Source: a virus
Reading direction: 5' to 3' (one strand)
Virus record (IMG/VR): IMGVR_UViG_3300031873_000019
Location: 1-34,837 of that record
DNA: 34,837 nucleotides
Positions 1-34,837 of this stretch are shown here, piece after piece (positions within the stretch are counted from its first letter, which is position 1; every line of letters starts with the position of its first letter). The translations under genes were made by a program, and so were the position numbers. Under the pieces are notes generated by a model. That model had not been told where the DNA came from. It was given only the letters and a program-made list of their open reading frames with translations, and did no database searches.

Positions 1-127
1 CTCCCGGTGGGCGCAAAGAATTGGCAGGCCGCGGCGTGGATCTGCGAGAGGACCTATCCCGAGCGCTTCTCTCTTACCCATCGGGTGGACCTGAAGGGCG
101 ACATGAAGCAACGGATGACTCTGGAGC
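1..127. repeat. Terminal overlap, copy 1
   Basis: Bases 1-127 are identical to bases 34711-34837. The terminase small-subunit reading frame continues across the junction without a break, so the molecule is circular or terminally redundant. A length of exactly 127 matches a common assembler k-mer, which favours an assembly overlap of a circular sequence over a true short direct terminal repeat. Confidence 0.95.
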
Positions 128-186
128 AAGCGCATGAGGAGCTCGCCAGGATTGAAGCCGAGATCGCCGAGGATAAAAAGACTTGA
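1..186 (+). CDS. terS: Terminase small subunit, C-terminal part (continues from 34471)
   Basis: This is the 3' part of the gene that starts at 34471. The frame enters at base 1 with Leu-Pro-Val-Gly and stops at 184-186 (TGA). Joined across the contig ends the protein is 141 residues. This part holds an amphipathic region with a WQAAAWICERTYPERF segment and an acidic C-terminal helix (EELARIEAEIAEDKK), as expected for the oligomerisation and large-subunit contact end of a small terminase. It overlaps the start of the large terminase gene by 53 bases if that gene starts at 134. The identification rests on position directly before terL and on the N-terminal helix-turn-helix seen at the other end of the window. 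Confidence 0.8.
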   Translation, partial: LPVGAKNWQAAAWICERTYPERFSLTHRVDLKGDMKQRMTLEQAHEELARIEAEIAEDKKT

Positions 187-1633
187 GGAGGAGCGCGATG
201 TCTGGAGTCGCATTGTGCAGCGCCTTGAGGAGAGGCGCGACGCGAACGCTCCGCGCCTCTATGAAGGCCTCCACGACCGCCAGCTTCAGTTCCTGAATGA
301 CCCCGCACGACGGAAGCTCGCCGTGTGCTCGCGACGGGCCGGGAAGACCTTCGCGCTCAAGTGTGCTCTCGTCGAATCGGCCCGCTCCCGCCCTCGCGCG
401 ATGGCGCTCTACATCACCATTACGAGGCTCCAGGCGAAGCGCCTTATCTGGCATGAGCTGAAGTCCTTCCTCCACGTAAAAAAGATCGAGTACCGCTCGA
501 ACGAAAGCGAGCTCACCATCACGCTCCAGGAGAGCGGGGGGCAGATATTCCTCGCCGGCGCCGACGACTCGGCGAGCATCGAAAAGTTCCGAGGGCTCGC
601 GCTCGACCTGGTGGTCCTCGACGAGGCCGGCTCCTTCGGCGCTCACTTCCGGGCCCTCATCGACGATGTGCTCTCCCCGGCGCTCGAGGACTACGCGGGA
701 GGAATCGTCCTGATCGGGACGCCGAACGCCGCTTGCGCGGGATACTTCCACGACGCGGCGACGGGAATTCTTCCGGGGTGGAGCCGGCATGAGTGGACCG
801 TGCTCGACAATTCCATGTACCCCCGCTGGAGAGACAAGGAGACGGGCCAGCCACTCCCCAACTGGCGCGAGCTCGCCGATGCCTTTCGCCGCGAGTACAT
901 CCAGGAGCGCGGCTGGACCGAGGACCACCCGAGCTACATCCGAGAGATCCTCGGCCGATGGGCGCGCGACCTCTCCGGCCTTGTGTACCGCTTCCTCGAA
1001 GGGAGGAACGAGTACACGGCTCTCCCGGCCAAGGTCCGAGAATGGAAGCATATTATGGGCGTGGATCTCGGCCGTGTGGACGCCTTCGCTCTTGTCGTGT
1101 GGGCCTTCTCGCCAGAGCTTCCGGACCTGTACGAGGTCGACTCTTACCAGAAGCCGGGGCTCACCATCTCCCAGTGGGCCGAGGCCATTCGGGGACGCAT
1201 CGACCGCTGGCATCCCATCCGGTCCGTCGCCGATTGCGGGGCCCTCGGCGGGAGCATCGTCGAAGACATGAACTCGAGGCATGCGCTGAATCTCATTGCC
1301 GCGGAGAAGAAAGACAAGCTCTCGGGTATCGAGCTCTGGAATTCAGACGCGGAGAAGGGCTGGATTCATCTTCGGAAGGGAGGGCAGTACGCGAGCCAAG
1401 CTCGCATTCTACAGTGGGACCCTGACAGGCCGCACGAAAAAGAGGACGAACGATTCGCAAATGACCTTTGCGATTCGGGGCTTTACGGGTACCGTGAGGC
1501 CTGGCACTGGACATACCGAAAGCCGAAAGACCGCCCTCGGCCCGGCTCCCGGGAGCATTGGGAGGAGGAGGAGCGGAAGATGGAGGAGGAGGCCGACGCC
1601 GAGGCTGAAGCCGCGGAAGAGGCCTACTGGTAA
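134..1633 (+). CDS. terL: Terminase large subunit (packaging ATPase/nuclease)
   Basis: The 499-residue protein would pump DNA into the prohead at the portal and cut it. The N-terminal ATPase shows a Walker A-like CSRRAGKT (residues 65-72), Walker B LDLVVLDEA with D163 and E164 (157-165), and a coupling motif around IGTPN (194-198). The C-terminal RNase H-like nuclease shows GVDLG with D311, VADCG with D367, and a later acidic cluster around D444 and D447. The C-terminus is Glu-rich and basic by turns (EEEERKMEEEAD). The start at 134 has GGAG seven bases upstream; a GTG at 215 also has GGAG and would avoid overlap with terS, so the first 27 residues are uncertain. The headful or cos mode cannot be read from the sequence. 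Confidence 0.93.
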   Translation: MRSSPGLKPRSPRIKRLEEERDVWSRIVQRLEERRDANAPRLYEGLHDRQLQFLNDPARRKLAVCSRRAGKTFALKCALVESARSRPRAMALYITITRLQAKRLIWHELKSFLHVKKIEYRSNESELTITLQESGGQIFLAGADDSASIEKFRGLALDLVVLDEAGSFGAHFRALIDDVLSPALEDYAGGIVLIGTPNAACAGYFHDAATGILPGWSRHEWTVLDNSMYPRWRDKETGQPLPNWRELADAFRREYIQERGWTEDHPSYIREILGRWARDLSGLVYRFLEGRNEYTALPAKVREWKHIMGVDLGRVDAFALVVWAFSPELPDLYEVDSYQKPGLTISQWAEAIRGRIDRWHPIRSVADCGALGGSIVEDMNSRHALNLIAAEKKDKLSGIELWNSDAEKGWIHLRKGGQYASQARILQWDPDRPHEKEDERFANDLCDSGLYGYREAWHWTYRKPKDRPRPGSREHWEEEERKMEEEADAEAEAAEEAYW

Positions 1634-1643
1634 AGATTTTTTG

Positions 1644-1672
1644 TTGACAGGTACACGATAGCGATCTTAGGG
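1644..1672 (+). promoter_or_regulatory. Possible promoter after terL
   Basis: A perfect TTGACA (1644-1649) is followed 17 bases later by a poor -10 (TTAGGG, 1667-1672) in the short AT-richer gap between terL and the next gene. The spacer begins with AGGTACACGATAG, a motif that returns in three other intergenic gaps. The -35 is good and the -10 is weak, which would fit an activated or repressed promoter. Transcription would begin close to 1680. Confidence 0.4.
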
Positions 1673-1716
1673 TCATGGTATACGTAGTAGACTCAGCGCG
1701 ACCAGGAGACGGCATA

Positions 1717-2145
1717 GTGAGCTATGGAGCCCAAGCGAAGCTAGATTTTGCAATCGGAGAAAACGACGATCTCAATCCCGCCCTCGCCCGCCTGAATATC
1801 ATGGAATCCCCGCAGACGATCCTCGCGTACAAGGAGCTCCTGCTTACCATTGAGGCAGAGCACACCGCCACAATCCCCGCGGGAGAGCTCGTCGGTTACA
1901 ACTGCAAAATCATCGCGCATTGCATCTCCGGCGCCGCATTTTTGGAATACAACGATGGCTACCTCACACGGGGTGTCGTCACGCGCCAGCAAATCGCAGA
2001 GGGGGAGATCCTCATCTTGAAGCCGTGGGCCGCGGCAGAGGAGCAGGACGAAAATCCCGAAGAGGTCATTACGATCTCCTCCGGCTCCGACTCCGTCATC
2101 CGGCTCATCGTCATGGCGTACGAGGAAGTGAGCCCGCCATCATGA
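1717..2145 (+). CDS. Conserved-position protein of unknown function between terL and portal
   Basis: I do not recognise this 142-residue protein. It is rich in short hydrophobic strands with few Lys or Arg and reads as a beta-rich, acidic domain. It ends on ATGA shared with the portal start, so it is translationally coupled to the portal gene. The GTG at 1717 has AGGAG at 1704-1708 with good spacing; an ATG at 1675 in the same frame would add 14 residues but has only a weak upstream GGG. Its place in the head operon suggests a virion or assembly role, for example a head decoration protein, but no motif proves this. Confidence 0.7.
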   Translation: MSYGAQAKLDFAIGENDDLNPALARLNIMESPQTILAYKELLLTIEAEHTATIPAGELVGYNCKIIAHCISGAAFLEYNDGYLTRGVVTRQQIAEGEILILKPWAAAEEQDENPEEVITISSGSDSVIRLIVMAYEEVSPPS

Positions 2146-3983
2146 CCCTCGCCTGGCTCGAAAAGACAGGCAAGGAGGAGCTCGCGGGAGCATTGTTCCA
2201 GACCTACCAGACGCTCCGGAACCAGCAGGAGGGGCGGAGCCAGCAGAATCTCTATCACATGAGCCTATACGAGGGCAGGGCCATCCAGGACTTCGACTCC
2301 TACTCGCCGACGGACGCGGTGAAGCCGAACCCGGACGACCACAATGTCTGCGAGCCCATCGTGGACACCCTCGTCAACATGGTCGCGACGACGCCTCCTC
2401 GCGTACAGGTCCTCTCCATCGAGGGCTCCTGGAGCGATGCACAGCAGGCGAAGCAGCTTGGCTATTTCGTCTCCGGCCAGTTTCGCGTGACCGGATACCA
2501 GGCGATCCGAATGGCCATGGCGGAGAGTGCGGCCATCTTCGGCTCGGGCTTCGCGAAGATCTACCGCGTCGGGAAGGACATCCATCTCGACGAGATCTTC
2601 ATCGACGACCTCCTCGTCGATGACGTGGATGGACGCCGAGGGAGGCCTCGGAGCCTGTACCAGGTCGCGGAGATAGACCGGGCCGTGCTTCGGAAGCGCT
2701 TCCCGAAGCTATCCGTGCCCATCTCCGAGGCCTCGCGTGTGACGCGGACAACGCCGGACAATGCGGCAGATCTCTACGACTCCGTAACCATGCTCGAGGC
2801 CTGGCATCTCCCGAGCTCGCCGGACGCAGAAGACGGCCGCCATGTCATCTCCCTCGACAAGGCGGCGCTTCTCGATGAGGGCTGGACTCGGGACTACTTT
2901 CCGTTTCTTGTGCTCCGGTACAAGCCGAGGCTCCTCGGCTGGCACGGCCGCGGAGTCGTCGAATCCATCGCCTCCACCCAGCGGCGAATCAACAAAAAGC
3001 AATCGAGAATCGGCGAGGCCGAAGACCTGAACGTGCCCGTCATGCTCGTCCCGAAGGGATGCAACGTCAACCGTAAAAAGTGGAAGAATCTGCCCTGGAT
3101 TTTCGTCGAGTACGAGGGCCAGCCTCCGACTCCGATGGTCTCGCCATCCATCTCCCAGGACATCTATCAGAGCCTCGGCACCGACAAGAACGACGCCTTC
3201 GCCATCGCCGGAATCTCGCAAATGGTGAGCCAGAGCATGAAGCCCGCGGGCTTGGATAGTGGGGAAGCGATCCGCGCCTATGCGGACATCACGTCTCAGC
3301 GCTTCGCTCGCTTTTTTACGGCGCTCCAGGAGCTCGACGTCTCCGCCTTCTCTCTCTTCGTGGATCTCGCGCAGGAGATCGCGGAGGAGGAGGGGGACTA
3401 CGAGGTGATAGGGATTCGAGAGCGGGGTCGGAGGCAGGTAGCCTCACGTGTGCGATGGAGCCAAGTGGACCTCGCGCGGGACAAGTACATCGTACAGCCG
3501 TTTGCGGCCGGGTACTTGCCGCTCACTCCCTCGGGCAAGTACCAGAAGGCCAAGGAGCTCATCCAGCTTTCGCCCGCGTTTCAGACAGCGGCTCTCCGGC
3601 TCCTCGGCTCCGTGCCCGACGTCGAGGCCGAGGTCCAGCTCCAGACGGCTCCGCTCGACTACATAGACTCTATCGCCGAGCACTTTCTCGAGGGCGGGGA
3701 CTACATTCCCCCGAGCGGATACTACCCGATCCCGATGGCCATGGAGCGCTTCCAGCTCCATCTCCTCCGAGCCGAGCTCGACGGAGCCCCGGAGGAGGTC
3801 CTGCAGAAGTTTCGGGACTACCTCCTCGCGCTCGATGCACAGGCAAAGAAAACCGCGGCCGCCGCAAGCGCTCAAGCGATGGGCTCTACCGGCGGTCCTC
3901 AGTTATCCATGGCCGGCGGGATGGGAAACCTTGCTCCAAGACAGGTCATTCCCAACGCACCGGCCATGGGAGCTCTCTTTTAG
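2142..3983 (+). CDS. Portal protein
   Basis: The 613-residue protein is placed where the portal sits, between terminase and scaffold, and has the right size for the large portals of P22-like phages. The start ATG at 2142 overlaps the previous stop (ATGA) and has GAGGAAGTGAG upstream; an open frame further upstream belongs to no plausible start. It reads as mixed alpha/beta with an acidic DEIFIDDLLVDDVDG stretch near residues 145-165, a segment HGRGVVESIASTQRRINKKQ that would fit the stem/clip part of a portal, and a Gly/Ala/Met-rich C-terminus. The portal would form the dodecameric ring at the head vertex through which DNA enters and leaves. Confidence 0.85.
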   Translation: MTLAWLEKTGKEELAGALFQTYQTLRNQQEGRSQQNLYHMSLYEGRAIQDFDSYSPTDAVKPNPDDHNVCEPIVDTLVNMVATTPPRVQVLSIEGSWSDAQQAKQLGYFVSGQFRVTGYQAIRMAMAESAAIFGSGFAKIYRVGKDIHLDEIFIDDLLVDDVDGRRGRPRSLYQVAEIDRAVLRKRFPKLSVPISEASRVTRTTPDNAADLYDSVTMLEAWHLPSSPDAEDGRHVISLDKAALLDEGWTRDYFPFLVLRYKPRLLGWHGRGVVESIASTQRRINKKQSRIGEAEDLNVPVMLVPKGCNVNRKKWKNLPWIFVEYEGQPPTPMVSPSISQDIYQSLGTDKNDAFAIAGISQMVSQSMKPAGLDSGEAIRAYADITSQRFARFFTALQELDVSAFSLFVDLAQEIAEEEGDYEVIGIRERGRRQVASRVRWSQVDLARDKYIVQPFAAGYLPLTPSGKYQKAKELIQLSPAFQTAALRLLGSVPDVEAEVQLQTAPLDYIDSIAEHFLEGGDYIPPSGYYPIPMAMERFQLHLLRAELDGAPEEVLQKFRDYLLALDAQAKKTAAAASAQAMGSTGGPQLSMAGGMGNLAPRQVIPNAPAMGALF

Positions 3984-3992
3984 GGGAGACAA

Positions 3993-5090
3993 ATGAGCGA
4001 GCAAGCGAAGACATCCGATCCAAGACCCGAGGCACTCCAGGGCATCGAGAGCCTACAGGCAATCCGGAAGCAGACCCCCGCGTCCGCGGCCTTTAGCTCT
4101 CTCGCGGACCATGAGACCCTCATTCAGGACGCCATAAAGGCCGTGGAGGCAGAGGCCGCTCCAGCGCCCCCATCCGCCCCTGCCCGGAAGAACGGAAAGG
4201 CTCCAGCACCCGCTCCCGCCCCGGAGAAGGCGCTCCCAGCTCCGGCTCCCTCCGGAGATCTCGCCTCCGAGGCCCTCGGAGCTATCGGGAGACCGAAGGG
4301 CGACGAGGTGCCGGAAGAATTCGTCCGAAACTTCGACGCGCTCTCTCGCCGCGAGCAAGCCATCCGCGAGAGAGAGGGCAAGGTAGCGAGCGATCTCCGA
4401 GAGCTCGACCGACTTCGGAAGCTCGAAGAGCGCCTGAAGGCGAAGGACTACAAGGCCGCCGGAGAGCTCGGCCTATCGATAGAGGATTGGGCGGCGAGAG
4501 AGCTCGAGGGAAAGCCAAGGACAGACACCGTCGTCCAGGAGCTCCAGAAAGAGATCAAGGAGCTCCGGGACTGGCGCACGAAGGCGGAGGAGAGCGATAG
4601 AGCGAGAGCCGAGAGCGAGGAGCGGAATCGCGCCGTCTCCGGCTTTTTGCATGAATTCGACACGACTATACAGGCGGAAAGTTTCAAGCCGCTCCGGGAT
4701 TACGCGGCGATATACGAGGCGACGAATGGCATCCCCCTGGACGTCCACGTGGCGTGCAAGGACATTGGCCTCGCATATTGGAAGAAGTTCCAGCGCGACT
4801 TGACTGTGCAGGAAATAGCAGAGACCCTGAACGCGACCGCGAAGGCGCGTTTGTCCAGATTGCCGCAGCACGATACATTGAGAAATCTCTTCGCAGCAAA
4901 TCCCCCCGCGAGTGGATCGATACCCGCGGCCCCCATTGCCAAAGCGGCCAGGACAGGCCATGAATCCGGAACCCCAAAAACAATCACCGGAGACCTGGCG
5001 GCCGCATCCTCCATGGATGACGAGGAGCTCGACCTCCTTACTGGCCCAGCAAAAATCAGGGCCATCACCGCCCGGCTCTCCCGTACGTGA
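3993..5090 (+). CDS. Scaffolding protein
   Basis: This 365-residue, highly charged protein lies directly between portal and major capsid, the usual place of the scaffold. Residues about 53-92 are Ala/Pro-rich (APAPAPAPEK), residues about 105-215 form heptad-rich, Glu/Arg-rich helices (RREQAIREREGKVASDLREL and onward), and the C-terminus mixes Ala-rich and acidic segments. Such composition is typical of assembly scaffolds that fill the procapsid and leave or are cleaved before packaging. No protease gene is visible in the window, so exit without cleavage is more likely. The ATG has GGGGAG upstream. Confidence 0.8.
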   Translation: MSEQAKTSDPRPEALQGIESLQAIRKQTPASAAFSSLADHETLIQDAIKAVEAEAAPAPPSAPARKNGKAPAPAPAPEKALPAPAPSGDLASEALGAIGRPKGDEVPEEFVRNFDALSRREQAIREREGKVASDLRELDRLRKLEERLKAKDYKAAGELGLSIEDWAARELEGKPRTDTVVQELQKEIKELRDWRTKAEESDRARAESEERNRAVSGFLHEFDTTIQAESFKPLRDYAAIYEATNGIPLDVHVACKDIGLAYWKKFQRDLTVQEIAETLNATAKARLSRLPQHDTLRNLFAANPPASGSIPAAPIAKAARTGHESGTPKTITGDLAAASSMDDEELDLLTGPAKIRAITARLSRT

Positions 5091-5126
5091 TCGGCGGGAG
5101 GCCTCGTCTCGATAGATGAGCCCTCG

Positions 5127-5145
5127 CCTCCGGTCATTCCGGAGG
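5127..5145 (+). promoter_or_regulatory. Hairpin covering the ribosome binding site of the capsid gene
   Basis: CCTCCGG (5127-5133) and CCGGAGG (5139-5145) form a perfect 7-bp stem with a 5-base loop. The right arm contains the GGAGG that serves the GTG start at 5153, so the fold would hide the Shine-Dalgarno sequence. It could delay or tune capsid translation, or mark an RNA processing point. There is no following T-run, so it is not a Rho-independent terminator. Confidence 0.6.
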
Positions 5146-5152
5146 AAATACC

Positions 5153-6406
5153 GTGGCTCCTGAAAACACCCTCGTCACCATGGATGGGGCTCTGAAACAG
5201 CTCTATCGTGGCAAGGTCGTCGAAAACCTCACCTACAAGGCGAACCGGTTTCTCGGACTCGTACCGAAGTTCACCGGTTTTGTTGGAAAAAACATGCCGA
5301 TTCCCATCCTCTATGGGAATCCGCAGGGACGGAGTGCGACCTTCGCGACCGCCCAGACCAACAAGACAGCATTGTTGGTTGAGTCCTTCGATCTGACCCG
5401 AAAGAAGAATTACGGGCTCGCATCCATCGACGGCGAAACAATGGACGCGACCGAAGGCGACCTCGGTGCATTCCTGTCCGCGACCTCGGCCGTCATCGAG
5501 GGCGCGCTCCGTGAGCTCGCGAATGACGCGGGAAGAAATCTCTATCTTCAGTCTTACGGAAACCGTGGAGTGGTCGGGTCCGAGTCGACGGTGACTCTTA
5601 CTCTCTCCAACCCGGAGGACGCGAATAACTTCGAGGTGGGCCAGGAGATCTGTGCGATGCATACGATCGGGACCCTCCTCGATTCTGGCGACCACGTGAC
5701 CATCACGGCGATCGACAGGGACGCCGGGACCCTCACCTCGGACGAAAGTTGGGCAACGGTAATCGCCGGCCTCCAAGCAGGCGATTACCTGGTCGTCCAG
5801 GGAGACGCGAATCTCAAGATGTCCGGCCTTGCAGACTGGATTCCCAGCTCGGCGCCGGCCGCGACCCCGTTCTATGGCGTCGACAGATCCATCGACAAGG
5901 TGCGTCTCGGCGGATGCCGCGTGACCGGGACGTCCGGCACCATCGAGGAGGCGCTCATCGACGCAGCCGTCACGTGCGCGTCGAACGGCGGACAGCCGGA
6001 CTACGCCTTCACGTCCTTCACGGACTGGCGGAAGCTCCAGAAGGCCCTCCAGACGCGGATCGTTATTGTGAACGGCCGGAGGGACGGAATCTCCGATCTT
6101 CAGGCGCGGGGCTCGAACGGGAAGACCATCCCGGAGATCGGGTACGAGGCGATCGTTCTCAACGGACCGACGGGGCCGATCTACGTCCTCCCCGACCAGG
6201 GAGCGCCAGTGGCCAGAGGCTACATCGTCACCATGAGCTCCTGGGTCCTCGCGAGCCTCGACGAGCTCCCGAGACTTCTCGCGAGAAACGGAATGAAGTA
6301 CGTCATCGAGCCCTCGGCCGACGGAGTCGAGGTGCGCGGAGGCTATTACGGCAACCTGGGGTGCTCCGCACCCGGGTGGAACGCGACGGTCTCCTTCCCG
6401 AGCTGA
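5153..6406 (+). CDS. Major capsid protein
   Basis: The 417-residue protein follows the scaffold gene and starts at GTG 5153 behind GGAGGAAATACC. It begins with an N-terminal arm (residues 1-40 with TYKANRFLGLVPK), a Gly/Asn-rich segment MPIPILYGNPQGRSATFATAQ (split here into its helix and loop parts), a long helix around residues 98-140, and a beta-rich insertion (about 160-230) followed by a second alpha/beta half ending in a Gly-rich tail. This layout fits an HK97-fold coat protein with an inserted domain. It would assemble with the scaffold and portal into the icosahedral shell. Confidence 0.85.
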   Translation: MAPENTLVTMDGALKQLYRGKVVENLTYKANRFLGLVPKFTGFVGKNMPIPILYGNPQGRSATFATAQTNKTALLVESFDLTRKKNYGLASIDGETMDATEGDLGAFLSATSAVIEGALRELANDAGRNLYLQSYGNRGVVGSESTVTLTLSNPEDANNFEVGQEICAMHTIGTLLDSGDHVTITAIDRDAGTLTSDESWATVIAGLQAGDYLVVQGDANLKMSGLADWIPSSAPAATPFYGVDRSIDKVRLGGCRVTGTSGTIEEALIDAAVTCASNGGQPDYAFTSFTDWRKLQKALQTRIVIVNGRRDGISDLQARGSNGKTIPEIGYEAIVLNGPTGPIYVLPDQGAPVARGYIVTMSSWVLASLDELPRLLARNGMKYVIEPSADGVEVRGGYYGNLGCSAPGWNATVSFPS

Positions 6407-6425
6407 CGGTTAGCCTAGAGCGAGA

Positions 6426-6471
6426 GAGGAGGGCTCCCAAGTGTGTCTCCCCGCGCGTCGGAGCCCTCCTC
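6426..6471 (+). terminator. Strong stem-loop after the major capsid gene
   Basis: Arms GAGGAGGGCTCC (6426-6437) and GGAGCCCTCCTC (6460-6471) are a perfect 12-bp inverted repeat with a 22-base loop, placed in the gap before the next gene. A short T-run (6485-6488) follows about 14 bases later, so it is not a textbook intrinsic terminator. It may attenuate read-through, or stabilise the abundant capsid mRNA against 3' exonucleases. Confidence 0.55.
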
Positions 6472-6499
6472 CCTCCTCGTCACATTTTGGAGAGCAAAC

Positions 6500-6874
6500 A
6501 TGGATGCTTTGACTTATATCTGCCGGGAATATGGGCCCAACAGGCTCCACCTCTCGGGGTCCTTCCGCCCCAATAGCTCGAGCGCGCCGAGCTCGAGCTA
6601 TTACAAGGGCAAGTGGTTTACAATCGCCCGCGTCTCCCAGGGCCTCTTTTCGATCACGTTTGTGGATAGCGTGATCGACCTCGAATTCTTCTCCGCGCAT
6701 CTCCGGCTTGCGAGTGCCGCGGCCCGCTTCGCGCAGGGCGGCACCTGGACGTCAGGAACCAAGGTCCAGCTCGTCCGCGTCGTCGATGCCTCCGGAAACG
6801 TCCAGGACATCTCCAGCGACGCCGATAACGTGGTTTCCTTCGAGGCCGTGGTCCGCGTCGGCTCGGACTGGTAA
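6500..6874 (+). CDS. Small structural protein, paralogue of the C-terminal domain of the next gene
   Basis: The 124-residue protein starts at ATG 6500 behind TTGGAGAG. From about residue 34 it aligns by eye with the last 90 residues of the following 348-residue protein: both have YYKGK/TYKGK, FT, a Gly, TF.D, an LA.AA segment, a Q.G and a final strand. The pair therefore shares one beta-rich domain. The N-terminal 30 residues are Ser-rich. Being directly after the capsid gene, it is likely a head decoration, head-fibre or completion protein; the domain family is not one that I can name. Confidence 0.8.
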   Translation: MDALTYICREYGPNRLHLSGSFRPNSSSAPSSSYYKGKWFTIARVSQGLFSITFVDSVIDLEFFSAHLRLASAAARFAQGGTWTSGTKVQLVRVVDASGNVQDISSDADNVVSFEAVVRVGSDW

Positions 6875-6887
6875 AGGGAGGTGAACG

Positions 6888-7934
6888 ATGACCCTCTTCG
6901 ATAGCCCTCGAGTCAAGGAGATGCAATGCGACTTCCCGGGCGAGCATCGAGTCCATGGCTCTTTCGTCGCCCCGACCCAGGGGGCGGCGGCGAAGGCCTT
7001 CAAGGCCCTCGTCACGCTCGGCGTGTCCCACGAGCTCGATACCGTAGTGGAAGCAAAGACGGCCGGGGCCGCCGGGAATGCCATCACTGTCGCGCTCACG
7101 AACGACGCGACGAACGCGAAGGCCTTCATCAACTTCGGAACCGCCGGATGCGGCAAGCTCAACACGATCATGGAATTCAAAACGGCGGGCGTCGCTGGGA
7201 ATCTCTGGAAGGTGAACGTCGTTCCCGGAAGCGGCGGCGCCGAGGGCGTGAACATCGAGGAGGACGTGACGAACAAGATCCTCACGATCATGTACGAGAC
7301 GGCCGTAAGCACGGTCACGAATGTCGAGACCGCCATCGGCACAACGACGAATTTCCAGGTCAAGACGGGAGGAACCGGAGCGAATGTCCTCGCGGCCGCA
7401 ACAGACCTCCTGGAGCAATCCCCTCTCGCCGGAGGCACGGTATCGAGCTCCATCTCGAGGACCGGGACCGCATTCATCATCCACTACACGGCCACGGTGA
7501 CTACCGTCGCCCATGTCGAGGCACTCATCGCGGCTCTCGCCGGTGCCGACGACATCATGGACGTCAAGACCGGAGGGACGGGAACGAACACGCTCGTCGC
7601 GAATACCGCGTTCGCGGCGACCTCCCTAGCAGGCGGCGCCGACGCTACCGTCGCGACGACGTACAAGGGAAAGGGGTTTACCGTCTCGTATGTGGCGGCG
7701 GGCGAGTACCTTGTGACCTTTAAGGACAAGTTCACGGCCCTGAAGGAGGTCGAGGTCTTCGCCTGTCTCGCGACGGCCGCGGACCTGAAAGTACAGACCG
7801 GCGCCTTCGACCTCACCGCGAAGACGCTCGAAATCCATTCAATGACTCACGCTGGTGTCGCGACGGACTTCACCGCGAACGCCGGAGATCGAATCAACCT
7901 GAAGGCGATCTTCTCGAATTCCACCGGAGGGTGA
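6888..7934 (+). CDS. Repeat-containing virion protein sharing a C-terminal domain with its neighbour
   Basis: The 348-residue protein starts at ATG 6888 with GGGAGGTGA upstream. The middle is built of degenerate repeats of a strand pattern: EAKTAGAAGNAITV, then EFKTAGVAGNLWKV, then two copies of a K-T-G-G-T-G-x-N segment each followed by an S-P-L-A-G-G or T-S-L-A-G-G end. The last 90 residues match the C-terminal domain of the preceding 124-residue protein. The protein has no Lys-rich or catalytic motif and is rich in Ala, Thr and Gly, as in surface-exposed phage beta-sandwich proteins. A head fibre or decoration role is an inference from context. Confidence 0.78.
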   Translation: MTLFDSPRVKEMQCDFPGEHRVHGSFVAPTQGAAAKAFKALVTLGVSHELDTVVEAKTAGAAGNAITVALTNDATNAKAFINFGTAGCGKLNTIMEFKTAGVAGNLWKVNVVPGSGGAEGVNIEEDVTNKILTIMYETAVSTVTNVETAIGTTTNFQVKTGGTGANVLAAATDLLEQSPLAGGTVSSSISRTGTAFIIHYTATVTTVAHVEALIAALAGADDIMDVKTGGTGTNTLVANTAFAATSLAGGADATVATTYKGKGFTVSYVAAGEYLVTFKDKFTALKEVEVFACLATAADLKVQTGAFDLTAKTLEIHSMTHAGVATDFTANAGDRINLKAIFSNSTGG

Positions 7935-7938
7935 CCTC

Positions 7939-8658
7939 ATGGGCCTCACCGCGCAGGAGATGGTCGACCGGGTCCTCGACCAGGCGGACATGAAGATGGA
8001 CCGCACGGCGCAGGAAATCGACGACATGCTTATCGAGCGCGAGGGGTTCGTGTCGACTCCCGAGGCGCTCTCCCTCCTGAACCTCGAGCTCTCCGAGCTC
8101 TACGACCTCATCGTGACCGCGTGGGAGGACTACGCGATCCGGCATCCGGCGCCGACGATCACGACCGTCGAGGGACAGGACCACTATCTCCTCCCGGAGG
8201 GGCTGTATAAGCTCCGGCGCATCTATGAGCTTTCAGGAACGACCAGAAGGCCCGTGGGTCGCTTCCCTCCGCATAGGCTCCACATCGGGAGCTCTCCCTC
8301 CGGAGGGCGCATCCTCGAGGTGCACTTCGTTCCGGAATTCAAGCCGCTCGTCGACCTGAGTGAGACGCTCAACTGGTCCTTCGACTACAGTCTCCCGTGG
8401 GGCTGGGAGGACTTCGCGATCTCCGGGGCCGTCGCCCGATGCCTCGAAAAGGAGGAAAGCGATCCGGGCCCAGCGCTCATGAGAAAGGCGGCCGCGAGAC
8501 AGCGCATCATCGCCGCCGCTCCAGGGAGAGACGAGAGCGAGCCGGAGCGCATCATCAACGTCGAAAAAGACCTCGAGTGGATGGAGGACGAAAACGACAT
8601 GTCCGGGCTCTCCTGTTGCATCTTCGGCCGATACCTGTACGTGAGAGAGGAGGATTGA
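7939..8658 (+). CDS. Head-tail adaptor protein
   Basis: The 239-residue protein, mostly helical with a central beta part, follows the capsid-associated genes and precedes the large tail protein. It has an N-terminal helix pair (residues about 1-70), then the segment TTVEGQDHYLLPEGLYKLRR with the pattern 'hydrophobic, Leu-Pro, Tyr-Lys-Leu' that is common in ring-forming adaptors below the portal (P22 gp4-type position). The C-terminal half is charged. ATG 7939 is preceded by GGAGGGTGA. The role follows from position and pattern, not from a catalytic motif. Confidence 0.72.
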   Translation: MGLTAQEMVDRVLDQADMKMDRTAQEIDDMLIEREGFVSTPEALSLLNLELSELYDLIVTAWEDYAIRHPAPTITTVEGQDHYLLPEGLYKLRRIYELSGTTRRPVGRFPPHRLHIGSSPSGGRILEVHFVPEFKPLVDLSETLNWSFDYSLPWGWEDFAISGAVARCLEKEESDPGPALMRKAAARQRIIAAAPGRDESEPERIINVEKDLEWMEDENDMSGLSCCIFGRYLYVREED

Positions 8659-8981
8659 TGTCCTCCGTCGCCTCATCGAAACTGGAGCCTTTCGTCCGGC
8701 ACGGGACGGACGACAAGGACACGGCGAAGCTCCAGGACCGCATCGAACGCATCGTTCAGCAGGTCCAGAACGTGCCGTTTCTGAAGGGAATCCTTCTCGA
8801 GGAAGTGACCCTCGTCAACTCTGTGGCCAATCGGGTCACGCACCTACTCGGGAGGACTCCCGTCGGATGCTGGCTCGTCAAAGGCACAGCCGGGTACCAG
8901 GCGACCATGACGGCCGCGGACGAGAAGAAGATGACCATCTCCTGCGGCGCGGCCCAGACCGCGACCTTGTGGGTATTTTGA
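8658..8981 (+). CDS. Small tail-assembly protein of unknown function
   Basis: The 107-residue protein starts at ATG 8658 within TGATG shared with the adaptor stop, and ends on TGATG shared with the next gene. The N-terminal half is a charged amphipathic helix (DDKDTAKLQDRIERIVQQ). The second half has VNSVANRVTHLLGRTPVGCW, a pattern of N.V.H.LGR.P.GW seen in many small phage proteins beside tail genes, ending in a short beta tail. Tight coupling on both sides supports a role in neck or tail assembly. Confidence 0.75.
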   Translation: MSSVASSKLEPFVRHGTDDKDTAKLQDRIERIVQQVQNVPFLKGILLEEVTLVNSVANRVTHLLGRTPVGCWLVKGTAGYQATMTAADEKKMTISCGAAQTATLWVF

Positions 8982-11900
8982 TGGCTCCTCTTCAGTGGCA
9001 GACGATCGACTTCAAGTTCGACCGGGGGCTCGACCAGAAGACCTCTCCGGAGCACACCCCTATCGGACGCCTTCCGATGTTGCAAAACGGCGAATTCTCA
9101 AAGCTCGGAACGCTCTCCAAAAGAGCCGGCAGTACGGTCTTTGGAAACACTCCCGAGCTCGCGACGACCTCGTACAAGAAAGGCGTCTCTCTCTTCTGCC
9201 GAAACAACGAGGAGCTCCTCCGCGTCATGCAGCGACAGCAGTCCTCGACTCTCGCGCGGGACGCGCAACGAGACTGGACCCTCGAAAGCTACAGCACGGC
9301 GCTTGCGAAATGGCGAGACGTCGGAAAGCTCACTCCACTTGAGATCTCGGTCGTAAGGGCCAAGGAGGCGGCGCCCATTGCGCGGCCAGACATGGCTATC
9401 ATCGGGAACTACGCTTGCGTCGCGTGGATCGGCCACTACGCGACCCCATTCTCGAATCCTGGGATCTGGTACCGCATCATCGATATCACGACCGGGGCCG
9501 TCATCGGCGAGGCGTATATCGCCGGCACATTTCATGCTGTATCAGTCTTGCCGATTGGGACTTCGTTTTGGATCTGGACTATTAACAACGCAACCCATGC
9601 TCCACAAGGGCTCCGGATCAATACCGCGAATCTTCCGACACTACCGACCAGCTGGACGACAGTCCTTACCGCCGGATCCGCATCGGAATACTGGGACGTG
9701 TGCAAGTATTCTAGCGACGGGACAGACAAGACGTTTCTCGCTTACGATCTCGGGACTGCAAATATCGGCCTTAGCAGCATCAACGAGGCGGGTACTGTAT
9801 CGACATGGTCTCCTTTCGCGACATCTCCACAGCAGGTGTTCGGGGTTGAGTGCCTCGTTGATTACAACACCGTGAACACACGGCTTGCGGTATTCTACTC
9901 CAAGGCAGAAAGCAGCATTGCCTATCTTCGCACCTTCTCGACGGCCGGAGTGGCAGTCCTAGGAGAGACCGCGATGCATGACGGAGGCGGGTCGGCTCCC
10001 GTCCGAATCACGCTCGCGAGCGAGCCGAGTGTGAGCAGCGCTTCGCTTCGTTTCTTCATTGAATACTACGATGCAAGTGCAAGCGGAAGCGGTAACCTCA
10101 TCTATTCTGATACGATGACTTTTGCGGGCGTGGTGTCAGGAGCGAACTACTGGACTCTCTACAACACGAACCTCGCTTCCCGCGCCTTCTCTCCGGATCC
10201 GACCTATGGGCTCGCCCACGTCCTCGTCGAAAAGAGCTCGGAGACACAGCCGACGTTCTTCCTTGTGAAGACATGGAGCAACGGAACCAACAGGCACGTC
10301 GCGTGCGTAGCTCGCCTCTTCGCGGGCCGCGCTTCGACTCACTACTATACGGCCTTGACGGACTCTGAATTCATACTTCCTCACGTGCTTGTCGGAACGA
10401 ATACCGCCTTCCATCTCGCGCTCTCATTCAAGGAGAGCGCGATCTACGGCGCCTCCAACTACGTCACCTTTGAATCCATCGCATGGGTCACCCTCCAGTG
10501 GCCGAAGCTACCATCGGTCGTCGAAGGGCATTACGGTATCGGATGCCTGGACCGCGCAAACACGGACAGGGGCGGGCTCGCCATTGCGACGGGAGGCCTC
10601 CTTGGGGAATACGACAAAACCCTCTTTCGAGAGATAGGGTTCCATCTCGGACCGGACGCCGCGGACATCACGCTCACCGCGAGTGTGACCGGAGGCCTCC
10701 TCTCGAACGGCACCCATTATTACGCCGTGCTGTACGAGTGGACCGACAACCTCGGCCATAAGCAGTATTCCACTCCGGCGTATGTGTCCAAGCTGATTAC
10801 GGGCGGCGGAGCCGTTCAATCGATCGCGATCGTCGTCGGCACCCTCGGCCTCGGAGAATACAATAAGCTCGTCAATACGCGTGTGCTCATCTATCGCAAG
10901 ATGAGTGACGGCCTCTATCACCAGATTAACGTCCTCTCTGGAGAATGGACCATCAATAGCCTCGCCGCGGCGACGGTCACGTACACGGACGACCAGAGCG
11001 CGGACTACCTCATCGGTCCCACCATGCCCTTCGACGCCGGCGTGATAGAGCCCGTCTCCCCTCCCGCGTGCTCCATCATGTGCCTCGCCATGGGTCGCCT
11101 GTGGGCGGTCCCGTCCGACGACCCGATGACGCTCTGGTTTTCAAAGCAAAAGGCAGACGGCGTCGGGTATCAGTTTAGCGACTCCCTCGTCATCCGCCTC
11201 CCGGACGGAGGACCCATCACCGCGCTCGCGCCGCTCGAGGACAAGCTCATCGTCTTCAAGGCGAGCTCCATCTATGTCATCGGAGGCAACGGCCCGAACG
11301 ATCTCGGGACCGGCTCATGGTGGAGCGAGCCTCGGCTCGTCTCGTCGAATGTCGGAAGCCCCTATCGTGGCTCCGTGGCTCCGTGCCCGCAGGGGATAGC
11401 GTTCAAGGCCGTCACTGGATACTATATGTTGACCCAGAGCCTCGGTCTCCAGGACATCGGAGTAGTGATAGACGACGACCGGAATCTCGTAGTGCAAAAG
11501 ACGATTATCGTTCCGAATAAGACACAAATCCGATTTCAGATTGCATACACGGGCGGTACCGGAAAGATGCTGGTTTATGACTGGGTGGCTGGCCAGTGGT
11601 CCGAGTGGACAGGTATGCGTCTTTTCGATGCCGTAATCTTCGGGAACAACGTATACTCATGCGCGAGAGAAGACGGCTCCATCGTGTACGAGAATCCATA
11701 TTCCTATATAGACACATGGGCTGGCGTGAAATACGGCATCACAATGCTCATCGAGACGGGCCCGCTCCGAATCGCGGGGCATGGAGGAATTCAGAGAGTG
11801 AAGTGGATCGAGATCCTCGGGTCGTATCACGACAAGCATCTCTTGCAGATATATTACTATATTGATGATGAGGACGACCAGAGAGAGATGCCGATGTTTT

Positions 11901-12112
11901 ATGTCAATGACGATATCGGGGATCAACCATATCGAATTCGATTCAAGCCGAGAATGCAAAAAAACACGGCGGTCCGCTTGCGTATCAGGGAGTGGATCTA
12001 TGACGACTCGCAATCGGCAACTTGCACCGCTGGATTCAGCCTGACGGGCATTCGCATGATCGCGGCGGCGAAAACACCAAGCCCGAAGATCGGGGCAAGC
12101 AGAACGATCTAA
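8981..12112 (+). CDS. Large tail nozzle/hub protein
   Basis: The 1043-residue protein starts at ATG 8981 (TGATG overlap with the stop of the previous gene). The N-terminus (WQTIDFKFDRGLDQKTSP) and the late segment with RLWAVPSDDPMTLWFS, LIVFKASSIYVIGG and a following VGSPYRGSV resemble nozzle proteins of short-tailed phages (P22 gp10, T7 gp12 type), in which such repeats form a beta-propeller tube. The central 130-620 region is Ser/Thr/Tyr-rich and somewhat richer in A+T than the flanks (about 9500-10160), as in a region that has been exchanged. It would form the tip of the short tail below the adaptor ring. Its length is greater than the classical P22 gp10. Confidence 0.72.
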   Translation: MAPLQWQTIDFKFDRGLDQKTSPEHTPIGRLPMLQNGEFSKLGTLSKRAGSTVFGNTPELATTSYKKGVSLFCRNNEELLRVMQRQQSSTLARDAQRDWTLESYSTALAKWRDVGKLTPLEISVVRAKEAAPIARPDMAIIGNYACVAWIGHYATPFSNPGIWYRIIDITTGAVIGEAYIAGTFHAVSVLPIGTSFWIWTINNATHAPQGLRINTANLPTLPTSWTTVLTAGSASEYWDVCKYSSDGTDKTFLAYDLGTANIGLSSINEAGTVSTWSPFATSPQQVFGVECLVDYNTVNTRLAVFYSKAESSIAYLRTFSTAGVAVLGETAMHDGGGSAPVRITLASEPSVSSASLRFFIEYYDASASGSGNLIYSDTMTFAGVVSGANYWTLYNTNLASRAFSPDPTYGLAHVLVEKSSETQPTFFLVKTWSNGTNRHVACVARLFAGRASTHYYTALTDSEFILPHVLVGTNTAFHLALSFKESAIYGASNYVTFESIAWVTLQWPKLPSVVEGHYGIGCLDRANTDRGGLAIATGGLLGEYDKTLFREIGFHLGPDAADITLTASVTGGLLSNGTHYYAVLYEWTDNLGHKQYSTPAYVSKLITGGGAVQSIAIVVGTLGLGEYNKLVNTRVLIYRKMSDGLYHQINVLSGEWTINSLAAATVTYTDDQSADYLIGPTMPFDAGVIEPVSPPACSIMCLAMGRLWAVPSDDPMTLWFSKQKADGVGYQFSDSLVIRLPDGGPITALAPLEDKLIVFKASSIYVIGGNGPNDLGTGSWWSEPRLVSSNVGSPYRGSVAPCPQGIAFKAVTGYYMLTQSLGLQDIGVVIDDDRNLVVQKTIIVPNKTQIRFQIAYTGGTGKMLVYDWVAGQWSEWTGMRLFDAVIFGNNVYSCAREDGSIVYENPYSYIDTWAGVKYGITMLIETGPLRIAGHGGIQRVKWIEILGSYHDKHLLQIYYYIDDEDDQREMPMFYVNDDIGDQPYRIRFKPRMQKNTAVRLRIREWIYDDSQSATCTAGFSLTGIRMIAAAKTPSPKIGASRTI

Positions 12113-12122
12113 GGAGGATGAC

Positions 12123-12821
12123 ATGTCCTTTTGGAACGATGTCGGACTCGGTCTCCAAGAAACAGTCTTCGGCAAGGACCGCCAGCCGTCGGAATTCTCA
12201 CCGCAAGGGTACCAATACGATCCGAACGCATTCGGCCTCGGCTCGGAGGGAGACAAGTTCGGACAAATGCTCGCGCTCCAGGCCCAGGGAAAGGGGCCGA
12301 GCATTGCCGAGAACCAGCTCAACATGGGCCTCGGCCGCATCCTCGCATCCCAGGCCTCCCAGGCCGGGAGCATGAGTGGAGTGAGCCCGGGCATGGCCGC
12401 GCGACTATCTCAGCAGAATGCCGCGAACCTCGGGAGCCAGGCGAATATGCAAGCGGCCGGACTCCGGGCGCAGGAACAAATGGGCGCCCAAAGCATGTGG
12501 GGCGAGTACCTCGACCGGAACCGTCAGACACAAATGGCGCTCGAACAGGGGAAGGCCGGGCAGAACACATTCGTCCAGCAGCTCCTCGCCCAGCAAGCCA
12601 TGCAGAACGCGCAGAATAGCGGCAAGTCCGGCATACTTGGGACCCTGACCTCCGCGGCCGCGGCCTACTACGGAAGCGGTGGCGGGGGTGGCGGCGGCAC
12701 GCCTGCCCCGGCGGGCGGTGGAGGCGGTTACTACCAGGCCAATCCAGCGTACCAGGGGAATCCATGGGCGGCCCCGTATCTCAACCCCTACGGGGGAGCA
12801 TCCTACGGTGGAGGCTACTGA
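12123..12821 (+). CDS. Internal virion (ejection) protein, Gln/Ala/Gly-rich
   Basis: The 232-residue protein has ATG 12123 behind AAGGAGG. It is rich in Gln, Ala, Gly and Met (SQASQAGSMSG, MAARLSQQNAANLGSQ) with a helix-forming middle (about 45-165) and a low-complexity tail of seven Gly in a row, then Gly/Tyr/Asn repeats. This composition and the place after the nozzle gene fit the small ejection proteins of P22-like phages (gp7 position) that leave the head ahead of the DNA. No enzymatic motif is visible. Confidence 0.68.
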   Translation: MSFWNDVGLGLQETVFGKDRQPSEFSPQGYQYDPNAFGLGSEGDKFGQMLALQAQGKGPSIAENQLNMGLGRILASQASQAGSMSGVSPGMAARLSQQNAANLGSQANMQAAGLRAQEQMGAQSMWGEYLDRNRQTQMALEQGKAGQNTFVQQLLAQQAMQNAQNSGKSGILGTLTSAAAAYYGSGGGGGGGTPAPAGGGGGYYQANPAYQGNPWAAPYLNPYGGASYGGGY

Positions 12822-12839
12822 CGAGCGAGGAGGCGAATC

Positions 12840-14705
12840 ATGGCTCAATGGACGAATCCATATCCCTCGACCGGCCCGAATTTCAAACGGTGGCAACAGG
12901 CGCAGAGCAAGCAAAGCCTCTTCGGCACTCCAGACGCTCCAGAGACGGCCGTACCACCCCTCCCCTTGGGCGTGGACGCGGACAAGGCTCCGCCCCCGCA
13001 GACGGTGGCCTCGCTCGACCTCTCCCCGGAGGAGCAAGCGGCCGTCCTGAAAGCGAGAGAGCTCGCGGCTCAGCAGGCGGACGCATTTCAGCGGCTCAAT
13101 GCTGGCAAGGAGACATTGCCGGGAGGTCAAGTCTCCATCGGCGGGATGGTGGACCCAACCCTGGGAATCCAGGACCCTGTCCAACGGGCCGCAATGCAAA
13201 TGGGTCCTGGCCGATCTCTTCGCCCGGCGCCGGACATGTCCGGGGTCTCCGAGGAGGAGCGGTCACTCATCCTCCGGAAGAGACAGCAGGCCCTCGGGGG
13301 AGGGCAAGGGAGGGTAGATCCCTCCACGCTCACGGGCGTTCCCCAGCAGGGCATGACGGGCGGAGCCGGGGGTTTCGGGCTCACGCCGTATCCGACGACG
13401 GAGGGGCTCCGGAAAATTGGCCAGCAGGTCGATGACCTCACGGCCAAGTACGCCTCGGGAGTCGCCAAGAGCCAGGAGCTCCTCGGGGTGGCTCAGGCCG
13501 CGCAGCTCGAGGCCCAGGCGAAGGCCTCCGGCATTGGCCAGGCCATGGGTGCGGCCCAGGCCGCGGCGCTCAAGCAGCAGCACGAAGAGATGCTCGCCTA
13601 CGATGCCCAGCAGAAGCAGAGGGAGAGCCAGCGACAGGAGTGGGTGCGCTCGAAGTACGACGCCATCAATGCAGCCGGGCAGGAGTTCGACGAGGCCTCG
13701 CGGAGCTATAACCCGGTCCGCTTTTGGGCCAAGGCGGACGGGAGTTCCGACTACGGGAAGCGCATCATGGGCGCCATTATTATCGGCCTCGGGGAGTACG
13801 CGGCGGCGAAGACCGGGGGCCCAAACAGGGCGCTCTCCATTATCGACGACGCGGTGAACAGGGACCTCGAGGCCCAGAAGATGCGTATCCAGGCGACCGG
13901 AGAGAAGGCCCGAATGGCAGACACGGCCTACGCGAACGCGCTCCGGCAGACGGGGAGCGAGCGCGCGGCCGTGGAGGCGGACCGCGTAAAGAAGCTCGAT
14001 GGGCTCCAGCGGTACCTAGAGACGATTCGGGCGAACTACGCGGCTCCCCAGGAAGCGGCTCGCTTCGAGGCCTTCTCGGCCGGCCTCACGGCCCAGAAGG
14101 CGGAGGCTCAGCAAAGGCTTGCCGGAGAGCTCCATAGCGCCTCTTTCGGGGCAGTCCAGGCCAAGGCGGAAAACGAAAAAGCCATCTTTTCCGGAGGTAT
14201 GCAAAGGGCCGGAGCGATGAATCAGGCGGCCATGATGCGGGCCCAGGCCGCGGGCGCCGGAGCCGCACGGGAGCACCCGGACCTCCAGGCTATCCCTGGC
14301 ACGATGCCCACGGAGAAGGACTGGGAGGCGGCCAAAGAGCAGGACGCGAAGCTGAACCCCGCGCTATCGACCATTCGAGATCTTATCGATTGGAGAGACC
14401 AGAACTTTTCCCTTGAGAAATCGGCCGTCAAGAAAGACAAGACGGCTCAAATGCTCGCGAATCAGGCGCGCCTCGCGATGGGAAATCTCGTCGGCATCAA
14501 GGGCCGGAGCTTCATGGCACTCATCGACACGCTGGGAATCCCCGCCGACCCAGAGGAATGGAACGTCATCGGACAGCCGATGATCGAGAAGCTCCGCACT
14601 CTCGTCAAATCCATCGAGAAACAGCACGCGGGATTCCTGAAGGGGCATCTTATCATGCCCCGTTCGACGTCCCAGGCGGTCCAGCAGTACGGAGAAGCGA
14701 GGTGA
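12840..14705 (+). CDS. Ejection protein, long helical
   Basis: The 621-residue protein starts at ATG 12840 with CGAGGAGG upstream. After a Pro-rich N-terminus it is nearly all Ala/Gln/Glu/Arg helix (residues about 200-480, for example LEAQAKASGIGQAMGAAQ and ALKQQHEEM), with one hydrophobic segment IMGAIIIGLGEYAAAK (about 309-324). It lies second of three in the ejection cassette. Such proteins are packed in the head and form a conduit across the cell envelope during DNA entry. The C-terminal 130 residues are more globular (LIDWRDQNFSLEKSAVKK). The assignment is by composition and position. Confidence 0.68.
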   Translation: MAQWTNPYPSTGPNFKRWQQAQSKQSLFGTPDAPETAVPPLPLGVDADKAPPPQTVASLDLSPEEQAAVLKARELAAQQADAFQRLNAGKETLPGGQVSIGGMVDPTLGIQDPVQRAAMQMGPGRSLRPAPDMSGVSEEERSLILRKRQQALGGGQGRVDPSTLTGVPQQGMTGGAGGFGLTPYPTTEGLRKIGQQVDDLTAKYASGVAKSQELLGVAQAAQLEAQAKASGIGQAMGAAQAAALKQQHEEMLAYDAQQKQRESQRQEWVRSKYDAINAAGQEFDEASRSYNPVRFWAKADGSSDYGKRIMGAIIIGLGEYAAAKTGGPNRALSIIDDAVNRDLEAQKMRIQATGEKARMADTAYANALRQTGSERAAVEADRVKKLDGLQRYLETIRANYAAPQEAARFEAFSAGLTAQKAEAQQRLAGELHSASFGAVQAKAENEKAIFSGGMQRAGAMNQAAMMRAQAAGAGAAREHPDLQAIPGTMPTEKDWEAAKEQDAKLNPALSTIRDLIDWRDQNFSLEKSAVKKDKTAQMLANQARLAMGNLVGIKGRSFMALIDTLGIPADPEEWNVIGQPMIEKLRTLVKSIEKQHAGFLKGHLIMPRSTSQAVQQYGEAR

Positions 14706-14708
14706 CCG

Positions 14709-17690
14709 GTGGTCCTCTATGACCGCGACGGCAATCCCATAGATGTCCCGGACGCCGAGGTGCCGAAGGCGCTGCTCCAGGGAGGCCTCGCGCTCAAGAA
14801 AACCGACCTCGTTCCGGTCCTGGACCCTTCCGGCAAGGCGACGACCATCGGGGGCGAGGACGCGCACAGGCTTCTCCGAGACCCGAGCTCCGGCTGGTCC
14901 CTCGAGACCGCGGCCGCACGCGAGCATCGGCACACCGTCGAGAAGTACGGAGCCACCTTCGGCCAGGAGGCCCTCGCGGGCCTCGCCGGGGCGGGTAGGC
15001 TCGCGACCTTCGGGCTCTCAGATGTCGCCCTCACCGGGAGCGGGCTCGTCGCACCAGAGACCCTCCGAGGCCTTCAGGAGGCGAATCCCTCCGCGACGAA
15101 GGCCGGGGAGTTTCTCGGCCTCGGAGCCTCTCTCCTCGGAGGCCCCGAGGGGCTCGTCGGCAGGGCCGCCGGGAAAGGTATCGCCGGCGAGGTCCTTCGG
15201 GGCGCGACCTCCCTTCCTCGGCTCGCGAGCGAGGTGAACCTCGGCACGGAAGCGCTTGCGCTCCGAGCTCTCGGGGGTACTGCCGGCAGGGGTATCGTCG
15301 GGTCCTCGGTCCGGAGAGCCGCGGCCATGGGCGCCGGGAGCGCTCTCGAGGGGCTCGCCTACGGGGCCGGGCAAATCATCTCCGAGGAAGCGCTCGGAGA
15401 CCACGACCTGACAGCGGAGCAAATCGTCGACCACCTCGGGGCCTCCGCGCTCCTCGGTGGAGGTCTTGGAGCAGGCCTCGGCGCCGGAGCCGAGCTCCTC
15501 AAGGGTGTCGGACGCATGAGTGGAGCGGGACTCGTAAAGCTCTGGGAGCGGGCCTCGGGGGCGACCGCGCATCCGCGCCTGGCCTCGAAAATCGAGGAGA
15601 CCTTCGAGATCACTCCGAAGGGGGACATGACGGTAAGCCTCGGAGGCCGGGCCATGCCGGAAGCCGCGGAGGAGGCGCTCGGGCCCCGTCGAGCAAACCT
15701 CGGAGAGCGCATCCATGACGAGATCGTCTCCCTCCAGGCGGCGTCGACCGGAGGAGACAAGGCCGCGCTCAAGAGGCTCACCGCTCTCGGGGAGGAGGGT
15801 AGGGCCGCTCGAGCGAAGGCCGTCTCCGGAGAGGACGTGCGAGAGTCCGTGGCCCGTCGCATGGCGGAAGTGGATGACGAGATGGACGGGCTCATCCGCA
15901 CCATCACGGACGAGGACCGGGGCGTTCAGAAGGTCAAAAACGTCGATAAGATCTGGGACGACTCTATCCCCGTTGCTCCGGAAGAGATCGCGACAGCACA
16001 GCTCGACATCATGGACACGACCCTGTCCGATGTCCGAAGGATGCGCGCCGAGGCGAAGGCGGACGGAAGCTGGGGCTTCAAGAACCAACTCCGGGACATG
16101 GAGGGCCTCATCCTCCGCCAGAGGCAGAAGATCGTCGATACGGTCGAGCATGGGGCGCAAACGACGAACAAGGGCGCCGAGCTATTCGAGCATGTGGACC
16201 GCTTCAAAAAAGAGCTAGCGAAGCTTCGGAATAGAATGCGAGTCGGGAAGGACGCTCCCTCTCCGGACCGGGACACGCGCGCGTGGATGGAAGCTACCTA
16301 CGAGAAATTCCGCGAGCACCTCGAGGACCCGAGCCTCTACAATCGCGTGGGGATCGAACAAAAGGCCTACAACACGGATTATCACCGGTACCTCGGAAAC
16401 GAAGAGTTCAACGCGAACTTCAGGGTGCCGGTCGACAAGGCCGGCTGGCAGACAATCTGGAAAGCGGATCCGGGGAAGTTCAGAGGTGCCGTCGACCGCA
16501 TCGGAAAGACCTCCGGGGACCTCGAGATCAACTACCTCAAGGAGCGGTATGGCCGTGCCAATAAGCTCCTCGACCAGCTCACGAAGTCCTTCGACCTCGG
16601 AGAGGTCGCCGAGGGCCAGGTAGCGCGGGCGAAGCAGCTCGCGAAGGAATTCAAGGGGCTCATCGACAAGGCCGACGACACCATCCGGCTCCAGAACCAG
16701 TACGAGCGCATCATCAAGACCGGCTCGGCCGTGACCTCCATGGCTGGCGAGGTCGGGGGATTCATGTTGGGAGGCATTCCCGGAGCGATGATTGGAAGCC
16801 TCTTCGGAACCATCATGAACCCGGGGCTCGCAATCAAACGGCTCGCGACCATCGAGCGGGTGACGAATTCGCAGCACTTCGGAGCCATGAAGCGCATCGC
16901 GGAATTCTTCGGCCGCGCGACGAAGGGAGCGGCGAAGGGTGCCGCTGGCGCGGCCCGAAAGGCCATCGTCCCATCCTACGTAGGCATCCTCTCCCGCGTC
17001 GCCTACGGAGACGGGAAGCCGGACAAGAAGGACGTCCGGAGGAAGGCCTTCCACCGGCGCATCGAGGAGCTCCGGGACATCGTAACGGACCCGGAGACGA
17101 CGGCCATGAGGATCGCCACGAAGACGGAGGGCGTAGCCTCCGCGGCCCCGAAGCTCGCGGCCAAGGTACAGGCGACCGCCGTTCGAGCGGCGGACTTCCT
17201 CTGGGGGAAGGCCCCGAAGCCGCCCGCGGAGACGCTCTACAAAACAAGCTGGGAGCCCTCGGACCAGGAGCTCGCTTCTTTCGAGCGGTACTCCGCGGCT
17301 ATCGAGCATCCGACGTCCATCCTCCAGGACCTCCACGCGGGGGCCGTGAGTAGCGAGGCCGTCGAGGCCGTCCGTGCCGTCTATCCGCGCGTGTACCAGG
17401 AGATGGTCTCCGAGCTCGGGAGCCACCTCTCGGAGCTCCAGGAGACGCTCTCCTACGCGGACCGCTTCAATCTCTCCGTCCTCCTCGACCTACCGATTGA
17501 CGCGACGGCGGACCCGGGGCATCTCGCGAGTCTCCAGGCCGCATGGGCCGGGACTGGAAAGGATGGAGCTCCGCCCATGGGAGGACCGCCGGAGGCCTCC
17601 AGGAGACCGAGCAAGCTCCGGACCGGAAGCCTCTCCCGGGAGAAGACGACGGAAAACAGCATGACCAAAGCAGACAAGCTCATTGCCTGA
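14709..17690 (+). CDS. Large ejection protein with membrane-active segments
   Basis: The 993-residue protein starts at GTG 14709 with GAGGTGA upstream. The N-terminal 280 residues are Ala/Gly-rich and hydrophobic with several amphipathic or membrane-type stretches (GQEALAGLAGAGRLATFGLS, then an Ala/Leu/Gly-rich block near 234-264). Residues about 300-650 are charged helices, followed by a hydrophobic stretch MAGEVGGFMLGGIPGAMIG (about 678-696) with a second Gly-rich part, and a charged tail. This is the third and largest member of the ejection cassette and could insert in the host inner membrane. No lysozyme motif is recognisable. Confidence 0.68.
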   Translation: MVLYDRDGNPIDVPDAEVPKALLQGGLALKKTDLVPVLDPSGKATTIGGEDAHRLLRDPSSGWSLETAAAREHRHTVEKYGATFGQEALAGLAGAGRLATFGLSDVALTGSGLVAPETLRGLQEANPSATKAGEFLGLGASLLGGPEGLVGRAAGKGIAGEVLRGATSLPRLASEVNLGTEALALRALGGTAGRGIVGSSVRRAAAMGAGSALEGLAYGAGQIISEEALGDHDLTAEQIVDHLGASALLGGGLGAGLGAGAELLKGVGRMSGAGLVKLWERASGATAHPRLASKIEETFEITPKGDMTVSLGGRAMPEAAEEALGPRRANLGERIHDEIVSLQAASTGGDKAALKRLTALGEEGRAARAKAVSGEDVRESVARRMAEVDDEMDGLIRTITDEDRGVQKVKNVDKIWDDSIPVAPEEIATAQLDIMDTTLSDVRRMRAEAKADGSWGFKNQLRDMEGLILRQRQKIVDTVEHGAQTTNKGAELFEHVDRFKKELAKLRNRMRVGKDAPSPDRDTRAWMEATYEKFREHLEDPSLYNRVGIEQKAYNTDYHRYLGNEEFNANFRVPVDKAGWQTIWKADPGKFRGAVDRIGKTSGDLEINYLKERYGRANKLLDQLTKSFDLGEVAEGQVARAKQLAKEFKGLIDKADDTIRLQNQYERIIKTGSAVTSMAGEVGGFMLGGIPGAMIGSLFGTIMNPGLAIKRLATIERVTNSQHFGAMKRIAEFFGRATKGAAKGAAGAARKAIVPSYVGILSRVAYGDGKPDKKDVRRKAFHRRIEELRDIVTDPETTAMRIATKTEGVASAAPKLAAKVQATAVRAADFLWGKAPKPPAETLYKTSWEPSDQELASFERYSAAIEHPTSILQDLHAGAVSSEAVEAVRAVYPRVYQEMVSELGSHLSELQETLSYADRFNLSVLLDLPIDATADPGHLASLQAAWAGTGKDGAPPMGGPPEASRRPSKLRTGSLSREKTTENSMTKADKLIA

Positions 17691-17703
17691 TAGGAGACAA
17701 ACC

Positions 17704-18087
17704 ATGTGGACGAAGCCAAAGACCCTGACCTCCCTCGCCATGCTCATCGCCATCGCAATCATCGGCGTCTACGCCTTAGCGGGACCCGCGCCCTACGAGA
17801 AGACCGTCGACGATACCGTCGCTCAATGCGTTGCCATCACCGCAAGCTCGGTCCAGTACACCATTCCGACCGCCGTTCGCGGGCAGTGGTTCTATCTCGT
17901 CGCCGTCGACAACACGGCCTACCTGCTTGGGGGCTCGAATCCTACGGCGACAACGGCGGTGGGAGGATTCGCAATTTCGGTACCGGATTCAGCGCCCATC
18001 ATGATGCGGCTCTCGAGCGCGAAGATCGCCGTCATCGGAAAATCGGCCGCAGGAACGATCTGCTTCATTCCTCAAAAAGTGACGTGA
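17704..18087 (+). CDS. Small beta-rich protein with an N-terminal membrane anchor
   Basis: The 127-residue protein starts at ATG 17704 behind AGGAGA. The N-terminus has KPK, then a 19-residue hydrophobic stretch (LAMLIAIAIIGVYALAGPA) that reads as a signal anchor or a signal peptide. The remaining 95 residues are beta-rich, with two Cys (QCVAI and TICFI) in the first and last strands that could be paired. The C-terminal SSAKIAVIGKSAAGTICF segment resembles small beta-sandwich domains found in virion proteins. A membrane anchor on such a domain is unexpected. It opens a run of three genes with export signals. Confidence 0.8.
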   Translation: MWTKPKTLTSLAMLIAIAIIGVYALAGPAPYEKTVDDTVAQCVAITASSVQYTIPTAVRGQWFYLVAVDNTAYLLGGSNPTATTAVGGFAISVPDSAPIMMRLSSAKIAVIGKSAAGTICFIPQKVT

Positions 18088-18101
18088 GACAGGAGACCCC
18101 C

Positions 18102-20054
18102 ATGCGACGCTCCATCCTTGCGATCATCGCTCTCCTCGCATCTCCGCTTGCGTGGGGGCAGACGGGCATTCCTCCCTTTTCCTCGGGTGGCCTTGCGAGC
18201 ACATCCTATCCCCTCAACTCCTCCGGGAACCTCCTCTCGACCTACCTCGGAACGCCCACGTTCTACTGGAGTTTCAACCAGACCGTGGGCGCGACGGTGA
18301 CGGCCAACTCCGGGCAAACCATGACCCGGGTTGGTTCTCCAATCAGGGTATCGGACTGGACCTGGCCTTCGGGGCTTGGGGGAACTAATGGTTATGGCTA
18401 CAAGAATGATTATTGGACAAGTACGATTAGACCGCCTACTGGAAGCTTCAGTGTTTTTGCCGTCGTTACGCCGTCGGCTCTCTCAAGTGGGCAGCGTTTT
18501 TTTACATGGATGGCCGCTGGAGACACTAGGGGAGGTTTTCTCAACATCAACGCACCTAGTGAATTTACGGTCGCAGTTTATCGCGACGGTACGTCAACAC
18601 CATCAACTATTGTCGGGATCGCCAATGCTGCAGGTATAGGTAGAACGTCAATCATTGGAGCGTCTTACGATGCTTCAGGAGGAGATGGGCATTGCATCTT
18701 GACTCTATTTATTGATTCTTTGACCGCTGCTTCTACCAACACTGCGGTCGGGCCAATGTTCCAGGGTGCGGGCAATATTACAATCGGCGCCTCCGGCAAT
18801 GGCGGAAGCCAATACTATGGAATTATTCACGACGTGGCTTATTGGTCCGGTCCTGTTATGACGGCCACACAGTTTGCATTCATGCGCGATACCTACCGTG
18901 GTCGCATGAGCAACAAGGGAACGGCCCCGATCATCACATGGAGCGCACCTGGAAGTCAGCAATTGGCTCCACCAAGTTCTGGTATCGAACCGTTCATGAT
19001 CGATGCGCCGGCGAATGGCTCCATGGTGGGCGCCGTCTACACGGGCTCTGGCGGTCTATCTAAAGGACGTGCAGTTACGAACCTGCTATACAGGTCGAGA
19101 ATATGCGCGACACCGGATGGCAGTAATCACCCCACGGGATGGACCGTGGTCGAGACAGTAGGTGGCGGAGGTACATCAGATGTCTCATGCAACACCACAA
19201 CTTCAGTCGACGGAGCGTCTTCCGTAAAGATTGCCATGACTGTCACCTCTATAGGTACGGTCACGTCGAATTGCATTACGTCAGGGATTGCAGCGGATCT
19301 GTACGCATCGATATGGGCAAAAGAAACTAGTGGTACGCCAGGCGTTACTCTCAGTATTATAGAGTATGATGCATCGGATTGTACCACAGCACTTGCTTCA
19401 AATACGCTTGCAACTGTTAGTGGTTCGACGTGGACTCGCTATGGGGCAAAGTTGGCAGCCGCCACCTGGAATGCATCTACGAGCTCTTGGAAGCTACAAA
19501 TTGCGAACGCTGCAGCGGGGACTGTATATTTTGACGTTCCGATGGCACATGTTGGGTCCGCCGATCTCTCCATTTCGTGTACATCCGACGCGGACGCGGT
19601 GACGGCATGCACGGCGAACTACGGCACGATCACGAATCCGTTGACCACGGGAAATTGGACGGTCAAGGGAGTACAGCGCTTGACGATGGCCGTGCCCGGA
19701 GTGGATCGTTACGTTTTCTCCGTTCCCGGGACCTCGGGGAGCAACAACGCAATCGGCCTGTACTTCGCAGCATCAACGAACGACAAAATCTTCTACGTGT
19801 ACGACTCAGCGGGAGCGCTCAGGACAAGCACCATCTCCGATGCCATCACCGCAAACACGGACTACGCATGGACCGTGTGGCATCGGATGACGGGGGAGAT
19901 AGGGTTCTCGTTTGGGGAATGGACAGGGACCGTCGCCGGAGCGGGGACGGGCATCCTTGCGACCCCATCAACAACGTTCAACCTCGGACACGCGACCGGA
20001 GACGGGGCCGGATGGCTCCGAGATCTTAAATTCTACAAGCGGGTGAAGCCATGA
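18102..20054 (+). CDS. Secreted three-domain lectin-like protein (putative adhesin or receptor-binding protein)
   Basis: The 650-residue protein starts at ATG 18102 (AGGAGA upstream). It begins with a classical Sec signal peptide: MRRS, hydrophobic 5-13, and a likely cut after AWG (residue 19). Then come three jelly-roll parts: a LamG/concanavalin-like domain (about 52-265, with LFIDSLTAAS and GIIHDVAYWSG), a carbohydrate-binding-module-like domain (about 325-485, with SSVKIAM and a late TVYFDVPMAHV), and a second LamG-like domain (about 515-648, ending WLRDLKFYKR). Cys pairs occur at 335/363 and 493/503. Bases about 18370-19570 are clearly richer in A+T than the flanks, a sign of exchange. 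It sits where a tail fibre is expected, but fibres are normally not exported. Alternatives: a true virion adhesin with a hydrophobic N-terminus, or a cell-surface protein. Confidence 0.75.
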   Translation: MRRSILAIIALLASPLAWGQTGIPPFSSGGLASTSYPLNSSGNLLSTYLGTPTFYWSFNQTVGATVTANSGQTMTRVGSPIRVSDWTWPSGLGGTNGYGYKNDYWTSTIRPPTGSFSVFAVVTPSALSSGQRFFTWMAAGDTRGGFLNINAPSEFTVAVYRDGTSTPSTIVGIANAAGIGRTSIIGASYDASGGDGHCILTLFIDSLTAASTNTAVGPMFQGAGNITIGASGNGGSQYYGIIHDVAYWSGPVMTATQFAFMRDTYRGRMSNKGTAPIITWSAPGSQQLAPPSSGIEPFMIDAPANGSMVGAVYTGSGGLSKGRAVTNLLYRSRICATPDGSNHPTGWTVVETVGGGGTSDVSCNTTTSVDGASSVKIAMTVTSIGTVTSNCITSGIAADLYASIWAKETSGTPGVTLSIIEYDASDCTTALASNTLATVSGSTWTRYGAKLAAATWNASTSSWKLQIANAAAGTVYFDVPMAHVGSADLSISCTSDADAVTACTANYGTITNPLTTGNWTVKGVQRLTMAVPGVDRYVFSVPGTSGSNNAIGLYFAASTNDKIFYVYDSAGALRTSTISDAITANTDYAWTVWHRMTGEIGFSFGEWTGTVAGAGTGILATPSTTFNLGHATGDGAGWLRDLKFYKRVKP

Positions 20055-20620
20055 CGCGAAACCATATCGCATTGACAGCATTCATTTTTCTCATCGCGGC
20101 ATGCGTCGGGACGTGCTTTCTCGCATCGTCGAGAGCTGGAGATGGGGCGGCGAGCTCGGCCGCGGCACCGACGTTAAGGATCGCTCGCTTGCCCGCGGGC
20201 AAGTGCTCCGAGGAGAGATGCCCCAAGGGGAGCATCGCGGGGGACGGGTGGTGCGCGTGCCTCACCGCGTCGAAGGCATCCGAGCCGGTGGCGGAAGAAG
20301 TGAAGAGCACAAGCGAGCTCGCCGCCAAGGACACGCGGAAGATGATGCTCTGCGGCCCGGACAAGGACGGGCAAGGGGGTGGCGTGAGCTATCCCCTCGC
20401 GTCGGACCCCTTGCCCATTGGATGCTACGAGATACTGCCAAAGGTACTCTTGCCCGGGGTGCAAACCAACTCCCTCCCGACGGGCATCGAGGCTCAGCTC
20501 GAGGTGGAGTGCTATCCATGCCGGGTGTCTCCCGGGTCATGGGGGCCATGCCCGCATTGCATCCTATGGCCCGGAGGATGCGCGAGGGCTTGCCCGGTGG
20601 TGGATGGAGGAATGCCGTAG
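20051..20620 (+). CDS. Cys-rich exported protein with a lipobox
   Basis: The 189-residue protein overlaps the lectin-like gene by ATGA. The N-terminus is hydrophobic (ALTAFIFLIAAC) with IAAC fitting the lipobox at Cys18, so it is likely a lipoprotein, or else a signal anchor. The mature part has thirteen further Cys residues, many in close pairs (CxC at 68-70, CxxC at 154-157 and 167-170), which suggests disulfides outside the cytoplasm. No family is recognised. Translational coupling to the lectin-like gene suggests a joint function at the envelope. Confidence 0.72.
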   Translation: MTRNHIALTAFIFLIAACVGTCFLASSRAGDGAASSAAAPTLRIARLPAGKCSEERCPKGSIAGDGWCACLTASKASEPVAEEVKSTSELAAKDTRKMMLCGPDKDGQGGGVSYPLASDPLPIGCYEILPKVLLPGVQTNSLPTGIEAQLEVECYPCRVSPGSWGPCPHCILWPGGCARACPVVDGGMP

Positions 20621-21081
20621 TGACCCCGTCCCAGGTCGGCCTATCGCTCTCGTCCTCCCCGGAGCTTTTGTACTTTGCGCTCGGGATCTCGTTGCTTGTC
20701 ATCGTGCTCCTTGCGGGCCTGACCTGGAGGCTCATGGGAGAGCGCATCAAGGGACGAGAGCGAGAGATGGACCTACTTGACCGACGCCTCCAGACGGGCA
20801 CCGACACCATGCAAGCGCTCTCGCGGAGCGTGACGATTCTTCAGGGCGAAAGCGCTAAATGGATAGCATCCATGGTGTCGCAGGACGTCTTCGTTCGCTA
20901 TATTTCAGACAACCAGAAGGAGCATCGAGAGCTCGAACGCATGCACTCCGACCTGGTGTCCGAGGTCCGCTCGATGGGCGCCAAGCTCGACGGTCGCCTA
21001 TCCACCATTACGACGCTGCTGTCAAAGCTGATCGTGGTAAAAGATCCCGACGAGGAGAAATCGACCAATGGTCAAGCCTAA
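20620..21081 (+). CDS. Membrane/coiled-coil protein ahead of the endolysin
   Basis: The 153-residue protein starts at GTG 20620 (shared G with the TAG stop of the previous gene; GGAGG about ten bases upstream). It has one membrane segment (LLYFALGISLLVIVLLAGLTW), then a basic turn (RLMGERIKGRERE) and a long coiled-coil. Positive charges after the segment favour a cytoplasmic C-terminus. It overlaps the endolysin gene by 14 bases. It could be a lysis accessory or holin-associated protein; an i-spanin would need the opposite topology, so that name is not given. Confidence 0.72.
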   Translation: MTPSQVGLSLSSSPELLYFALGISLLVIVLLAGLTWRLMGERIKGREREMDLLDRRLQTGTDTMQALSRSVTILQGESAKWIASMVSQDVFVRYISDNQKEHRELERMHSDLVSEVRSMGAKLDGRLSTITTLLSKLIVVKDPDEEKSTNGQA

Positions 21082-21577
21082 AAAAGAGATCGCTTCTTTT
21101 TCGATTTGCACCGCGCGCCCAATGCATCCCATTGTGAATGGCCTTCCAGAGCTCCTGTCCAGGATAGAGTCGCGGAAGGGAGCCCACTTCGGCCCGCGGC
21201 GTAATCCAATCACCGGCCTCGAGGAGTTACATGACGGCATCGATCTGCCCTGCGGGACCGGGACTAAGATTCGTGCTCCGTGGGATGGAGAGGTGGACGA
21301 GTGTTTCGAGTCTCCCAAAGGAGGTCTCTCGCTCATCATCTATCATGAAGAGGAGCACCTGAAGTCTGGCTATGCTCATCTCAGAGCTACCATAGGCTCG
21401 GTGGACAAGGGAGACCTAGTGAGGCGCGGAGAGCCGATCGCGGTCTCTGGCTCCACGGGCAAATCCACGGGACCGCATTTACACTTCACGATACGCAGAG
21501 AGACGGCCATCGAAAAGGACTGGGTCAAGGTGGACCCGCTACCGTTTTTGGAGTCCGCGGGGCCGGACAGGAAATAG
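21068..21577 (+). CDS. M23-family peptidase endolysin
   Basis: The 169-residue protein contains the full M23 (LytM-like) zinc site: H55 and D59 in LHDGIDLPC, H104 in GYAHL, and H137/H139 in GPHLHF. Members of this family cut peptide cross-links of peptidoglycan. No signal peptide is present, so it needs a holin-type pore to reach the wall. It lies in a lysis cassette beside membrane proteins and starts at ATG 21068 inside the previous gene. It could also act as a virion-associated enzyme, but its place between lysis-type genes favours endolysin. Confidence 0.88.
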   Translation: MVKPKKEIASFSICTARPMHPIVNGLPELLSRIESRKGAHFGPRRNPITGLEELHDGIDLPCGTGTKIRAPWDGEVDECFESPKGGLSLIIYHEEEHLKSGYAHLRATIGSVDKGDLVRRGEPIAVSGSTGKSTGPHLHFTIRRETAIEKDWVKVDPLPFLESAGPDRK

Positions 21578-21585
21578 GAGGGACC

Positions 21586-21858
21586 ATGCTCGAGTACATG
21601 AAAGGGTGGCTGAACCGGCAGCTCCAGAGGGAGACCTTCTGGCCCGCGGTGGGGATCGTCGTCTCCATCGTCTGGCTTTTCAGGAGTAAACAGGGCGTCG
21701 AAGAATTCCAGTCATGGGCCTTCGCCTTCGGAGGCCTCGCGGCAATCCTCACGGGGGGAGTCGTCGCGAACAAGCGGCTGAACGTCTCCGGGCCCACGGC
21801 GCCGAGTTCGGGCGCGGACCCCGCCCTCGATGTGAGTCAAGAGATCGCGCCAAAATGA
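21586..21858 (+). CDS. Holin-like small membrane protein
   Basis: The 90-residue protein starts at ATG 21586 with AGGAGGG upstream. It has two hydrophobic segments (FWPAVGIVVSIVWLF near 18-32 and SWAFAFGGLAAILTGGVVA near 43-61) joined by a short charged turn, and a hydrophilic tail. This size and two-segment layout directly after the endolysin fit a class II holin that opens the inner membrane at the end of infection. The sequence alone does not prove it. Confidence 0.7.
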   Translation: MLEYMKGWLNRQLQRETFWPAVGIVVSIVWLFRSKQGVEEFQSWAFAFGGLAAILTGGVVANKRLNVSGPTAPSSGADPALDVSQEIAPK

Positions 21859-21957
21859 TGGCTGATTCTTGGGCGCAATGGCCGGACCCACCACCCAAAA
21901 AGGTGCATGTCCCATTCCGAGAATCCGTCCAGGAGCGCTGGCCATGGAGGACACCCC

Positions 21958-22260
21958 ATGCTCCAAGATGTCTGGCAGTCCATTGTCGCTCACATCACAA
22001 ACTGGGTCGTCGGCGCAGGCCTCGGGATAGCCTCCCTCTGGGGTTTCGTCACATGGTGGAGGCTCTCCAGGCGGAGGAGGACGAGGGACCAGGAGCTCGA
22101 CACTCGACTCTCCGCCGTCTCGGACATCTCCCGGGACGAGGCCGGTCGGGCCCAGACCGCCATGGACCAGGAGATCGAGGAGCGGGTCCAGAAGATCCGC
22201 GCCGAAGCGGATTCCGCTCGGACTGAAATTCGGGCACGCTTCGGAGGCAAAAGCAAATGA
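21958..22260 (+). CDS. Single-pass membrane protein with basic coiled-coil tail
   Basis: The 100-residue protein starts at ATG 21958, seven bases after GGAGG; an upstream ATG at 21907 lacks such a site. A membrane segment (WVVGAGLGIASLWGFVTWW, about 17-35) is followed by four Arg and a charged helical tail with heptads. The Arg cluster argues for a cytoplasmic tail. It is the fourth lysis-cassette member and ends on ATGA shared with the next gene. It may be an antiholin or a second holin-like factor. The gap before it (21859-21957) holds no other supported gene. Confidence 0.65.
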   Translation: MLQDVWQSIVAHITNWVVGAGLGIASLWGFVTWWRLSRRRRTRDQELDTRLSAVSDISRDEAGRAQTAMDQEIEERVQKIRAEADSARTEIRARFGGKSK

Positions 22261-22670
22261 AAGCGCTTGTTTTATGCGCCCTCGCGTGCGCGAGTCTCTG
22301 GGAGGGCCAAGGATGCCTTCGGACGGCCAAGCCCATACCTGGACCACCCCCTGACCGCTCGGAGCGATTCTGGGGGCCTTTGATGGCTCGATGCGCGCCG
22401 TCCGCTCAGGACGCCACCGTGGTCACCTGCCCCATGGAGGACTTCCGTTCCCTTCTCCTCCGTACAGTGGACCTCTGGGAGGAGTGCAATGTCTCCGGGG
22501 CGGAGGCCGACCATCACGCCCAGGAGGCCGAGCTCGCCAAGCGCCTCTGCGAGTCTTACTCCCGAGAGCTCCAGGCCCAGTCAGAGAGGTACCAGGCCCA
22601 GCGGTGGTGGTGGGCCGGGGCTGGCCTCGTCGCCGGCGCCCTCTGTGGGGCACTCCTCATCTCCCGGTAG
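22257..22670 (+). CDS. Candidate unimolecular spanin
   Basis: The 137-residue protein has a short hydrophobic N-terminal export signal (MKALVLCALACASLW) with Cys7, Cys11 and Cys20 as possible lipid sites, a Pro-rich linker (PIPGPPP at 26-32), a helical middle (about 60-115) and a C-terminal membrane segment (WWWAGAGLVAGALCGALLI, 117-135). A lipoprotein end plus an inner-membrane anchor is the layout of u-spanins such as phage T1 gp11 (about the same length), which join the outer and inner membranes in lysis. The lipobox is imperfect (ALAC), which is the weak point. It is coupled by ATGA to the previous gene and closes the late operon. Confidence 0.55.
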   Translation: MKALVLCALACASLWEGQGCLRTAKPIPGPPPDRSERFWGPLMARCAPSAQDATVVTCPMEDFRSLLLRTVDLWEECNVSGAEADHHAQEAELAKRLCESYSRELQAQSERYQAQRWWWAGAGLVAGALCGALLISR

Positions 22671-22693
22671 CTCCTAGACCCCAAAAATACCTC

Positions 22694-22722
22694 TTGACAT
22701 GTAATACGATATGTATTATGAT
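22694..22722 (+). promoter_or_regulatory. Near-consensus sigma-70 promoter of the early region
   Basis: TTGACA (22694-22699), a 17-base spacer and TATGAT (22717-22722) make one of the best promoters in the window. The start point would be near 22729. It lies after the end of the lysis operon and drives the genes at 22762 and 22989. The spacer contains the palindrome described separately, so the promoter looks repressible. Confidence 0.8.
22702..22718. promoter_or_regulatory. Palindromic operator inside the promoter spacer
   Basis: TAATAC (22702-22707), GATAT, and GTATTA (22713-22718) form a perfect 6-bp inverted repeat with a 5-base centre, lying between the -35 and -10 and overlapping the first two bases of the -10. 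A dimeric repressor bound here would block RNA polymerase. The protein that would bind is not identified. Confidence 0.6.
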
Positions 22723-22761
22723 TAGATCATGGGTCAAGGAGACCCGAAAAAGGAGCGGAAA

Positions 22762-22992
22762 ATGAAGACAGCTAATTCGGATCTTAGGTCTTGGGATTTG
22801 TGCGAGATCGTAGGCAAAATAAAGGGGGAAGAAGTGAGATACGATAAGGGCAGGAGAGAGATCCGCGTAAAGGGGTCGAGCCTGCCCTACAATCACCTGA
22901 CGCTCCAAGAGGCCAAAGATCTATTGTCGCAGTGGGAGGATGCAGAATACCCAGCATGTGTGCTGGATGCAATTTTTGGGGATGACGTATGA
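22762..22992 (+). CDS. Small early protein of unknown function
   Basis: The 76-residue protein starts at ATG 22762 behind AAAGGAGCGG. An in-frame ATG at 22729 coincides with the predicted transcription start and would be leaderless, so it is the poorer choice. The protein is charged, with a short beta part (EEVRYDKGRREIRVKG) then a helix. It ends on ATGA shared with the next gene. As first gene after a repressible promoter it may be regulatory, but no motif shows that. Confidence 0.7.
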   Translation: MKTANSDLRSWDLCEIVGKIKGEEVRYDKGRREIRVKGSSLPYNHLTLQEAKDLLSQWEDAEYPACVLDAIFGDDV

Positions 22993-23204
22993 CGGCTCGG
23001 GACGTGGTATGCGTCCGGCTCTCGGCCAAGGAGCGCTCGATACTCGAGCGCCACGGCCGACAGCTCGCCGACCAGCTCCGGCGAGATCTACGGCTCATCT
23101 ATGCGATCGAGGAGGCGGAAAGGATGCGGAAGGGACACACTCCCCCCGGGTATCCACCCCTGACCATCCAGGAGCTCCGAGAGCTCCTCGACATCTCCGA
23201 CTGA
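22989..23204 (+). CDS. Small helical protein, second early gene
   Basis: The 71-residue protein overlaps the previous gene by ATGA. It begins VVCVRLSAKERSILERHG, a strand-then-helix opening that resembles ribbon-helix-helix proteins, followed by Arg-rich helices and a final LTIQELRELLDISD helix. DNA binding is possible but unproven. It is followed by a long non-coding stretch with hairpins and repeats. Confidence 0.68.
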   Translation: MTARDVVCVRLSAKERSILERHGRQLADQLRRDLRLIYAIEEAERMRKGHTPPGYPPLTIQELRELLDISD

Positions 23205-23229
23205 TTGATCCTTTGGAGGAGTACCTACC

Positions 23230-23286
23230 TCGGCGGGTGGCCCGCCGACCTACCCCGGACCGAATCTGTCCTAAAAAACCGGACAG
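23230..23286. other. Two hairpins after the early gene pair
   Basis: TCGGCGGG (23230-23237) pairs with CCCGCCGA (23241-23248) around a 3-base loop, and CTGTCC (23266-23271) pairs with GGACAG (23281-23286) around an A-rich loop. They lie 26 bases after the stop of the 71-residue gene. Neither has a T-run right after the stem, so intrinsic termination is uncertain. The whole stretch 23205-23570 carries no convincing gene. Confidence 0.5.
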
Positions 23287-23297
23287 TTTCCAGGGGT

Positions 23298-23437
23298 AAG
23301 GTCTCTGGATTCTCCAGAGACCTCGGACATGGTAAGGTCTCTGGAGTTTCCGGGGCAAGGTCTCCGGAGTTTCCAGGGGCAAGGTCTCCGGAGTTTCCGA
23401 GCACCCTGTCTCAAGTAGGGTCATCGGAGTTCCCGAG
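23298..23437. repeat. Tandem GGTCTC-containing repeats in a non-coding gap
   Basis: Units of the form AAGGTCTCNGGAGTTTCC begin at 23298, 23334, 23357 and 23381, with a degenerate fifth near 23418. The first unit is also a perfect inverted repeat: GGTCTCTGGA (23300-23309) and TCCAGAGACC (23313-23322) around TTC. Spacing is 36, 23 and 24 bases. The frame read through here gives only low-complexity repeats and is not a real gene. The array could be a binding site for a replication, partition or regulatory protein. Confidence 0.75.
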
Positions 23438-23570
23438 CAGAGTCATTCTGGCGCCTGGGGGTCGGCATCTCTCTCTCCCACTCATCTCTCAGTTGATCAA
23501 GACTCGCGGGCTCAAGGCCTTCTCCCTTTTGGGAAGCGTCCATCGCCGCGATGGTTGTCGTGTTTGGCGA

Positions 23571-23891
23571 TCAACAATTCGACGCGACGCAGAAAGAAAG
23601 CTTTGTAAGGCGATTGTCGCAGGATGAGCATTCCGCCGATGAACGGACCTCGGAAAAACATGCCAGGACAACGGCCCATTCACTTTCGCATATCTGGACA
23701 CAGGAACGCGATTCGTCACATGCGGTGACGGCGTCACCCAAGTCGAGCGCACTGTTACCCAGGGTCAACGTGCAACCGAAAGAATAAAAAATACTGGCTG
23801 CTTCGTTGCAATTGATTGATTTTTTTTGTTCATTTGAGCTCCCGCATCCGATCAAAAACAGCATCACGAAGATGATAAAAATGTTTCTCAT
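23571..23891 (-). CDS. Cys-rich lipoprotein on the opposite strand (likely lysogenic conversion gene)
   Basis: This is the only convincing minus-strand gene. ATG at 23891 (minus strand) follows AGGAGGG. The 106-residue protein starts with a lipoprotein signal, MRNIFIIFVMLFLIGC, with lipobox LIGC at Cys16, then Gly-Ser-Ser, and has ten further Cys residues in the mature part (28, 40, 58, 64, 68, 78, 88, 91, 101, 106), enough for five disulfides. Its base use is poorer in G+C than neighbours. Opposite orientation, own promoter and different composition mark a 'moron' expressed from the prophage. It may act at the envelope, for example against superinfection; that is inference. Confidence 0.82.
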   Translation of the reverse strand: MRNIFIIFVMLFLIGCGSSNEQKKSINCNEAASIFYSFGCTLTLGNSALDLGDAVTACDESRSCVQICESEWAVVLACFSEVRSSAECSSCDNRLTKLSFCVASNC

Positions 23892-23924
23892 GGGTCTCCC
23901 TCCTTGAGTGGTAGGCATTCCATC

Positions 23925-23933
23925 ATCATACCA
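23925..23933 (-). promoter_or_regulatory. Extended -10 promoter of the lipoprotein gene
   Basis: On the minus strand TGGTATGAT gives an extended -10 (TG, one base, TATGAT) at 23933-23925, about 30 bases before the lipoprotein start. No good -35 is visible, which is common with extended -10 promoters. A second possible site is TTGACA further upstream on the minus strand near 24029. Confidence 0.55.
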
Positions 23934-23942
23934 CAAGACACA

Positions 23943-23969
23943 CCCTCGCCAGTAAAAATCCAGCGAGGG
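23943..23969. other. Inverted repeat between the divergent genes
   Basis: CCCTCGC (23943-23949) and GCGAGGG (23963-23969) form a 7-bp stem around an A-rich 13-base loop. It lies just upstream of the lipoprotein promoter, in the gap separating it from the rightward operon. It could be an operator or a block to divergent transcription. Confidence 0.45.
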
Positions 23970-24064
23970 CGTATGTGAGATCTTTCGGTAGTTGGCTGGC
24001 TTTCTATCTCGCGAGCCCCATGGTGTCAAATCTTTTTTTTCTTGCAAAAAACGCAAAAGAATTG

Positions 24065-24093
24065 TTGACCGTAAGGTATTTAACGTGTACCTA
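24065..24093 (+). promoter_or_regulatory. Promoter with motif for the rightward early operon
   Basis: TTGACC (24065-24070), preceded by TTG as at the promoter near 1641, is followed after 17 bases by TACCTA (24088-24093), a weak -10. Across the spacer and -10 the minus strand reads AGGTACACGTTAAAT (24092 to 24078), the motif shared with three other gaps, so a bound regulator would cover the promoter. It would serve the gene at 24132. Confidence 0.45.
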
Positions 24094-24131
24094 TCATTCT
24101 TGTGAGATAACCTTTTTCGGGAGTGACCCCC

Positions 24132-25181
24132 ATGACAGAAGAAAGAGCAATGATTACGCGCCCTGACGCGCAGACACTTATCCGTCCGCTGGTCAATCCA
24201 GCGGACCTCATAGCACATCACCGGGAGGTGACAGACCTCATCGGCAAGGCGCTGGAGGAGGGGAGGGACTACGGAACGATCCCTGGAACCAAGGAGCCGA
24301 CGCTCCTGAAGCCCGGGGCCGAGCGGCTCATCATCGCCTTCGGATGCTCGGCATCCTACGTGGTCCTCCAGCAGGAAATCGACCACGACCGCAAGGTGGA
24401 ATGGACGAAGGAAAAATGGGACAGGAGCGCCGGGCGCCGTGTCCAGACGACCGGGACATCAATCGGGCTCTATCGATTCGTCATCCGATGCGATCTGATA
24501 TCGAGGAAATCGGGTGAATCCATCGGCTCCGGAATCGGAAGCGCATCGACGATGGAGGGGAGGTACGTGGATAGGCCCAGGGAGCTCGAGAACACAGTCC
24601 TGAAAATGGCCCAGAAACGAGCGATGGTGGCGGCGGTACTCGGCTCTTTCGGACTATCAGATCGATTCACACAAGACGTCGAGGACCAGGTCCATAGCGG
24701 CCGGGGGGAGTCGCCGGCCCCACGCGGAGGAAAGCGTCCGGCGACTCCTCCATCGAACGGCGTTACGCATGGGACGACAAACGGAGTCGCGGCCATATGG
24801 CAGATTGCATTTTTGAAAAAGATGCCGCGCGAAGAATTCGCCGCAAAGACGCGGGAGCTCGCTATCACGCCAGACTTGAAGACACACACGCCAGAAGCCA
24901 TGAAGGTGCTGGAAGCGTGGGTGCAAGCATGGACAGCGCCGGCGGCTCCGGCAACTACGAAGGAGCCGAGCAAAAAGGAGCAAGCGATCCAGTCACTCCG
25001 GGAGAGCGCGCGGGCGTGGTATCCCTCAGACCCGGAGCTCCTGGATTACGTGAGTGACTATCTCCGCAGGAGCATCAATACACTCGACGAGCTCACGGCA
25101 AAGGAGATCTCGGATATCCTCATCGACCTCGACACGATGGCGGGGCAAGAGGAGCCACCAGATAATGTGCCTTTGGAGTAG
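24132..25181 (+). CDS. Phage DNA-metabolism protein of uncertain family
   Basis: The 349-residue protein starts at ATG 24132 with GGGAG eight bases upstream; a GTG at 24123 and an ATG at 24150 are alternatives. The N-terminal 190 residues form a compact domain with GTIPGTKEPTLLKPGAERL, a pattern (T-L-x-K-P-G-A-E-x-L) that I have seen in phage proteins near recombination and replication genes, then LENTVLKMAQKRAMVAAVL. The middle (about 195-215) is a Gly/Arg/Pro linker and the C-terminus is helical. A single-strand-DNA binding or annealing role is plausible from context, but I cannot assign a family. It leads the operon that also holds the initiator. Confidence 0.72.
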   Translation: MTEERAMITRPDAQTLIRPLVNPADLIAHHREVTDLIGKALEEGRDYGTIPGTKEPTLLKPGAERLIIAFGCSASYVVLQQEIDHDRKVEWTKEKWDRSAGRRVQTTGTSIGLYRFVIRCDLISRKSGESIGSGIGSASTMEGRYVDRPRELENTVLKMAQKRAMVAAVLGSFGLSDRFTQDVEDQVHSGRGESPAPRGGKRPATPPSNGVTHGTTNGVAAIWQIAFLKKMPREEFAAKTRELAITPDLKTHTPEAMKVLEAWVQAWTAPAAPATTKEPSKKEQAIQSLRESARAWYPSDPELLDYVSDYLRRSINTLDELTAKEISDILIDLDTMAGQEEPPDNVPLE

Positions 25182-25186
25182 CGTCG

Positions 25187-25414
25187 ATGCTACGTAATCC
25201 GTGGGACTTCTCCTCCTGGGTGGCTTGCTCCCGATGCGGGATGGAGCATCCAGGATGGACCGTAGAGGACGGGGTGGACGATCAGGTCTCTCGGCTCTGC
25301 CCGCAATGCCTCGATGAGATGACCGGAGATCCGAGGAATTATTTTAAGAGCGGAAAATTGATATCTTTTAAAAGATGTAAAAATTCAAAAATCATAACCC
25401 CTAGAGGGAGATGA
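25187..25414 (+). CDS. Small zinc-finger-like protein
   Basis: The 75-residue protein starts at ATG 25187 behind TTTGGAG. It has CxxC pairs at Cys14/Cys17 and Cys38/Cys41, a four-Cys zinc ribbon. The C-terminal 25 residues are Lys-rich. The last third of the gene is strikingly A+T-rich compared with the rest and contains a perfect palindrome. The role may be nucleic-acid binding; nothing more can be read. Confidence 0.7.
   Translation: MLRNPWDFSSWVACSRCGMEHPGWTVEDGVDDQVSRLCPQCLDEMTGDPRNYFKSGKLISFKRCKNSKIITPRGR
25363..25376. promoter_or_regulatory. Perfect 14-bp A+T palindrome
   Basis: ATCTTTTAAAAGAT at 25363-25376 is self-complementary and lies in an A+T-rich patch (25338-25405) at the end of the zinc-finger gene. 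A dimeric DNA-binding protein could use it; two candidate DNA-binding genes follow directly. Confidence 0.4.
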
Positions 25415-25459
25415 AATTACACTTGACTTTCCAGACAAATCGAGAAAGGATGGCTACCC

Positions 25460-25738
25460 ATGTGGGATCACCGCACCAGAAAATCCGTGCTGGATGATAC
25501 AAAAGAGATGGACCCTGTGAGCGTGAGAGCCTATCTCGAAGAGAAGGGTGTTCCGATGGCGACATACCGCTATTGGAGGAAGCTCGCCAAGGAGGGGCTT
25601 GTGCCGGGAAAGCCCGGGCAGGCCCCATCCCGCGTCAGGGAGATAGTGCGCGAAGAGCTCCGAGAGGAATTGCAACACCATCTTGAGGAGTATCACAAGG
25701 GCAAGAGGAGATTTGTAATTGGCGCCGAAAAAAGGTAG
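25460..25738 (+). CDS. Putative helix-turn-helix DNA-binding protein
   Basis: The 92-residue protein starts at ATG 25460 (AGAAAGGATGG upstream). Residues about 18-50 read SVRAYLEEKGVPMATYRYWR and KLAKEG, a helix-turn-helix-like pattern as in small MerR-like or recombinase-type DNA-binding domains. The C-terminal part (about 58-85) is a charged coiled-coil (REIVREELREELQHHLEEYH), fit for dimerisation. It overlaps the next gene by 20 bases. It is one of two candidates for the missing lysogeny regulator. Confidence 0.65.
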   Translation: MWDHRTRKSVLDDTKEMDPVSVRAYLEEKGVPMATYRYWRKLAKEGLVPGKPGQAPSRVREIVREELREELQHHLEEYHKGKRRFVIGAEKR

Positions 25739-25946
25739 TTTCACATTTCATGTTGAGCTCTCGGTGAAGGAGCGCCTCAAGAACGCCGTATACTGGCTTT
25801 CAGGGCCTCCCCTACGGCTTAATCTATCCAATTTCCTGACCGATGTAATCGACAAAGCAGTAAGAGATCTTGAGGAGGAGCACAACCATGGAAAACCGTT
25901 CAAGAAACGTCTACATGAATTCGTGGGCGGAAGGCCCATGAAGTAG
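25719..25946 (+). CDS. Ribbon-helix-helix DNA-binding protein
   Basis: The 75-residue protein starts at TTG 25719, eight bases after AGAGGAG. It opens with a beta strand (GSFTFHVELSV), then helix KERLKNAVYWLSG, then LNLSNFLTDVIDKAVRDLEEEHN, which matches the ribbon-helix-helix fold of CopG/Arc/ParG-type regulators: the strand contacts the DNA major groove as a dimer. Such proteins act as repressors or as partition factors. It is the best candidate to bind one of the palindromes or repeats in the early region. Confidence 0.72.
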   Translation: MAPKKGSFTFHVELSVKERLKNAVYWLSGPPLRLNLSNFLTDVIDKAVRDLEEEHNHGKPFKKRLHEFVGGRPMK

Positions 25947-25986
25947 TATTTACGAGGGATTCGGTAGCACTTTTTTTTGGAATATT

Positions 25987-26001
25987 AGGTATACGTTTTA
26001 C
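25987..26001 (+). promoter_or_regulatory. Copy of the shared intergenic motif before the initiator
   Basis: AGGTATACGTTTTAC (25987-26001) lies in the gap before the replication initiator, after an eight-T run (25971-25978). TTGGAA at 25977-25982 is a possible -35. It is one of four copies of the AGGTAYACGWTWW pattern. Confidence 0.4.
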
Positions 26002-26034
26002 ATGTTCCACCTAACGTATGGGCCGGAGACTCGG

Positions 26035-27063
26035 ATGAACACTCGCTCTTCCGACACGCTGAAGGTGTCTCTGACGATAGGGAAGATAAGAGCAATGGCA
26101 TCACAAGGATGTAGTCCATCGGAGATACTTGTGTGGCTAATCCTGCTTGCTCATGCCGATTCGGAGTGGAGATGCTTCCCGTCCGTCTCACTGGTCGGAG
26201 CATACACGGGGCTCGCCCAGAGGCATGTCATCAGAGTCCTTGGGCACCTCGAGGAGATGGGAATCGTAAGGCGAGAAATGAGATCGGGATGCTCCACCAT
26301 CTATTACATCACGCATCCACCAACCCCTGACATCTTGTCAGGGGTACCCCGGGCCAAAAAAGCGCCACCAACCCCTGACATCTTGTCAGGGGTACCCCGG
26401 GCCAAAAAAGCGCCACCAACCCCTGACATCTTGTCAGGGGTACCCCTGACATCTTGTCATGGGGTCAAAAGTCCCACCCCTGACAAGATGTCACCCGAAC
26501 TTAAAGACTTAAGATCTTACTTAAAGAGAGACACTGATCTTGTTAAGATATGCAGCAAAGATTCTCTCTCTTTTTCGCCTTCGGCTGGACCCCTAAAACC
26601 ACCTCCCGCGACCCGTCCGATGAACGGGGAAGCCGAGGCCATCCTGGAGACCCGGAAGACCTACGCCGCGGCGTGGGGCCACCCGGTCGAGGAGCGCCTC
26701 CCTGGAGACATCCTGCTCCGGCGCGTGCTCGAGGCGATCCGGGCCGACGGCCTGGAGGGAGTCAATCGTGGGCTCCTAGGCCATCACCGAATCGCGAGCC
26801 GGGATGGATCTCAGCACGGGAGGGGATACCATCACGCATTCCCTCCCCTCCGCATGGATGACGGCATCGACTATCGGCACCTGGACTTCGACAGGTGGTC
26901 GGAATTCAAGGCCGCCGGGCCAAAGCCGGAGCCCGTCCTTCCGACGCAGGCGCAGATAGAGCCGGTGAGCGAAGAGGTAACAAAAATGGGCCTCGAAATG
27001 ATGCGGAAGGAAATATTTCACAGGGGGACTAACGGGGACAATCGGAAAGGGGACCTGAAATGA
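26035..27063 (+). CDS. Replication initiator with internal iterons
   Basis: The 342-residue protein starts at ATG 26035 with GGAGA upstream; an ATG at 26002 lacks a ribosome site. Residues about 25-92 form a winged helix-turn-helix (SPSEILVWLILLAH, then CFPSVSLVGAYTGLAQRHVI, then LEEMGIVRREMR), as in phage O-like initiators. Residues 95-150 are the translation of an iteron array (repeat unit PPTPDILSGVPRAKKA), then an A+T-rich coded segment, and a C-terminal domain (about 190-330) that could contact helicase or primase. An origin inside the initiator gene is the lambda O layout. No helicase or loader gene is visible nearby, so host helicase is probably recruited. It overlaps the next gene by ATGA. 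Confidence 0.78.
   Translation: MNTRSSDTLKVSLTIGKIRAMASQGCSPSEILVWLILLAHADSEWRCFPSVSLVGAYTGLAQRHVIRVLGHLEEMGIVRREMRSGCSTIYYITHPPTPDILSGVPRAKKAPPTPDILSGVPRAKKAPPTPDILSGVPLTSCHGVKSPTPDKMSPELKDLRSYLKRDTDLVKICSKDSLSFSPSAGPLKPPPATRPMNGEAEAILETRKTYAAAWGHPVEERLPGDILLRRVLEAIRADGLEGVNRGLLGHHRIASRDGSQHGRGYHHAFPPLRMDDGIDYRHLDFDRWSEFKAAGPKPEPVLPTQAQIEPVSEEVTKMGLEMMRKEIFHRGTNGDNRKGDLK
26317..26493. repeat. Iteron array, putative replication origin
   Basis: Two full 48-bp units and most of a third (26317-26364, 26365-26412, 26413-26446) each contain a palindrome with arms CCCCTGACA and TGTCAGGGG around TCT (26324-26344, 26372-26392, 26420-26440). A fourth, imperfect copy begins at 26443 and a fifth lies inverted at 26477-26493. 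So five copies of TGACATCTTGTCA occur in 170 bases. The 48-bp period keeps the reading frame, so the array also encodes a 16-residue repeat. It is placed directly before an A+T-rich segment. Confidence 0.85.
26497..26580. other. A+T-rich candidate DNA-unwinding element
   Basis: Directly after the iterons the sequence turns A+T-rich, with two direct copies of CTTAAAGA (26500-26507 and 26519-26526) and ACTTAAGATCTTACTTAA between them. In lambda-type origins an A+T-rich stretch beside the iterons opens first. The segment stays in frame inside the initiator gene. Confidence 0.6.
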
Positions 27064-27242
27064 CAGAAAGAAAATGGACAGAGTTCGTCGAAAGAATCGC
27101 GAAGCACGTATCAGATTCTGGCTTCTCGTCCGAGGAGGTGAAGATGGACCTGGTGGATGAAGTGCTGGAGGCCATCTATGCATCGGGCATGCGCGTCGAG
27201 GTGGAGGAGGAATCGAATGAGCATCGCAAAAAGACTGGTTGA
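27060..27242 (+). CDS. Small acidic helical protein
   Basis: The 60-residue protein overlaps the initiator stop by ATGA. It is charged and helical (TEFVERIAKHVSD, DLVDEVLEAIYASG) with an acidic C-terminal part (VEVEEESNE). Coupling to the initiator suggests a replication or copy-control role, but there is no recognisable motif. Confidence 0.6.
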   Translation: MTERKWTEFVERIAKHVSDSGFSSEEVKMDLVDEVLEAIYASGMRVEVEEESNEHRKKTG

Positions 27243-27525
27243 GGTTGCGATAGAGCTTGGGCTCTTGGATGAGCTCCGAAAGATCTTGGACGCCACGGAC
27301 GAAAGCGATAGCCTCGCCGGCGCCGATTCCCGGGGCCGAGGAGGAGGTTCAGAATGGCCCCTCGAAAAAAGGGATACAGGGTCGTCGGGCCCTACCGCCA
27401 TCATCGACGATGGCGAATCGAGCTTGTTGGACCGGATGGGAGACGAGCTCTGGAATCGTTTTCGACAGAGGGCGAGGCCCGTCTCGCTGCAAAAGCCGCA
27501 TGGCGAAAAGTCCCAGGAAGAGTAA
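27217..27525 (+). CDS. Small protein overlapping the integrase start
   Basis: ATG 27217 follows GGAGGAGG, and the first 40 codons give a plausible helical protein (AKRLVEVAIELGLLDELRK). The frame then runs 172 bases into the integrase gene, where its composition becomes less protein-like. The start is well supported by its ribosome site and by the 26-base overlap with the previous gene; the full 102-residue length is less certain. No function is recognised. Confidence 0.45.
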   Translation: MSIAKRLVEVAIELGLLDELRKILDATDESDSLAGADSRGRGGGSEWPLEKRDTGSSGPTAIIDDGESSLLDRMGDELWNRFRQRARPVSLQKPHGEKSQEE

Positions 27526-28427
27526 GCGTGGCGAGCGTGGTAGAAAAGTACGAGGAGCACTTGGTCGCGAAGGGCAACAAGGCGCGGGCGATCGCGGAGA
27601 CCATCCGCCGGGTGAGATCTTTTCACGCGGGGGACCTCGAGCGATCCATCGGGGACGTCCCCCATGGGACAATCTCTGACCGGTACAAGGCCATGAGCTC
27701 CGAGCTCGCCGCAGACACCCACCGGAATCGGCTTGCCGAGGTCAAGACGTTTTGGAGGTGGGTGGTCATGCGAGGATTAGCCACCAGAAGCCCTGCGGAG
27801 GCCGTGGAGCCGATCGGAAGGCGGAACAAGGGAAAGCCACAGCTCCGGCGGTCCGAGGCCCGTGAGCTCTTTCTGTGGGCCTCACAGGATGCGTCGGCAA
27901 ATCCCGAGGCGAGTCTCGCCGTGCTCATGGTCCTGACGCTCGGACTCCGCGCGTCCGAGCTACTGGAGAGGAGGGTGAGAGATGTAGATGTGGGGGAAGA
28001 CTCTGTCCTGCTATGGATTGACATGGGGAAGACTAGAGCGGCGGCCCGCGTGCTCGAGGTCCCGGAGCCGGCATTGAGCATGCTCCGCGACTGGATAGCC
28101 GATCGACCGGGGGAGCAATACGTCTTCGCAAGCAAAGACTCTCGGACTGGCCATCGGGACCTATCGTGGCTCCGCAAAGTGCTCCGCTCCCTTTGCGTGC
28201 GCGCGAAGGTCCCGGTGGTCTGTCCGCATGGGCTCCGTGGGACGAGGGCCACGCTCGCCGTCGAGGCGGGTCTCTCCGCGCACATCATCGCTCGCGAGCT
28301 CGGGCATGAGAGCTTCGTCACGACGCGGAAGCACTATCTCGCGGAGGGCGTCGAGGAGAAGGCCAGCACGAAGGCGTTCATGCGCGTCATCGAAGGAGGA
28401 CGGGAAAAAAGCGGTGGGGTATCGTGA
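27354..28427 (+). CDS. int: Tyrosine recombinase integrase
   Basis: The 357-residue protein starts at ATG 27354 behind GAGGAGG. It has an N-terminal arm-binding part (1-50), a core-binding helical domain (55-150) and a catalytic domain with the full set: R199 in TLGLRASELL, K226, H292 and R295 in CPHGLRGTRAT, H318 in ELGHES and the nucleophile Y328 in RKHYL. Such enzymes catalyse strand exchange between attP and attB. The attachment site lies directly after it, on the other strand of a tRNA-Ala remnant. No excisionase is recognised. Confidence 0.95.
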   Translation: MAPRKKGYRVVGPYRHHRRWRIELVGPDGRRALESFSTEGEARLAAKAAWRKVPGRVSVASVVEKYEEHLVAKGNKARAIAETIRRVRSFHAGDLERSIGDVPHGTISDRYKAMSSELAADTHRNRLAEVKTFWRWVVMRGLATRSPAEAVEPIGRRNKGKPQLRRSEARELFLWASQDASANPEASLAVLMVLTLGLRASELLERRVRDVDVGEDSVLLWIDMGKTRAAARVLEVPEPALSMLRDWIADRPGEQYVFASKDSRTGHRDLSWLRKVLRSLCVRAKVPVVCPHGLRGTRATLAVEAGLSAHIIARELGHESFVTTRKHYLAEGVEEKASTKAFMRVIEGGREKSGGVS

Positions 28428-28442
28428 TTGATACCCCACCGC
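28405..28442 (-). terminator. Rho-independent terminator on the minus strand, supplied beside attP
   Basis: Read on the minus strand, GCGGTGGGGTATC (28442-28430) and GATACCCCACCGC (28423-28411) form a perfect 13-bp stem with a 6-base loop, followed directly by six T (28410-28405). It lies about 35 bases after the 3' end of the tRNA-Ala remnant on the same strand, so after integration it would end tRNA transcription and protect the integrase from antisense RNA. It overlaps the integrase stop codon. Confidence 0.85.
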
Positions 28443-28476
28443 GTGGCGAGAGCGATGCGGAAATGCTGGAAAAACA

Positions 28477-28523
28477 TGGAGCTGATGGGGATCGAACCCA
28501 CGGCCTCCAGAGTGCGATTCTGG
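28477..28523 (-). tRNA. 3' part of tRNA-Ala(CGC): phage attachment site core (attP)
   Basis: On the minus strand 28523-28477 reads as the 3' half of a tRNA: anticodon stem CCAGA/TCTGG with loop ATCGCAC (U33, anticodon CGC, A37), variable AGGCC, T arm GTGGG-TTCGATC-CCCAT, acceptor CAGCTCC and discriminator A. U70 and A73 fit alanine identity. No CCA follows and no D arm or 5' half is present, so this is not a working gene but the segment that restores the host tRNA after integration. It is adjacent to the integrase, as usual for tRNA-targeting phages. The exact crossover base is unknown. Confidence 0.85.
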
Positions 28524-28544
28524 CCAACCGCGAAGAAAATTGAA

Positions 28545-28566
28545 TAGTTGCGCCAAAAATCAACTA
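28545..28566. other. Short inverted repeat beside attP
   Basis: TAGTTG (28545-28550) and CAACTA (28561-28566) pair across a 10-base A-rich spacer, in the otherwise gene-free stretch 28443-28629 that also holds attP. It might be an arm site for the integrase or a small hairpin. Confidence 0.3.
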
Positions 28567-28629
28567 CCGGCTTTCGGGAATCGGCAATCCAATCAGGCAC
28601 ATAGGCGGTGGAGAATCGGAGGAGAGGAC

Positions 28630-28953
28630 ATGACCATCAGGCAATGTTTCGAGATCATATCGCGCGAGGGAGACTTTTCGCTACGGTTCGCGCCGGAGGG
28701 GGATGGGAGCATATCCCTCGAGCTCGAGCTCTGGAACGTCAACCCCCAGGAAAGAGAGATGGAGCGCATCTATCGCCTCGGGAAGCTCGAGCTCATCGAG
28801 ACCAAGATGCTCGGGGAGAAGCTCTCCCTCTTTCGCAGGCATGCCTTGATCGAGGAGACCCATCGCGGTCGAAAAAAAGAGGACCAGGCGCTCGACCCCG
28901 TCGAGGAGCACATCCGGAAGGTGGCCGAGCAGAAAGGGGAGGGGAATGAGTGA
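28630..28953 (+). CDS. Small charged protein of unknown function
   Basis: The 107-residue protein starts at ATG 28630 behind GGAGGAGAGG. A beta-rich first half (FSLRFAPEGDGSISLELEL) is followed by a long charged helix rich in Glu, Arg and Lys. It opens the accessory operon on the far side of attP and overlaps the next gene by 8 bases. No family is recognised. Confidence 0.7.
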   Translation: MTIRQCFEIISREGDFSLRFAPEGDGSISLELELWNVNPQEREMERIYRLGKLELIETKMLGEKLSLFRRHALIEETHRGRKKEDQALDPVEEHIRKVAEQKGEGNE

Positions 28954-29173
28954 GAAGCTTTGCACGCGATGTAAGAGAGAGCTCCCCCTCGATCTGTTTT
29001 CGGCGCGCGAAGACTACTACACGGGGGAGATGATAAAGGACGCATTGTGCCATTCATGCCGGAATCGGGCGACGAAGGAATACCGGGACCGAAAGGCGCG
29101 AGAGGCCGAGAATCCCCGGCCGAGCAGAAAGAGGGAGAGGCTAGACCGCGAGGACGTGGAGGCGTGGACATGA
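28946..29173 (+). CDS. Four-Cys zinc-finger protein
   Basis: The 75-residue protein has Cys pairs at 6/9 and 35/38 (CTRC and CHSC) flanking a 25-residue loop, then an Arg-rich helix (RNRATKEYRDRKARE). This pattern is frequent in small phage proteins that bind nucleic acid or act beside HNH nucleases; no HNH motif is present here. Its ATG overlaps the previous gene, and its stop is shared (ATGA) with the next gene. Confidence 0.75.
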   Translation: MSEKLCTRCKRELPLDLFSAREDYYTGEMIKDALCHSCRNRATKEYRDRKAREAENPRPSRKRERLDREDVEAWT

Positions 29174-29370
29174 GGGAGCAAGACGTGGAGCGCATCGAGG
29201 GGAAGCGGACGTGCTGTTGCCCAAGCGAGGACCCGTTTGAATGCGTCAAGCGGCGATACCCATCGGAAGAGATAGTTCACGAAATCGAAGTAGGGATAAA
29301 GGGACCATGTGAGTGTGCGTGTCATAATGAATACTGGGAGGACATGGAAGAATATGGCGAGCCAGATTGA
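29170..29370 (+). CDS. Small Cys-rich protein
   Basis: The 66-residue protein starts by ATGA overlap. It has Cys15-16-17 in a row, Cys25, and a GPCECACH segment with Cys47, 49 and 51. The C.C.CH group is common in phage proteins of unknown role and may bind zinc. The C-terminus is acidic. Confidence 0.65.
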   Translation: MREQDVERIEGKRTCCCPSEDPFECVKRRYPSEEIVHEIEVGIKGPCECACHNEYWEDMEEYGEPD

Positions 29371-29605
29371 CAAGTGCTTGCAGTGTGGAGCACGGATTAT
29401 ATGGGTCTTCGCGACGGCGACGGGGCGTAGGATGCCCATGGACGCGGCGACGGACCCGAAAGGGACATGGATAATCGAGACCTGCGGGCCGGACTATTAC
29501 GCGAGATGTGTAGGGAAGGACTTCACGAAATATGCCGGCATCCGGCACAAATCGCATTTCGCGACTTGCCCGGATGCCAATAGATTCAGGGTGAAAAGAA
29601 AGTGA
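29354..29605 (+). CDS. Zinc-ribbon-like small protein
   Basis: The 83-residue protein starts at ATG 29354 inside the end of the previous gene. Cys8/Cys11 (CLQCG), Cys44, Cys52, then H68 and Cys72 in SHFATCPDA, with GRRMPMD between, match a recurrent phage zinc-binding protein that I know only as a hypothetical. The C-terminus is basic. A nucleic-acid-related role is likely. Confidence 0.68.
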   Translation: MASQIDKCLQCGARIIWVFATATGRRMPMDAATDPKGTWIIETCGPDYYARCVGKDFTKYAGIRHKSHFATCPDANRFRVKRK

Positions 29606-29635
29606 CCAGCTTGGAACAAGAGAAGGAGCTAAGGG

Positions 29636-29914
29636 ATGATGAGCCCAGGGCCTTGGAAATTCGACCCGGAGGAGGATGAGATCGTCCGTGATGCGACCGG
29701 GGAATGGGTCTGTTGCGTGACAGAGTCTCCGACCCGCGAGGCCGGCGTCTCAAACGGCCGCCTCATCGCCGCGGCGCCCGATCTCCTGGATGCGCTTCGC
29801 CTGCTTGTTCACGACATCGACAAGATGGGCATCACGGGCCTTCGGGAATGGGCCTTGATGCCGGCCATGGATGCCGCATCGAGGGCCTTCAAGTGCCTGG
29901 AGGGCGTCGAATGA
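29636..29914 (+). CDS. Conserved phage protein with LIAAAPDLL motif
   Basis: The 92-residue protein has PGPWKF at the start and NGRLIAAAPDLLDALRLL in the middle. The combination 'PGPW ... N.RLIAAAPDLL.AL' is widespread in small accessory phage proteins of unknown function. It overlaps the next gene by ATGA. Confidence 0.75.
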   Translation: MMSPGPWKFDPEEDEIVRDATGEWVCCVTESPTREAGVSNGRLIAAAPDLLDALRLLVHDIDKMGITGLREWALMPAMDAASRAFKCLEGVE

Positions 29915-30138
29915 GCGATCGTCTATCCCTCTGGGTGATCTACAAAAGCCCCCGTGACTATCCGGGGAAGTACGTCATCCGTGAGCAACGGGTTTTGGAC
30001 GGCGGAAAGATCTGGATCTCTCCCGTGTGCGACCTCGCGCGAGATCTCCGGGAGGCCCGGGAGAAGCTCCCGATAGGTCTCTATCCCCTCGGCCGCATGG
30101 AGGGAGACGACCCGGCGATCGCCGAGGTGTGGATATGA
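29911..30138 (+). CDS. Small accessory protein, paralogue of the gene at 31260
   Basis: The 75-residue protein matches the 76-residue product at 31260-31490 in 58 of 71 aligned positions (SLWVIY, RDYPGK/RDHPGK, REQRVL, EGDDPAIAEVW). Both genes are coupled by ATGA to the gene before them, and both are followed by ACAATGTACCGGCCCGG, so the duplication includes the downstream non-coding part. The function is not known. Confidence 0.72.
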   Translation: MSDRLSLWVIYKSPRDYPGKYVIREQRVLDGGKIWISPVCDLARDLREAREKLPIGLYPLGRMEGDDPAIAEVWI

Positions 30139-30259
30139 TTACAATGTACCGGCCCGGCGTGACCCGGGATGTTCTTTGAGGATTCTTGTTATACCCGTGA
30201 TTTATGGGCTATCAAGCCGTGGCCCCGGGTGACGGGGCACTTTGAAAAGGAGTAAAGTC
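30139..30259 (+). other. Structured 120-base gap (leader or terminator)
   Basis: The gap opens with TTACAATGTACCGGCCCGG, related to the gap after 31490, and ends with GCCCC (30222-30226)/GGGGC (30234-30238), a stem with a short T-run after it. Between them lie short CCC/GGG pairs. It may contain a terminator for the paralogue and a leader for the gene at 30260. No small ORF of note is seen. Confidence 0.45.
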
Positions 30260-30637
30260 ATGACTTGGGAGATCTGCCAGCGCGATAGTGAGAGGGTCCT
30301 CCCGAGAATCCTCCCGAGCGGATGGGAACACTGGGGGCCATCGGCCGGAGGATTCGCGAGCACTAGCGGATTGCGGGTATTATCCTCAGTCGTCGTCGAC
30401 CGAGAGCAAGACGGCCGGAGATGGCATCATGTATCGGCGTCTCGAGCAAATCGTCTCCCATCCTGGGAGGACATGTGCGAGGTCAAGGAGCTATTCGTCG
30501 GACTTGAGCGTAAGGGGATCCAGATATTTCCTCCGCGCTCGGAATACTGCAATGGGCATCCGTTCTGCTTGCACCTCTGGTCATGCCTCGATGACGTGGC
30601 ATGGCTACCGGATTTCCGGTTCAATGGGAGAATATAA
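30260..30637 (+). CDS. Small phage protein with the pattern RRWHHVS...LPSWEDM
   Basis: The 125-residue protein starts at ATG 30260 with AAAAGGAG upstream. It contains GRRWHHVSASR, LPSWEDMCEVKELFVG and HPFCLHLWSC, a constellation shared by a widespread group of small phage proteins in which Trp and His are conserved. The role is unknown. Its leader (AAAAGGAGTAAAGTCATGA) nearly repeats before the next gene. Confidence 0.75.
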   Translation: MTWEICQRDSERVLPRILPSGWEHWGPSAGGFASTSGLRVLSSVVVDREQDGRRWHHVSASRANRLPSWEDMCEVKELFVGLERKGIQIFPPRSEYCNGHPFCLHLWSCLDDVAWLPDFRFNGRI

Positions 30638-30655
30638 AGAAAAGGGAGTGAAGTC

Positions 30656-30877
30656 ATGATTATTGACGAACTAAGAGAGATGGCGCAGAAGATATTCATG
30701 ATCGGAGGAAAGGTGTCCGAAATCATCATTGACGAGTCCGGTTGGAGCCGACTGATCTCCGAAGTAGATGAACGTGATTTGTCTCTCGCCACAAAGAGCA
30801 ACGGAGACACTCTCATCACCGAGGTAACGATCATGACATGCAGCGGACCCGTGAAGATAAGGAAAAAGGGATCGTGA
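30656..30877 (+). CDS. Small accessory protein of unknown function
   Basis: The 73-residue protein starts at ATG 30656 behind AAAGGGAGTGAAGTC. It has an N-terminal amphipathic helix, then beta strands (KVSEIIIDESGW, TLITEVTIMTC) and a basic end (KIRKKGS). No family is recognised. It overlaps the next gene by TGATG. Confidence 0.68.
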   Translation: MIIDELREMAQKIFMIGGKVSEIIIDESGWSRLISEVDERDLSLATKSNGDTLITEVTIMTCSGPVKIRKKGS

Positions 30878-31263
30878 TGCAAAGCGTTTTGGATCGAAAC
30901 AATAAGACACACGATGTCCTCTACTCCGAGACATGGGAGGAGGACGGTATCCGATACGACATCAAGCAGCTTCGGATACGAGGTATCGATGCTTATGTCA
31001 AACCTTTTGCTGGTTTGTTGACAAATACCATGAAGAGAGGCCATTTTGTGGCGTATCTCACGACAGACCGTCCCATCGAGAAGGGACTCGAAGACGCTCC
31101 GGTCAACGGCGGAATCACGTTTGACATGAACTCAGAGAATGGGAATCGGACCATCGGATTTGACTTCGCCCATTACTTCAATGAACTACACGAACCAAGC
31201 CTCAAGGAGATAAGGGGAGAGCTTGAGGCCCTTCGGCATTATCTGTTCGGGGAAACACCATGA
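30877..31263 (+). CDS. Small protein of unknown function
   Basis: The 128-residue protein starts at ATG 30877 behind GGAAAAAGGG. It is mixed alpha/beta with many aromatic residues (YFNELHE at the end, HDVLYSETW at the start). It is coupled by ATGA to the paralogue at 31260. No catalytic motif is seen. Confidence 0.68.
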   Translation: MQSVLDRNNKTHDVLYSETWEEDGIRYDIKQLRIRGIDAYVKPFAGLLTNTMKRGHFVAYLTTDRPIEKGLEDAPVNGGITFDMNSENGNRTIGFDFAHYFNELHEPSLKEIRGELEALRHYLFGETP

Positions 31264-31490
31264 CGCCAGAGCACCTATCCCTATGGGTGATCTACGATAA
31301 CCCCCGTGACCATCCAGGCAAGTTTGTGGTCCGGGAGCAACGGGTGTTGGGCGGCGGTAGGATCTGGCTCTCCCCCGTATGCGAGCTAGCGCGAGACCTC
31401 CAGGAGGCCCGGGAGAAGCTCCCGGCGGGGCTTTATCCCCTCGGCCGCCAAGAGGGAGACGACCCGGCGATCGCCGAGGTCTGGGTGTGA
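31260..31490 (+). CDS. Small accessory protein, paralogue of the gene at 29911
   Basis: The 76-residue protein is the second copy of the SLWVIY...EGDDPAIAEVW family, with 58 of 71 positions equal to the copy at 29911. The copies have drifted mostly by conservative changes, which argues that both are under selection. The gene ends just before a good terminator. Confidence 0.72.
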   Translation: MTPEHLSLWVIYDNPRDHPGKFVVREQRVLGGGRIWLSPVCELARDLQEAREKLPAGLYPLGRQEGDDPAIAEVWV

Positions 31491-31500
31491 TCACAATGTA

Positions 31501-31580
31501 CCGGCCCGGGAACAAATGCAACACAGGTTCCGATCCAAAAGCGAGTGGCCTTTCGTTTCCCCCGGGCCGGATTCTTTTTT
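31501..31580 (+). terminator. Terminator-like stem with T-run
   Basis: CCGGCCCGGG (31501-31510) and CCCGGGCCGG (31561-31570) form a perfect 10-bp G+C stem and are followed by ATTCTTTTTT (31571-31580). The loop of 50 bases is long, and it contains the TTTCGTTTCC stretch. A Rho-independent terminator after the second paralogue is plausible. The left arm belongs to the duplicated segment. Confidence 0.6.
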
Positions 31581-31593
31581 AAGGCGGTGAGCC

Positions 31594-31824
31594 ATGATTA
31601 AAGAGATGAAATTCACAGATCTCGCCCCTGTCCTCAGGACGATATCCTACTTGTCGCGATTGCTTAACGATTCTATTCGGTATGGCAATGTAAATCCGAA
31701 AGTTGATATTGCGCTCCTCCGTGACTGTGGGCCCTGGGAGACGCTCCCAGGGAAGGCAAAGGATGCATTCGCCGTGTACGTGATAAAGCATTTGATTGAC
31801 ATAGACTATTTTCAAGGAGGTTGA
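31594..31824 (+). CDS. Small helical protein, first of a tandem pair
   Basis: The 76-residue protein starts at ATG 31594 behind AAGGCGGTGAGCC. It shares with the next gene the pattern DIALLRDCGPWETLPGKAKD and a helical C-terminal part. The pair arose by tandem duplication, and even the leaders are alike (AAGGCGGTGAGCC and AAGGAGGTTGAGCC). No function is recognised. Confidence 0.72.
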   Translation: MIKEMKFTDLAPVLRTISYLSRLLNDSIRYGNVNPKVDIALLRDCGPWETLPGKAKDAFAVYVIKHLIDIDYFQGG

Positions 31825-31827
31825 GCC

Positions 31828-32118
31828 ATGGTGAAGATCAGGCATGTGGACATTGCCCCGATTCTCGCGACCATATCCAACGCATCTCGATTGCTTCACG
31901 CGAAGATCCGCCAGGGGCGGACGAAGGACCTACCCTATTGCGTCGACTATGCGCTCCTCCAGTACCGCCAGCCATGGGAGATGCTCCCGGGGAAGGCGAA
32001 GGATGCCTTTACCGTTTTCGTCATGCAGTATGTGATGGGCATGTCCTTTCAAGAGGAAGAGCAGGAGCTCCTCGACGAGGGCAAGAAAGAGGGCGCCGGA
32101 TCTTCCCCCGCCCCTTGA
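31828..32118 (+). CDS. Small helical protein, second of a tandem pair
   Basis: The 96-residue protein is the paralogue of the product at 31594: DYALLQYRQPWEMLPGKAKD corresponds to its neighbour's segment, with the same LPGKAKDAF core. It has an added acidic C-terminal tail (EEEEQELLDEGKK-type, then GAGSSPAP) lacking in the first copy. No function is recognised. Confidence 0.72.
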   Translation: MVKIRHVDIAPILATISNASRLLHAKIRQGRTKDLPYCVDYALLQYRQPWEMLPGKAKDAFTVFVMQYVMGMSFQEEEQELLDEGKKEGAGSSPAP

Positions 32119-32120
32119 TG

Positions 32121-32135
32121 CGAAAACGTGTACGT
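32121..32135 (-). promoter_or_regulatory. Copy of the shared intergenic motif
   Basis: On the minus strand ACGTACACGTTTTCG (32135 to 32121) matches the motif AGGTAYACGWTWW found at 1649, 25987 and (minus) 24092. The gap 32119-32197 also has AAACGT/ACGTTT arms (32124-32129 and 32140-32145). It lies upstream of the acetyltransferase gene. Confidence 0.4.
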
Positions 32136-32197
32136 TGCAAACGTTTCCAAGACGTGAGAGATCTGGATCAATGACATGAGAAAGGCGGTGACGTGCC

Positions 32198-32719
32198 TTG
32201 CCAAGTGGCCTCCCGATTGCGATCCGAAAAGCCGAGGAATCGGACCTGTCTTTCGTCATCGCCTCCTGGTCCGATTCCCTCCTCGGTCACTCCCCGGAAA
32301 TACGCGCATGGCTGGGAAAAGAGGACACGGAGCTATCGAGAGAGCTCGCCCGCGGGTACAGGAGAAAGATTGCCGCCGTCCTCCCGGAGTCCGAGACGTG
32401 GGTCACGAGCCATCGCTCCGAGCCCGCTATCCTGTACGGCTTTGTCGTCACCGGACGCGGCAGGACGACAACAGAGAAGATCGTTCACTACCTGTTTGTG
32501 AAGGAGTCATTCCGGCACCTGGGGCTCGCGCGAGGCCTTCTGGAAGCCGCGGGAGCCGGGTCTTCAAGCAGCATCATCACCACCCATTGGACACGCGCCT
32601 GTGAGGCCTACGATGATCATAGGCCCGGGTTTCTCTTGTACCGACCAAGCCTTTTCAGGGCTTGCCATTGGAGACGCCACCATGAGACCGATAGTGCTCA
32701 AAGAAGTGAGATTGCGTGA
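32198..32719 (+). CDS. GNAT-family acetyltransferase
   Basis: The 173-residue protein has IRKAEESDLSFVIASWSDSL at the start, VHYLFVKESFRHLGLARGLL in the middle (the R-x-x-G-x-A acetyl-CoA loop as RHLGLA) and a C-terminal LLYRPSLF. This matches a GNAT subfamily common in phages near structural genes, whose members end in a similar N/R-P-x-L motif. The substrate is unknown. The first usable start is TTG 32198, behind AAAGGCGGTGA at long distance, so the N-terminus is uncertain. It overlaps the next gene by 38 bases. Confidence 0.72.
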   Translation: MPSGLPIAIRKAEESDLSFVIASWSDSLLGHSPEIRAWLGKEDTELSRELARGYRRKIAAVLPESETWVTSHRSEPAILYGFVVTGRGRTTTEKIVHYLFVKESFRHLGLARGLLEAAGAGSSSSIITTHWTRACEAYDDHRPGFLLYRPSLFRACHWRRHHETDSAQRSEIA

Positions 32720-33338
32720 ATCCTTCCCTGTCACGGGTATCCAGCCAGACAAGGGCCCTTTCGACGCAGAAAAGCACGGGCTCCGAATGTACCTTTTCGG
32801 AGACTACCTTTTCTTCGAGGTCTCCGACCCGGCGAATCCCAAGCCACCGAGGCCGGAGGGCGCTCCGCTACAGCAGGTGGTACCCGCGACCCTGGCTCAG
32901 GTCATGACGCCTGCGGATCACATCCAGCTCGAGCACCTGGTCGGGGACTACGAGCTCGGCCAGAGCGACGAGAAGACCGATCGATTCCCAGGCCCTCCAG
33001 AGCCCATCCAGGGCTCCGGAGGACGGGATGAGCGCCCTGGTGTGCCCCCCGTGGCCGAGCCACCTCCTGGCCAGGCGGAGCCCCTCCAGGAGGCCGGCGT
33101 CAAGGCGGCTCCTGACGCAACCCATGTCGACGTTGTCAGGGTGGAGCTCAGCCCCGAGGCCCAGGCCAAGGAGGCGGAGGAGGTCAAGGAGACCGAGGCC
33201 TGGATCGCAGACCCCCGCCAGATAGACATCGAGAAGGTGGTCCATCCTCACCCGGACACTATCCCGGAGCAAAAGCCGGAGGTGGAGCAGGAGCAGGAGC
33301 ACGAGCCGGAGCGGAAGCACAAGAAGCACAAGAAATGA
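32682..33338 (+). CDS. Protein with acidic, Pro-rich tail of unknown function
   Basis: The 218-residue protein starts at ATG 32682 with TTGGAGA upstream. The first 90 residues form a small domain (LRMYLFGDYLFFEVSD). The rest is disordered: Pro-rich (PPRPEG, PPPGQAEP), then Glu/Gln repeats (EVEQEQEHEPERKHKK) and a Lys/His end. Position between the acetyltransferase and late-regulator genes gives no clear role. Confidence 0.68.
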   Translation: MRPIVLKEVRLRESFPVTGIQPDKGPFDAEKHGLRMYLFGDYLFFEVSDPANPKPPRPEGAPLQQVVPATLAQVMTPADHIQLEHLVGDYELGQSDEKTDRFPGPPEPIQGSGGRDERPGVPPVAEPPPGQAEPLQEAGVKAAPDATHVDVVRVELSPEAQAKEAEEVKETEAWIADPRQIDIEKVVHPHPDTIPEQKPEVEQEQEHEPERKHKKHKK

Positions 33339-33553
33339 CGGCCCACAAGTACACGCTCAAGGTCGTCGCCATAGACCTTGGAGACAAGCTAGAGCTCGGC
33401 CTCGAGGTCGACGGCTCCGCGGTTGGAGTGCTCCGTCTCCCCAAGGCTCCGGCGGCTCTCCTCGTCCGGGCGCTCCGGCACGGGGCGAAGCAGATCCAGA
33501 CACCCATCGACGTCGAGGTCGAGCTCGTCGAGCACCCGGAGACTACTCCGTGA
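33335..33553 (+). CDS. Small beta-rich protein
   Basis: The 72-residue protein overlaps the previous gene by ATGA and shares GTGA with the next. It reads as strand-helix-strand (YTLKVVAIDLGDKLELGLEVDG is its opening beta part, kept short here: KVVAIDLGDKLELGL). The helix APAALLVRALRHGAKQ follows. No motif of known function is seen. Confidence 0.7.
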   Translation: MTAHKYTLKVVAIDLGDKLELGLEVDGSAVGVLRLPKAPAALLVRALRHGAKQIQTPIDVEVELVEHPETTP

Positions 33554-34404
33554 GCGACGAGTCACTCACTTGGAATCCCTTTGCCGCCCCAATCGAGGAG
33601 GCCAGGTCCAGGGCAATCGACGACAAGAAGGCGAGGATGATTCTCGAGCTCTCCCGGGTCGCGGCCGTCCGTGCCATCAAGCGGAGTGGCTTCGAGTGGC
33701 GGATCGACCTCGATGATCTCAAGGATGTAGCCTCCGGATGCGCGCTCCTCGCGCTCGAGGCCGAGCTCCGAGGCCGTCCGTACAGTTGGAAGCTCTACAG
33801 GCTCGCGGCCATGACCTCCCTCTTTTCGCTCATCGGGAGGCCCACGACGGGCGCGAATAAGCCGACTCAGTATGGCAAGATAAACGGGACCCTCGGTCGA
33901 GTCTCGCTCGAAGACGTGAGCCTCTCCACTTCGGCCTCCGATCCATTTGTCGCGATCGCATTGCGAAGATTGCCACAGCTCTGGTCGAGGCTCACCGAGC
34001 GCCAGGCGGAGGCCTTCGTCGCATACATCCGGGGAGACGATCTATTCGAGGTGAAGGACGAAAAGAAGAGCTGGTCGATGCGAAATAACTTAAACCTCGC
34101 TCTCCAGAAGCTCCGAGGTCGCGGGACGGAGGACATCGGGCGCGAACAGGAGCGCAAGCCCTCCTGTGGCTCGGGCTCCGATAGATGCCCGGACTGCCAT
34201 AAGCGAGGATCGTTTTTTGTCTGTCTCCGATTCGGACTTCACCTGATGTGGCAAAACAAGAAGATTCAAAGGCTCGTCAGGTGTGACCGTTGCATCGACG
34301 AGCTTGGAAAGCGGAAGCCATGGCATCGGCCATCTACACGTGTCCCTTTTTTTGCTGGGGATGATGGAAAAGCCATTAACTGCCAGACCGACAGGACAGC
34401 TTAA
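33550..34404 (+). CDS. Sigma-factor-like protein with C-terminal zinc ribbon (putative late regulator)
   Basis: The 284-residue protein starts at GTG 33550 by overlap. Residues about 26-75 (ILELSRVAAVRAIKR, then LDDLKDVASGCALLALEAEL) resemble a sigma region 2 helix pair, and 148-190 (LTERQAEAFVAYIRGDD, then WSMRNNLNLALQKLRG) resemble a sigma region 4 helix-turn-helix. The C-terminus has CPDC (213-216) and CDRC (245-248), a zinc ribbon not usual in sigma factors. It lies just before the promoter region of the terminase. A role in late transcription is inferred. Typical extracytoplasmic sigmas are shorter, about 170-200 residues. Confidence 0.55.
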   Translation: MSDESLTWNPFAAPIEEARSRAIDDKKARMILELSRVAAVRAIKRSGFEWRIDLDDLKDVASGCALLALEAELRGRPYSWKLYRLAAMTSLFSLIGRPTTGANKPTQYGKINGTLGRVSLEDVSLSTSASDPFVAIALRRLPQLWSRLTERQAEAFVAYIRGDDLFEVKDEKKSWSMRNNLNLALQKLRGRGTEDIGREQERKPSCGSGSDRCPDCHKRGSFFVCLRFGLHLMWQNKKIQRLVRCDRCIDELGKRKPWHRPSTRVPFFAGDDGKAINCQTDRTA

Positions 34405-34435
34405 TGGGGGCTGCCCCGCCTACATCATCATCCCC
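34357..34435. other. Long-range inverted repeat before the terminase
   Basis: GGGGATGATG (34357-34366) pairs with CATCATCCCC (34426-34435) around a 59-base interval that has a second GGGG/CCCC hairpin (34406-34416). The left arm lies in the end of the sigma-like gene. The structure may separate the accessory operon from the late operon as a terminator or act as an operator. Confidence 0.45.
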
Positions 34436-34457
34436 GGCACTTTCCCCTACCCTGTGG

Positions 34458-34463
34458 TAAAAT
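34458..34463 (+). promoter_or_regulatory. Extended -10 for the late operon
   Basis: TGGTAAAAT (34455-34463) gives a TG-extended -10 with TAAAAT at 34458-34463 and no clear -35. It is only seven bases before ATG 34471, so the transcript would begin at or next to the start codon. It is the most likely promoter of the packaging and head genes and may need the regulator encoded just upstream. Confidence 0.4.
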
Positions 34464-34470
34464 AAATCCC

Positions 34471-34837
34471 ATGAGCAAGAAAAAGGGCCCAGGTAGGCCT
34501 ACGAAGTATAGCAAGAAGATTGCCGCGGAGATCTGTCGGCTCATCGCCAAAGAGCGGATGTGGCTATACGAGGCGGCCGAGAAGGTGGGGGTCCATGAGC
34601 ACACGATTATGAATTGGGAAAAGAAGAATCCGGAATTTTTGGATGCATTAAAAGGCGCTCTGGAGCGAAAAATCGCGCGATGCCTCCGCCTCATCGAGGA
34701 GGCCTCGGATCTCCCGGTGGGCGCAAAGAATTGGCAGGCCGCGGCGTGGATCTGCGAGAGGACCTATCCCGAGCGCTTCTCTCTTACCCATCGGGTGGAC
34801 CTGAAGGGCGACATGAAGCAACGGATGACTCTGGAGC
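34471..34837 (+). CDS. terS: Terminase small subunit, N-terminal part (continues at 1)
   Basis: The gene starts at ATG 34471 and runs off the window, continuing at base 1 to stop at 186; the joined protein has 141 residues. The N-terminus KKGPGRPTKYSKKIAAEICR and the following helix-turn-helix (YEAAEKVGVHEHTIMNWEKK, about residues 33-52) are typical of small terminases that recognise the packaging site. No Shine-Dalgarno sequence precedes the ATG, in contrast to nearly all other genes here, so translation may be leaderless. It joins terL by overlap. Confidence 0.82.
   Translation, partial: MSKKKGPGRPTKYSKKIAAEICRLIAKERMWLYEAAEKVGVHEHTIMNWEKKNPEFLDALKGALERKIARCLRLIEEASDLPVGAKNWQAAAWICERTYPERFSLTHRVDLKGDMKQRMTLE
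34711..34837. repeat. Terminal overlap, copy 2
   Basis: This is the second copy of the 127-base overlap described for bases 1-127. Removing one copy leaves a unique length of about 34,710 bases. The copy lies inside the terminase small-subunit gene. Confidence 0.95.

Follow-up and report, generated by a model that had tools for sequence, protein, structure and literature searches.

Predicted export signals on cysteine-rich proteins in the tail-fibre position of podovirus-like phage genomes

Tailed phages are generally regarded as completing their virions in the cytoplasm, ahead of lysis. The T7-type anchor fibres and spikes (Phage_T7_tail, phrog_1640 and relatives) are encoded after the ejection genes, are laid out as anchor, shaft and receptor-binding part, and are each made as one cytoplasmic polypeptide. 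The genomes described here share this place and this layout, but the receptor-binding part carries a predicted Sec signal and many cysteines, and is a separate gene in some genomes. The coat proteins of filamentous phages are virion proteins made as Sec substrates; those phages are unrelated and are assembled in the membrane by extrusion, whereas the present ones are tailed phages that lyse the cell. Proteins of the Lom/Cor/Llp type are phage-coded and exported to the host envelope, and some are encoded near tail genes; however, they are small outer-membrane proteins or lipoproteins, not fibre-like, and are at best comparable to gene C of this study.

PblB of streptococcal phages is a tail protein with a galactose-binding domain and, in its pneumococcal form, a predicted signal peptide (PMC4508584). 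It differs from the lectin-like gene B of this study in its Gram-positive host and in having been studied as a bacterial adhesin, the likeness being one by description (PMC4508584). The MAT fibres of Bdellovibrio are phage-fibre-like, carry a signal peptide, are exported in a Gram-negative cell and stand on the predator surface, but they are cellular genes, while the genes described here sit within phage late operons (PMC10769870). A search of the open literature, with subscription journals and preprints mostly outside its scope, turned up no description of a tailed phage whose tail fibres are exported by Sec, a weak indication that such fibres would be new.

The window, meaning the whole stretch of DNA analysed, is a 34.8-kb IMG/VR virus record. 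Its late region appeared podovirus-like, with terminase, portal and capsid genes followed by largely unassigned structural genes; the tail nozzle is placed at 8978-12112. The gene of a Cys-free ejection (internal virion) protein of 993 aa (14709..17690, + strand) was used as the anchor for finding relatives, and alignment showed its product to be homologous along its length with those of the relatives G001, G013, G005 and G020. On the same strand it was followed by gene A (17704..18087), encoding a small beta protein of 127 aa with an N-terminal export signal and two mature Cys; gene B (18102..20054), encoding a three-domain lectin-like protein of 650 aa with a Sec signal peptide and seven mature Cys; gene C (20051..20620), encoding a Cys-rich protein of 189 aa; and the lysis cassette. 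The cassette started with a membrane and coiled-coil protein that was weakly Rz-spanin-like (20617..21081, + strand; phrog_214, E 0.037), whose start codon is unsure, GTG at 20620 being likely, and continued with an M23 peptidase endolysin (21068..21577, + strand; PF01551, E 1.6e-21). The preliminary description had the three genes A, B and C in one run with overlaps; an overlap is present between B and C, which share the ATGA at 20051-20054, but not to A and B, which lie 14 nt apart. A promoter scan found no convincing promoter of its own for the A/B/C run, the sole site being at chance level and inside gene B, and the first strong promoter lay at 22694, past the lysis cassette. A protein of 137 aa encoded at 22257-22670, with an N-terminal export signal, many Cys, a proline stretch and a C-terminal membrane segment, is a candidate one-protein spanin. 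Further on, a HTH_36 protein (26002-27063) and a tyrosine integrase (27354-28424; PF00589, E 2e-18) suggest that the phage is temperate.

Signal peptides were called by a home-made heuristic with a measured background, 16/2480 internal-Met pseudo-N-termini and 4/205 upstream structural proteins being flagged. Because this background is low, three export signals in a row are far from chance, and the earlier claim of three adjacent genes with export signals after the ejection gene held in both coordinates and signals. Gene B started with MRRSILAIIALLASPLAWG (18102..18158, + strand), followed by QTG: a clear, textbook Sec signal peptide with predicted n-h-c structure, a charge of +2, a 9-residue hydrophobicity of 3.37 and cleavage between AWG and Q, preceded by a good ribosome site. 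Export of the gene B product is nearly certain. The N-terminus of gene A (MWTKPKTLTSLAMLIAIAIIGVYALA, followed by GP) consisted of a 19-residue hydrophobic stretch and then an A-L-A site, so that the protein, earlier described as membrane-anchored, may instead be cleaved between ALA and GP. Gene C had a predicted lipobox, IAAC, near its N-terminus after a hydrophobic stretch (SPII pattern [LVI][ASTVI][GAS]C), and 12 mature Cys. A start-codon artefact as the source of the signals was ruled out, because ribosome sites and independent relatives agreed.

The lectin-like character of gene B was indicated by a match of residues 112-251 to Laminin_G_3 (PF13385), which at 21.9 bits lay below the Pfam cut-off of 27.6 in the window protein, while the homologue in L117 passed it with 48.4 bits. 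A LamG-type domain was also found in the homologue in L085. The two homologues (L085:10821, 33% identity; L117:12312, 23%) both carried a signal peptide and 11-14 mature Cys; L117 could be aligned to gene B over its full length and L085 up to the end of its contig, and Cys 391 and 427 of gene B were common to the window and L085. Predicted disulfides of gene B include 391-427 and 493-503. The three-domain organisation fits the sequence pattern, from which alone domains 2 and 3 were drawn, and alignment A4 agrees with it; the structure prediction contributed nothing to this claim, the AlphaFold model from a three-sequence input (pLDDT 32) being set aside. No relatives of gene B beyond these two were found by a single-protein scan, a phage tblastn or a search with the lectin alignment. 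The single MAG match gives an uncertain host assignment; when 379 genomes from its phylum were searched for a cellular copy of the lectin, one weak LamG fragment came up. L117 kept the gene order, with gene A and the lectin followed by an exported Cys-rich protein, a membrane protein with a coiled coil and an M23-like peptidase. The place of gene C was held in L117 by a protein with eight Cys and a signal peptide (14180-14686) and in G019 by a Cys-rich protein with a signal peptide; these are regarded as analogues by position.

Relatives were collected with the capsid protein (two contigs), a capsid alignment (48) and an ejection-protein alignment (42, further loci). The first relative found, G001, was collinear with the window through the ejection genes. 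Its next large gene encoded a 567-aa fibre with head-type repeats and a signal peptide (MRLLAFICTLLLSFNAQA, followed by Q), and the two genes after it also started with signal peptides. Among non-redundant proteins of at least 230 aa encoded after the ejection gene, with near-copies removed, a signal peptide was present in 14/59, against 4/205 upstream structural proteins (Fisher p = 3e-7), so that the earlier claim of export was both supported and extended to many relatives. In a survey of the first genes past the ejection gene, the large signal-bearing proteins in this fibre position came from the window and from L085, L091, L092, L095, L099, L100, L102 (= G001), L103 (= G013), L107, L117 and L121. 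Ordinary signal-less proteins occupied it in L086-L090, L093, L094, L098, L101, L104, L106, L109, L113, L115, L116, L118-L120, L122, G006 and G019. No signal-less protein of at least 230 aa was found in the fibre region of the window, L085, L091, L102/G001, L103/G013 or L117.

In the ejection-protein tree the window fell into a supported clade of four (99/92), all of them signal-bearing. Over the whole tree the signal label needed 3 to 6 changes, which implies several gains or losses of the trait. Gene B, L102, L103, L099, L100 and L121 showed the n-h-c structure typical of signal peptides, with A-x-A sites. In L099, L100 and L121 the sequence GLPPTT..G..D....T.F.FQ.P stood directly past the predicted cleavage site, while the rest of the protein diverged; this motif is a possible docking sequence. 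Searches for isolated phage relatives through the terminase, portal, capsid, nozzle, ejection protein and signal-bearing fibres returned only very distant terminases and capsids.

Cysteine content was coupled to the signals. Per 100 residues, the median Cys count of fibre-position proteins was 1.85 when signal-bearing and 0.44 when signal-less (Mann-Whitney p = 6e-6), and signal-bearing fibre proteins exceeded the upstream proteins of their own genome, whose median was 0, in 12/12 genomes (Wilcoxon p = 2e-4). Near-copies were removed, but the remaining related proteins were counted as independent, which makes the p-values optimistic; the trait did, however, change more than once. Where a genome had both kinds, the signal-bearing fibre-position proteins were the richer in Cys (5/5). 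Low values occurred among signal-bearing proteins in L091 (0.46 per 100) and L092 (0.58), and some proteins in L110, L108, G019 and L119 were Cys-rich although signal-less. Since the signal-bearing versions are enriched in Cys, the export signals look to be in use and not a dead ornament, the cysteines being what is expected of proteins that fold in an oxidising periplasm. Phage Milano has virion disulfides without a reported signal-peptide route (PMC10811340); Cys content alone is therefore insufficient, and the weight lies on its coupling to the signal. In a screen of Klebsiella phages (PMC13412088), dependence on DsbA was weak and ascribed to envelope effects, and it was not enlisted as support.

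Several genomes appeared to divide the fibre between two genes. In L092, L095, L099, L100, L107 and L121 the signal-bearing protein came after a signal-less one of 136-348 aa that was in most cases fibre-like, and L095 had a receptor-binding type domain, C1q. The clearest layout was that of L135, which is ct8d5349 (GenBank MW202898.1), a complete circular genome from a metagenome. Its first protein, here called the stub, had 305 aa and no Cys, and its first 127 residues matched phrog_1640, the anchor domain of T7-type fibres and spikes, with an E of 7e-37. The overlapping next gene encoded a 906-aa protein starting with the signal-bearing MFNKILIAIVFIITCLNA, with its own GGAG site and five mature Cys; it had a BclA_C-like domain (below cut-off) and 37% identity to the signal-bearing protein of L092. 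The pair looks like two halves of one fibre, of which the distal half would be exported. At L135:9134-9167 the caprin-2 domain protein is annotated to begin 33 bases ahead of the start that has a ribosome site, which masks the signal peptide; mis-annotated starts of this kind may conceal further cases.

The preliminary description named signal-less homologues acting as ordinary fibres as a finding that would speak against it. This is partly the case, with signal-less LamG-type proteins in the place of gene B in G019 (LamG by eye only) and G020, and with a mostly signal-less gene A family; the signal-bearing versions, however, are those enriched in Cys. In most relatives the first gene past the ejection gene belonged to a signal-less family of 111-127 aa, modelled as a jelly-roll-like beta sandwich (pLDDT 91) with a predicted fold resembling small phage proteins and minor tail protein domains. 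Gene A of L091 had a signal peptide and three Cys, yet was placed in this otherwise signal-less family by an HMM (E 4e-4) and by hhalign (E 1.4e-4). Gene A of the window shared 30% identity over 87 aa with the C-terminal part of the signal-bearing gene A of L085; its comparison with the signal-less family gave no sequence link (E 0.18), only that of L091 being linked.

Export signals, Cys enrichment, the post-ejection position, the exchange for signal-less fibre genes and the split fibres are all features read from the sequences. We consider it an even call that A and B, and possibly C, form the phage's equipment for adsorption, being synthesised as Sec substrates and joined to the virions when the cell lyses. 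Late in infection, these proteins would be secreted by Sec to the periplasm and cleaved. They would fold there, form disulfide bonds and be retained by the outer membrane. Once the envelope has been opened by endolysin and spanin, cytoplasmic virions with complete tails would meet the periplasmic fibres and acquire them in a final step of assembly, either directly on the tail or on a cytoplasmic fibre stub. Signal-less A proteins and adaptor proteins would be such stubs; in the window, where no stub was seen, docking by B or A would be direct. The gain would be receptor-binding domains stabilised by disulfides. We infer, at about even odds, that exported proteins become part of the virion at all. 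The broader proposal, that a whole podovirus-like lineage makes its tail fibres outside the cytoplasm, exporting them by Sec, holding them disulfide-bonded in the periplasm and docking them at lysis, in some phages on a cytoplasmic stub with only the anchor, is tentative and falls a little short of even.

Gene B would work like a fibre by its place and domains. Its slot lay after the ejection genes and before the lysis genes, an order that recurred in the relatives. It was not filed as a proven fibre, because an N-terminal virion-anchor domain was found in the same chain neither in gene B nor in the signal-bearing protein of L135, whose anchor domain is carried by the separate stub, and because presence in the virion is a matter of inference. 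It had earlier been proposed that the protein decorates the surface of the host instead of the virion, or else that it travels by a route not yet described; export stood, and of the two the undescribed route is preferred. Under the host-surface proposal, A, B and C would coat the envelope of the host or lysogen, as receptor masks, a superinfection block or an adhesin, and the virion would use another receptor-binding protein. The export signals are real, gene C would be a lipoprotein by its lipobox, and the tyrosine integrase means that a lysogen exists in principle. There are precedents in PblB, a phage tail protein acting as a galactose-binding adhesin (PMC4508584), and in the MAT proteins on the Bdellovibrio cell surface (PMC10769870); the head repeats in the fibre of G001, moreover, are similar to the prophage protein EibD. 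Against this, the signal-bearing proteins fill the slot of ordinary signal-less fibre genes, and in genomes with a split fibre they come after a short fibre-like protein that lacks a signal and, in ct8d5349, has an anchor domain. No Pfam surface-anchor domain was found in gene B or the G001 fibre, and their C-termini, judged by eye, were not barrel-like, unlike the beta-barrel anchor of type V outer-membrane adhesins (Eib/YadA). The A/B/C run lacks a convincing promoter of its own, and the window has no other fibre candidate, so that the phage would be fibreless. Integrases were not significantly associated with the signals among the long records (4/8 signal-bearing against 4/11 signal-less, p = 0.66; 5/9 with ct8d5349, which also carries one), and these small numbers do not favour lysogenic conversion as the only function. 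We therefore hold decoration of the host surface to be unlikely as the main reading.

A soluble lectin of lysis time is improbable. Such a non-virion protein would wait in the periplasm and, once set free at lysis, cover the receptor glycans of debris, sparing the progeny, which suits the lectin-like domains, the predicted periplasmic fate and the neighbouring lysis genes; but it would leave the virion without fibres, and it would account neither for what is seen in G001, L092 and L095, namely shafts of fibre type, head repeats and C1q-like tips, nor for the arrangement of stub plus distal part. Least probable is that the hydrophobic N-terminus stays uncleaved as a segment for insertion into a virion membrane or the tail: some N-termini in the fibre position are hydrophobic but atypical (L110) and that of gene A is long, but the n-h-c structure and A-x-A sites of the typical signals, the conserved residues that begin exactly at the predicted mature end, and the Cys enrichment, which speaks for passage through an oxidising compartment, all argue against it.

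Were assembly completed at lysis with exported fibres, tailed phages would have a two-compartment assembly route. If fibres are exported and oxidised first, host range would hinge on the Sec and Dsb functions of the host. Disulfide-stabilised receptor-binding folds that the cytoplasm disfavours would become possible on fibres, and progeny could take fibres from the lysate (phenotypic mixing). Signals on phage fibre genes are easily written off as annotation noise; here they track Cys content, which makes the export idea testable in any isolated phage of the group.

Three further loci were observed. L110 encoded in the fibre position (L110:9949-11730) a Cys-rich protein of 593 aa with 14 Cys, whose hydrophobic N-terminus was without positive charge. 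L114 had, upstream of or within the ejection-gene region and thus among virion genes, an 829-aa protein starting with MIKAILILVLLGSTAMS, an apparent signal peptide. In L127 (CAITLX010000885.1), a MAG called uncultured delta proteobacterium, an ejection-protein relative had no fibre gene after it and an integrase-like gene was present; it is possibly a degraded prophage or other element, and a possible clue to the host.
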